Notes under the pieces: generated by a model
Told to the model about the DNA's origin: nothing
Seen by the model: the letters and a program-made list of their open reading frames with translations, nothing else
Databases searched by the model: none
NCBI RefSeq assembly: GCF_051622035.1
Contig: NC_135358.1
Location: forward strand, 22,138,501-22,202,500
Direction: 5' to 3'
From: Arctopsyche grandis
Taxonomy: Eukaryota > Arthropoda > Insecta > Trichoptera > Hydropsychidae
Length of the DNA: 64,000 nucleotides
Part shown: piece by piece, positions 1 to 64,000 of the stretch
How positions within the stretch are numbered: the first letter of the stretch is position 1
Layout of the letters: the number at the start of each line of letters is the position of its first letter
Made by a program: the position numbers and the translations under genes

Positions 1-533
1 TTGAACTTAATCTTCATTGCTCTTCGTTGCCCAATCATACTTTTCTGACTTTTTTGCTTTTTGAAGGAGTTTCTTTTTCCCTTTTACATAATAGGTATAA
101 AATTCGATGCATGACATTTTATAATTGAAAACGCACCGAATTATGATTTCTACTGTGTCAATTGAAAACTTATTTCGTTCATCTGTCCACTGAGTATTAA
201 TTAATGAAAATACACGCTCAACGTGTGCATTATGTGTTGGGATAGCGTACAGGTATTGGCACAATTTCAGTAGGTTAGTTTTTCTTTCTGTTTTTTTTTT
301 TAGTATTTTTAAAAAAGCATAACCATTAATCATGTACATCTTTGGCATCCCATTGTGCATTGTGCAGGTATACCATTGTGCAAACCCACTTAATTATATA
401 TTATCGGAAAGATATATTTTTAAATAGAAATAACTAAGGAAAACTGGGACAAATATCCTTCTGAAGGGGACACTGGGACGCAAGCCTCAAAACGGGGACA
501 TGTCCCCGTAAACTGGGACGTATGGCAACCCTA
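1..533 (-). mobile_element. hAT transposon, internally deleted, cut by the window edge
   Basis: A hAT-superfamily DNA transposon. Its right terminus, read on the minus strand, begins TAGGGTTGCCATACGTCCCA (533 downward). This is a typical hAT terminal inverted repeat, followed by subterminal GGGAC-type repeats (about 455-520). A transposase C-terminal fragment lies directly inside it at 7-360. The other terminus is outside the window, so the 8-bp target duplication (candidate TTTTAGGT at 534-541) cannot be confirmed. Only about 170 bases separate the 5' terminus from the C-terminal transposase domain, so most of the transposase is missing. This is a deletion derivative rather than an active element. 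Confidence 0.75.
7..360 (-). pseudogene. hAT transposase C-terminal (dimerisation) fragment
   Basis: A 117-codon frame matching the C-terminal hAT dimerisation region. The diagnostic stretch (about residues 40-70) reads IPTHNAHVERVFSLINTQWT, followed by a basic segment and a hydrophobic helix. The family signature is a short polar segment before ER.FS(L/I), then R..L and a final helix, and that is what is seen. A full hAT transposase is usually 500-700 residues, so the N-terminal BED finger and the RNase H-like catalytic core are absent. The ATG at 360 is not necessarily a real start. It lies inside the element ending at 533. Confidence 0.75.
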
Positions 534-1100
534 TTTTAGGTACTATTCGATTACTTATTTCGTGCGCTTTTTTTCCAACAAGTAGTAAAATAACCTGTTC
601 GTTACAATCTTTATCTCTTGGCTCTCTTCACTACGTCAGTTACCCCAATTTTTTGAAACTTTTTTTTTCATATTAAACAATTCAATATATTTTTAATTGA
701 AATTAATTTATATTTTCTCGATATTTGAAAAATAAAATACATTCCAGATAACGGAGTCGAACCTGGGTCGACCGCTCTATTGCTCCACTACGTAGACCAA
801 TGCTCCACGGGGGCGGACAAAGAAAATGTTCTAAATTTAATATACATACATATATGTAATTTATAATATTCAAGGTTGCGAGGTCAATGACCGGGGTTTG
901 TTTATACATAATTGTGGGTATTGGGTTTTTTTAAATTAAACATACATACATAGCTCATGAATATTTTTGCTTACGTCACGCGATGTAAAAATACGTACTT
1001 TTCATATAATCCGATTCCCGATTCCAATTTCGACTTCGATGTTGACTTCTGGTTTTATAATTTTATTGCATAATTTAATTGGCATAACCGATTCCCGATT
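534..1100. other. AT-rich spacer with a possible tRNA-like relic
   Basis: No supported gene. On the minus strand, 757-815 contains a possible pol III B-box (GGTTCGACTCC at about 757-767) and an A-box-like TGGTCTACGTAGTGG about 30 bases upstream (about 788-802), the arrangement of a decayed tRNA or tRNA-derived SINE head. I cannot fold it into a convincing cloverleaf. The open frames here are short and unremarkable. Confidence 0.3.
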
Positions 1101-1211
1101 TCTGTTTCAGTTCCTATTCCGATTAATTATTACTATTCATATTGTAACTTTATTTTAAATCATATATCAATCCAAAAGCACCCGTTGAAATTTCAACGGG
1201 CATAACACTAG
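1100..1211 (+). mobile_element. Helitron-like 3' terminus
   Basis: A perfect 10-bp-stem palindrome (CCCGTTGAAA/TTTCAACGGG, 1181-1200) is followed after 7 bases by CTAG at 1208-1211 and then a T. Helitrons end in a short GC-rich hairpin a few bases before CTRR and insert between A and T; all of these are visible. The 5' boundary is not resolved and the left coordinate is nominal. Confidence 0.5.
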
Positions 1212-1668
1212 TTTATACATAATCATAAAAAAACAATAGCATTGAAATAGGAGACAGTAGTAAAAAAAATATGAAATAAAAGAATACATAGTAGGGAATG
1301 TGTTGCATCAGCAGCCAGCACCAATATACATATAAGAACTAGTCGTTAATACAAATCATCCCTACGAGGCCAAAATGGTAAAGAGAAAATCAAAATTCCA
1401 CACATACATCAGATACAATTATGAAAATAATGATGAGCACAGGCTATAGGTTAAAATAATCTCCGATAACCTACCCTCACTGAGGTGGAAAATATCACAT
1501 TCAGGAACAGCAGCAACAATTCCATTGAGAAGTCGGAAAATTGTCATATTTTACTTGTCAAATTGTAATTGTCAAATTGACAAGGCATAATATTTAAGAA
1601 TTAATAAAAAATGCTTATAATATGAATTAATAAAATTAATAAATTAATAAAACATGCTTATAATATAT
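1212..1668. other. Non-coding spacer
   Basis: No gene supported. AT-rich sequence with tandem 'aattaataaa' slippage near 1600-1655. Nothing else recognised. Confidence 0.5.
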
Positions 1669-2011
1669 GTACCTACTAGGGTTTCTGACCCGGGTTGACC
1701 CGGGACAGACATTCCCGGGAATTCACGGAATTTTTGTTGTCCCGTGTCCCGGGAATTTTTATCTCGAATCCCGGGAATTGAATTTAAAAAATCTTGAAAA
1801 CGTACAACATTTTTACGACTACACGAAGGGACATAATAAAATCAAATACATAAAGAATTGTAAAATATTCTCAAAAATTAAAATAGAAAAAAGAAGAAGC
1901 CTAAAACTGATTTTTTTAACATAAATTTTAAATAATTCTGATTTTATACCGAACAAAACATTCTTTAAATGTTGTAATAAAAGCGAATGTATATTCTATA
2001 GTAAAACTATT

Positions 2012-2170
2012 ATGAAGCGAGTATATCCTTCTTGTATTGACGATTCCACAATGCAAGAAACTATTTTAGATTCGGATGAAGATGAAACAATTGTGTGTTT
2101 GACGATGAATGAAGAATTAAATAAGGAGTTATCAAAGACGAATATACAAAATAACGTAAATAAAAATTAG
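2012..2170 (+). pseudogene. Short ORF inside the hAT element
   Basis: A 52-codon frame ATG-to-TAG inside the 1677-2597 element, acidic in its middle (SDEDET). It could be the remnant of the transposase N-terminal or linker part left after internal deletion. No domain is recognisable. It is read in the same direction as the transposase C-terminal relic downstream. Confidence 0.35.
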
Positions 2171-2254
2171 CCTCGACTTTAAAAAAGAAATTAAAATATA
2201 CATGCGGACCGGAGAAAAAACCGATAATTTAAAAAAAATTTTTCGTCCCTTTTA

Positions 2255-2386
2255 ACAATAAAACCAACTTCGACCGAAACTAAAAGAGTTTTTTTCATTG
2301 CTAGACATTTTTGTACCAAATCTAGAATTAGACTTTCGGATTCTCATTTAAAAATATTAGTATTCTTAAGAAGCTACTTTAAATAA
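2255..2386 (+). pseudogene. hAT transposase C-terminus relic
   Basis: The frame ending at the TAA at 2384-2386 encodes the hAT dimerisation-domain tail. It reads TSTETKRVFFIARHFCTKSR at about 2265-2324, followed by a segment ending VFLRSYFK. The family pattern (small polar residues, (E/K)R.F..A, then R.RL, then an L..LVFL helix) is clear. Everything upstream, including the catalytic core, is missing. It is unlike the copy at 7-360, so two different hAT families are present within 2.6 kb. Confidence 0.7.
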
Positions 2387-2605
2387 GTTTACTATCATAA
2401 TTACATTTATTCCTGTTAATAGATATATTACGTATTGTTTTGTAAATAAATAAATATTTTTTTATTAATAAAAAATATATTAAATTGAAAAATAATTTTT
2501 TTTACATGTGTCCCGGGATCCCGGGAATTCCAGGAACGATCCCGGGCTCCGTCCCGTGTCCCGGGAATTGAAAAAGTCCGGGAAATCAGAAACCCTAGTA
2601 CCTAC

Positions 2606-3600
2606 ATATTAACATTGAATTTAATACATCTATTGAACGCGTTGGTTTTATTAGATTTCCGTTCGGTGTTCGATTGTCCGGAATAACCATCATCATCATC
2701 ATCATCATCATCATCGTTAAAGACAGGATGCTCTATGTTGAATTTTTCCTCCCGAGGTGCACTCTGCACTATGCACCCACTGTCGGTGCACCAGATGCAT
2801 TCCTGCGCATTTCGATGAAGAGATTGCGATGCATCAGGCTCTAATGAAGGTCGGGCGCCATTAAGCGCGCGACTACCGTGCTCAGGCCACTCAACGGCTC
2901 CGAAGAACAAAAGTAATTAGACAAAGCGCAATTTGCATAAGATTGAAGCGTCATTGAAACGCTTCAGTCTTTATGAGAACTGCACTAAAAAATAATAATA
3001 AAAAAAAACAGAATTTCAAATTAAGAAATGGGGAGCGTAACTCTAGTTAGTATCCGTTGCATTGAATAGCTCTGCGAATGGATTTGATTGTTATGCTCAT
3101 GTTGTCGATTTATGTAAATATGTAATGTATGTACCTATGTACGTGTTCAATCGACAGACATATCGTCTAACGTCTACATACATATGTATATATACATATA
3201 TGGGGGAAAGAAACAGTCGGATTTTGTCTTAAATATAATAAAAATATCAATAACAGTTAATTATTTCACACGGACTACGTGATCTCAATGAAGAAGTCGA
3301 AATATCTATCGAAACTTTTTGAATATCGATTAAACAGTGGCCAGATTTAAAAAATACGAATATCTTCGGCGAGAATATATTTTCACATTTTATAATAAAA
3401 CGGCAAATTTTGGTAATCAAATATATATTTGATTACCTTTATTATTGATATTTGATCTTATTAAATTATATATTTTTTTGCATTATGCCCAGGCAATGCG
3501 AAAAAATAGGAACATTTTTTTAATAAATCTGGTGATATACAAATTAAAATAAAGTTATATGGTACTAGTTGTTTTAATGGGTTCTAAAATTAAAATAAAA
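2606..3600. other. Spacer with GC-rich patch, (ATC)n tract and hairpins
   Basis: A GC-richer patch at 2740-2900 sits beside a (CAT/ATC)n tract at about 2689-2715, which makes an Asp run in a 102-codon minus frame (2602-2910). I do not accept that frame as a gene. There is a small inverted repeat (GAAGCGT..ACGCTTC, about 2945-2965) and a perfect hairpin at 3412-3437 (GGTAATCAAA/TTTGATTACC). Tetranucleotide CATA/TACA repeats occur around 3120-3200. Confidence 0.4.
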
Positions 3601-3605
3601 AATCT

Positions 3606-3751
3606 TCTGCTAAATTAGAATTGATAGAAATAATAAAAAAAAATGTAAAGTACATTGAAATAACGGATGAGTACTTGCAAAATTTAATACAATCGATTCC
3701 TCGAATGGTTAAGGCAGTATTAAAAACTAAGGGGAGGCCAACCAAGAATTA
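3606..3751 (+). pseudogene. Tc1/mariner transposase C-terminal relic
   Basis: An open frame ending in TAA at 3749-3751 encodes the typical end of a Tc1-like transposase: L(I/V)xSIPRMVKAVLKTKGRPTK then stop. Before it is a degraded SPDLNLIE-like segment (here SAKLELIEIIKK). The family ends with a helix carrying MPRR..AVI..KGG.T.Y, so the match is direct, though several consensus positions are altered. Upstream sequence (about 3290-3600) is stop-riddled. I did not find the terminal inverted repeats. It is unrelated to the two hAT elements nearby. Confidence 0.6.
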
Positions 3752-4122
3752 AAATAATTGTTATTTGTAGCTACTATTAAAATAAATAAAATGCTCTTTT
3801 CAGTTTTTTAGTTAAGTAATTTCACGAAAAAAAAATTTTTTTCATTACACTCCCAAATCTTCCCATATATTACTGATTCCTAATAATTTGTATAACATGG
3901 AAGTTTCATTTAAATTTCATTGTATTGCTACTTAATATTAGGTCAAACATTATAAACTTCATTTTAATAAATATAAAAAACATATATAACATCTTAAAAC
4001 AAGGAAATATTGATATTTTCAAGCTGGAAACCTTTCATTGACCACTACGGTACATATTATATGTATGTACATCATGATATGACCACTACGGTACATATTA
4101 AAGATTCAAAAATATTCTCAAA
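3752..4122. other. Spacer with a short direct duplication
   Basis: No gene. 'tgaccactacggtacatatta' occurs at about 4038-4058 and again at about 4079-4099, flanking a short CATA-type repeat. It looks like local slippage duplication just upstream of the Helitron-like element. Confidence 0.4.
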
Positions 4123-4352
4123 TCTAATATATAATTTCGAAAGAGACTTTGTATGTAAGTTTGTAAGTATTTTTGGTTGGGAACATCGAAAACAAGTCAA
4201 TGTTTCTATGACGACGATTCGATTGGTTGATTATTATTTTTTTTCGATTCAAATAAATTTAATAAAAAAACAAATGAATATTTATTATTAGATTCGCCAT
4301 GTTTAAGCTGTTTATATTATAAATACTGAGCGAAGCCGGGTAAAACAACTAG
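4123..4352 (+). mobile_element. Helitron-like non-autonomous element, copy 1
   Basis: A 230-bp element starting TCTAATATATAATTTCGAAA after an A, and ending AGCGAAGCCGGGTAAAACAA then CTAG before a T. 5'-TC, 3'-CTAG and an A/T insertion site are Helitron features. A second copy with the same start and nearly the same end lies at 46,953-47,156, which defines both boundaries. There is no Rep/helicase coding capacity, so it depends on an autonomous partner. The 3' hairpin is short and weak, so a related rolling-circle group is possible. Confidence 0.68.
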
Positions 4353-7300
4353 TATATTATAAATTTGGTTTCTTGCCAACAAATCACTTGAGTACTAATT
4401 TAATTGTTTATCCGACGACCTTTATCGTAACAGTGTCCCGTATGACAAAAATCGCCCTGACAGAAGTCAAAAAATATAACTGCTTTGAATGAATATCCTA
4501 AAAAATATATATTTGATATACACATGTATACATAATAATAACAAAAATAAAACATGATTATGCATATTTTTGTATATTTAATAAAAGGACCAATCCGCAA
4601 ATTTAATGTTTAAATTAAAATTAGCATACAGACAACGCGAAAATCGGCAACAAAATCCGCTCGGAAAATTTCCGAGAATTCTAGCGAAAACCGAGAAAAG
4701 CAAAAATCTAGCACAACTATACGTATTTACATACATATATAGCACAATACATAAATGATAATTTCTTAAATTTGCATCTTTTGAAACAAAGAATAAACCT
4801 ACATATCTATGTACATATGTATGTATGTATGTACATACGTAGAACCTACCCAAATAATTATAGTCGCGTGTTGTGACGAGTGTAACCCGTCACGGGACGT
4901 TACCCAACACCCACTGGAATATTTTAAAAATTAAATAAACACATAAAAAGTACACATATATACATTTAACACCGTAAAAACTCTTTTACAGTTACGATAT
5001 TTTCATTTTCGTACCTGTTAGATCGTCATTTTGGGACATCACTTTTACGACTTTTGATGACTTGATCAAATTTCAGTGACCATACTTACATACGTGTTAA
5101 AATCGCGTTAATATCGTTTATGACACGTTTTCTATTTTATTTTAGACATATTTTTATGACTTTTATGTACAAGCTGCCTAGTTCCACGTGGGTGGCGCGT
5201 GTGTCATTACGTATGCATTCGCCTTGTGCCCCGGTAGCTTATTTGCTCCTGTCGCATTTTGAATTAACGTTTCATCTCAGTTATATCCAATTTGAATTTT
5301 AAAAAGGCTCCCCTACACCTTCGGCAAATATTTATGCTTATTATGTCTGCGTGCACGTTTTGAATTTCGCTACTGAAAAGTCATAATCTCGTCGAGGCTA
5401 TTCATTCACATGCATTATTCACATTGGGTGTATAATATCTTGAAATTGAAATATGAAATGAATGATATTTTTAGCCGAGTTTATCAACAACCTTACTGCG
5501 GTATAACCTTCAATAACACAAAGGAGGTTTTAAAATCCGTATGAATAATTAGACAGGAAAAGTATTCACTGGAATTATTAGATGACACTGAAGGATTATT
5601 AATCGAATCGAAACGTTCCCACGACTTTTTCATCGACCGAAAGATAATACGTAATTAAATTCGCCTTAAAACTGTATATAAATAAATGCGATCAAATTAA
5701 ATACGACATTTGCACGAATAAATTGCGAAACTTTTTCGGAACGTTAAAGCGTAAACGTTATTCGGAAATAATTAACCCATTCAAATTGCAATTTATTTTT
5801 AACGAAAATCAAACAATGTAAATAACAAATAAAAAGAAAAACGGCACAAATTTTCCCACAATTAAACAACAGTGGCAAACCTATCATTATCGCAGTGTGT
5901 GTAACAAAACAAATAAATAATAAACGATTAATATTAAACTTTATTACATTCCATTTTTTTTGGATATAAATTTATGATACAAAACTATGCACACATATAT
6001 TTTATTAAAACTGAATTCACATGCGGGTGTATATTTTACGCCATATTGTATAAAATTTAAGCATTTTAAGTTTTTTCTTCATATATGTACATACATACAT
6101 ATGTATGAATTATTATTCTAAAACCTATTTCTTTACATTTAAAGTAAGATCTTATTCATCACTTTTCAAAAAAATCAAATCTGTAATGTTCTGATGTTTT
6201 ATTTACATTGAAAAAGTTATAAAAATATTTTTCAACCTTTTGCCTTACCTTAACTAAATTAATACACAACACATATATTATGTGTCATCAATAAATAATG
6301 GGAATTTTATAAGAGGATGAATGCACATGTTTATTTGTTGGCAGCCTTCAACAACTTACCATACATATGAACATATGCATACATATATATGTATATGTAT
6401 ATTGTACATATATAAAGAGCTGTACAATTTAAGCTAGTCTACTACTAATAAAACATACATACATACATTTGTCATATACATATAGTGGTATTAACAAATC
6501 AATAAACAAATACATCTCCATAACATATTCATACATCACGAACGAATTTCACTTACTTCAACATTCTGTTTACGTATATTCATACATACATTTGCAAATA
6601 CGTAAGGTAAATACGTGATCTTCCAATTATTTCATAAAAAGGCATCGATATTTTTCACAATAGTGCTAAATTTACATACGACTAAAACTAACCTTGAACG
6701 ATATTCATCTATACATAAATTAACCGCAAAAATACTTCTAAGCATTCACACATACATACATACAAACATAAACGTTCTCCTTTTACAGTATACATTACAC
6801 ACAGTCGAAATTTGAGCCAAAATAAAATAAAATAATAAATAATGATATCTTGAGAAACGTCGCATATTTTCCAAGGTGCATTCATCGACACAAAATTGCA
6901 GAAAAATAATAAAAATAAACTTTTTGGCGTCCGGATGTGACGGCAGACGATCGCGACGAGCACGTAAATGTCTTCATCCGGACATAATGGCGGCCATCGA
7001 TCGTCGATACGACATTAACGTCATACTCAATGATCCCGAAGACGCCTCAACACGGTTTATGGGATTTTGGGATTTGCGTGGGATATATATTATAGCAAGT
7101 ACATACACGGGCGATAAACACGGTCTACAGACATTAACGCGCACTCAAAATTTACACACGATACAAGAACAGATGTCAAAAGTTGAAAGCGAAAGTTACA
7201 CGAAACGTAAGGATGTTAACTAATCATCCTTAAACGAACCAATTTGAGGCGTCAAGAGTTCAGTCAAACTTAAAACTGATTTTTTCAATCTCATTGTTAA

Positions 7301-7770
7301 AAAAAGGTTTTATTGTCATGATCACCCACGAAAGGAATAATGAACAGGTGGTGGTAATTGTGAATGAAAATTGTGTCTATTATGAGTTTAAATTTTAACG
7401 ACGGGTCGTCTTTCTTCAATTCACCTTTATCTCCATTATGTGAGTGTTGGGCAAACTCCTCTATCGGCTATCCCCGAGGCTCGACAGTCGGATAGATCAC
7501 TCTTTCGGTAATTGGATTGAGATTTGGAGAGCCTTCCGATTACGAAACGATTCAGCGAGGCCCTAGTGCACGTTACGACTAGTATTTTATTCGATATGTG
7601 TAAGGACCACCCAATAATTGTAGCCGTTTTTAGACACGTATAAATCTATGGCAGAACGGAAATTATAGATACATTACCTTTAAGTACTAAATTCATTTTT
7701 TATTGTTTCGGAACGTTGTAACGGAACTATCGTAACCAACAAATTAAACAAAAACAAAAAAAATATATAC

Positions 7771-7774
<4 letters not shown>
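4353..7774. other. Gene-poor DNA with many CATA/TACA microsatellites
   Basis: No gene supported. AT-rich sequence with repeated (CATA)n/(TATG)n patches, for example around 4800-4830, 6085-6105, 6360-6410 and 6745-6765. A GC-richer stretch at 6930-7060 holds part of a 115-codon plus frame (6876-7223) with no recognisable motif and no clear splice context. I treat it as unassigned. Confidence 0.4.

Positions 7775-7858
<84 letters not shown>
7775..7858. repeat. (TA)n microsatellite
   Basis: About 84 bases of nearly pure TA dinucleotides. Such tracts are length-polymorphic and can extrude cruciforms. No gene adjoins it. Confidence 0.95.
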
Positions 7859-7861
<3 letters not shown>

Positions 7862-8545
7862 ATAAATTCGAAACCTGGATGCTTAACTTCTACCGTGCTT
7901 GACATGACATATGCTTACTTCTTTGAGAAACGATGATAAATATGTCTAAAGTATAGACACTCCACCCCAATTTTTCTAACAAACTGGATATATTTTACAT
8001 AGCTTTGCTTTTTTTTTATATTTTTCGAATATTGTATAAGCTATACTGAAATCGTATAAATATACTATGAAAAGTATCTAACTACATATAACGTGAGAAG
8101 GAACCGTAGAATTACGTCCACTAATCCCTATTGTACATTATAAATGGATTAGGCTTTACGTAATAAAAATAACCCACATGAGCAATTTTATGAGTTTGCA
8201 TTTATATTGTACAAAAAATTCATAATGTTGTATGTAGTATAGGTATATGGGAAGTAATCTCACATGGGATGGTTCCATTAAGTGAAACTACACCCAAAAG
8301 GTTCGATACGAATATTGTGAATAAAAAGTTTTCTAGGTTCCATTTTTTTATTCTTTCGACACGTTCGTTACACGCTTTAATATGGCGAATGTCAACGATT
8401 CTCAAAATATTAAAAAAAATTCGGGTGTGACCAACCCATGACTTTATCTATGTATTTGAGGAATATAAGAAGGTTACAAAACAAAATTAGATATTGAACT
8501 GATGACTATGATAGCGATACAAATTGAGCGCAAATTTATGGAAAC
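7859..8545. other. Non-coding spacer
   Basis: AT-rich sequence without a supported gene. The small minus frame at 8220-8405 has no recognisable feature. Confidence 0.4.
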
Positions 8546-9180
8546 TTGCACAAATCAAAAGTTCTACTTCCGGTTGTCAGATTTTGTTCAATTTTTTTTT
8601 ATTACTAAAAATCACTATCAGTATTATACTTATTAAATATCAAGAAAATAAAAATAATTTTACAGGTCAAAATAAAATAATGAAATATTGTTTTAAAAAA
8701 AAATACTACTTCCGGTTTACAAATTCTGACCAAAACCCTACCAGCTCTAAGTTAGTACATAAAAGATAGAAATATAAATTTTCAGCTTAATACGTTCAGG
8801 GGTGTGGACAGAGTGGTGGGCACAACATTTTCAACCTTTCTAAGAGAAAAAAATCCCACTTCCGGTTTATAAAATTTAATAATTTTTTTTATTTTCATCA
8901 CATTGCTACAAGAATTATACTTGAATTTTTTTGTTACGAACACACATGTTTAAGGGGTCGAAAAAGATAGTGGAAGAAAAATCGAACAAGAGTAAACTGC
9001 CACTTCCGGTTGACAGATGCTTACAAAATTTTATAAATAACTTGGTATTAAGCTTAAACTTCTAGATATGAAATTTCAGTTCAATAAACCAAAAAATTTT
9101 TGAGAAAAACATAAAAAACCTCGATTCTCTAGAGTAAAAGTACTACTTTCGGTTCAGATAGAAATATTTAAAAAATATTA
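8546..9180 (+). repeat. Diverged block with recurrent ACTTCCGGT motif
   Basis: The motif ACTTCCGGTT (or ACTTTCGGTT) recurs roughly every 130-170 bases, near 8565, 8705, 8857, 9001 and 9146. It is often followed by a variant of 'ACAGAT' or 'ACAAAT' and then an AT-rich spacer, which suggests a diverged tandem or internally repetitive element. Related wording (CATTCGGTTAACGGAT) appears near 11,210. The block runs directly into the dispersed repeat at 9196-9339, so both may belong to one retroelement tail (inference). Confidence 0.45.
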
Positions 9181-9195
9181 GGTTACCCCAAAATA

Positions 9196-9339
9196 CACAC
9201 ACATACACATTTTTTTCTAGATCATGAAAACGTGATCAGTGATCGATTCCGAGTTCGAATCAGTCAAAATCTCGAGTTCGAATTTTCGCATGATCACAAA
9301 ACTTCATCTATTGTTACTACGTACATAGATAAAGTAAAA
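9196..9339 (+). repeat. Dispersed repeat, copy A (retroelement-tail-like)
   Basis: About 144 bases nearly identical to 28,954-29,102. Both begin in a CA-rich stretch, continue through TTTTTTCTAGAT, contain GATTC.GAGTTCGAATCAG, and end TACGTACA...AGATAAAGTAAAA. The shared, A-rich right end without terminal inverted repeats resembles a non-LTR retrotransposon or SINE 3' tail. The parent element is not identified. Confidence 0.65.
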
Positions 9340-10539
9340 ATTATTATCATGAGTGGATAAAAAGGGTTGAAATATGAAATATATTATGTATGAAATATGT
9401 GTATAAAATATATTCTGATAAAAAAAAGCAAAATAAATGCAGATATCAAATGAAAAAGCTAGTTTTAATAAGGAGGTGGATTTTCCGCATTTTCCATTTG
9501 TGCGCCGCATTGAACCCCAATTCCGCGTTATGAAAAGGATTTTATTGTAATCGTAATTTAGCCACGGCTCACAATACAATTTTTCTTTTTGTTTATTCGG
9601 CAATTCCGGGTTCCGGGTAGGTGAATACATACGTATGTAGGTTGAGAAAACTCTCGCTCCGTTTCCGTTTGGAAAACGTTATTCGTTTTTTTGCGTTTCA
9701 TTACAATATCCCCAAAAGGGGGGAGGGGAACGGGAAAAACTGTGCTTTAATGTCTTCTGTATATTTATTTCGGCTTAATTAAATTTCGCATCAAAATGGG
9801 GTGATACCGTTTCGGGCGGTTTTCCCGCCAAAACGTAATAGCCATTACTATAATACTACGCCAAAATTATTTAATTTGGGTAATGCTTCTAAATTAATCG
9901 TATGTGTGTTTTCGTACGCGTAATGGTGAGTGTATAATATTCGAATTACAGGAAAAAACGCACGCATTAGTACCACTCATAATTTTCATTTAAAAATAAT
10001 TGGGTCAACGTCATTAGTCGCATTGCTAGCACGCTTTGAACGAAAAACTAAATATGTAAATATTCACATACACTTTAATGAAACTATTAATTTGAATACT
10101 AATAGACTTTAATGAGGAATGCAGCGACGCTGGAAGCTTTTAAACCCTTTGACTTTCATGAAATAAATATGAAATTATACTCGTGAAAGAAATAGAAATA
10201 AAAATTGAATAAACTATGTATATAATGTATAATGCATAATGACATTTTCTTGTATTGTTTGTGTACATACATATAAGGAAGGTAACAATAATATAAACGA
10301 CATTAAAAATATTGAAAATGATTTTAATTTCATCTTGTTTTTATCAGGAAATTGTTTGTGCTAAGTGTCTAATTCATAACTTTACATGTACATACATACA
10401 TATAAGAAATATAAAATATTTTTTGAGAAAACACGAAATATAGAAATATAAAAAAAGAAATATGAAATATTTGATGAGCATGTACACACACACACATACA
10501 AACATAAGTCTGAAGTTTGATTCAGTCATATGTACATAC
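9340..10539. other. Non-coding spacer
   Basis: No gene supported. The 108-codon minus frame at 9304-9630 overlaps the repeat tail and looks fortuitous. CATA-type patches occur near 10,265 and 10,390. Confidence 0.4.
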
Positions 10540-10693
10540 TAGTGACGTGCCGTGAAAATCTACCTTTCTACGTGAAAATCGTGAAAATCGCGCAGCCTTC
10601 AGTATGACATCACCTAGCCCCTTGTATTCTGTTTGCGCACACTTAAGTAATGCTGTGCGATAAATACAGATAGATTTTTATGTCACGTCACTG
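10540..10693. mobile_element. hAT-like miniature inverted-repeat element, copy 1
   Basis: A 154-bp palindromic element with termini (T)AGTGACGTGCCGTGAAAATC and the near-complement GATTTTTATGTCACGTCACT. The interior also pairs (GCGCAGCCTT against AAGTAATGCTGTGCG). The flanking 8-mers GTACATAC and ATGCATAC match at 6 of 8 positions, compatible with an old hAT-type 8-bp duplication. A sister copy lies at 16,969-17,141 with the same termini and interior. No coding capacity. Confidence 0.65.
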
Positions 10694-13600
10694 ATGCATA
10701 CATATACACAGAGAAATGTAATATTAATAGAAGTGGCTTTAGCTGTTCTTTTGTTGTCAAGTGACATTCTGTCCACGGACAGATCTAAATAATTTTAGCA
10801 TAAGTCGTATTTGACGCTTATGCTAAAAACTTCTCTGTTTGTTTATATTACTCACAAGATGGGCAACCATCGGTAAAAGTTGCACAATACATTCAAAAAC
10901 ACACAATAAACAAAATGGTATACATTTTTATAAGTAAATTGATTCGATTGTATTCCGTGCGATGTAGCGTATTTATAGAGACGTACCGCGTAAAATTGAC
11001 AACAATTATTTATTCGTAAGGGCCCCTCTATTCTTATTACATCTATCTGCATATACATGTATTAGATGGTATACCTATGTACATATGTATGTAGAAATAG
11101 GATTTTTCGAAAAAGTCCCATATTCAGTTGCTAGATTTTGCTAGTTCATATTTTACAAAATTGATTTATCAAAAGTACTACATATAATTTTCAAATATCG
11201 TAAAGTATCACATTCGGTTAACGGATTTCTTCACATACTTACACGAATAGTATAATTTGTATTATATAATAAATGAAAAATTTAAATAAAACACGCATCA
11301 CAACAAAATGAAAAAATATATCGATCAATCAATCATCAATTTAAAACGAATTAACTAACATCTCAGTAAATTTCACAACCGATCCACACATGAAAGCAGA
11401 GCGCACGCGCGAGGGAACGGACCTCGATTTTCCTTGCGCGAATCATCGAATTTTCCGGAGGGCGATTGGCGAGCATCATCGTAAGGGTAAATTGACACTG
11501 GGGGAGAATATTTACATAGCCAGCAGCAACAGCACACCATAATGTCACGCGACATCGAAGTGTCGAACGTCGAACTGTAACTGACCGTGAGTCACGGACG
11601 CGTAATTTTCCAACACCATGGCGATGCGCGTGCGCAACTCCACAACCAAACAAAACTATGGACTGTGACGATACGTGCATCGCTTACGATGCACCGCAGC
11701 CACGGATCATTACCGACAATCACCGACCACCAATAATTACGCGTATTATCGTCATCCGTCATCGAGCAAAGGACGCGCTGAAAAAACTTTTGAGCAGCTT
11801 CCCGGTGGCCCAATACGACCCTCCGCTCAATGTTATTGCGACCGTGACTGGGTCAAATAATGTATATGATAACTTGTTCGATATATGTATAATACGTATT
11901 TAATATTGTCTTCAGCCACCAAATCATCATCAGCTTCTATAATTTCCAAAAAACATTTCAGAGTACACGTCGTCATGAAGAAATGTTATTCGAAATCGAG
12001 TGGAGATTAGGTTTTTGTGGTGTTTATATTACACATATAAAGTTTTTTTTCTGAATACATATGTACATATTTGAATGCGTCAATTTGAGAAGTAGGTACA
12101 TATATTGATTGTTGCAGTAGTCAATCCTGATATATACATAGGTATAATCAAGATGTACGTTTGGATTTCACGAATTTTATGAATTAAAATCTCATTATAA
12201 TACTCTAAGTGTTCATTTTACTCAATTTTAATCAATTTTATATATTCACTGTACTTTTATTTTTTAAATTAATTGAAAACCCTAATTGGAAACGGCTTCC
12301 ATCACATGCATACATACATCAGCTTGTGTAATTTTAAAATTAATATCAAACACGATCTAATCACTCAATTTAATTTATTTTATACAGCCTGTTCGAAACG
12401 ATGCATCACTGTGTTTATAATAAATTATTTTGATTTTAATGATTCTTTTACGCAATATTTTATTATGACACGCAAGATAGTATAGGCAAGTGAGCAAGAG
12501 CACTACGCAAAGCGTTTCAATACGAAATAATTAAAATGCTAATTTAGCATTCTTGCGTCATTTCACTAGAAGAAGCAAAGGAGAAGAAAAAAATGAAAAG
12601 GTGCTTTATGAATAAAATTTTCACGCGATTCAATTCATTTTTCACCCGGATCATCATAAACATCGTAAATTAAAATTGTATTTAACGCAAGATGTAAATC
12701 AGTCACGTCACACAACGGCGATAAAACTTAAACTCACGAATATTTCATTATTAATAATTGGATTTTTATTGTTTTATCAACTTTTTATTCTGTCGAAGAC
12801 TTCAAAGAGCAATCATAATCGACAGAATTATCAAAAAGGAAACACCATAATAAGAGTTGTTTATTAAACGGATTCATTCGAGCGGGAAAATACATATAAT
12901 GGCAATGATACTGTTATATTACAAAGTTATGTACAACAGTTCATTGGTTGTAAGTATTAATCTAAGAATTGGATTGCTTAAAAATTTTAAGAATATTTTA
13001 TTCTTTGACGAATATTTCTGACATGTATACGTCATATTAAATTTTACAGAATCTAAAATAGTAAAGTTTTTAAAAAGATTAACATGGAATTAATCAATTT
13101 AATATATGTAAGTTTGGAGTTTGGATTTAAAGTCGCATATGGAGTAAAAATACACATTTGTAATTTTAATTTGCTTGTGAAGTGAATACAAAAAAAAAAT
13201 TGTACAAATTCCTATATGTACATATTTGTTTCAAGTTTTTGAAAAGAAAGTCAAAATTTATAAAATAATATAAAGACCTTTTTCTGTGTGCCTTGATTAT
13301 AATTTCAAATATATCAAAGATTGAATCATAAACCTTTCGGACCATTGATCCGATACTTAAAACACGAAGAAATCCGTGTGTAAGTCACACGAAATCGTCA
13401 TTTAAATTGGGAAATTCTGCAAGTGCAGTGCACAATTCCCACGTATCGAATTGTCGAAAACGGTCACGCACAATTACGCGAACAGGTCAACCGAACACCG
13501 AGTTCGATTTTTCAACCACACGTAGGTACATAAGTAAATATGTGACGATGCATTTTCAATAAAACTTAACCGTTTAAGAAGCGCCGATTTTCCATTTTCA

Positions 13601-16600
13601 AAAATATACATACATATGTATGTGTATGTACGTAAATAATTATTATTTTTCTCACGGCATCGATAGTACAATATATATGGGCGGCGTGTTGGCACAGTGC
13701 GATCACGAAGCGACATTTAAATTATTATTTATTCATAAATAAAAATATTTTTTGTGAATTATTTGGAAACTCGACGGCCACAGATGAACTTCCTGAATTA
13801 TTATCGAATACAAAATAATAAAAAAAATAATAATTACGGTCTTCGCAACATCGGTGCCAAGGTTCAATTTCAAAATTTTCGGGGGAAAGGAAAGCGTGGC
13901 GAAAACCCACATAATTCGAACGGATTCGTGACGAGACGTGGATGCGCGCGCGCCAGTCATAAATCATACATAATAGTAATAAATGCGCATAAATCATGAC
14001 GAAGATTTGTGCATTTTCCGATTGTGACAAAACGTCGTGTGGGAAAAACGTTTGCGCAAATCTTATGTCCAAATTTGTGATGCGCACCTACGGTTGTGTG
14101 TTCGACTTTGAATAGTATTTAGCACTTGATGTGTGTGCGTGTGTGTTTTCTTAACACCTTCACGGCCGCATCGGCGAATGCGGGTCGCTTAAATATAATT
14201 AACACATTCCAGTATGCGACGCAAGTTGTTAATGAAGTTAACTAAACTGCTCGTTAGAACGTTCAAGATAATCTCGACGAGATATGCTGTAAAGCAGGCG
14301 TCTGATAAATGTTTCGTTGCGTAATATTTTACTGTTCTTCGATTAAATGTAGCGAACGTATATATTATACATATATTTAATAAGTTAATCTCGATGTGCT
14401 TACATACATATGTATATTGAATAAGTTAATCTCTATTTGCCTACATATATTAAATAAATTAACATTTCGATTGCATTTTAATTGAAATTAAACAAAAATA
14501 CATACAAGACAAATGAACTATACACGCTACAAAAATGTATTAATTTTAACTCGGAGTTTATATGATGACATTTTTCTACTCTTTTTGGGCAAAATCGTTA
14601 CAAATACATATCTAGCATTGATTTTAAAGTTGGCTTAAAAATATAAAAAACAATCTATGTATGTACTTCATAAAGAATCAGTCCCCACTTTACACATTGA
14701 GTCACATTGCACAAGCTAAAACACAGAATTCAATTGCATTATTACCGATTCTTATATCAAATTATACGCTCAAAACAATCCATTGTATATGTATGGATGC
14801 GTATTGATTGCACCGTCGCTTAATAACTAAATTTCAATCGTACGTCAATTACATGCCTACGCAAGAATGCGACAAAGGTAACAATAAAAAATAAAAATGA
14901 TGACGATAATAAGACATCAACTTGTGCGGCAATTGTATCGAACGCGGTTGACCCAACTCGAATTAAAAGGGTACGTTACGCTTACGGAAATAATAATATA
15001 CAAAAAAACCTATCTCGTACACACAAAATATATAAGATATAATATTAACGATATTTGTGTTCATTACGGAGATGTACGACGAGCTTAATAACCGGATATT
15101 GAGAAAGATCGTGATGGGGCGTGATAATACCATTGTTAAGCGATCAAGGTCGATAAAAAAATATATTATTATATTCTTACATACAAATATATGTTTGTAT
15201 CTATATGTATATAAGGTAGGTATGGAGAGCGTTCCGAATGTGCACTACGAATTCAAGGAAGTCGATAAAATGGTTATTTTTCGTATAATGCGTTTCTTAT
15301 TGTTGTAAGACGGAGTCGGAATTGATAACGGCCGAGTTATTTATTCCACGTTACGCAATCGGGGTTGTAATGATGGTGAGTGTATAAAATCGATCTGTGG
15401 CACACGAAGTTATTCATGCAACTTTCGTGATTGATGATTGAAACGTGCCCCGAAGGCTCAGCGTGCTTTAAAAAGCCACTACTTCTAGGTGTTGTCTATG
15501 TACGAGTTGTATAACAGAGCTTAAAACTTTATAATGCGTAAATAATAAATTTTTGCGCGAGAGGAGAGCGTGCGTGGGGTGCTTTATGATCCAGTTAAAT
15601 TTTCATACTACTGTCAAAGTTTTAAACCGTTTTTGCTACATCAATTTAAAATGCAAAGCATTGTTTTTATACCTACCGGGTGTGAAAAAAGTCGAATATG
15701 TACATAAATGAATACAAATTGTGCCGAAAAAGAAACATTAAAAAATTCGCCGATGTGATAATTTATATTAATTTATCACTATTTTTACCGTGGTGACTAA
15801 CTTTTTATTTAAATGTAACACCAGGAAATACCATTTCTTCATATAATCGACAGTTAAAAAGGTCATTCAGATATTAGTGTATAATACATACATTCATACA
15901 TATGTAGAATACAACGTGATGTTAAAATAAAATCAGGATTACATTTCGGCAAAGTAACCGTTCGATTCGTACAATTGCTATCGTAACTGTAAAATAGTAG
16001 GTATATTATTTACGCACCGTGATTTATGCCAGTTTCAAAATAGGTTCGATTTCAAAATAAGTATTGCGCAACGCGTTGCGCAATAATAAGCCCATTGTTT
16101 TTGTGAACGCGTACGAATACGTCGATAATAAATTATCTTCACACAAAATATCGAAGATGCATAAATAGATAGAACGATCCGAAAAATTGATACACATAAT
16201 ATTTTAAGTATGCGTAATTATACATGTGTACATACATATGTATGAGTCCGTGCCATTTCAATATCAATGTGGATGAATAATAAAAATATATAAAAATAGA
16301 TAAATACAATAGTCAAAACAGTCATCAACAAATCGAAATAACGAGTTTTTGCATTTCAATTAATTGTATGAATGCGAATACAAATTTTCTGCTTGATCAT
16401 TTCCTTTCAAATAAATCATCATATTTATATACATATGTACATATGTAGAAAGTCACATAAATTAATGTGTTTATTTCTAAATCCCAAAGTTAACTACCAC
16501 TTAATATAAAATCTATTTTTAGAAAAAAATTGATTTCAACAGATGCATATAAACAATTTAAGGAATTCATAAAAAAATAATGTAAGAAATGCCTTATTTT

Positions 16601-16968
16601 ATGAATCCATTAATAAAACAACATTTATGGTCCAGATTAATTTCATTGACAACGTACGATAACTTGTTACACGAAAGAGGCGACCAGTCCCTACTGTAAT
16701 GAAATATTTCGATTTTATCAAATAATTGTAGACCGAAACCATACTATTTCATTTAATAAATCAAATGATAGTTGAAAAATAAATTATCTATACAACTTGA
16801 TTAACACCCAAAACCCTTAAATAATTCGATACTAATGACACGAATCCCTTCCATTTGATGAGATTTTCTAAATATTAAGTTTATTAAGCATTATGCACTT
16901 TTTGGTGTCGCAAAACGTGTATTGTAATTCGAAATTGTTTTTTATTCTCATTCATACATACTATATAC
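10694..16968. other. Gene-poor DNA with a CpG-rich patch
   Basis: No gene is supported. A hairpin at about 10,793-10,827 pairs TTTTAGCATAAG with CTTATGCTAAAA. The patch at 11,380-11,860 is much richer in GC and CpG than its surroundings and has overlapping frames of 60-105 codons on both strands. None shows a motif or codon bias I trust, so a promoter, 5' UTR exon or regulatory element is as likely as a coding exon. Another GC-richer patch spans about 13,840-14,090. The rest is AT-rich with CATA microsatellites. Confidence 0.35.
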
Positions 16969-17141
16969 CAGCGGCATGTCGCGAAAACCTCCCTGTTTTT
17001 ATCGCACAGCCTTACTTACGTGTGCGATAGCAAGATACAAGGAGACTAGGCGATGTCATACCGAGTCAATTTTGTATCCTGCTCGCGCACACGTAAGTAA
17101 AGCTGTGCGATAAAAGCATAGATTTTCACGGCACGCCACTG
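16969..17141. mobile_element. hAT-like miniature inverted-repeat element, copy 2
   Basis: A 173-bp element of the same family as 10,540-10,693. The left end is CAGCGGCATGTCGCGAAAAC. The right end, reverse-complemented, is CAGTGGCGTGCCGTGAAAAT. The interior arms TTTTTATCGCACAGCCTTAC and GTAAAGCTGTGCGATAAAAG pair. The flanks CTATATAC and CTGCATAC match at 6 of 8 positions. CAGTGGCGTG-type termini with 8-bp duplications are typical of insect hAT derivatives. Confidence 0.7.
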
Positions 17142-17960
17142 CTGCATACATATGTATAACATCTTAAAAAGTTTGAATTCTACGCTTCGGATTCAAAGCC
17201 AGCGCTTTCCGCCCGAGGTGGGGTTAAATAGTTCGCACGAGCTCTCAGGTGCATTTCGGTGCATTTGAAGTGAGCTAAAGATACATATATTTATACTAAG
17301 ATGCGATGTATGACCGGTTCGGCACACAATCGAGCCTATTGCATATCCGGTTTTGGGAAGAGGCGGTTCGGCGGCAACGCAAGTGGTCTCTTCCTGTTGG
17401 TGGTCGTGCCAGAGGAGACAGAGACCACCGTCGTTTGTTATCGGCGACGGGGGAAGAATGCAAGACTGCACTTAGCACGTGCACGGTGCACGTGCGATCA
17501 GCTGTTATTCGAGTATATATGTATATATACGTATGTGTATCCACAGAATAGGCTCGTAATGCGGTGCTTTATTGCCAGGACATCGGCCGGAGACGCTACA
17601 AGCGCCGTCAATAAAATACGGGAACTAAACGCCTGAAAGGTTTCGTATGTCTTACATAAAACGGTTCACTTCTCACACTACTTAATCGTCAGAACTGCTT
17701 TTACGTTTAACCCTTTGCGAACGTATTTAATTTTAGCGTGAGCTACTTTACGTTAGCCCAATGTTTAATCACTATAAAAGTAATAAGGATGGCTGCAGTT
17801 AATATATTACATTTAAAACGTGTCAATTTTTTAACCATCGCGACATTTAAGTCAGATAAAATCAACAAACACTTACAGAAGACGATGAATTTGGAGATTA
17901 TTATTTTTAACTATACTTTAATGTCAACCGCTGAAAATCATGGCAATACCAATGGGTTAC
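17142..17960. other. GC-rich patch with overlapping frames
   Basis: At 17,190-17,510 GC content rises and frames of 80-111 codons overlap on both strands. There is no recognisable domain. The patch includes a near-palindrome of GTGCACGTG elements at about 17,475-17,500. It could be a 5' UTR or promoter segment, but I cannot assign a gene. Confidence 0.3.
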
Positions 17961-18260
17961 CTGACAACTCGTTCACAGATTTTCCGTAAACCGAGGATGC
18001 GCTCCAGGCATTACGTATACGGCCATCTCTTTCTCACCCCGACTGTTCACCAAGATCTTGTTTACTATGCCATTACGTATGCATCCATCTCTTTCACAGA
18101 CCGTCTGTTATCGGTGAACAGACGGTCTGTGAAAGAGATGGCTGCATACGTAATGGCAGAGTAAACGAGATCATGGTGAACAGACGGGGTTACGTATACG
18201 TAATGCCTGGAGCGCATCCTCGGTTTACGGAAAATCTGTGAACGAGTTGTCGTGTCACCG
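17961..18260. mobile_element. Fold-back palindromic element of about 300 bp
   Basis: Two arms of about 140 bp pair around a centre near 18,112. The left arm runs from GACAACTCGTTCACAG through GTAAACCGAGGATGCGCTCC to CAGACCGTCTGTTATC. The right arm is its complement, ending CTGTGAACGAGTTGTC. The arms carry small mismatches, and 'TCTTTC...CATT(A)CGTA' modules recur within each arm. It has no coding capacity; the frames on both strands are mirror images of one another. It is most likely a fold-back type miniature transposon. No clear target duplication was found. Confidence 0.7.
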
Positions 18261-20367
18261 TGTAATATACCTATATGAGTAATTTTATATCGTTGATGTT
18301 GCGTGTAAACTTTCGCCAAAGATTATTCTGCTGATTGAAAAAAATATTCCCAAAAATTATTGTTGTTGTCATTTTTCCTGATCCAAATATCTTTTTTTTT
18401 CTATTAGGAACCCTGCGATTAATACATATCCATATAACCGTAATGTCTATAATATCACTTAGACTTATCACATATTTAGATTACCATGTAAATAACATAA
18501 AAAATATAATGAAGATTTACATATATCAGACGATGCGAGTAGCTTGGACATACATAACTCACAGCGTAGCAATAGGTAATACAACCGTTTTTAAAAGTTT
18601 TGGACGCCCATGTTACTCGCATAGTGTCAACCCGGTAGTAATGGTGCATCAAAATACGTCGTGAGACCAGTAACGGCCCGGAACATCGGGAAATCGGGAC
18701 AGTCTCGCGTTTGACTACAGAGGGTTAAGATTCGCAGTGATTATGTACTTGAAAGCAACACGCATTGTGAACCTTCGCATTCTCGAAGATGGTTCGATTG
18801 AAGTGCACATTTGTAACGGTGGGTTTATACATAATTAATTTCAGAACAAATGAAGCCGCCTCGGTGCAACAACAAAGAGCCAAATGAGAGAATAGCCGTG
18901 AAATTACCACCGCATCAACTCTGGAGCTATTGTGAGATCTCAGTAAATTGCACACGTGCCGCGCACGCTGAAACGATCGCTCTTCATTTATTACGTACGG
19001 ATCATCCTCGTGGCATTTACATTGATACACCGTGAGGATTAATAAAACTGGAAAATTATAAAGCGAAAACACTTTGCAAACTCCAAATATTTTATCTTTT
19101 ACGACTCCTCAGTCTGCCCGTCAAATTATGGTCAAATTCTTAAAATTTCACATTGAATGAACATATTTTTTCAAAAGAAATTCTACATTCACGACTATAT
19201 GATTTTTTTCTTATACAATATAAAAGCATTATGAATGTATGTGAAATTTGAAAGATGAATGGATTGAAAGCACTCATTATGCCTTCGGATTTGTCGAATA
19301 TATCATTATATGTAGTTTTACATAAAGAAATTATGTACGAACAAACATCTTCATTTTTTGCTTAATAGTTAAAGAAAGCATGGATGGAATTTGTGAAATC
19401 TTTCAAGCATCAAATGCCGATTGTGAACTTGATTTTTTAATAATAAAAATAACACATATTCAAATATGACATATTGAATTTTGTATAAGGGTAAAAAAAA
19501 TCCACACATTTGTTGATTTGGCCTGCTCAGCATTTTGGTTCTCCGCACAGCGACCCGACCCTCTCGTCTTAGAGGGAAAATTGCATGTGACTAGAATTTT
19601 TCACGTAAAATGTACAAGGGAGATAATCGAAAGAGTTAATCTATAAGCATGAAAGGTAAAGCTATCTATGAAAAACTTTAATCTGTCACATTAGCGTGTG
19701 CAACCCAAAGTATGTAGAAATGGAATTCAACTAATAGTAAATTGTGTACATAGATTTTACTCATGAATTTTCCATTTTCCATTGACATTTTATAGAATGT
19801 TAATATTATATATGCACCTATACATACATATATGTATGTATAGGATTTCAAAATGATGGGACTTCGTATAATCTCTTATTCAGACGATATGTTGTTCCAT
19901 TACGGACGATTAGGCGCTACACGGTCTAAAAAGATAACCTTACACAGAATCCAACGTAAATAAGGTATTGTTGACGGAAACAAAATTTAATGACCCACAT
20001 CCGACAATGGGCCACGTTATTAGTTGGGAAAGTTCCAATAATTGAGTTCGATGGCATATGTACATATGTGGGATAGTTCAAGTGCAAATTTAATCTACTC
20101 TCCAAACTAGAAACCTTTCACAAAATGTCAAACGAGTTCAATTTTAAACGCTCAATTTACCAAAAATCATTTCTATCATACATATGTATAAGTACATTTA
20201 ATAATATTACATAATTGAAACTTGTTTTTTTTTTTTTAATAATTATTAAATAATGATAAGGATCATTTACATACTGATTAAAATAGACGAAGCTATGTGA
20301 TATACATATGTGCATACATATATACTCATCAACAATTTTATATTAATGCATTGTTATCGATTGACTA
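18261..20367. other. Non-coding spacer
   Basis: No gene supported. The 109- and 115-codon frames at 18,335-18,664 (+) and 18,725-19,072 (-) show no motif. CATA/TATG patches occur near 19,820. Confidence 0.35.
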
Positions 20368-20830
20368 AAAACTTCTTCTTCTTCCTCGTTTGCTCAATGC
20401 TGAGCGTCGTGGTCATTGATGTCTGGAATTTGATGGATGATCCGCCTAAATTTATTCCTGTTCTGTGACAAGTTTAAATCAAAGAACTGAGAGACGATCC
20501 CCTCAGTTCTTTGATTTGGTCTAACCATCTCTTGGGAGCCCGTCCTCTCGCTCGCCTTCCTCTAGCGTTCCGGTGACTACCAGCCTCTCCAGATTCTTTA
20601 CATTCTTCTTGGTCATATGGCCAAAGTAGGAAAGAATCCTTTTATTACGTGTTGTGGAGAGTTTCTCTGAGACGACTGGCTTTTTGAGGATGTTCGTGCC
20701 TCTTGTGGTCCATGGGATGCACAGCATCCATTTCCAACACCACATTTCGAATGCATCTAGAATGTCCATTTCTGTCTTTTTCAGGGTCCATGTCTCGACC
20801 CCATTACATTGCAATGGGGAACACCAAAGA
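20368..20830 (-). mobile_element. Non-LTR retrotransposon 3' end
   Basis: The minus strand encodes the end of an endonuclease/reverse-transcriptase polyprotein: GVETWTLKKTEMDILDAFEM, then a W-rich stretch with RMLxIPWT-like wording (here LCIPWTTRGTN), RILSYFGHM, and further on GRAPKRWLDQI. These are the conserved thumb/connector motifs seen in many arthropod RTE/CR1-like elements. A frameshift separates the two parts near 20,525. The 3' end has a GAA-rich tail (20,368-20,385 on the complement). 5' truncation is normal for these elements. Confidence 0.75.
20521..20814 (-). pseudogene. Reverse-transcriptase C-terminal fragment
   Basis: A 97-codon open frame within the retroelement end above, containing ETWTLKKTEMD, the AFEMWCWKWML segment and ILSYFGHM. 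The palm domain with the catalytic aspartates is absent, so it cannot encode an active enzyme. After GLPRDG the reading continues in another frame, showing a frameshift. Confidence 0.7.
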
Positions 20831-22456
20831 ACCTCACAATATTACAAATGAACATATGACAAAAATCCATATTCCATAATATTGCCACGAAAATTTTCCC
20901 ATGGTAAAAAATACGCCTCTGTACCAGTAAGAGTAAATTCAATTAACTAACAAAAGTATGCGCAGAAACATCACAGTCGATTACAAATTACATTTACTGA
21001 TGAAAATAAAGTAAAAAAATGTGTATAATTCAATTAACTCGACAAAAAAAGAAGCTGATTTAGCACCATGCTGATTTCAAAATAAGCAATGAGCGGCTAA
21101 ATTCGACTCGAACGGAAAAAGCATACACGCGCGTATCGCATATCGCAAACGAATAAACGCGCATAATTATGCAAATGAACATTTACATATAATAACATAA
21201 TAATAATAAACGCATAATTCATCGAAGTTTTCTTTAAGGTTTACCTACACGGCGAATTCTGCGCGACGAAAAGGTCAAAATTACGACTGAGAGACAGACG
21301 CTCGATGAGTCACGTTTGAATATTTGAATTATTTTAATTGAATTTTTCCAATGAGACGTCGAATACATCATTTTCCGGTGAAGAAACATCCGTGCGAACC
21401 CGCTCTTTAGCCGCAACATAATAATCTGCGTCGAAAATTATGACTGTTACGGCAAGGTCGACATAATTTCCAGATAATAGACCCTAGGATAGGTCCCACC
21501 CACATGGCGTTTTTTTTTTGTTTATTTATTTAACATACATAGATGCAACAAAGTACGACAATTCCACAGTACGACAGTACGTCATAATATGCAACGAGTG
21601 AGCACCGTCATTATGTGGACGGTCGGCTCAAGAGTTTATCATGCGTTTTGTGCAAACGATCGATGGTAATTTTCGTGCCGTAACTTTGTACGATTCAGTC
21701 GAACGTAATAACCATAAATCACGCTGATTGATTTAACTGCTTTTACTGAATCCCGGCAATAAAATTGCACGCGAGAGATGCGAATGCGCATGCGCGCGTT
21801 TATAATTCGCCATTGTGTTCGGAGATTACCGTCGATTGTAAATTTTCAGCTACACTAACTTACTTACTAGCGGGCTCTCTTCATTCGGAAAACACTGTAA
21901 AGTCTCGTTCACACTTAAGTGCGAATATACTCCAAAACAAATGAGAAACTATGTTTATCTATTGTCAAATTAAACTTATTAACAACATACATAATATTAT
22001 ATTATATCTAACGATACATATGTACATAGGTATCAATTAAGATAAAAAAGAAAGTAGGTAGTGAGCTAATAATTATATCCAATGATATGCTGTGTGTAAG
22101 TAATGCAACAGTTTAATCTATGACCAAAAGAAAGTGAAAGGAAACTTCCGAAAATATACCAGACATGTGCTAAACCCTCACATGATCGAACTAAGATTGT
22201 AATGTGAACACATCATTACATGATTTTTTCGAATGTGTGAGCTTTCTGAATGGCAAAACTTTTGACAACTACCTGGAAAATGTAGTAAATTCCGACTCGT
22301 TATTTAAAAACAATTCAGATTAAATACGTATGTATACAAAATATTGATTGATTGAGTATTATGGCAAAATATTTAGTTGAGCACAAATAGTGCATTTTTC
22401 CCAAACATGGTTAAACGCGTGAAGAAAAAGATCTTCGATCAATGCATTTTGCTAGT
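20831..22456. other. Non-coding spacer
   Basis: No gene supported. A GC- and CpG-richer patch around 21,230-21,420 and 21,590-21,850 has no recognisable coding content. Confidence 0.35.
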
Positions 22457-22955
22457 GATGACGCCAAGATGCTACGGTGTCACGAAAAATCACTCACGGA
22501 TTTTACACTCAACTTAAATCGATAAAATACAGCAAATAAATTTTCAATATAAAGCATTGTCAAAAAAACGAATATGGGTAATACACTCTGTTGTCGTCAC
22601 TAAGAATTACAACACCGAAAGTACCGATACCGATGGTATCGGTATTTCACCGAAAATAAGTTTTTGGTACTACCGGTACTATAAACTAAATAAAAGTACC
22701 ATAAAAAATAAATCCGCAGATTTATCAAAATAATTAATCTGACTTTTACAAACGATTGCAGTGATCATAATTTACACGTTAATTTGAACTCTATATGATT
22801 TGATACATGTGTCATTCCATCCATCAAAAACTATAAACCGTTGAGTGTAAAATCCGTGAGTGATTTGTCGCGGAACCACGATGACGCCAAGATGCTACAA
22901 TGCACTCAAAGAAGTATGGAATTTCTTTGAGTGCATTGTAGCATCTTGGCGTTAT
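22457..22955. repeat. Nested inverted repeat with three copies of one 19-mer
   Basis: GATGACGCCAAGATGCTAC occurs at 22,457-22,475 and 22,880-22,898 in the same orientation, and inverted at about 22,935-22,955. Between the first two, inverted arms (TCACTCACGGATTTTACACTC at about 22,488-22,510 and its complement at about 22,842-22,864) bound a 330-bp AT-rich core. From 22,883 to 22,953 there is also a tight palindrome (ACGCCAAGATGCTACAATGC, then CACTCAAAGAA, an 8-base loop and its complement). It looks like a fold-back element that inserted into, or captured, part of another palindrome. Confidence 0.6.
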
Positions 22956-23297
22956 GCTTGGCAAAACGAGAAAAGACAGGAAGCGGAACACGTGGGTGAG
23001 AAGTATGACAAGGGTAGTGGACATAATGGATAAAAGAGATTGAAATATCAACGGGCGGGCCACGTAGCTAGAAGAATGGACGAAAAATGAACAAAAGGAG
23101 TGCTAGAATGGTACCCGATAGAATGCAAAAGGGTAAATTGAAGACCGCAGGGAAGATGGGTAGACGAAATTATGAAAATATGTGGGGTGAGATAAATGAG
23201 AGCTGTGCAAAACAGAGACGAATGGAAGCGTGTTGGTGAAGCCTTCACCTAGCAGTGGATGGTGAGTGGCTGTAGATGATGATGATGATGATGATGA
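22956..23297 (+). mobile_element. RTE-type retrotransposon 3' end with (GAT)n tail
   Basis: The plus strand encodes the degenerate C-terminus of an RTE-like polyprotein. It includes RAGHVARRMDEK, GVLEWYPIECKR, GRWVDEIMKICG and AVQNRDEWKRVGEAFT, followed by QW, interrupted by several stop codons. A (GAT)n tail at 23,275-23,297 follows directly; short trinucleotide-repeat tails are characteristic of RTE elements. This shows the microsatellite is the element's tail, not an independent repeat. The 5' part is missing and abuts the nested inverted repeat. Confidence 0.75.
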
Positions 23298-26200
23298 CAG
23301 TTAAACAATCGCTCATACGTACTATCGAAATTATATATAATGAAAATTTTAAAATCTGAGTAAACTAGCCTTACATAAATTATCTGAAGGGTCAGCACTC
23401 GTATTATAAGCGAAACCCATACAACCACCATCGGACGCAATATGGTTCAATCGGCGAGCCCTTTCTTACGTTCGGCCCCAGGGCTGCGAAAAACCGTCGA
23501 TAGAAACACAATGGGTCGCTTTCAATTTCAACCGATGCAATCGAAACAACTACCTTATTTATGTGCGCAACGAGTGCTAAACTCGCTCGACACTCGGGGG
23601 GCCCACTAGTAGTACATAATGGCCACGATATAAGCTCAGACGAGTGTTATTTTTTTCTTCCATTCACATATGAGTATGTATGTATGTACATATCTAATAC
23701 ATATAATTTTTATTTTTAATTCGCGAAGAGCGTGAGCACGCGATAGAAGTACATCAATTCAGATTACACGTCTCGGAAGCAGTAAACTTCCTCGATCTAG
23801 TATCGACCGGTGTAATTAATGCGTACGTGCCCCACGAGTCGAACGGTTCACTTCTAAATATGGTAAATAGTCAATTGGTCAAGTGCCGGATCCGTCTTCA
23901 CCCACATACGATAGATCAGAGATTTTCAAACACATTCAGCTAAAAACGATCGGTGCAAGGGTGCACAACCCCCCGTAAGGTTCATTTTTGTTACACGTCA
24001 AATATGACAATTAATCTAAATTTCGTCGTTACTAAATAATAATTCAATGTTTTTATCTATAAACACACAATTTTGAAATTATATGTACATAATATGTACA
24101 TATTACACGGAAAATTTTGTCGCGTAATTTATTTTACAACCGTGTCAAAAATATTATCCTAAAAAATTTCTCGATCTATACATATCGTATACATACATAC
24201 ATATAATAATTGTCTATTGCGTGCGTGTCGAGTATGTATGATAGTAGTCAACATGCCTCTCCTTTTCCCGTTGGAGTCGTATATCGTGGAAAGAGACGCG
24301 GCGTAAAATAATAATATTTAAAATTTAATTAATTTTTTTGAAATAAAAATTAACATTTTAAAATTATTATTTTATTAATGTCGGCCGATCAAATGGAGTG
24401 CACATAAGCCACTAATATAACACAATATTATATGAATGTGAGTGATATACTTTGGGGAACGTATGAAAATACCATGCGAGTGCGTACGACTTGTCCGTCA
24501 GCAAAGACAAATTTGCAATACCTTTTCCGGACGTATTTCGAGCTGAATCTTAAATAGACATTGAGAATTATTTTATGTTTATCATACGACCGTTAGAAAG
24601 TTCAAACACCCACACACAAACTACTTTGAGTGATTTTGCTAAGTGGTAAAAGTGTAATGTTTGTGAATATGTTGACGGAAAACAAACAATGTGTGTTCGC
24701 AAATAGAAAAGAACAAATTTTTAGAAGGCTAGAAATTTATGAAAGGACCACAAAAGCAGAAGCAGTTTGCGACGGCTGTACATATTTATTTTTATATAAG
24801 GTATACAAAATCTACTTTAATGTTTTAGGTGAGAGATTTTTCCGGCGGTTGTTTCTTATTAAAAAATCTAAATCTCTTTTGCTATGTGTAATGTGTAATC
24901 AGCCCTAGAGGTAAGTAGCACAGTGATGTGTATAAGAGACGTTTTGAAAACACCTGAAGTCTAATTTACAAGTCGCTACGAGCTAATAACGATCGTGCTC
25001 GTGCAAAAACGCAACCTTGACACTGGCAACGTCTTTTTTAGACCTCGTCCAGAGGTTAGATAGATACCCAACTAGCTGGCTTCATTCGCACGCGAAAATC
25101 TCCCTTAATCTCACGCGGCACCACACAGCAAACATGATCATATTTAGGAAGAGGAGATAGCCTCGAGCATTCGAGGAGGAGGAGGAGAACAACGAGCGTA
25201 TGGCAAGTTGTCTTTGATGTCGTACGACGTGGTTCCCACGACCAAGTCGAAAAGTAGCCACAACGTAGCCTGGTATAAGTATGTAGACGTGGAAAGCATG
25301 TGCCGCATAAACAGCAACATATTTGCACGTCAGTAGCATGTTGTCTATGTGGCATTTCTAATGAGACCAACAAACACGACAAGTGTTGGAGTAGACACTG
25401 AAAGAGCACCTAAGATGCATCACGAGTAAAATTCACCATCATAAAAACACCACAATATAAAATATACATTTGATTCAGAATACTTACTTCTTATAGATCT
25501 TATGCTGTAATAAAATACTAAATAAAATAATCGATTAAGATTTTTTAATAATAAAACTTCTTCAATATCAATATGCGTATATTTTATTTTATGTACATAT
25601 GTATGTTCATCAAACGACAAGTCTGAAAAAAAATATTCGCACTTAAAGGAAAACACCTTTCAATGGGATGACTCACGAATGTTGTGCGAAGCTGGGAACA
25701 CGATTTAAGGCTTAAGCGGATGCAAAAACATTAAAGAGCACAACACTACCAGTACAGTGTACATTTAGTACAAGTACCCCTTATCTCTGGTCTGATGGTT
25801 CTTTGACACCGGCTGACCCGAAATCTCGCAATTCACTCGAGATCAAACTGTAGTTTAATGTCGCAAAAGACAGAAACAAAAAGGCGAGAAAGAATTCTAA
25901 GCCGCTGTTGAAAAAAAATGTCATGCGCTTTTTCATCGACGAACAAAGACTGATTGTGCGTTTTTTGAAACGGCACGGCGATCCAGTTTTAGTTCGTTTG
26001 ACATATGTATTTGTATGTACATACATACATACATATATACTACCTCGTCATTTGTCAATCGGTACATTGGAGAGCGTAGGTTGCTCCAGAGTTGACTGAT
26101 GACCCTGTGACACCACAGGTGACAACAGCAAATAATATAACAGAGACTGGATAAAAAGCACTATGCTAATACTACACAATGCAACGCAATGACGTGCGTG

Positions 26201-27261
26201 ATGTAAATTAATGATGGATGTAAATGAACTGCGCGGGTACCGCATAACAACTTACATTAGGGTTCGTGATTATTGATCAGCGAGTATTCAAAGTCGATAT
26301 GCTACAGACAGAAAAGTAGTATTATACAAATAATAAATTAACTATTATTCTGTTGACCTCTTAAAGTATATTATGTGTGTGTGTATGATAAGATATTAGA
26401 ATCCTCAATGAAGTTCTTTAAATTGTATGGAATATTTTATTGAAAAAGATAAATATACAAAACTAATATACCATAAATTAATTGATACAAATTGTGCAAA
26501 TCACAATGAATTATTATACGCAGGTGTGATTCAAAACAAACGAACGCCGAAAAAAAACTAATAATAAATAACAACAAAATTAGAAACAACCAGTCAACAA
26601 TGAAGTATATGAATGGGATATACGAAACATGGTCATTAAAAATTAATGAACACATAATCGCACGAACTTTTGACCCACCGCGAAAAACATTACATTTGCA
26701 TAAATTTTCTACGACTGCAAAGTGTGGAGTGTTTAATCCAAAGCGATAATTTATAAATCCACTCGATAATCATCGATACGCCAATTTCAGCGAGATTTTA
26801 GTCTAATATCGAAGTTTATCCTGTGTTAATAATTACTCTGAACATCTAATTTAATTATAGTTTCAATAACGAATTAATAATACTGGCGTTCCGAGTCAAC
26901 ATTAACGGCGCGCCCAATCTTCTCTAGACTTAAAAAAGTTCGATTGCTCCTTTTATAATACTTATCCGACTAAGTATTGCATCCATACATACCCACGAAC
27001 AATATTATAATATAGGTAGATAGGCGCCATTTTATCGTCGATCTCGAGGATGAAGACCGACCGGCACGCAGTTTGAATACAAAGCACTTCACGGGTACGG
27101 ACGTTCTTTAGCGTTTACAGGAGTTCCGCTGAAGTTGAAATATCAAGTGTCCGCCGACATAAGAAACTCAAGGAAAAAAATAAGGAAGTTGAAGAAGTCG
27201 ATGCGATGCTGATGTGCACAAGGATTAAATAAAAAGGCGAACGGGGCGAAAGCGTCACGTG
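23298..27261. other. Gene-poor DNA
   Basis: No confident gene. Two patches look less random. The plus frame 24,630-24,908 (92 codons) has balanced codons, but no motif I recognise. The stretch 25,080-25,400 is GC-richer with overlapping frames on the minus strand. Either could be an exon; I cannot show it. Confidence 0.3.
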
Positions 27262-27447
27262 TCACGGGGCCATTATCGTACCAGATGGCCGCTGGATCAG
27301 ATCTTCGGGATCAGGATTCATGTCTTGGGTATCGGCGTGTTCCAAGATCAGCTGCTGCGATAGCAGTGGCCGGTGGAAGCTCAGGAATGCTCCCCTGAAG
27401 GTCGAGTTTTGTTTTTCAGCAAATGCAAACGTCCACTCTAAGGCCAT
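27262..27447 (-). CDS. Candidate coding exon, function unknown
   Basis: A minus-strand frame of 61 codons whose third positions are strikingly G/C-rich compared with the surrounding DNA, as expected for a real exon. The best part is AFLSFHRPLLSQQLILEHAD, then a QDMNPDPEDLIQRPSG segment ending in TGA at 27,262. A plausible acceptor (CGACCTTCAG followed by G, about 27,388) would start the exon inside the frame, and a weak donor (CTG|GTACGA) would end it before the stop. It lies on the same strand as the His/Gly-rich exon at 36,896-37,189, but the phases I tested do not join directly. I do not recognise the protein. Confidence 0.33.
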   Translation of the reverse strand: MALEWTFAFAEKQNSTFRGAFLSFHRPLLSQQLILEHADTQDMNPDPEDLIQRPSGTIMAP

Positions 27448-28953
27448 CTATTATCATACGTGATGGATTGGGGAGGGGCGTTATAAAATTAGAAAACCTG
27501 GAAGAATGGGTGCAAGTTGTGAAAAAAAAAATACGCACAATCTCAAATGAGTAAGAAACGATTTTGTAATAGCGTTTTTGGGGAAGAATATGATGATTAC
27601 TTCTATTAAAAATCATTAGTTGCAACCGTGACCGAATTCTTACTGTTTCCAAAGCTAAACTAACCTAACAGAATCGGGAAAGGCTCGAATTTTCGGTATC
27701 CCGGTCTACAATACTATTTTCGTGCGTCGTCTTCTCCTCGTGAAACCTATCTTCATTCAAATCCTTTAAAATATGATATAAAACAGTAATAATTTATAAA
27801 TACAATAATTTTTAAAATTTAAATTTTACTCAACGCACGTCCTATAACAATACAACGGCAAACAAAAACAAGTAATGAAAGCCAACACAAACAGAATTAA
27901 ACAACTCGCGTCACGCCTAGCTACACACACGAAGGATAATTTCTACACAGATGATCGAACGACGGCTCATTATTTATAGATCAAAGATCCTCAATATGCG
28001 AACGATCGATGATTGATAAAAACAATAATGAAATGTTCACTCAACAAACGGTGCACTTCCACGATATCGTGGTTCAGAGTTCACTAAAAAGTAAAGATTT
28101 CGCGATGCACGTTGAGGCAATTGAAAAGAGATAATGTTCCCTCATCGAATGGGGAAATATTGAATATTTACTTTGCCCGACGGGAGGACGACGAGGGAGA
28201 GGGAGACGCTCATCAAAAACTCGTTAAGACCGAGAAGAATAAACCCCCCCCCCCGACAGACTAACCGACTGTGCGATAATGCATCTCAATGTTCACATCC
28301 GATAAAAATAATATACATACACACATCCACGTTTGATTTATAAATAATCCACAATGCGGGGGTAAAATTAAAATTGGCAAAGTTAGAAAGCCGCTGGGCA
28401 ATAATGCCTTGTAAATAAATGAGTAATGAGTCGCGTTTACAAAGTATCCGAGTCTTGTAATTAAGCCGCGATCTATCATAGGGCGCTTGTGACAACATAT
28501 CTGATAAAGAAGACATTACTCTCGGGCTGGGCTTATCTTGATTTATTGGTTCAAACGCCGGACCAGACCAGACCCAGACCTTCAAGCACCAGCGGATTAC
28601 TCATTGCACTACTGAAATTTCCTTTTACAAGACACACGTCGCGGAAATTTTCCGATTAAGTCTTATTCGACTCTCGCGAGAATAAGAAAATACATTTTCT
28701 TGCAAATACATTTTCTGGGTGGGTAACTCAAATAACATTGGACCGTCAAGCACCTCTTAAATTAAAGTTAAAAAGTAGTTAATTTAAAATGAAACGAATC
28801 AGTCTATCACAAACATATTCGGAACAAAAAAACATTTTTTAGAAAAAAATAACGTATCGTAACCGATACTAAGTCTCAATTCGGTAGGATGAACAGTGTT
28901 AGGTAGGATAAACAGGATGAACAGAAAAAATCCCCTAAATACACAGACATACA
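27448..28953. other. Non-coding spacer with a poly-C tract
   Basis: No gene supported. A C homopolymer of about 13 occurs near 28,242-28,256. The 99-codon minus frame 28,286-28,585 has no motif. Confidence 0.35.
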
Positions 28954-29102
28954 GACACACACATTTTTTCTAGATAGTGAAAACGTGATTAGTGATCGAT
29001 TCTGAGTTCGAATCAGTCAAAATTTCGAGTTCGAATTTTCGCATGATCATAAAACTTCATCTATTGTTACTACGTACAAAACATATGTAGATAAAGTAAA
29101 AA
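28954..29102 (+). repeat. Dispersed repeat, copy B (retroelement-tail-like)
   Basis: Near-identical partner of 9196-9339: CA-rich start, TTTTTTCTAGATAGTGAAAA, GAGTTCGAATCAGTCAAAAT and the same AGATAAAGTAAAA end. Copy B has a small insertion (an extra 'aaaacatatgt') just before the tail. The sequence upstream differs from that of copy A, which fits independent insertions with variable 5' truncation. Confidence 0.65.
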
Positions 29103-31003
29103 CATAAATAGTGAACACTAAAATACTACTTCTTAAAATTTTTAAACCAGCTAAAATTTAAAAATCTAGCATTTTGGGTCAAATTGGACCAGAGCGACGC
29201 AACCTTTTGGTATTCGCGGAACACGTTGTTTCGATTCGTAGAGTTTGTCAGTCATACATTAATTGTACTTTATCGGTAGTCGCTAGCTAATCCCTACATA
29301 CATAGGTGACAAAACATTAACTAACATCGATTTTCTCCGTCACACGCGATCTCGCTCGCACGCGTTAGATCAAAATGGTGCGTACGATACAAAAAGGGCC
29401 GTGGCCACCAGGTTGCGATGCTCCGAATTAGACGACTATGGTATTTCGACATGTCCATTTACATATGTAGATACAAGCAACAAAGGAAGTACACATACTG
29501 TTAGATTCTTGAATTGAAAGTTTGTCCAAATTCCAAATCATCTTCTATTAAATATCGGCATTAAGTACATAAATGGTGTTGGAACTTACAATATTTCCAT
29601 CATAATAATAGTGTCGAATATCGATAGTCATCCCACTAAACTACAGGACAATACGCACAATGAAATTCTAAGAATCCCCCATATAATAATTTGGTATGGG
29701 ATTAAATCCAAAGTATAAACGACTTGTCCTATACTGGGGGGGGGGGGGTATTTGAATGAAGACGTTCCAGTCGATCGACCGGGAGTTGTCCGTCAAAACA
29801 GTAAGAATGGTAGGTGAAGGTAATTACCTACGGCACTGGTGTAATTTGGTCCGGAGGCCAATTTGGGCCCTGGTCCGGGGCGATTAGCCGGACACGGATT
29901 GAAAACTGTGAGAATCGGCGTCTGGGTACAATGAGCACTCGAACAAGAAGTCGACAACAACAGTTAGGCAGCGCGACGGCAGAGCCATCGACCGTAATGG
30001 GTTCGACTTGAAACGTGTCCAATTTACCACCGGACAACAACAACAACAAACAAACAGAGAAACAACAGAAGCGCATGCGATGCACCACCCTGAGCAAGAT
30101 TCTGTTCATGCAACAGTTGCCGGTCTCAAGTTCAGACCGCTGCAACATATGGACATATATATTACGACTGGAAAATGTTAAGAACCAGTTGTGTCAATCC
30201 AATTATACAAATTGAAATAATCGATAAGTATCAAATGTGTATCTTCACTTTTTAAAATCCCCTGTGCTATTAATTAAATGAAAAATAGTGGCTTTTTTAA
30301 AAGACTAGAAAAACTGAGACGAAATTTAGTACAGAACCACCTCAGTAAAGAAACGCAAAGTGGAGACCGTCAACATGAATCATAAATTCATATTTTTTGG
30401 TCATACTACATTATCGAGAAGGCCCACTAGAACGACATTTCCAAAGTAGGAAGGATATTACGATTCAAAGCATTCTCACCTCCCAGAAAAAAATGATGAA
30501 CACCGGCTTAGTCGAAAAAAGCACGAGGATATCAAATCACAGGTGGCAACAATCAACTACTGGTAGGTACACGTGTTCGACTTTTAGTGCTTTTTGAATT
30601 TTTTCAAAACCGGACGGGTCAGCGGAAGTCGTGACGGCACGCCACGCCGTATCAACACCACCATCGGAATTATGGTATTTAACCTCAGACTTAATTGGAT
30701 TCCTTCAAATCTCGACTCGGACCAGATTCGAATTGACCTCACCATCGTGCACCATCGCCTCTTATTAACACTACGTCCATCATCAACTATTAGAATTCTA
30801 CATGTTATTTAAAGTGCCGCGGAATACATATGTACATACATACTTATTCGACTTCAAACGTTGCCTCTTTGCTCTTTTGACAAACATCACCCTCCAACAC
30901 GGTGCTGCAATAACAATCGAGAGTTCAGTTCCAATTGATGCCGGGATAGAACAAAAAAAATGAGATTGAGTAGAATTCTACGTTAGTTCAAGTTTGCAAA
31001 AAT
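29103..31003. other. GC-richer spacer, no assigned gene
   Basis: A G homopolymer of about 14 lies near 29,736. At 29,810-30,150, frames of 65 (+) and 106 (-) codons overlap. From an internal Met, the minus one reads as a short hydrophobic Leu run and then a polar sequence, which could mimic a signal peptide, but the run is a simple (TTG)n repeat. No family recognised. Confidence 0.3.
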
Positions 31004-31197
31004 GTGGTCCATTACAAATTCAATTACATAACAGGGAAAATTAGTAAAAACGAACACGAATGTATTTTACTTGATGGAACCAACTTAATGACTCATTTGT
31101 TTGACGTTTGTAACTTGACGAATCTTTTTGAAAAAAATGTAATTTTGGTAGATATTGGAACGATCGAGCCTGTATCAAGTGAATTTGTCGATCGAGT
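31004..31197 (+). CDS. Possible unassigned exon
   Basis: An open stretch from about 30,974 with protein-like composition: VHYKFNYITGKISKNEHECI, then LLDGTNLMTHLFDVC and VILVDIGTIEPVSSEFVDRV. It could begin at an acceptor near 30,986 (TACGTTAG|TT) and end at GATCGA|GTGAAT (about 31,195), just before a TATA/CATA microsatellite. It resembles coding sequence more than its neighbours do, but I recognise no domain and have no partner exons. A retroelement relic is an alternative. Confidence 0.2.
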
Positions 31198-34100
31198 GAA
31201 TGAAAGATACATACAAACCTCTATTTGTATATACATATATATATACATATATACATACATATATGTATTTATTGTATACTAATATTCGAATTTCAGAAAA
31301 TACTGTTCACAAGCGGAACAGTATTTTCGCGAGTGATTCCATAATAAGAAAATTAGCGACAATTCGCAAACGGATCGCACTCTTGAGAATTGTACTATTG
31401 TGTAGATATATAGTAGGGTTGGCATCGCAAGGGTCAAACGAGATATATTAAACCTCCGGGACCGATTTGTACGACTTACATGTCCTATTAGGGACTATTA
31501 CTGTCAATTAATTATTCATTTACTGTACAGAAATAAGCCAAAGCTTTTATAAAGTCGCTTAGATGCGTACAATAAACATCCATACATACGTGCCAACGTT
31601 CATAAATACATATGCCTATGTACATATACATGTGTAGTACTATTATTTAAATGTTGCCGATAGCAACCCCTCGCTCACCACTACCGATCATAATCGGAGA
31701 TTCGAAAATCGCACACCATACATACATACATACAATGTACACATGCACGCACAAATACGGTTTAATAGAATAAAGAATGAATTATGACGAATGAAAATCT
31801 TAATGGCAACGGAGAGTCATGATTATTCACGGGAGGGGGTCCGTTATAATAGTGGCGCGTGCCTGCCGCTACTTCCGACCCATCCTGTTCGTCTGCGGTT
31901 CCCAAAATGTAGACTGGGAATGCCCTGTAAGTTACAAACTAATGAAACACAAATTACGATCTAAAGTAAACATCTTAAATATGTAAGTATATGTACATAC
32001 ATAGATACAGATTACAATCCTAACCGACGTAATTTGCAGATGAAATAATAATTGAATTTAAATTTTAAACATAAAAGAAAACTAAAAAACACACACACAC
32101 ACACAATCAACTGTAGACATTTGATATGAAGCATAATTGATCCATTATCTGGACAATTATTCCGTCACATCAGACGAACAAAAGGCGCAGAGGTGTAATG
32201 ACTGTGTAGCAAATTCAAAATCACCTCGTTCTAAGCCGCCGGGTGTCTGGTTCAGCGCTTGTCAAACGTTTCCCTCCTTCTATATTATGTCCTACCACGT
32301 CCATCGTGAAGATTGAGAAGCGTCCCGTTTTTCTCATATCAATCTCGCGGCGAGACAGATCGGACATAATTTCCCGGCGACCGAACGCGTATCTCGGAAA
32401 GAAGACAAAAACGCCGCGCTTCCCGCCCGGATTGCGCGTGCGATCGCAATAAAGAACCGATTGCCTCACGTGTGTGCACATTCATATGTATGTTGAATTG
32501 CAACACATATACAGCTAACCCTTAGCGGGCCCAAGCAAAGTCTACATATGTATGCAAAATACTCAAATACTATAAGTAGATATGTAATTTGAAATTGATT
32601 TTAAAATCATTGTTAGAATTAAAATTATATCAAAGCTCAAATGGAATAAGTATACATTTGACTGCACAATATGTACATAAAAAGGCGATTCCCACACTCG
32701 GCTAATCCATAAAAGTGGCGTTATTTAAAATGACCTCAAGGGGGAGTATCGGCCCCGAAATAATGTCGAATTTCCGCGTGGAAGACGTGCGTAACCCATA
32801 AAACTGTACATTTGAGAGACATCCTTGTTGAGCAAGGATTGCGCCATTTTATTGCGGACCACCCATTGTAAGCGCGTGGGATAATAGTTAAAATAACCAA
32901 GCGCGGAAGTGATGACTCTTAAGCGTATGTTCGGCATAATATAATCATTACGTGTCAGTATAAAACATTAATTTTATTATCCACTATAGTACAGTGCATA
33001 CGTACATAAACCAGTCGCCCACTTAATTAGTTAAGCGATTTAATAAACCGTCTGATTTACACTCAAATCTTACCTATGGGGGTAACAGCACAGTCACACT
33101 TATACGACAACTTTCTGGATTACCGCTATTTCATACACATAAAAAACCAGAAAACATGTCTTCAGATATGCGTACACTATGTATGTATGTACATTGTATG
33201 TACATATGTTGAAAGTGATGTAAAAAAAGAAAAATCAAAAGCCCATCTACATATGTATATCTCTGCATATGTATGTACATATAATACATACATACATGCA
33301 TGTACATATGTAGGTATTAGAAATGACGAAGAAAATAAATACTATCCACGATAATTTTTCCGATGAATAATTGACTTAAAGCGTTCAAATTTAAAAAATA
33401 TATATTTCTTCAACATATGGTAGAAAAAAAATGCATAAATTCAGTTTTTTTAATCGATTGATCGCAGCCGTTAGAACGAAGCGCAGCGATTCTAGCTGAA
33501 TGCCTATCTAAGAAGAGTGCTCGGTTTGGGCCCGTTAATCCAAATTCGCAGGGTTGCCACATTCGCACGCGAGTGTTTTTGTTTTGTTTTTCGTATTACA
33601 TTAATACTTATATATTTTTTCCGTTTACATTTTCGCACGTTTTCAGACAACAATACGCCGCACAATCAATAGCTAAAATTACAATAAAAACTATCCCACC
33701 GAAAACAACCGTTCGCGATTCGACATTATTATTTTTTCACCCATAAAAGACGCCCTGAAAAAAATCACGCGGGCGAATATTGCACGCTCATTATCTCACG
33801 AACCTTTGACCGCGATAAACACACAATTACATAGACACTTCCGGATCTACATATGTACATACATACATACATATAACAATACTATTTTCTTTTAGATTTT
33901 GTATTCAAATTATTATACCTATATAATGGTACCAATCTAAAAGAAACGTTCTGCACTTTTAATCCGTAAGCCGAGTAACTTTGATGATTATTTTTTAGAT
34001 AAATGTTATAATTGGAACAACATAAACAACACGCGTAACAGTAAAATTATTAGAAAATATAATTAACGTTACAACTGGTAAAAAAAATCGTCGCATTCCT

Positions 34101-36772
34101 AACCGAGATCTGTATTGGAAATTGTGTGAGACTGAAGCATCTGTCGTACAAGTGTGCAAAAAATACATAGACAGTTAAGTACGAATGAACAGATATGGAA
34201 AATGCGGTATAGACGAGTTAGATTCCGATGAATGGCGATTTCTTCGAAAGTCACCATCGTCAATGGAATGAAAACTGCATTCAACTTGTAATTTGCTTTT
34301 ATTTGTAAATTGCTGCGACCCAAATACAGGTGTTACTACTGCCACTACTACCAACAATAAAGTGCATTTTCTTCGATGCGGGCTCAGTTTATCGTAACTT
34401 TTGTTAAATGTTATGACGAATAAGCTGAAAGTATTCGAAATGCAGATATACTGCAGAACTACGAGAATTTTGTGGATTCACATATGTGCGTACACAAGAA
34501 GATAAGGTTACGAGGATAAATGTGGAAAATCGTCCGGGAAAGTTGAACAGTCGTCATGACGTCCACGGTTGTCATACAATATTTGTGTAATCCGATAGCG
34601 GTATCGCAACGAACTTTCGTTTGCATTAACGACGCTAACTCTCAATTGAATATTGGATTGAGATATCATACAGTCGAGTGGTGTTTGAGACCATTCAGAT
34701 TATGAAAGTGAAACACTCGAGTGACTCGACATCAACACAAGAAACATCGACATGCGAGCAAGAGCGAAACCCGCACTTTTGATCAAAATATGTATAAACA
34801 CTAGAATTTTGAAAATTCTCACCGAAACGATTCCAAATAATCAAATACGAAAAGTAATTTTTTCAATTCGCTTTATTTGTGTATATCGGACATAAAATGA
34901 CAAAATAGTTTTTTATTAAAGCAAAAAAAAAACGATAAAAAAATATTATAATCCTTCATTATTACATATTAATCCCTGTTCTACCAACTTTTCATGTACA
35001 TATATCCTTTTTATATAGATCTTGTTCTTCTCGTAACAGTATCCCCCCTCATATTGATCAATTTTGTTGTTCCTTTTCTTGCTTTTGCATTTATATTATT
35101 TAGTCATTATTTTTCGTATCTCATATATTCCATATCTCCCACTATCCAAAGCTTCTCTTCTTTTTTTTTTTTTTTATTTCATTGTTATAATTTATTTTAA
35201 AAAAACGGTATCAATGTTACATACATACATACATTTTTTATGTACGTTATAATGCTGATTGTTTCTGTTTTTGAAAAATAAGTAAATAAAAAATATTTTA
35301 ATTCAACCAAAACTAAATATAATATGAATAAAAAGTAACTAGAGACGCTGTATCAAATTTTGAGATTTTAACAGAACTTTTTACAGTTGAAAATGCATCT
35401 TTCAGAATTTACTTTTAATACTTACTAAAACTTAAAAATGAAAATATATGAAAAACATATGATCAGCCTAACACTACCGAGTGTGTCAACTAAGAATTTA
35501 GACGAATTAAATGCATAAAGAATTAAAAGAAAAATGTGTAAAAGGTTGACGGCGGGCCGGTGGTGCGAGCGAGCGCAAGTGACCTAATGTCGAGCTCACG
35601 ACTCGGGCGAAATGTATTCCCGAGTCACGATTTGTGATCGGATAAATATCTGGGCTTTAATTAAAATGGTACGCAGCGCGGGCGTTTAGGCCACGTTTCG
35701 TCCGCGCGCGAAAACTCGACGCAGGAAACCGACACTTTTGAAACCGCTGCACATTTCGAAAACGCAACGACGCGACAACACTATGCACACACACAAACAC
35801 ACACACACACACACACACACGCACATGTACATACATGTGTGTATTATAATTTTGTGCAACCATCGACATTGAAGACGCGAAATGAAAAATGCCTATGACG
35901 CAACTGGCGATGCTATTTTTCCTTTCGAATACGATACGAAATGCCCATCCCTCGGTTGGAGGTGTATTTGTAAACGTTCCATGTGAAATTATAATTGTGA
36001 CGTATTATAATATACATACCTACATTGAGCGCTGTTTTTTTTTTCAAAAAAAAAGTGATACAATATGTTTTAACATTAAGTATACATAGGAGAGATATCG
36101 CTTCCTGTCGTCGGTCTATTTTTGGACGACGACACTTATTATGGACATCGTTTTCAATCAATCGACTGCTTAATCCAAATATTGGATCAAAGGCGTGTCA
36201 CGTAAAACTAAATAATGCCTGCGATGATTTGAGTAAAAATTTTAAAGAACATATTTATATATACGAGCGATCGCAATACAAAATAAACTAGCTTAACCTA
36301 ACCCGGATACAAACATAATATTAACTAATAGTAATATTATTATATACATATTGCTAATACATAGTTAATATCGAGAGTAAAAAAAAAGTATTCAGTAATG
36401 TCACGTGGATTTTATTTTTAACGTCAAAATCTAAATAGCCAACGACTTTGGTCACATCTTTATAAAAGTCCATTATGAAACAATTTTATTCTTCCACTAA
36501 AAAGAAATTCTTATAAATTTTAGCATACTAATTCGGTTTGAGATTTATAATCTTAAAAATAAAACTACAAGCAGCCGCAACTTATCGCATCATTTCACGA
36601 GTCAAAGAAAATTGGGCTCATATGCTTAATTGTACAATTTTTGATTATCTCACGATGGCGTATTCACACATAGATAAAGCAAGCGTATTTTCTCTCACCG
36701 AAAAAAATATCAATTAATGTACTAAATATACCTAAATATTTTTTACAATTCACTGATACAGTTTCAATGTAC

Positions 36773-36774
<2 letters not shown>
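31198..36774. other. Gene-poor DNA with CpG-rich patches
   Basis: No gene supported. A hairpin at about 31,297-31,331 pairs GAAAATACTGTTC with GAACAGTATTTTC. CpG-rich patches at 32,240-32,460 and 35,550-35,770 are likely promoter or 5' UTR-like sequence (inference). A (CA)n tract lies at about 35,788-35,822. The remainder is AT-rich with CATA microsatellites. Confidence 0.35.

Positions 36775-36856
<82 letters not shown>
36775..36856. repeat. (TA)n microsatellite next to a coding exon
   Basis: About 82 bases of TA repeat beginning 40 bases beyond the likely donor of the His/Gly-rich exon. Reading the exon frame through it gives a false Tyr-Ile tail. Confidence 0.95.
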
Positions 36857-36862
<6 letters not shown>

Positions 36863-36895
36863 GGCGAAAAATACGCCTTCGTGAAATGAAAACAC

Positions 36896-37189
36896 TTGGT
36901 ATGGCTCTGGATACTGACTTGCGTGTCCGTTGGCTTTCGGCTGCTGCTGCTGTTGCTGCTGCTGCTGCTTGGCGTGATAGTGTCCGTTGTTGTTGACGTG
37001 ACCGTTCTGCTGAGGATACACGTGTCCGTGGCCGTGGCCGTAGCCCTGGGCATGGCCGTTGTGGCCATTGTGGCCATTGTGTCCGTTGGGCAGGATGGCC
37101 TCGCTAGTGCTGGGGCGCAGCCTCGTCTGTTGGCCCCCGTTCTGGACGGGGGGCGCAGGCTGCGACTGGGTCCTCATGAACTTTTTCAT
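36896..37189 (-). CDS. First coding exon, His/Gly/Gln-rich protein
   Basis: A minus-strand ATG at 37,189 (context GTGAGAAATGAAA) opens a GC-rich frame starting MKKFMRTQSQPAPPVQNGGQ. It continues with NGH triplets repeated three times, alternating GHGHGH, an NNNGHYH segment and a run of nine Gln encoded mostly by CAG. This low-complexity profile is typical of N-terminal exons of insect regulatory or cytoskeletal proteins; I do not recognise which. Two donors are possible: CAA|GTGTTT (exon 36,896-37,189, phase 0) or GCAA|GTCAGT (exon 36,919-37,189, phase 1). The frame beyond runs into a (TA)n tract and is not real. No downstream exon could be joined with confidence, so the first intron must be long. 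Confidence 0.7.
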
Positions 37190-40126
37190 TTCTCACTACA
37201 CACTCCCACACCGCTCAATTTCATTCATCGAATAAATGACAATATAATACATGGATAAGAAGGAATCACATTCATTTATCTATACATAATAATTACACGA
37301 ACGTGTCGCAGCACGTGCACTCTCGTAGACCGATCCATCGTTCACACTATCGAACGGAAGCGACGCGGTGCCGCATGTTGACGATCGCTGCAAATAAAAA
37401 TGTTCAATTGTTAATCTTATGCGTATATGTATGTAATGAGGCGATATTTTATTTTATAATTGGGTCAATTTTAAAATACAAATATGAACATAGTTATAGC
37501 AACGTGAAATGGTATTTTCCGATATTATCTATCTCAATTAATGAACCGAATATCACATATTTTTCCTACCTATTAAATCATTGCCATTTTTTATTTGTTT
37601 CATCTCTTTTAAAAGTCAACGAGAAGACACTAAAGAGGACACGTATCATGCACACATACATATATTTATGTGTATTATAAAAAAAATGTCAGTTGAGGCG
37701 AGGCTCAAAAATGCGTATATAATATAAAAAAGTCAAGCATTGCTAATGGCATGAGTGATAAAACCAATGTGGTATATTTAACATTAAGTTTTCCTTCTTC
37801 TTTTTAAAACATACCGTTTAACCACATGAAACAATGTCTTTAGCAATGACAATAAACATTATTTAAGAATAGTTTTTTTTTTTTAAAAGCTTTTATTTAG
37901 TTTGAAATGTATATGTACATATCTGCCGTTCGTATATATATTTTTAGTCGAGTCAATCCCGATCGTCAAATTGATCCGATATTTATCACCTCCAATGGTT
38001 TAAAAATCGTTTGCAAGCTTCGAGATATGAAAAAAAAAGGAATTATATCCTACAATGGCTACTTGACAGATATGTAAATATAAATACAAATTATACTGAT
38101 AAATGTTTTCGTGTGTGATGAATTCTTATAAAATATTCGAAAAAAAGAAGTTACATATGTATGTATAACGAATATTTTTAGTGTGTATTCGTGAATTACT
38201 GTACTGATTCCAAATTTTCATATCACGTCAATTGAAAACCGCTAATCTACATATTATATTTCTTATCACCTCTCACAAAATTTCAAATGCTATATGTATT
38301 ATATTTGTGAGAAAAAAAATTATATGTACCTACATATGTACATATGTATGTAAATCAACATTTCATTTCTTTGATTATTATTATACACGATTAAAAATAG
38401 GCTTTCATCAAATCTGACTGTTGCATCAACGATCGAACGTATCGATTACGACACCCGTATCTTTAGCATTTACGAAAAAAAATTAAATAATTGAATGACA
38501 ACATACGAAATGACGCGTCCGCGCTAAAATTTTCCTCCATTGATCATCATCATCATCGTCGTCGCGGAGTTATAAATACACGGTATAAGTAAACGTTCGT
38601 CGTACATAGCACGTGAACGCTGAATAATGAGAAGTCATACATTTTGAGCTAAAATAGTACGATAATAATAATAATAATAAAAATTGTAGAACGCCTAACG
38701 TTATATTCGAGGCGAGGTTCAAAATCCGCGAGCGGTTAAGTTAACGGATTCGGTGCTGAGGCGAGCGTATATGTATGTACATACAATAAACACTATGTAG
38801 GTATATGTATGTATAATATTATATACATACATACATACATAGGTATACATGTGTGTGAACACGTCGACCCACTTAGCCCGTTAAATGTTATTATCAATTT
38901 AATCATTATTGTAATTAATTCGGAAACGAAACCAAAATCGCGCAAAACGCTCGCGACCTTCGAGCGGCGGAAACGAGCCGAAGCTTTTCAGCGCAACCGT
39001 TTTGCTTGTGCGGAAAATTGGCGAGAAATTTCCAACGCGCGAACAATCTCGATCGTTTCCACACCGAATACATGCATGCATAATATCCAGGACTCGGTGC
39101 GTTTTCATCATTGGGAAATGCTTGAATTGAGTGTGAAACAATTATTCAATTAGGCGAGGGTCTGTCGGTTTGCGATATCAGCTGTTTCATTGACTTCAAT
39201 CTTTTCCTACTCAATTTCTATTTTATACTCTGCATAATGAAAATTTATAATACCATCGATTAGTTACCCATCAAAATCCTAAATGTCAGGGAATTGGGGT
39301 AAAACCTACATATTTTAGCAAAAGCCTGGGAAACTATTTTATATCTGAATTGTAAACAAATAATATACAGGAACCTAATTTGAAATATAAATTAAAATGA
39401 TTTTATTACATATGTATACGTAACAATATATAATATGTTCATGTTGTATTTATATATGTATGTTTCACGATGAAAATATACATATAAACCGTTATAATTG
39501 AAAGTGGCAAAAGTCCACTTTTCTTCATTCCGAGAAATATCTCGCAAAACATAAAATATATTTTTATGCGTTTAACATTAAAAAAAAAAATAAACATATA
39601 TATATATATATTAAACTGGTGGCCTGTAATACATTTATTCCGCTTTTGTGAGATTCTGGACATATCGAGTTAAAAGAAATAATAAAATTTCTGAATTAAG
39701 TCTAACAGAATTAGTTAGAACTGAAAATTTGACTTCCGCCACTTTCAAATATAACGGCTCATATATGTACGTTCCGACGAGAGGGGGGTAAAGTTCCAGG
39801 ACCCGGACTACTCGAGGGGCCCGTGTCGGGACATCCTACTGACCGAAATTGATATTTTATATTATTTTATTTTACATAAAAATACATGTATTTATTTTAG
39901 CGCTAAATGTTTATTATTTTTCGATTCACGAATTATTTGTATCTTTTCTTTTAGTTTGTCACAAGGCCCGGAATTAATTTTCCCAGAGCATATATGTATG
40001 TATGTATACCTTTGGAACACTAAATATAGCACTTCACTACACTTTAACATTCAAAGAATTATCTTTGTTAAGTTTGCTATCGATCAAAAAAAAGTGGAAA
40101 TAATATTTACTATATGTAGATATATA
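37190..40126. other. Spacer upstream of the His/Gly exon
   Basis: Probably includes 5' UTR and promoter of the minus-strand gene: GC-richer DNA at 37,290-37,390 and at 38,920-39,130 may mark exons or regulatory elements. No coding region is supported. CATA microsatellites lie near 38,770-38,850 and a (TA)n stretch near 39,597-39,612. Confidence 0.35.
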
Positions 40127-40425
40127 CAGAGCCGTACGAAGAGGGGGGGGGGGGCAAAATCGTCATAACCAATTTGATTTTTGAATGCGAATTTTATTCG
40201 AGTGTAAAAAGCTTCCGAAATTTTTACAAAACTGGACCATTTAAAATTCTTTCGATTCATTAATAGCTCATTTTTCTTAACAGTATACATATCATCATCA
40301 CAACTAATGAAAATTGGAATGATGTATTTAGTATAATGTAAATAAATATGATTTTAAACGGAGGGGATGGGTGGGGCCAAATTCAATATTTTGCCCCGGG
40401 CGCAACTTTTTCTTCGCACGCCTTT
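40127..40425. mobile_element. Miniature inverted-repeat element with poly-G
   Basis: The left end CAGAGCCGTACGAAGAGGGG runs into a G tract of about 12 and CAAAAT. The right end, reverse-complemented, is AAGGCGTGCGAAGAAAAAGT followed by a CCCGGGGCAAAAT-type stretch. The 14-16 bp imperfect terminal repeats share CG(T)NCGAAGA. No clear target duplication and no coding capacity; superfamily uncertain (hAT-like termini). Confidence 0.5.
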
Positions 40426-41975
40426 AAGTACGTACATATTATATTAGTTATAAAGAAAATATTTTGAAGCTGTGGAAATAAATTGATTCACTTTTATATT
40501 ACTTTATTATGTAGTAATAATATATAATTTTGAATTTTTATTTTCAGTAATGGATTATTCATAATAAAATATTTTTCAGTTTTTTTTTATAATCTCGTTA
40601 ATGTAAAAAAACTTTTATTAATTAAATAATTTATAATGCAATATGCGATAATTTCAATAGTCACTAATAAACTAACACTTTTCCGAATGATAGCACCAAT
40701 TTCTCACTACTCAAATTTAGCAATGTGCATATGCACATAGTATTTAGCAAAGTTTGAAAATACCAAGGAATATATGTTTAATACCAAAAAATCCGTTTAA
40801 GCTTAAAAAAAGTTTGTCACCAACACATTTCAAATGTCACGAAGAGGCTGACATTTTCGGTGAAACTGTTGAACAAATCAAAGGCGAAACTAACGCCATT
40901 CAAAACAAACGATGCGCATCTAAAGAGAATAATTTTTTACACTTCCTACAAGCACATGTCCGAAAAGATTTTCCGTTCTTATAAAAACAGAATTTCCATA
41001 GATTCACCGATTGTTATATGCACATTTCAATTTGCATACGAATTTACATATTTTTATTGCACAACTCAATTTCGAATAAAAAACAAATGAAAACTCAATA
41101 CGAAAACTTTTAATTCCTGAACATTTGTTTTGTAATATAATAAACAAATGAACGAAAACTGTTCTACAACGGCCATATTTATTTTCCGACCGAACTACCC
41201 TTAATCTTCGACGAATTTGAGATTGGATTAATAATTAATTTGAAACTTTCAAAAATACCAAATCACTGAGAGAATTAGTTAATCGTAGAGATTCAATGTT
41301 ATGAATTTAAAAAATATAAAATTACATTTATCTGTTGGTCATATTCGTATCACTCGGGAAAACTCGTCACGAGACGAAATCGCGCGCATAACATCCGCGC
41401 GTCACAACGGTCACACTACGACTGAAAGACGTGCTGTGCGTCTAGTGTTGGAATTAAAAGGTACGTCAACGTAGACGTTCGACAACAATGTACGTCAATT
41501 TTTCCTCCACTACAAAATATGTAATCGGTAAAATGTATCTAGCTGATAAAAGAGGATTTGTTAAAGTTCACCTGCATGTGTATGCTACCACCTGTATGTC
41601 ACCTGCATGTGTAGCCACAATGAAAGAAATGCCTCGGGATTCAGACGATGACAAACAAATAAAGTCACTTGTTGGTATTATTTAAATAAAAGAGTAAAAT
41701 TTTGTTTCGATTTAAATTTAAAAAGCAACAAAGGTAACAAATCAAGAAATTACACTATATTCTAAATTTGTAACACAGAAACAAAATTTAGCACATACAT
41801 AAGAGAAATGTTTCATAATCATAAAATGTGTGCTAAAATTAGACCGACATAGATATAGATTTATATTTCATACGAAATAGTCTTCTGTATTATTGAAGTT
41901 CGGAAAAACATTGCAATCATGTTACGTGGCTTATAATATACATATGTGCTGCCTTCTCAAAGAAAGGAATATGTA
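40426..41975. other. Non-coding spacer
   Basis: Two overlapping plus frames (76 codons each, 40,754-41,090) have lysine-rich composition but no motif. A short CpG-rich patch lies around 41,350-41,450. No gene assigned. Confidence 0.35.
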
Positions 41976-42225
41976 AATAATTTGGTAAACGGGTTACACC
42001 CCAAATGTGAATCGCTACCTGGATAACCGCCGCTACGAAAATTACTCGCGCGGGTTTCCTGTTGCAGGAAAATTGTCGTACAGAAAACTGCCCAAATATT
42101 GCTCAATGCCTTTTTATACGAGATTTGGGCAGTTTTCTGTACGTCAATTTTCCTGTGTGATCCGCGCGAGGGATTTTCGTAGCGGTTCACATTTGGTATG
42201 TTATCACCAAACCAAATAATTTATA
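41976..42225. mobile_element. Fold-back palindromic element of about 250 bp
   Basis: Arms of about 115 and 100 bp pair around a centre near 42,110. Shared segments include CAAATGTGAA, CGCTACGAAAAT, CTCGCGCG, AGGAAAATTG and the nearly perfect CGTACAGAAAACTGCCCAAA. The outer ends pair AATAATTTGGT with ACCAAATAATT. The left arm has an extra 14 bases (about CTGGATAACCGC). The frames on both strands are mirror images of this palindrome. It is unrelated in sequence to the fold-back at 17,961. Confidence 0.7.
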
Positions 42226-44140
42226 GTAGACATAATTGACGTTTTGGCCAACTTAACTATGTATAAAGTAGTTAATTTTTACTAGCCTCTTCTTACTTCA
42301 CTTTCGATTTTATTGTCTGACGAAGATTGGGTTCTTATCCAATCATTTTTTATAAATGAAGAAGTATTACCTTGAATACTTAATGCTAAATCATAAAGTG
42401 TCTTATTACGGGTGCTTTCCACTATTTTGCCGCAGGGCGGGCCTTCTCCAGACGGGGTTCCGGGTGCAAAATAAATTTGGATCCCAAAATTATGAATAAA
42501 TACAATATAAAAACAATTAATTCGAAGAGTATCGTTCTCCGTTTTTTAATGTTTTATTAGAATTGTCATTGCATCCGCTGCTCCCTCAAGCTGGGCAGCC
42601 CTAATTGTTGGAGACAAACCAAAATAATGAATATCTACATATTCCAATTTAGTAGCATTTAGATGGAGGAAATGTTACCAAAAATATAATCAATCAATCT
42701 GAACTAGTACATCAACCTAGAATAAAAATATTGTACTTACCTTTTTTACAAAAAGCAAAAACTATTCACTAATAGCATATTAATTACCTTGCGTGAACTG
42801 AACAAAACATCGCACATTATGTAACACGGTTCACCCATTTGTAAAAAAATAAAAACGATTAGACAGTAGGAAAAATATATCGTTGAATCTACTGTTTTGT
42901 AAAATATTATACCACATACAACAAACTTTGTATATAAACATACCTACGCTAGTAAATTAATAGTTTGGCGGGCGTCCACGTTGCTGTACTGAAGTAGCGG
43001 CAAGTGGCAGTTGCGTCAAAACACCTGTTGCCACTTTTTCGAACACTTCCTCAAAAGCAGATGCTACCCCCATAAAATACACCCTACCACGTGTTCAACC
43101 CCTTTTTCATTTTACTTCACCTCCCTGCGATTTTTAGGTTACCTAAACCTCTTAGAACTACTTGATATAAAAACAATGTTTGGATTTCAACCTGGTGTAA
43201 AATGGCAAATGCTTCAATAGCGCGTGCTTTGCAATCCGAATCTACGGATATATTCTGCTAATGCGGTAATGAAACAAGTGTAAAATTAGAACTTGGAGCT
43301 CGGAATGTTTTCCATAGGGTTTTCGAGTGGAACCTAGAGCTGGAACACGGAACATTATACATACATATATCCAGGGGATTTGCCTGAGCTGGAACACTGA
43401 AAATTTTGACTGCTCCACTGCTCTACATTAAAAATATAATCTCTGATATTTTTTTAAAAGCCAAAAAATATAATCTTATAACTAAATCCACTTAAATATC
43501 AAGAGTGGGATACCAAAACGACAAACATCAATTTTAAAGACAAACTTTTCTTTAAAAATTGCTTACTTATAATATGAAACTTAAATTTTTGAAAATTGAT
43601 AGTTGCAATTAACGTTTTACTCAGAAGCAGAGTTGAAGCAAATATCCTGGTGCGCAAATAAAACGATTAAAACATCTGCCTGCATAGACTATAGTCTCTA
43701 TATTCGTTAGAAGTAGCATTGAAAATGATGTCTTAAAAGTGAGCTGAAAGCAGAAAAAAGCCCATTCAATGGTTTATTTATTTATCACATTAATCGAGAA
43801 TCCTTCTATGAAATTACACTGATAAATATTCAAGAACACATGCTTAGTTCTTCATTAAAAATGAATCAATTAAAAAACGATTACAAGTTCATGGTTTACT
43901 TTTATTATCATGGAATTCTGAATCGTAAATTTGACAATTTCGATAAAAAAAAACAATAAATAACTGAAGTGTTAAAAAAATGTAGCTAAAAATGAATTTT
44001 CATATTCATAATGTATAGCTACAATCTTTTATCTACATATGTATGTATATACCACACAGCACAGAATAATCGACCTTTTTATGCATTTATTTTTAAATTT
44101 TATGTTAATAAATTCTACATTAACATATACTAAACCCACT
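42226..44140. other. Non-coding spacer
   Basis: No gene supported; a GC-rich 60-base patch near 42,420-42,480 is unexplained. Confidence 0.4.
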
Positions 44141-44241
44141 GCTGTCCCTTATACCCCATCTCAACCAATAGCATTTCACACGTATAATGTTATATTATCT
44201 GCACGAAATGCTATTGTTCGAGAGATGGTGTAAGGGACAGC
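44141..44241. repeat. 41-bp-arm hairpin
   Basis: The left arm starts GCTGTCCCTTATACCCCATC and includes CAATAGCATTTC. The right arm is its near complement, GAAATGCTATTG to GATGGTGTAAGGGACAGC, with a loop of about 18 bases. It lies 180 bases beyond the stop codon of the large minus-strand gene, so it could fall in that transcript's 3' UTR. A miniature element or structured RNA are both possible. Confidence 0.6.
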
Positions 44242-44421
44242 ATGCGCGTTTTACTTGTATGTAAGTGTCTTCCTAAGGCAAATACACAAATAGGATTAGC
44301 AATTAATTTCATGGCAAAATGATAACATCTCTGTATAAAATTTGTTTTTACAAAGATTAATTGCTATTCCTTTAGTACAAGAATAAATATAAACATTACA
44401 ATTAAATTATTACAATAAATA

Positions 44422-47400
44422 TTAGTGATTTGTCTGACCACCCCGTCTATAGTAGTCTCCATATGGTCTGTTGCCACCTCGACCGCGACCACCTGGATTT
44501 CTCTGAGCACCTCTACCTCTGGTATTGTTGAAGTGATTGAAATCATCGGAGGGATATGAGCTATTATTACCCGTCATGGGAGCATTATAGTAGGATTGAA
44601 ATTGATTTGAATTTTGAGAATTGTTCCAAGACACGTTCGGTTGATTAACCTTGAATGAATCTTTGTTAGTCACATAACGTCCCAAATCTTGCTGTAAACC
44701 ACTACCGACCTTCATCTGATTTCCAACGTTCATCTGATTACCGGTGTTCATCTGATTACTGGTGTTCATCTGATTTCCAAAATTCATCTGATTGCCAACA
44801 TCCATTGGATTGCTGATATTCATTTGATTGCCAGCATTCATCGAATTGCCAACATTCAACGAATTGCCAACATTCATCGAATTGCCAACATTCATCGAAT
44901 TGCCAACATTCATCGAATTGCCAACATTCATATGATTGCCATAAGGATTCATTTTATTTTGATTATCAAATTTACCCATACCACGGTTGTCACCATAATG
45001 GAAATTATCAGACATAGGGTTTTCTCCAGAAAATTTATTTGAGGAAGTGTTGTAGGCATTTTGCATTTGAATATTTCTGTTTTGTTGCGGTGCTTGATCC
45101 ATCTTGTTCGCCTGTTTTGGAATGTAAGAGTCTGTATGTCTGTAAAGTCCACTGCTTTGTGGTAACAAAGATCGATTTGGCTGATCATTCATATTATATT
45201 GATTATTCATTGGCATCTTGGGCAACATATCTCGGGGGTTAGGCAACATACTCTGATTATTTGGCTGCATTGGAAACGATTGTTGACGAATTGGTGGAGT
45301 GTTTACTATATCTCTTTGCTGCATGTTCATATAACCAGGTTTCAAAGATGGAGAATTCATAATTGGATCGTGCGATACAGTAGGCAAATTCACCGGAATT
45401 AAGTTAGATGCGTTCTTTACAAGTTCTAAGACGTTTGCAAGAGTTGCAGCGTCTATATCAGTTTTATCAGTGTCAATAGGGTTTTGGATTTCACTTGTGT
45501 CTGAATCTGTAGGGGCCACTGTTTGGGCATCATTTGACTCGTCTCTGCCATCTTTTAAAGATTGCTTGATTATTTCAAGCTCTTCTTGAAGTTGTCTCTC
45601 CTTCACTTTTTCAGCTGCACACTTAATAACCTACAGCACAAAGTGTAATTTAAAAACATTGTCACAATTTCGTAATCTAATTTTAAATAAATATAAGACA
45701 AAATTACCTCTTCATAAGAATAGTCTTCATCATCATCGCTATCCTTGGACTTAACAGAAAAAGGTTTCTTATCTTCTGCCTTTTGAACATCAGCTTTGGG
45801 CTTTTCATCGACTGATGGATTCATACCACATGTACGATTCGAAAAAGGACTCAACCGTCCGGACGCTAAAATATGACAAATATCCAATATTACAATATTC
45901 CATTTCACAAATATTCAAGAGTTTAAAATTACCTAAAAGTAAACTATATTTATACCTTTCTTCCAACCTTTCTATGATTTCCATACTAGTATTAAATTCG
46001 TGTTCACTATTTTTTAAATTCCACATATAAAATAAATGTAGAAAATTGAAATGAAAAACTAAAAATGATATAAAAGTAATTTCCTGAACAAATACGCTTC
46101 GGGTAAATTTAATCGCGTTTGAAAACGGTTAGTTTCAAAATGCGATTGAAGGATTCACTCAATTCTAAATACCATATCATAGTTTAAGAATGTTATTAAT
46201 AAGTACTTAATATAAAGTGAAAATAGATTGGCGTATTCTACATACTTCTTTTACAACATTTACAGGTTTGATGGAGGATTGTAATGATATATATCTTATC
46301 AAATTTGATATTAAACATAGTGTATTTAATTCTATTCAAAAAATTATAAGTAACATAAAATGCACACACATAAAATCACAATTATAATAGAAACTGACCA
46401 ATAGTTATCGATTGTTGTTCGAGGTACAAATCAATATTGAAAATTTTTTTCAAATTTTCAACTCGCTGGGGATATTTAGATTCCAATCTCTTCAAATAAG
46501 CAACTAGACCATGTTGCTCGTCAGATGACAAATCTTTAAAGTTTTGTAATAATGTTTTCAAATCTGAATCGCTCAATTTATCTGAAAAAGCTGACTCGGC
46601 AGCGACGCTCGACGCAGCAACAGTAGTACTATACAAAATATATATTTATAAACATTTATAAAAATACAGAATATATAATAAAAATAATATTGATAATATA
46701 CTTTTTATCATAAGCTGTTTGTAAAGCTTGGAGTCCATTCATTGACTTATTATCTTCATCATTTTTAGTGGGAGATACATCTTTTTTGATGGATAATGTA
46801 GTGCTATGCATATTCATTAGCTGTGCTAATAAACCTAAAAGTACATATGCATAAAAGTAAATTTTTGGACAAAAATAATAAATAACTACTCCAATACTTG
46901 CAAAAATTATTTTTCAATTGAGGTAACAAATTGGCCACTTACTAGTAATAAATCTAATATATAATTTCGAAAGAGACTGTATGTATGTTTGTTTGGGTCG
47001 TAGATTCCGTGACTTTCAATTTAATAAAAAAACAAATATTCCAATAAATATAAATAAAATAAAACTATTCAAATAAATTTAATAATTACTATTAGATTGG
47101 CCATGTTTAAGCGGTTTATATAACAAATACCGAGCGAAGCCGTGTAAAAACACTAGTGAACTATATAATACATATGTACATGTACTTACTGCCACCAAAT
47201 GCATCTGTTGGTATATGTGATGCGTTTGCCATTCCGACAACTGCATTTATCAAGTCTTCGAGTTCTTCGGTAGACACATCGGTTTTGCCTTGGGCAACCA
47301 AAGCTGCAGCAATTTGAGTGGCAATAGCTGCCTTTTCTACCGGACCAACGCCTGCTACAGGTAGACTCTGTAAATGCATAATGTAAATTTGAAAAGATCC

Positions 47401-50400
47401 AGAATAAAAAATACGGAAAATTACATACGTATATATATTTGATTTTAATGAGTAAAATATACTTTGGCAAATTTCATCTCCTCCTGTTTCTTTTTATCTT
47501 CTTCTGCTTTCAACGATGCTCTATGTAGGAGTGTGGCGGTATATTGTATAGCTACTTTGGTAGCTTGTGTTGCATGAGATTCGATCAAATCAGCCAGTAA
47601 TTGGCCTTTTAATTTCTCTTTAACAGTCTCTAACAAAACTAAATAGACATCGTTGGCCAAAATGTCTTCGGATGAATTCGGCTTAGTCTTAAAGTATTGA
47701 GAAATTTTAAATAAATAATTGATGAAGTTTTATATCAGCCACATTTTGCAATGAGTAAAGAACTCTATAATACCTTCTCCATTTTTAGAACGGCTGCTAA
47801 TAAATCGATAACTTTAGGACCAAGACTGCCCAAATAATTTTCCAAAGCTGTGAGATGTCGTAGAACAACCACAACATTCAAATTTTCAAGATCAGCAGCA
47901 CTGACTTTACTTTCTTTCGTTTTTTGAATTTCTAGATTTCTCATACGAGGTTCAGGACTAAAATTGAATAAAAAAACAAAATTAAATTTTTCTTCACATC
48001 TGCAAAATAAATAATAAATCACTTATCAAAATTTACGTTAGTTAACAATACCTCTCTTTGTCATATTTTCGTTCATAATAATCAAATTCAGCAGATGATT
48101 CTCTGTTGAGTCCTAGTTCTTTTAATAGTTCATTCCTTTTTCCTTGTAAATCATCCTCAAATTTATCCTTGAGCTTCCGTCTCCATATTTGAGTCCATTC
48201 AGCATTTAAGTCAATGTTGCTATTTTTATCTATAAACAATATAAAAAAGCTTTTTAAAAAAGCTACTTACATAAAAAATAAATTATTACAAATTAGGGAT
48301 TGGTTTTTTACCATCACCATTTTGACTTCTGAATTTTAGCCATTCATTATGATATGAAGGATGAGATTTTGGATTTTCCTCATACTCTTCAAGGTCTGAC
48401 ATTAATTTTGATTTATTAATTCTCATTTTAGAATGATAAATAGACCATTTTACGTCTTTTCTTTCTCTCTAAAAATAATACGAAATTGTTTTAATTTATT
48501 ATATTTAAAATATTAATACATACATGTTTTCAGATGTACCTCTACTTTTGACATTTGTTCATTGAAATATCGAGATGAAGAATAATGTTTTGAACTACTG
48601 GATTTCCTAAAAATTATAAAAAAGCATTCATATTAAATTGTATACATATACAAATGTATTCATACTAAAATGAAACTACATATATATTTTGTTATAAAAA
48701 TTATTAATACAATATCACTTACAAATCATGAGGTGATGGCGAAAGTCGTCTTATTTTAGCATCTTTTTCTCCATATTTGATGCGCGTATCCCTATCCCTG
48801 TCCCTGTCCCTGTCTCTTTCCCTTCTTCGGTCATCGTACATTCGATCCCAACTACTGTCACGACTTCTTTTATTTTTTTCTCTTTCCATAGGTCGCCTTT
48901 CAGAACTTTTATCGCGACTTCTCCCTCGTCTATCTAACTCTCTATTTTTTTCTTGACTTCTTCCCCTATAGTTTCTATCCTTATCTTTACTGATTTCTCG
49001 GGGTCGCTTCATATTTCCGCGCTCCATGTTTCCACGATCAACCTTCGATTCTTTAATAGAGATTGACGGCTCGTGAATCTTAGGACTGGGAAATTAACAA
49101 AATCCAGTTAAATTATACATATATTAAATCTAAATGCCAATTAAAAATCTAATTTTTCAACAAAAATAATAAATAAATAGCTCTTTTCAATTGATAAATC
49201 AATATTTTAATAATCATTACCGAAAAGGGGGGTTATCAACAGTTGATACATCCGAATCTAATGGTAAATCGAGTTCTTTTAAAATCTCTTCTCGTTTTTT
49301 AGCCAAACTTTCATCATGTAAATCTCTCATTTTTTTACTCCAAAATTTGATCCATTCTGGCTTCATGTCACATTGCCAAATATCTTTTTTGTCTAAAAAC
49401 AATATTTGTTATATTAGTAATACACACATAAAACTTATTGCCCAAAAACTCAATATTTTTACCTCCTTGAAATTCTTTATATTTTTTATTCCAGTATTTC
49501 TTCCATTCTTCTTGATAACACGGATGTTTCTCTGGAAATTGTTCATTATATTCGAAAACTTTCTTTGCTTCTTCACAGCACTGGTTGAATTTTTTGCGGT
49601 ATAACATCCATTTTTTTTTATCTTCGGACTTTTTAATAAAATTTATTACTATTTGATAGAGTACAATTTATAATACATAATGTAAATAAATGGATTCTGT
49701 ACTTTTACTGAATATGTATTTATAATAAATTAAAGTGTCCTAAATACATGTATGTATGTACATGTAGGAACACAAAAAAATAATTTTAGTCGATCAGATG
49801 AAAATGAAATTTTTACTAATATGCAATATCTATACTGTGTATTAATGATTTACCTCTCTTACAACTGTTTTGAACTTCGGAATGGGTCGAGTTCTAAAAA
49901 AAAAACACCAAATGACAAAACATTAATATAAAGATAATTGATTAAAATCAATAAATCAATTATGTTTATGACTACAAAAGTTCCAAACCCTGTTAATGAA
50001 TTCCTGTCATTTGATCTACTACGAACTTGCCTTGTGCGAGGTGATCTATTACGCAGCGGTGATCGACTATTTCTTCTATAATTTCGATTTCTTGGAGAGG
50101 AAGTTGGAAATTGTGAATCTTTTCTGATATTCACACTTGAATCATTTTTGTTAAATTTAAAATTTCTATTCTGTAGCTTTGATTTAGATTCCAATACCCC
50201 TTTAATTGGTGAATTCAATATAATACAATCATTATCAAGATCTTCTTCAGACACATTACTCAAAGAAGAAATTGAATCAACCGACAAACGTTTCATTCGG
50301 ATTGCTGAAAAATAATAAGTATATTAAACATATAATAACTCACGCGTAAAAATCTGATATACATACATATTTATGTATTTAAAAGAAATCATTACATTTT

Positions 50401-53400
50401 TTATTTCTTTTCTCTCCTACGTGTTCTTTTTTCGAATCTTTAACAATCATAATCTGAAAATTAAGATCACATAATAAATAAAATGAATTATATAAAAAAA
50501 AACAGTACAATTATAAATTTAGCAAATATTACATCAGATTCTCCATCTGCTTTGTGAAGTGGCAAATCGCTAGAAACAAAAAAAAAAGTAAGTGTATTTA
50601 TAAAATATATTTATTAATTAAGTCGCTATCAATTTCTTACTCAAGACAATCTTCTTCGGTCATAGAAACTTTACCTGAAACAAAATAGAAAAAGATATAT
50701 TTCTGAGAATTCAGTTAAGGCAAAAAATAATTTCAAAATTATTAAAATTAAAATAAAACTAACTTGTGTTAGAAACCATTATTACATATTCCTCATCTAT
50801 GAGTTCTTCAAAATTTCCTCCATCTTTTTCAGAAAAATGTTTACCATCGGCTATTTGTTTTAAATATTTGTTCCTGTTGAAAGTTTTTCTTCAGTAAATT
50901 TAGAATAGCAAAATATTTCACAAACAAAATGAATACGTTTAAGTAAAATATTCACCGATTCGCTTCGAAATCATCAAAATTAACCACCAATGGTTTCAAT
51001 CTACCATAAGCCTTCTGTATACATTCACAAATGTTGTATAACAGTTGTACATTTCCTGGATAGTATTTTTCTTGCCCAGTATATTTTCGCAAAGCCGAAT
51101 GACATGTAGAGTAGTGAATTGCCTACAAAATCATACAAACATGTACATACATATACATATTATAATAAGATGTTATTGAATTTTAGTTAAAATTTTATGT
51201 TTTATTCCAAGTACCATATATCTCATTTTATGTCTAAAGCCCTCCAAATGCCTCAATATTGTGCGGGGATCACCTCGTGTTCCACACAAACTACAAAAAT
51301 AAGCAGGCTCCTTATGATCATCTTTAATTAGTTCCACCATATACTCCAAACCAATGATAGGTACACTAAAATATTTTGGAAATGGTAAATTAAAGAATCC
51401 TCACAAAAAAGAAAAGAAAAGTGGGACACTACATACTCAATCGATTTTAAGTTGTCTTCTAAAGCGCTAGACAATTTTACAATTTCTTCAATACCAGGAG
51501 GGACGGGTTCTCCAGGAGCCACCACCACTTCTTCAACGGCACGAGTGGCTGAAAACGAACATTAAAAAAAATTTAAAAGCTTTTATATTATATTTATAGA
51601 CATATTATAGTAATTTATATACATTTCAGAAAGGAAAAACCTGAACTATTCTAGCATCTACAAACTTAAAATTCGATACAAATTTAAAAATGGACACACA
51701 ATATCTATGCACCAAGCCATCGATATGTATGTTTTATGTATTACTTCAAAAAATTTGCTTCCATGTGTTAAAAATAATATAAAATCTTAAATGAATTAGC
51801 GCTTCAACAAAAATAATAATAAAATACGTCATAAGACAATTCTTTTAAAACTAATATTCAATCTGGATAAAAACCGAAATAAATAAAAAGTTTTCTGGCT
51901 CTCCTAAATATTTTGACAGGACAGAAAAGTCTGTCCGAAAAGTATTCGACATATGGATATTGTAAGTCAATGATATGCCTTAGGTAACATACCTGTAGCA
52001 TTTGTTTGACTTTTATTAGGTTTATTGGATTCTCTTGTATAATACGGGTGCTCTTTGACGATTGCTGCAGACCATGAAGTCCTCGATAAAATTTGAATAT
52101 TATGTTTCTTTCCATGGAGATGACTCTGTGGATAGAATAAAATAAATTAATAAGGAATATGAGTTTTTATTAAGTTTGAAAATGAGAAAATCACCTGCAA
52201 AAACACTTCTCCCAAACACGTAGCGCCACAAGGAAAGCAGAGATAAGTCCAAAATGTATTAGTGCGAAACCGCGATACCATAGGATGAACTGAGCCATTA
52301 TCGAGATGTATCACTTCTTTGTTGAGAAACTCTTGAATGTCCTTATCCGATTTTGCCTTGTCATCAGGCTTCTGTAATGATGTCATTTATGTGTCAATAA
52401 ATTTTATTAATAAAATATTTCAAACATAAAGATTTGTTCCTGAGGTATACATTAAAATACTCATTTCCATATTATTAAAAAAATAAAATTAAGTAAAAAC
52501 AAAAGTAGCATTTATTTATAAAACTGAAGGAAATTATTATTAGAACACTTTTTTCGTATTCATGAAATTTTTTTTACTAATATATAATAAGTAATTGGTT
52601 AATTTTGAACAGGAGAACACACAACTTAATATCCATATCCATAATTGGATCTTCCATAAAGTGCATTGAAAAAAAGACACAGACGGCTATACACGAAAGA
52701 CGACGACCAACATAGGACGATTAGACTTTCAGATGTATGTTGATAAATTTTCAGCAGCAGAGATAGTGATGAGGGCATTAGTTCTTCATAAAAAATTTCT
52801 TCTGGTTTAATTCCTTTTTAATATACATATGTACATACATAACAAACAAGATATATATTTATCATTTTCTATACCAAAATGTGGTGTATCTTTCCTACAA
52901 CCAAAAAAAAAAAACATACCGTATCATGATTTTCTCACCTTTGGAGTCCAGTAAATTAGAAGTATTAGCTTATTTTTTAATATTGTAATTCTTATGATAA
53001 ATTCCCGAAAATCAGGATACAAATGGTATTAAAAAACAAAGCATGTTTTAAATCATATTTTATTGAGCTTCTTAAATAAAAAACGATATCTTCAATTTGA
53101 AGATTTTGTTTCAAATCACTTTTGTATAGAATAATAAAACGTTTACCACACGAAAGGGCGGCAGATATATGTGTATAATTTTATACGCAATATGACAGTA
53201 AATGTGTCCTTAAATATTGTATAAGAACACAGTGTGAGAAAACATACATTAGGAGTAAGTTATTAGTCAAATAATATGATGAGGGACAAGAGGAAGGGTC
53301 GATTGAAGAATATGATATATGTACATATTCTTTAGGATCAAGGAATCTTATAGCCTAAACTTGACGCCAAAACATCGTGAAATACATTAATGTTTACCAA

Positions 53401-53706
53401 AAATATATATTTAATTATTTATACACACATAAAATGCTTGGTAAATAAACGTGGCGAAAAAACAGTGTACATTTATGTATGTATGTATATACATACGTAC
53501 ATTGTAGCAAATATTGTAAAAATACAATGTAGTTCAAATACCAAAACAACCCAATCAACAACTGATGCTTCGAATAATGGTATGATTTTTCATTTAATTG
53601 AATACACATATGTATAATGGCATTTGAGAATTATCACAACATTATACGAAAATAGTACAACACAAATATTTAAAGGTATGAAAAAGGGAATAAATACCTT
53701 AGACAT
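44422..53706 (-). CDS. CG7065-like protein with two U1-type zinc fingers (25 exons)
   Basis: Hand-assembled exons, 5' to 3': 53698-53706, 52195-52371, 51993-52125, 51437-51548, 51215-51365, 50956-51122, 50764-50873, 50641-50674, 50533-50569, 50396-50453, 49989-50304, 49854-49893, 49463-49628, 49221-49392, 48723-49085, 48540-48606, 48312-48468, 48052-48229, 47774-47957, 47463-47687, 47190-47367, 46702-46834, 46399-46628, 45708-45865, 44422-45630. All introns are GT-AG, phases agree, and the total is 4,764 bases (1,587 residues). Zinc finger 1 is C48-C51-H64-H70 (C-x2-C-x12-H-x5-H), split by an intron. Finger 2 is C168-C171-H183-H189. Residues 449-561 and 705-816 are two copies of a W-rich module (HPxYxxEW...). 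Residues 562-682 are Arg/Ser/Asp-rich, 817-1132 mostly helical, and the C-terminus has a 6-residue repeat and RGG motifs. Such fingers usually bind RNA or RNP proteins, so a nuclear RNA-processing role is inferred. The first exon (MSK) is the least certain; a start at 52,386 is an alternative. The family name is from memory. Confidence 0.8.
44700..44940 (-). repeat. 18-bp coding minisatellite (MNVGNS units)
   Basis: The last exon of the CG7065-like gene holds about 13 tandem 18-bp units encoding (M/L)N(V/A/I/F/T)(G/S)N(S/Q/P). The units nearest 44,850-44,930 are almost identical and the others are diverged, which points to recent expansion at one edge. The reading frame is kept throughout. 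The opposite strand has a spurious frame of 'IHRIAN' units. Confidence 0.9.
46953..47156 (+). mobile_element. Helitron-like non-autonomous element, copy 2, in an intron
   Basis: A 204-bp copy of the 4,123-4,352 family: it starts TCTAATATATAATTTCGAAA after an A and ends CGAGCGAAGCCGTGTAAAAA, then CA and CTAG before a T. It sits inside the intron between the exons at 47,190-47,367 and 46,702-46,834 of the large minus-strand gene. It ends only 33 bases from the donor side of that intron and evidently does not break the reading frame. Confidence 0.7.
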
Positions 53707-54606
53707 TTTGCATAAGTTTTTTCGTTCTTGCGATGATAATCTTGTTCCTTTCTGATGCACTTATCACGATACATTAATGAAAATAAACATTAAACAGAAT
53801 CAAGAAATTCTTTTCTTATCCAATTTAATGTTTAGTAAAAAGCAACAATCATTACACTCCCGATAATTTTCTTGAACGATCTTCACTGATGGATTGTACG
53901 AGAAAAACGGCTCCTTACTGCAGCACAACTGTAATTAAAGACACTATTTAACGGGGTGAAATAATAATAATTTCAGTTGACAATAAATAAATGAAGGAAA
54001 ATCTTACCACTTCAGGGCGATGTATTTTATTAGATTTTAATGAAAAAAATCTTTTAAATACATTTCCTGGTTTGTTATTTTTCATATGAATTCAAATTTG
54101 TAAGAAACTCATCTTCAAAATGATTTTTTTCTAATTTAAAAATGTGATTAATGAGTATCATTTCTTTTTTTTATAATAGAAGACTATTTTGAACTACCCT
54201 TTCGGTAAAATCTTGTTTTTTATTAATGTAAATTTAAAAATATATGTATGTTTATTATAAAAGATAAAACATTGCAAAAATCTAGCTATATAATATATAT
54301 ATATATATACAATCAACCTACGGCTGTCCACTGTAGAACAGTGAACTCTCAGGTACAGTTTACTGAGCAAAATAACAGCTCAGTCTGGAGATCAGAGCTA
54401 CGAGCCACATTTTCACGCTGTAGAAATTGTTATCACCTTCCTGCAGGGGGGTCCAGTAAACACTATTTGGTATTATTTTCTAAAAAATGTAAAATTCAAC
54501 CTAGGGCATCTGGAATTCCCATGATGATAGCAATGTTTGCTGGTTCATCGATATTTTCATAATCACACATAACTATACCATTTTATTATCCTTAATGACT
54601 AATATT

Positions 54607-54610
<4 letters not shown>
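53707..54610. other. 5' flank of the CG7065-like gene
   Basis: Contains the presumed 5' UTR and promoter of the minus-strand gene just above 53,706. No TATA box or initiator stands out. A 104-codon plus frame at 54,248-54,562 partly overlaps a (TA)n stretch and has no motif. Confidence 0.35.

Positions 54611-54688
<78 letters not shown>
54611..54688. repeat. (TA)n microsatellite
   Basis: Nearly pure TA dinucleotide tract of about 78 bases. Confidence 0.95.
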
Positions 54689-54690
<2 letters not shown>

Positions 54691-55387
54691 GTTGAAAGAG
54701 TGATATAATCCTGTCACTAATCGAATAACCGAATTTCGCATTTCAATATAGAACCCGTTAATAATAAACTACAACGTTTTTACACAGGTTTATAGTTAAT
54801 CATCTAATTATACATATGTAATAGTGTACAAATGTATTATATTATACAATCGGACAATATAAACCATTTACAATATATGAAAGAATTATTATGAAATTCA
54901 AAGTTAGCTCATAGAACTTTCAAAAAATCGTTCACTAGTATTTTTGCACCATATATACATACATATGTTACAGCCTTAGTGTACATTTCGTTCGTTCATG
55001 AAAATACTAGTTTATTCATATATGAACCAATCTGGCCAGTTATAGTGTACAAAAAAGAACAAATCGACAAACAAACTGGTTTGTTCATGTACAAACTATT
55101 AGTTTAAGTATTCTCAATCGTTTGTTCCATCCTCTATATAACATATATGCTTACCCTGGATTGCTATATTTTTAATATTAGCGGAAACAGGAATTACAGC
55201 AACGTTGTAACGCGGTTTCCATAGGATTTTCCATTTCAAATACTCACAGTTCAAAGTTCATAGTTAAAAACATCAGGTGAGTCTATTTGAAGATAGCTTT
55301 CGACTGTTAGCACTTAAACTAATACTAATAGTTTATGTATGATTAGAGTAGTATGTTCATGAATAAAACGGAGTGAACACTTGGACA

Positions 55388-55452
<65 letters not shown>

Positions 55453-57380
55453 TACATACGTAAATATAAAAGTGTATATAATGTACCAATTGTACGTTGT
55501 ACATCTGATTTTCAATTGTCAATATATTTTACGTATAAAAAATGGTAAATGAGAGCCGTATAACTCCAAAATTGTTTTTAAATGGTAATATTAAAAAAAA
55601 AATCAGAAAAATCATATGACCGCGTATAATTCCTCGGCTTAAAAACTACAATATGAGGCTTTCGGAATTTCAATTTTTTCTTTCAATAAACAGCTTTAAC
55701 TGATGTGCATGATCATTTTTTTTGTATAAATGATCATATAAATGTACCTAAAATAAAATTTTGCATTATTTGTAGATTTGTATAATGTATTTCTACGGTA
55801 AAAATACAATAACCCTAATTATTAAAAATTAATATGTATCGATCCGTTTTTATTTGGCGGCATGCAATGCCTAGTATTACATATTTCTGAATACTGTGCG
55901 TAGAATTTTATCTTTTGAACATGCATATTTAACAGCGTCGTCACAATATAATGTTTCGACCATATAATCTGGTCTAAGCTATTCAACGTACCGATATTTT
56001 GCATAAAATTTTGAGTATATTTACAAAATTTATTTTATTTTAGAGAAGGAAAGTATTCTTGACAACAGCATTATTTTCAATTTTTAGTTGTTTTTTTCAA
56101 TGGTATCATTATTTTTTTATCCAAAACCCTAAGTAGAATGAAAAAAAATATTATTTGTTATTTGTATGAATAGCGTGAATTTTCAGTATTCAGGTTCCGA
56201 AAATTCGAAAAATTATCTGTGAGAATTTTTATAGTATCTACTGTGAATATTTTATTTTACCTTTCGAATAACATATACAAAACTTGATAAAAAAAACAAG
56301 GTGAATGCTGAGAAAAAAGTAAAAGATGTAATACAAATTTGTATCCTTCAAAGTATTATCCTTTGGATAGTCACAACAGTATTTTGATATACGTAGCCGT
56401 TTGGATCAAATCTAAGTGGGTATATGAACATTTGTTATATAAAATTGGATGAGAAGGACAAGTAGTTAGTAAATTTCCAAAATATATGAGAACAATAGGC
56501 GCACGGTAACTTTTCAACAATTGTGTATCATCAAAGTCTATAGACGATCCAGTCTAATTCCATTTATTGTTTTGCGACACAGTAATATCACAGTTTTCGT
56601 GTAATTCCGTAGATCTTTCCAAATTTGAAATATTTTTTCGTTCACTACGTATAATATGTTCATGGCAAGTGATGTTTTGCAATGGAAACAATCTCTACAC
56701 TATACATAGGTATATTCAATGCTATTGATGGTGGACAGTCTTAAGAAGTCAATATATTTTGATTCCCCGAGATTTATTTTATTTGAGTCTACCTCTGAAT
56801 TTTCATTAGAAAACGTTCAGTTCTAACATTCTTTCTCCACAAGCAACATCAATAAAAATGAGATTTCATTTGAATATCAATTCCAATTGATTTAAAGTAT
56901 TGGTTTTCAACCAACAGAACGGTGAAAATTGGAGAAACATTGTACAGACTGCTACTGCAGAAATAAAAACCAATATTTCTATAGCACTATGTATACATTC
57001 AGCTTTTATTTAAAACCATCCGTCTTATTTCTCATAATAAAAAAAATTATGTAAAACACTTAAATATTAAGTCCATTAAGAAGGCTAAATATAGCTATCA
57101 ACTCTTCACCCAACAAAGTCTCTACTAGGGTAGAGTTTTGGTCTGGTAGAATCTGCTTTAGTTCTTCTTTTGGTTGGGCTATGCGTGAAAGAGCTCTTCC
57201 TCTAGGTGGCCACCTCACTTCTGAACAAAGGAGATAGATTTTGGCATATTCTTACAGCATTAGGAATACTCTGGAGTTCAGTATAGATAGATTACGAATT
57301 AAATTTACGACCTTCATCATAGTTGTGTAGAAACCTTTCTCAGACCGACAACAGTTCAGGGACTGTCAGCTGAAAACCAT
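54689..57380. other. AT-rich spacer with a second (TA)n tract
   Basis: No gene supported. A (TA)n tract of about 55 bases lies at 55,393-55,447. Degenerate inverted wording (TTTGTTCATG / CATGAACAAA type) recurs around 54,990-55,090. Confidence 0.4.
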
Positions 57381-58800
57381 TCATTTAGAGTTTAGCTGAG
57401 AAGTCAATGTACTGATGAAGACTTGTTGTGTCAAGTCTATCGGGCCGCTATAGAAGGGTAACACTGATAAATGTCGCTCTCCGTTTGTAGTATAGTCATT
57501 CACCGTATTTCTTTTATCTACCATCGCATAATATATCGTTATCATCAACGGTGTATAAATACGACATATGTGTGTTAAAATGTGAACTTCAGGTAGAGTT
57601 ATAGACGACGGAGACAAAAAGGTCTCATGTAAAAGGGGAACCGTTCGAATAGTAAAAAAAGACGATTGGCAAGCCTGTATATAGCAGCCAGTGACCAAAG
57701 ACGCAGTTGATAAAGACGATTATGGAATGCAGAGTTAATACTGACCGGCTGTCACTCGAGTACTGAGGGCAGGGTGGACGCATCGGATTCCACCACCACT
57801 GATGCCACTCACTCTTCGACTTTCACTGATACTTCACTCCACAGACTTCACGCTCGCCGGAAGCCGAATCCACAACCGTCAAGGGTCGCCGTCGATTGTC
57901 GACGCAATTTACTGTCGACCACACGCTGGCATTGTCGCCAACTTACGCATTAGGCATAAGCATCTATCAATGTTGGCGCCACACAATTGCTATTTTGACA
58001 GCTCGGTGATTATTTCGCACGAAGCGATCTCGCACACGTCAACTAAAATCTGGAACCCGAAAATTCCATCCATCGAGATTTTTCCAGGCCAACTATCATA
58101 CTAACGAGAACTCGAGTACCAGATAATCCATATTCACGATTTTCATGGCAAAGATTATCGTTCACGCGGTCGCAACGTGCGAAATGATCCATTTACCTTT
58201 TTGACTACATACATAATTAAAACTGATTTAAAATAAAAATATGTTGCGTTGCGTTGTTTGTCGTAGGAATCTATTCAAAACTATATTTTTTCTATTTAAT
58301 ACAAACTTGATTCAAGGTTTTTTTTACATCGTATCGGTCGATAACGATGTTTTATATAAAGTCTTTAGCCTGTAGGAATGCAGTACAACTTTTATGGGCC
58401 TGAATCAGCGGCGGCTTATAATACATTGAAAATAAGCGCGCGCTTGGGGCCCCCGAATCTTGGTGGCCCCGAAATGGGCCTTTTCTACCAAAATTTACAA
58501 CTTACAAATTATTATAATTGTCCAAAATATGTTCGTAATTAATTAATTCCTATTATGGGGGATGATCGAATGAGACGACTGACATGTTGATGCACATGCT
58601 TTATTTATGACAGCTGAAGGCAGAGTGGGGTAGCTACTCTGAACATACGTTGAGTTGGTCCCCACTCGTAGGAAGGTGACCAAACTCAACCATGTCGTAT
58701 AGCGAGCCACCACACTATTTTACGTAGTATTTTAAAATAGTGTATATTTTATTCCAAAACTAATAGTGTTTCAAGTATATAAATAAAAAATATATGGTTT
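57381..58800. other. GC-richer spacer with unassigned frames
   Basis: Frames of 105 (-, 57,381-57,698) and 100 codons (+, 57,802-58,104) lie in DNA that is GC-richer than its surroundings. There is no domain or splice support. GC-rich segments near 58,410-58,480 (GCGCGCTTGGGGCCCCC) look like degraded transposon termini. A retroelement relic is likely, but I cannot name the family. Confidence 0.3.
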
Positions 58801-58812
58801 TGTAAAATCCTA

Positions 58813-59415
58813 ATGAAAAACCATATACTGAAAAGCAAGGTAAGAAACGATGATAGCATTTTTTTACTTAAGTGGTGGCATCAAATTTCAAATGCGCTTG
58901 GGCCCCCCCATTTACTTGATCGGTCACTGGCCCGAATTGAGATCGGTGATCTCATTCAATTCTCCAGATCACAAGTCGCACGATTACATTATTGGACTCT
59001 TATGCGAGCATGCAGGGCCAACCTCGAACGAGATTTTTCAATCGCCCCAAGGGCACAGATTCAACTCACTCCGATCCAAGTAACTAAGAGCCTGAAGAAA
59101 CACGAAAGATTCTCATCAACCAGCTGTGCATTGAATGACCGACCAGAATACCAGCCGCAGACGCCAGTAAAACCCTGCCAGCCACCACAATTAATTCGCC
59201 ACCAGAGTTCAGCCAGTCCCTCCACCGAAGTTGAGCAACTAGCTCTTTCGCCGCTAATAAACTCTACCTGTACTTACAATTCCGCTTTTGATTCGCTTTT
59301 GACCGACTCTCTGAATTTAAAAATTCCTCATCTGCTTGGTATTACCGATAAAAAACATAGAATTTTTTTTAATACAGTGAAATATTTATTTTACGAGGGA
59401 ATCATTAACAATTAA
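58813..59415 (+). CDS. Hypothetical 200-codon ORF
   Basis: The longest unspliced plus frame outside the recognised genes. Its middle (58,900-59,330) is GC-richer than the flanks and encodes a Pro/Gln/Ser-rich segment (PEYQPQTPVKPCQPPQ). The ends, especially from 59,340 to the stop, return to AT-rich sequence. There is no signal peptide, membrane segment or recognisable domain. A repeat-derived or retroelement origin is suggested by the stretch GCGCTTGGGCCCCCC near 58,892, which echoes 58,436-58,455. I keep it as a low-confidence hypothetical. Confidence 0.22.
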   Translation: MKNHILKSKVRNDDSIFLLKWWHQISNALGPPHLLDRSLARIEIGDLIQFSRSQVARLHYWTLMRACRANLERDFSIAPRAQIQLTPIQVTKSLKKHERFSSTSCALNDRPEYQPQTPVKPCQPPQLIRHQSSASPSTEVEQLALSPLINSTCTYNSAFDSLLTDSLNLKIPHLLGITDKKHRIFFNTVKYLFYEGIINN

Positions 59416-59568
59416 AAAAAAATAATAAGAATTGATTTGAATGGCTTAAAAATCTATGAATGATCACAATATTCCTCGTATATTAAAGATTATATATGTA
59501 AAATGTATACAAAAAAAACCCCTGTTCAAGCACACAAAAAATTTAGAAATTACGAGTCGGTTGAATGA

Positions 59569-59724
59569 GAATGCGTCGTCCACAAACACGGTATCTACAC
59601 CCGATATTTACGAAATTTTCCATATCCAGTTCTCATATTGCATCCTTTGTAATTTAGGAACTGGTTATGGAAAATTTCGTAAATATCGGGAGTAGATACC
59701 GTGTGTGTGTGGACGACGCCATTC
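59569..59724. repeat. Long hairpin, about 60-bp arms
   Basis: The left arm contains GTCGTCCACA, ACGGTATCTAC and CGATATTTACGAAATTTTCC. The right arm is the complement (GGAAAATTTCGTAAATATCG, GTAGATACCGT, GTGGACGAC). The loop is about 20-25 bases (from about 59,640). The arms are over 90% identical by eye. It is 400 bases upstream of the C18orf63-like gene. A miniature palindromic transposon is most likely; a structured RNA is possible. Confidence 0.65.
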
Positions 59725-60131
59725 GGTCGAACGAAGTAGACCCATTAAATGAGGATTTTTTATTACAAAAAAATTCAACTGGGTATGTAATTAAATCGTC
59801 TTAGAAACTCAAGTACTGAAATGATGTGAGAATAGACGTTAAACATTAAATTGATTATTTTAATGGTGTGTGAATGAATATGGCCGAAAAGAATGCTCAT
59901 ATAGACCAGTTTTCTAAATTGTGGCGAGTGGGGGCGCAATTTTTGCTCGGAAAATTTCACTAATTTCAATAGGTATGTCTGAATTGTACTTAAATTCAAA
60001 TTCAAATCGTATCATATTATGCACGAAATACTTTCTATCTTACACTATATTGTATGTATATAAGCAGTAATTACAAAACTAAAAAAAAAAATAGTAAATA
60101 AAAAATGCCTTCTCAGATACAATAATTAAAT

Positions 60132-62681
60132 ATGTCTGACAAGATTTTGCTATCTTCAAAAATATGCCCCTTCGATGAATTGACGTGTTTTGTTTGCACA
60201 ATTGACGAGCATGAGAAACGGGACAAAAGTGCTCCTTCTGTTTTCCATCACCGGATCCTCAAATGTCGGTGAGTACTTATGAGATTTAATGTTGTATTGG
60301 CTAACAACCGTGTTATACATATTCTTGTTTATTCCAGAATACTAATATTTTCAATGCAAGAAATACTATCTGCTCCAAATCATAAAAACAATTTACAAAT
60401 ATATGTAATTTTTCAAAGGAGCACTAACATCAATGAAACGCTTCAGGAATGTCTTAACAAAAATAAGCTTAGAGTATATTTTCATATGTGGTAAATTTTA
60501 ATATGCATCCTTTTATTATTAGAATCTTAATTAATATTTAATACATCAGGTGTTGCAATCGGCTGAGGTGAATGCAAATATCTTTGAAGCATGCCTAAAA
60601 TATACGTTGATTGCTAAAATGGCACCCTTGTGGAATCAAATTGAAACAAACTTGTTGGTAAAAGGACGTGATTTTTTACAAACTCGTCAACCCTTAAAAG
60701 CTATAATATTAAACGTTTTTGTTTTCGGTAATGTTTATTTATTTGAATACATATTTATATTTATTTTCATCTGTAATTGTATTAATTTGATTTTTATTTC
60801 ACTTCTTTATACAAAGACAACTCTGTGATCTTGGAAATAAAGTGTCTTAAAATAAGACTGTCTCCAATTCAAATTGATGATTTAAATGTTGCCAATAATA
60901 CTTTGGATTATTTTAACCAAATGCCAAATGCCATTATATCTGAAAATTCTTTAATGAATCAATGGGTTCATGTCCTTCCAAGGTCAGTTGCTAATGTAAT
61001 TGTATATTCTTTATCATTTTACAACTAACTCTGAAACGTTTATACCTCTATGATTTATACTTTCTTAAGTCTCAAAAAAGGTCAAATAATATCTGTCAAT
61101 AAAGAATTACCTCAATCTGCACTTTTCCAAAATTACAAAGATTTGAATCGTCATTGGAAAAATATTGTAAGTCATTAAGATTTTATTTTGAACACATTAA
61201 AAGTCTTTTTATATGCTTTTACACATTTTTATTTTAAGTATGGCTATCGTCTTCCTGAAAAAAATTCCGGAATATTATTTTTTGAAATTCATTTTAAACC
61301 TTTGGGTCCTCAGTTATACACTTATCCATCAGTTTGCTTACAGACTAGTAAACCTTTACAAATCGTTCCAACTGCAGATACAATTGTAAGCATTCATTTA
61401 TTGTATTTGACAGAAATATTTAATAACACATGTGTTTTAATACCTTCTATATTTTCAGAGAATTATAAAAAATGACTTTTTGTTTGATATCAGACAACGC
61501 TTGTCGCATGTGTTAGGATATTCTACAAATTTTGATTACTTTAATGACCCAGACACCTTCGGTCATAACCCTACTTCACTTCATGATTTCAGTTGCTTTA
61601 AAAAGGTTTGAATGCATTAAATATATTAAATATAAAGATTGTCACTGATGCATAACATATAATAATTTGAAATCACTTTCAGGAAAATTTCATGAATCAA
61701 AATGATTCATCCATGGAAAATATAGAAAGCAATATTGACAATAATTTCACACAGCAAATTAGTCTTTGCACACCGACTCAAATTATACCGAAAAAGCCAA
61801 CGTTCTTTCCTAAAAATAATAATGATATTTATAATTCCGAAAAACATGATTCAGATTTAGAAAATATAGAAAGTAGCGTTGATGATAGTGTCGCACAACA
61901 TATTAGTTCCTGCATGGCGACTCAAAACATTTCAAATAATACAATATTTAAGCCCATTTTTTTCCCTAAAAAAAATAACGGCAATTATGATTCACAAAAA
62001 AATTGTATGAAACAAAACGAATTTCAAGATCTTGAACACTCAATACAAACAAATATGGATGTTGAATGCTCTCAAAACCAGACAGCCAGTTTCCAAAATA
62101 TACATTTTTCAACCCCTATATTTATAAAACAAGACATCACCAATGTTAAAATCGATCAACATATTTTCAGTATTAATGGAAATAACGATCTTAGTGTAAC
62201 TTCATTGAATGCTTTACAAAATAATTTAGAAAAAGATCATCTTCCTCAAGATATTCCATTACCTTTGAATGAAATTAAAAATAAATTCACTAAAAGTGAC
62301 AAAAGTGATTTCAATGACAGTATTGCATTTAGCAATAATAATTCACAAGATAAAGCAAAGTCTCAAGATGTCTTAAAGATGGTATCACAATCAACCGCAA
62401 ATACAGTATGTTTTTGATAACTTTAACTTTGATCTTAATAATAAGCAATACTAATATTTATACTTTATTTTTAGAAAATTAAAAAACCAAAATCAAAAAA
62501 TATAAATAACATGGTTAATATAGCACTTTTGGCAAATACTGATCCAAAAGGTTTACAAAAATTAAACATACCAACATTGTACACATGGTTGAGATCTCAA
62601 AATGTTCATGTAACTACTAAAATGTTAAAACAGCAATTGTTGGACAAAGTTTTTGAACATTTAAACATGAAATCGGAATAA
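60132..62681 (+). CDS. C18orf63-like (DUF4708) protein, 9 exons
   Basis: Exons: 60132-60268, 60338-60473, 60550-60727, 60817-60982, 61070-61166, 61239-61385, 61459-61605, 61683-62405, 62475-62681; 645 residues, all GT-AG with matching phases. Residues 1 to about 336 align in order with vertebrate C18orf63: LLVKGRDFLQ (vertebrate LLVQGRDFL), WVHVLPSLKKGQIISVN, LNRHWKNIYGYRLPEKNSG and LGPQLYTYPSVCLQT. These are the conserved blocks of DUF4708. Residues 337-577 (one exon) are polar and Asn-rich with an internal duplication. The last 68 residues are basic and helical. No signal peptide or membrane segment, so it is probably intracellular. The biochemical role of the family is not established, and I infer none. 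The exon 2 donor (AGA|GTATAT) was chosen because the alternative TGTG|GTAAAT breaks the frame. Confidence 0.88.
61713..62000 (+). repeat. Internal protein duplication in the C18orf63-like gene
   Basis: Residues 347-390 and 395-442 are two copies of one unit. Both start (M/D)(L)ENIES, continue with D(D/N) and (T/A)Q(Q/H)IS.C, then TQ(I/N)I, and end with KP.FFPK.NN...Y(N/D)S(E/Q)K. The second copy has a four-residue insertion. A weaker third start (DLEHSIQTN) follows. This lies in the rapidly evolving tail, outside DUF4708. Confidence 0.85.
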
Positions 62682-62687
62682 CCCTGG

Positions 62688-62693
62688 AATAAA
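62688..62693 (+). terminator. Polyadenylation signal AATAAA
   Basis: AATAAA begins 7 bases after the TAA stop of the C18orf63-like gene, implying a very short 3' UTR. It is compatible with the convergent gene that ends at 63,438. Confidence 0.6.
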
Positions 62694-63437
62694 AATTTAA
62701 TTATTGTTTTATAAATATGATTACTGGTTAAAATGAGCTGAAATATAATTTTTCTATTTAAAATTGTTTTATTTATTTAAATTAAAATTTTTAAATATTT
62801 AGCACTACATACATACATAAATACAGAGTACATATAACAAATACAGAATACAATTAGTAATAAAAATAGAGGTCTACCCTCCTTGAAAAAAGGTGCGCAA
62901 AAGCAACAGTCAGTATAAGATCTGACATTTGATATGTGGGGATGGGCTGTTGTAAATTAAATGACCTAATTGTATATTTAATGAAGAATGTTTCGATTTG
63001 ATTAATTGTTATTTAAGATGTCAAAATAAAATCATTTTACGTTTTTGAAAAATAAAAATACATGATCGTAGGTGCTGTCAACTTTGTGCAATTAACAAAA
63101 CACATACAATAATTTATTATACATATATCCCAGATATTAATGAATTGGCGACCTAAATAAGCAGTTTCAACCTTCCGGAGTCTTTGGAACCATTTTAGTT
63201 GGTGATATTTTTCAAGAAACCCTAACTTTAGATAGTATTTCTCGAATATATACAATCTAATCACTTAATTTTAATTAAAAACATTCCTATGTCGTCTTGT
63301 CAATAACATTTTCAAGCTTTTCTGTGTCTGACACATATTAAGAAATCATTCAAGGAACCCTTCAATTCCCTTTATGGAACTCAAGTTTAAGAATGCTGAT
63401 GTAAACAATTTACAGCCATGATAAAAAAATTCTTAAA
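62694..63437. other. Space between convergent genes
   Basis: No gene supported. It should contain the 3' UTR of the pickpocket-type gene (minus strand, below 63,438). AT-rich; nothing else recognised. Confidence 0.5.
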
Positions 63438-64000
63438 CTATTTCTTTGCTAAAGAATTTCGCAGTGTGTCTGTTTGAGTTATTTTCTTCCTTCTAAAATT
63501 GCATATTGGCCTAAAAACGAATTAAAAAAAAATAAAAATCATGTTTTTTTATAGCAAAATATATAATGTTAAGTCATTTTTTATATTTACTTGATTGTTA
63601 AAAAGTATATTATTTCAACGAGGCTCAAAAATGAGAATCCAAGAAAGAGACCCATGATACCACCACAATTTGCCAAGAAATCAGTAATACCGTACAGCTC
63701 TGACCTTCTGGACATGATAAATTCGGCGTCTTTAAAGAACATGCTGACCCGGGACAGACCAAACCTTAAACAATATAAATTTAACATATAAAATATGAGC
63801 CCTGCAACGTTTAAATATGTGTACATACATTTAAATATATATTTTATATTACTCCTTAATTCTTGGGGTGTCTTTTTTCTTTGCTTTGGCTAAATCCAAC
63901 CAATGAAAATCAGACTGTGAGACTTCACTATCGTAAATGAGAGATGTGCAAGCAGGCAAGCAATCACATTTCATCAAATTTTCCAGGTTTTTAACTTGTT
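63438..64000 (-). CDS. Pickpocket-type DEG/ENaC channel, last three exons (partial)
   Basis: Exons in reading order: 64000 (continuing outside) to 63853, then 63764-63591, then 63510-63438 with stop TAG. Phases fit. The visible part contains the Cys-rich end of the extracellular domain (CDCLPACTSLIYDSEVSQ, the classic pickpocket CxCLPxC motif). It is followed by the FF.D.EF...R...YG..DFLANCGG pre-membrane segment and TM2 GLFLGFSFLSLVEIIYFLT. TM2 includes the G-F-S selectivity-filter motif and the conserved SL.E. The short basic cytoplasmic tail reads KPICNFRRKK, then about 14 residues. Pickpocket proteins form amiloride-sensitive sodium channels used in mechano-, chemo- or osmosensation. Which member this is cannot be told from the C-terminus. 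TM1 and most of the extracellular loop are beyond the window. Confidence 0.92.

Follow-up and report, generated by a model that had tools for sequence, protein, structure and literature searches.

C18orf63 and the systems closest to it

C18orf63 is an orphan human gene tied to germ cells around meiosis, and we take its family to be Pfam DUF4708 (PF15813). By analogy with human and chicken expression, the family has a supported germ-line lead, with some reports from other body sites. Single-cell data from human testis show an expression component rich in meiosis genes that peaks in pre-leptotene spermatocytes, and C18orf63 is one of the uncharacterised genes with high specificity for it (PMC9792524). 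Another report has the gene up in pre-leptotene cells and down in leptotene-zygotene cells (PMC12081002). Together with SPO11, REC114, SYCP1, and SPATA22, C18orf63 is also among the oocyte genes that one paper tabulates as common to chicken and human, and that paper calls it not clearly understood (PMC9570461). It is also a novel meiosis candidate on a human fetal ovary list (PMC12055976).

Other reports come from outside the germ line. C18orf63 has been reported from plasma in a sepsis subtype (PMC12403962) and from the toad parotoid gland, where it was labelled with ubiquitin ligase activity (PMC10273630). In ovarian cancer cells it co-precipitates with MMP3, and a chromosomal or transcriptional role was surmised (PMC12071843). 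Within the passages of the literature searched, no functional experiment on any DUF4708 or C18orf63 member was found. The search returned no paper under the name DUF4708, and among the C18orf63 papers found, none names the gene in its title and none has a title about insects.

HOP2 and MND1 are genes of meiotic interhomolog recombination that are also expressed outside meiosis, according to a 2009 inventory (PMC2680839). The same source lists DMC1 as missing in Drosophila and Anopheles and present in Bombyx and Tribolium. HOP2 and MND1 resemble the protein described below in occurring in the same genome and, presumably, the same cell type. There is no sequence link between them and the DUF4708 protein, and they offer pathway context only.

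An insect member of the DUF4708 family

The window is a 64,000-nucleotide stretch of the genome of the insect Arctopsyche grandis. Near its downstream end lies a nine-exon gene on the forward strand (Table 1) whose product is almost certainly a DUF4708 family member, as judged by profile comparison. When the 645-residue translation was scanned with hmmscan against Pfam-A, DUF4708 matched with an E-value of 3.7e-64 and 217.1 bits, against a curated cut-off of 27. The match runs from residue 31 to residue 282 and from position 24 to position 274 of the 274-position profile, which is 251 of 274 profile positions and a near full-length domain. In the unspliced genome, translated in six frames, exons 3 through 6 each exceed the DUF4708 cut-off, in order and at one place. 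The DUF4708 membership claimed in the original prediction is strongly supported by the HMM search and by exons 3-6 individually. That prediction had also spread the conserved blocks of the domain over seven exons; their order stands, and because residues 31-282 are encoded by exons 1-6, the domain spans six.

Table 1. Coordinates of the DUF4708 gene and its component features in the window
Feature	Positions	Strand	Description
Exon 1	60132..60268	+	Start codon, residues 1-46; open frame, donor GTGAGT
Exon 2	60338..60473	+	Residues 46-91; donor GTATAT at 60474
Exon 3	60550..60727	+	Residues 92-151; DUF4708 profile 83-141, 45.4 bits on its own
Exon 4	60817..60982	+	Residues 151-206; DUF4708 profile 143-199, 31.1 bits
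Exon 5	61070..61166	+	Residues 206-238; DUF4708 profile 190-230, 28.4 bits
Exon 6	61239..61385	+	Residues 239-287; DUF4708 profile 226-274, domain end, 30.1 bits
Exon 7	61459..61605	+	Residues 288-336; outside the Pfam match
Exon 8	61683..62405	+	Residues 337-577; Asn-rich, predicted disordered linker
Tandem copy 1	61701..61844	+	Residues 343-390; 26 identities over 48 aligned residues, by eye
Tandem copy 2	61845..62000	+	Residues 391-442; head to tail directly behind copy 1
Exon 9	62475..62681	+	Encodes residues 578-645 plus the stop; C-terminus, basic with predicted helices
Segment likened to SAP	62553..62663	+	Residues 604-640; no SAP domain by profile
AATAAA-type poly(A) signal	62688..62693	+	First of three; the others start at 62781 and 62859

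What is new is this gene as a member; the DUF4708 family itself was already known. The sequence as such shows ordinary family membership, and the interest of the locus lies in function. A clear relative of an orphan human gene tied to germ cells around meiosis seems to exist beyond the vertebrates. Provided that DUF4708 is the family of C18orf63, that family goes far back in animal history, which suggests a conserved function. If easily mutated insects carry a DUF4708 gene as well, a role in fertility becomes directly testable.

No other DUF4708 place was reported in the 475.7-Mb genome, where a first look gave two candidates and both were scored. A search of bacterial and archaeal genomes and of viral contigs, which could reach close relatives only, gave 18 and 1 pattern matches, respectively, none of them confirmed. 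A PDB sequence search with residues 1-336 gave no match. The protein differs from the PF15813 profile in having a tandem-duplicated linker and a basic helical C-terminus, both of which lie outside the domain. A FERM_N match (E 0.011-0.19) fell under its cut-off, as did weak matches to Derepression, DUF6926, and TMEM252.

The asparagine-rich linker and its tandem duplication

Exon 8 encodes an acidic linker with 37 asparagines among its 241 residues and a net charge of -12. Among all 7,689 stop-terminated frames of the window, its open frame of 248 codons ranks second in length. The linker contains two copies of a repeat arranged head to tail. Its best self-alignment scores 124. When the residues of exon 8 were shuffled 300 times, with the split point optimised likewise each time, the mean score was 45.0 (sd 7.5) and the maximum 83; 0 of 300 reach 124. 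The Asn-rich, internally duplicated tail that had been described from inspection of the sequence is thus found in both respects. A KP-x-FFPK motif is present in both copies (61794-61814 and 61950-61970) and forms a well conserved portion of the repeat. The tails of vertebrate C18orf63 proteins may contain a loosely similar P-x-F-x-P stretch.

Predicted alone by AlphaFold2 from a single sequence, exon 8 has a mean pLDDT of 35.0, with 231 of 241 residues under 50. This fits a disordered linker, to which a model built without an alignment lends weak support. Human C18orf63 figures in a gene table published in a study of genes that carry homopolymeric asparagine codons (PMC4533780), and judging from that table, an Asn-rich stretch may be common to the human and insect proteins.

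Proposed role in early meiosis

Based on vertebrate expression, the DUF4708 protein would be made in the germ line as cells enter meiotic prophase. Its site of action would be the meiotic chromosomes inside the nucleus, and its likeliest function there that of an adaptor for recombination or for assembly of the axis; both this function and the exact biochemical step are guesses. The N-terminal DUF4708 domain would be folded and make a conserved contact. The two KP-x-FFPK copies in the disordered linker could be a short partner-binding motif, and the basic C-terminal helices could serve as a dock for a partner or for DNA; both roles are guesses. By analogy with its vertebrate relatives, there is about an even chance that the protein is a nuclear early-meiotic factor with a meiotic role. 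The full proposal is considerably more tentative: that DUF4708/C18orf63 is an ancient animal factor of early meiotic recombination or the chromosome axis, predating the insect-vertebrate split, with a partner-binding repeated motif in its linker and a new, non-SAP C-terminal helical module that docks on chromatin or a partner.

The genome contains a good match to HOP2 (TBPIP family, E 5.0e-21) and a match to MND1 (Mnd1 family, E 1.8e-20). These matches show only that the setting of interhomolog recombination exists in this genome.

Alternatively, DUF4708 proteins could be general germ-cell or wider regulators, for example of RNA, of translation, or of the turnover of proteins, rather than meiotic machinery. 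Their tie to meiosis would then be no more than expression in the window of meiotic entry. Asn-rich disordered tails like the one predicted in this protein are frequent in RNA granule proteins, and the functional evidence for the family consists of expression, which such regulators would share. The reports of C18orf63 from plasma, toad gland, and cancer cells also point in this direction. Conversely, the shared oocyte table sets the gene beside recombination and synaptonemal complex genes, and Pfam reports no RNA-binding or ubiquitin-ligase family in the 645-residue protein. A general regulator of this kind is a possible, if doubtful, explanation.

The basic C-terminus and its suggested likeness to SAP

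Exon 9 carries a net charge of +8 and four predicted helices (residues 587-599, 601-605, 609-618, and 625-643), in agreement with the basic helical C-terminus that had been proposed. Predicted alone, it has a mean pLDDT of 64.9, and values of 76-81 per ten-residue block occur at residues 608-637 only. No second match to exon 9 was found in its own genome, nothing was reported for it in NCBIfam or PHROGs, and a Foldseek search with the predicted structure gave no match. PDB sequence searches returned two matches for exon 9 at chance level (E 1.4-1.6) and none for its 46-residue C-terminal part. Part of exon 9 resembles DUF4518 (PF15008) weakly, over profile positions 60-96 of 271 (E 0.006-0.014). 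At 15-16 bits, this match falls short of the cut-off of 27, and it is absent when the whole protein is scanned; a literature search on DUF4518 found no paper. A candidate nuclear signal, KKPK, is no better than chance, being present in 1192 of 5000 shuffles.

The SAP domain (PF02037), found for example in Ku70, MKL1, and E1B-AP5, resembles the C-terminal segment in having two short predicted helices with a loop between them in a basic stretch. The original prediction had noted, by eye, a faint likeness to a SAP-type DNA-binding helix pair, and profile methods do not uphold it. Pfam scans of the 645-, 68-, 53-, 46-, and 37-residue forms, run at E-values up to 10 with HMMER filters that drop most matches above about 0.1, reported no SAP, HeH, or LEM for the exon 9 segment. 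In the same setting, the SAP consensus used as a positive control was found at 64.7 bits and E 4.9e-18, against a cut-off of 23.9 bits. The exon 9 locus is also absent from the eight SAP matches reported in the genome, six of them over the cut-off, from 12 candidates scored.

A SAP profile of ten rows was built from five of the eight matches in the insect's own genome and five of 15 PDB rows, namely those with printed alignments. One match on a small contig that may belong to another organism (L009) was left out, as were two under the cut-off (L012 and L013). Exon 9 scores 3.2 bits against this profile over a short piece, and 70 of 5000 shuffles do at least as well. In ten leave-one-out models with filters off, exon 9 scores 0.7-3.6 bits, whereas the true SAP domains left out score 14.8-50.8 bits. 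The loop of exon 9 lacks glycine, while all 10 of the SAPs compared have at least one glycine in the loop.

Other comparisons are more favourable. The predicted helices at 609-618 and 625-643 have pLDDT values of 76-81 over most of their length and a SAP-like spacing by eye, and the segment is basic. The Ku70 SAP shows a weak pairwise likeness, aligning to exon 9 in register with a score reached by 4 of 2000 shuffles, but it is the best of five rows; the other four scores are reached by 70, 255, 333, and 1358 of 2000 shuffles. A profile of the five PDB rows gives 4.7 bits, a score that 9 of 2000 shuffles equal or exceed, but its alignment is out of register. Because the profiles fail and the Ku70 pairwise result is favourable, residues 604-640 are filed as a predicted basic helical element of no assigned kind, and a highly diverged SAP-type helix pair, which would imply direct chromatin binding, is retained as an improbable reading.

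Integrity of the gene model

Joined, the nine exons comprise 1938 nt and encode 645 uninterrupted residues followed by one stop. All eight introns have GT-AG boundaries and measure 69-89 nt, in line with the nine-exon gene first drawn from the DNA. The donor of exon 2 is the site at 60474, because a GT at 60491 would by arithmetic break the reading frame of exon 3. When the genome (475,669,232 bases in 189 contigs) was searched at the DNA level, the gene stretch was reported as a single match. From the sequence, the locus reads as an intact single-copy DUF4708 member, and its single copy agrees with orthology to C18orf63. The three AATAAA patterns were counted in the 219 nt past the stop, and this pattern is common in AT-rich DNA.

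Exons 8 and 9, or exon 9 alone, might lie outside the DUF4708 protein, through intron retention or a separate tail transcript. The gene model was read from DNA, a retained last intron would end the protein a few residues past exon 8, and the searches run with exon 9 turned up no significant relative. Nevertheless, the exon 8/9 junction has a GT-AG donor and acceptor that keep the phase, and the coding score of exon 9 exceeds those of all 123 same-length comparison frames. The exon 9 C-terminus looks coding, and a tail separate from the DUF4708 protein is quite unlikely. A decaying pseudogene, of which no sign was seen, is scarcely credible for a locus whose coding sequence has no stop or frameshift, whose splice sites are all intact, whose domain match is near full-length, and for which no second copy was reported in the genome.

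Surroundings and other features

Downstream of the DUF4708 gene, two pieces of a DEG/ENaC channel lie on the reverse strand (63587-63998), reaching the end of the ASC profile with E-values of 5.2e-19 and 2.7e-6. The channel, which is presumably pickpocket-like, is on the opposite strand, and the two genes therefore converge. This channel and the short introns of the DUF4708 gene are compatible with an arthropod genome, though no proof of one.

Two other open frames on the reverse strand had no Pfam match at E 0.01. A 402-residue frame at 44425-45630, the longest in the window, is rich in N, M, and Q and has an array of GN-x-MN repeats and an end rich in RG. A 128-residue frame at 10-393 resembles, by eye, the dimerisation region at the C-terminus of hAT-type transposases. 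Neither Rfam, at its gathering threshold, nor a tRNA scan found anything in the window.

Two contigs of the assembly have AT-rich stretches with long open frames. Contig C98 carries the SAP match L009 inside an 800-residue open frame (locus GC 0.30), and contig C108 carries a second, weaker HOP2 match (L015) inside a 220-residue open frame (locus GC 0.28). A second eukaryote in the sample, for example a microsporidian, may be the source of both contigs.

Upstream of the DUF4708 gene, at 59581-59709, lies a MITE-like palindrome of two 62-nt arms that are 89% complementary and separated by a 5-nt spacer. A first look at the genome gave 708 candidates for this palindrome, and scoring of the best 40 gave at least 82 matches, in which one palindrome possibly counts on both strands.
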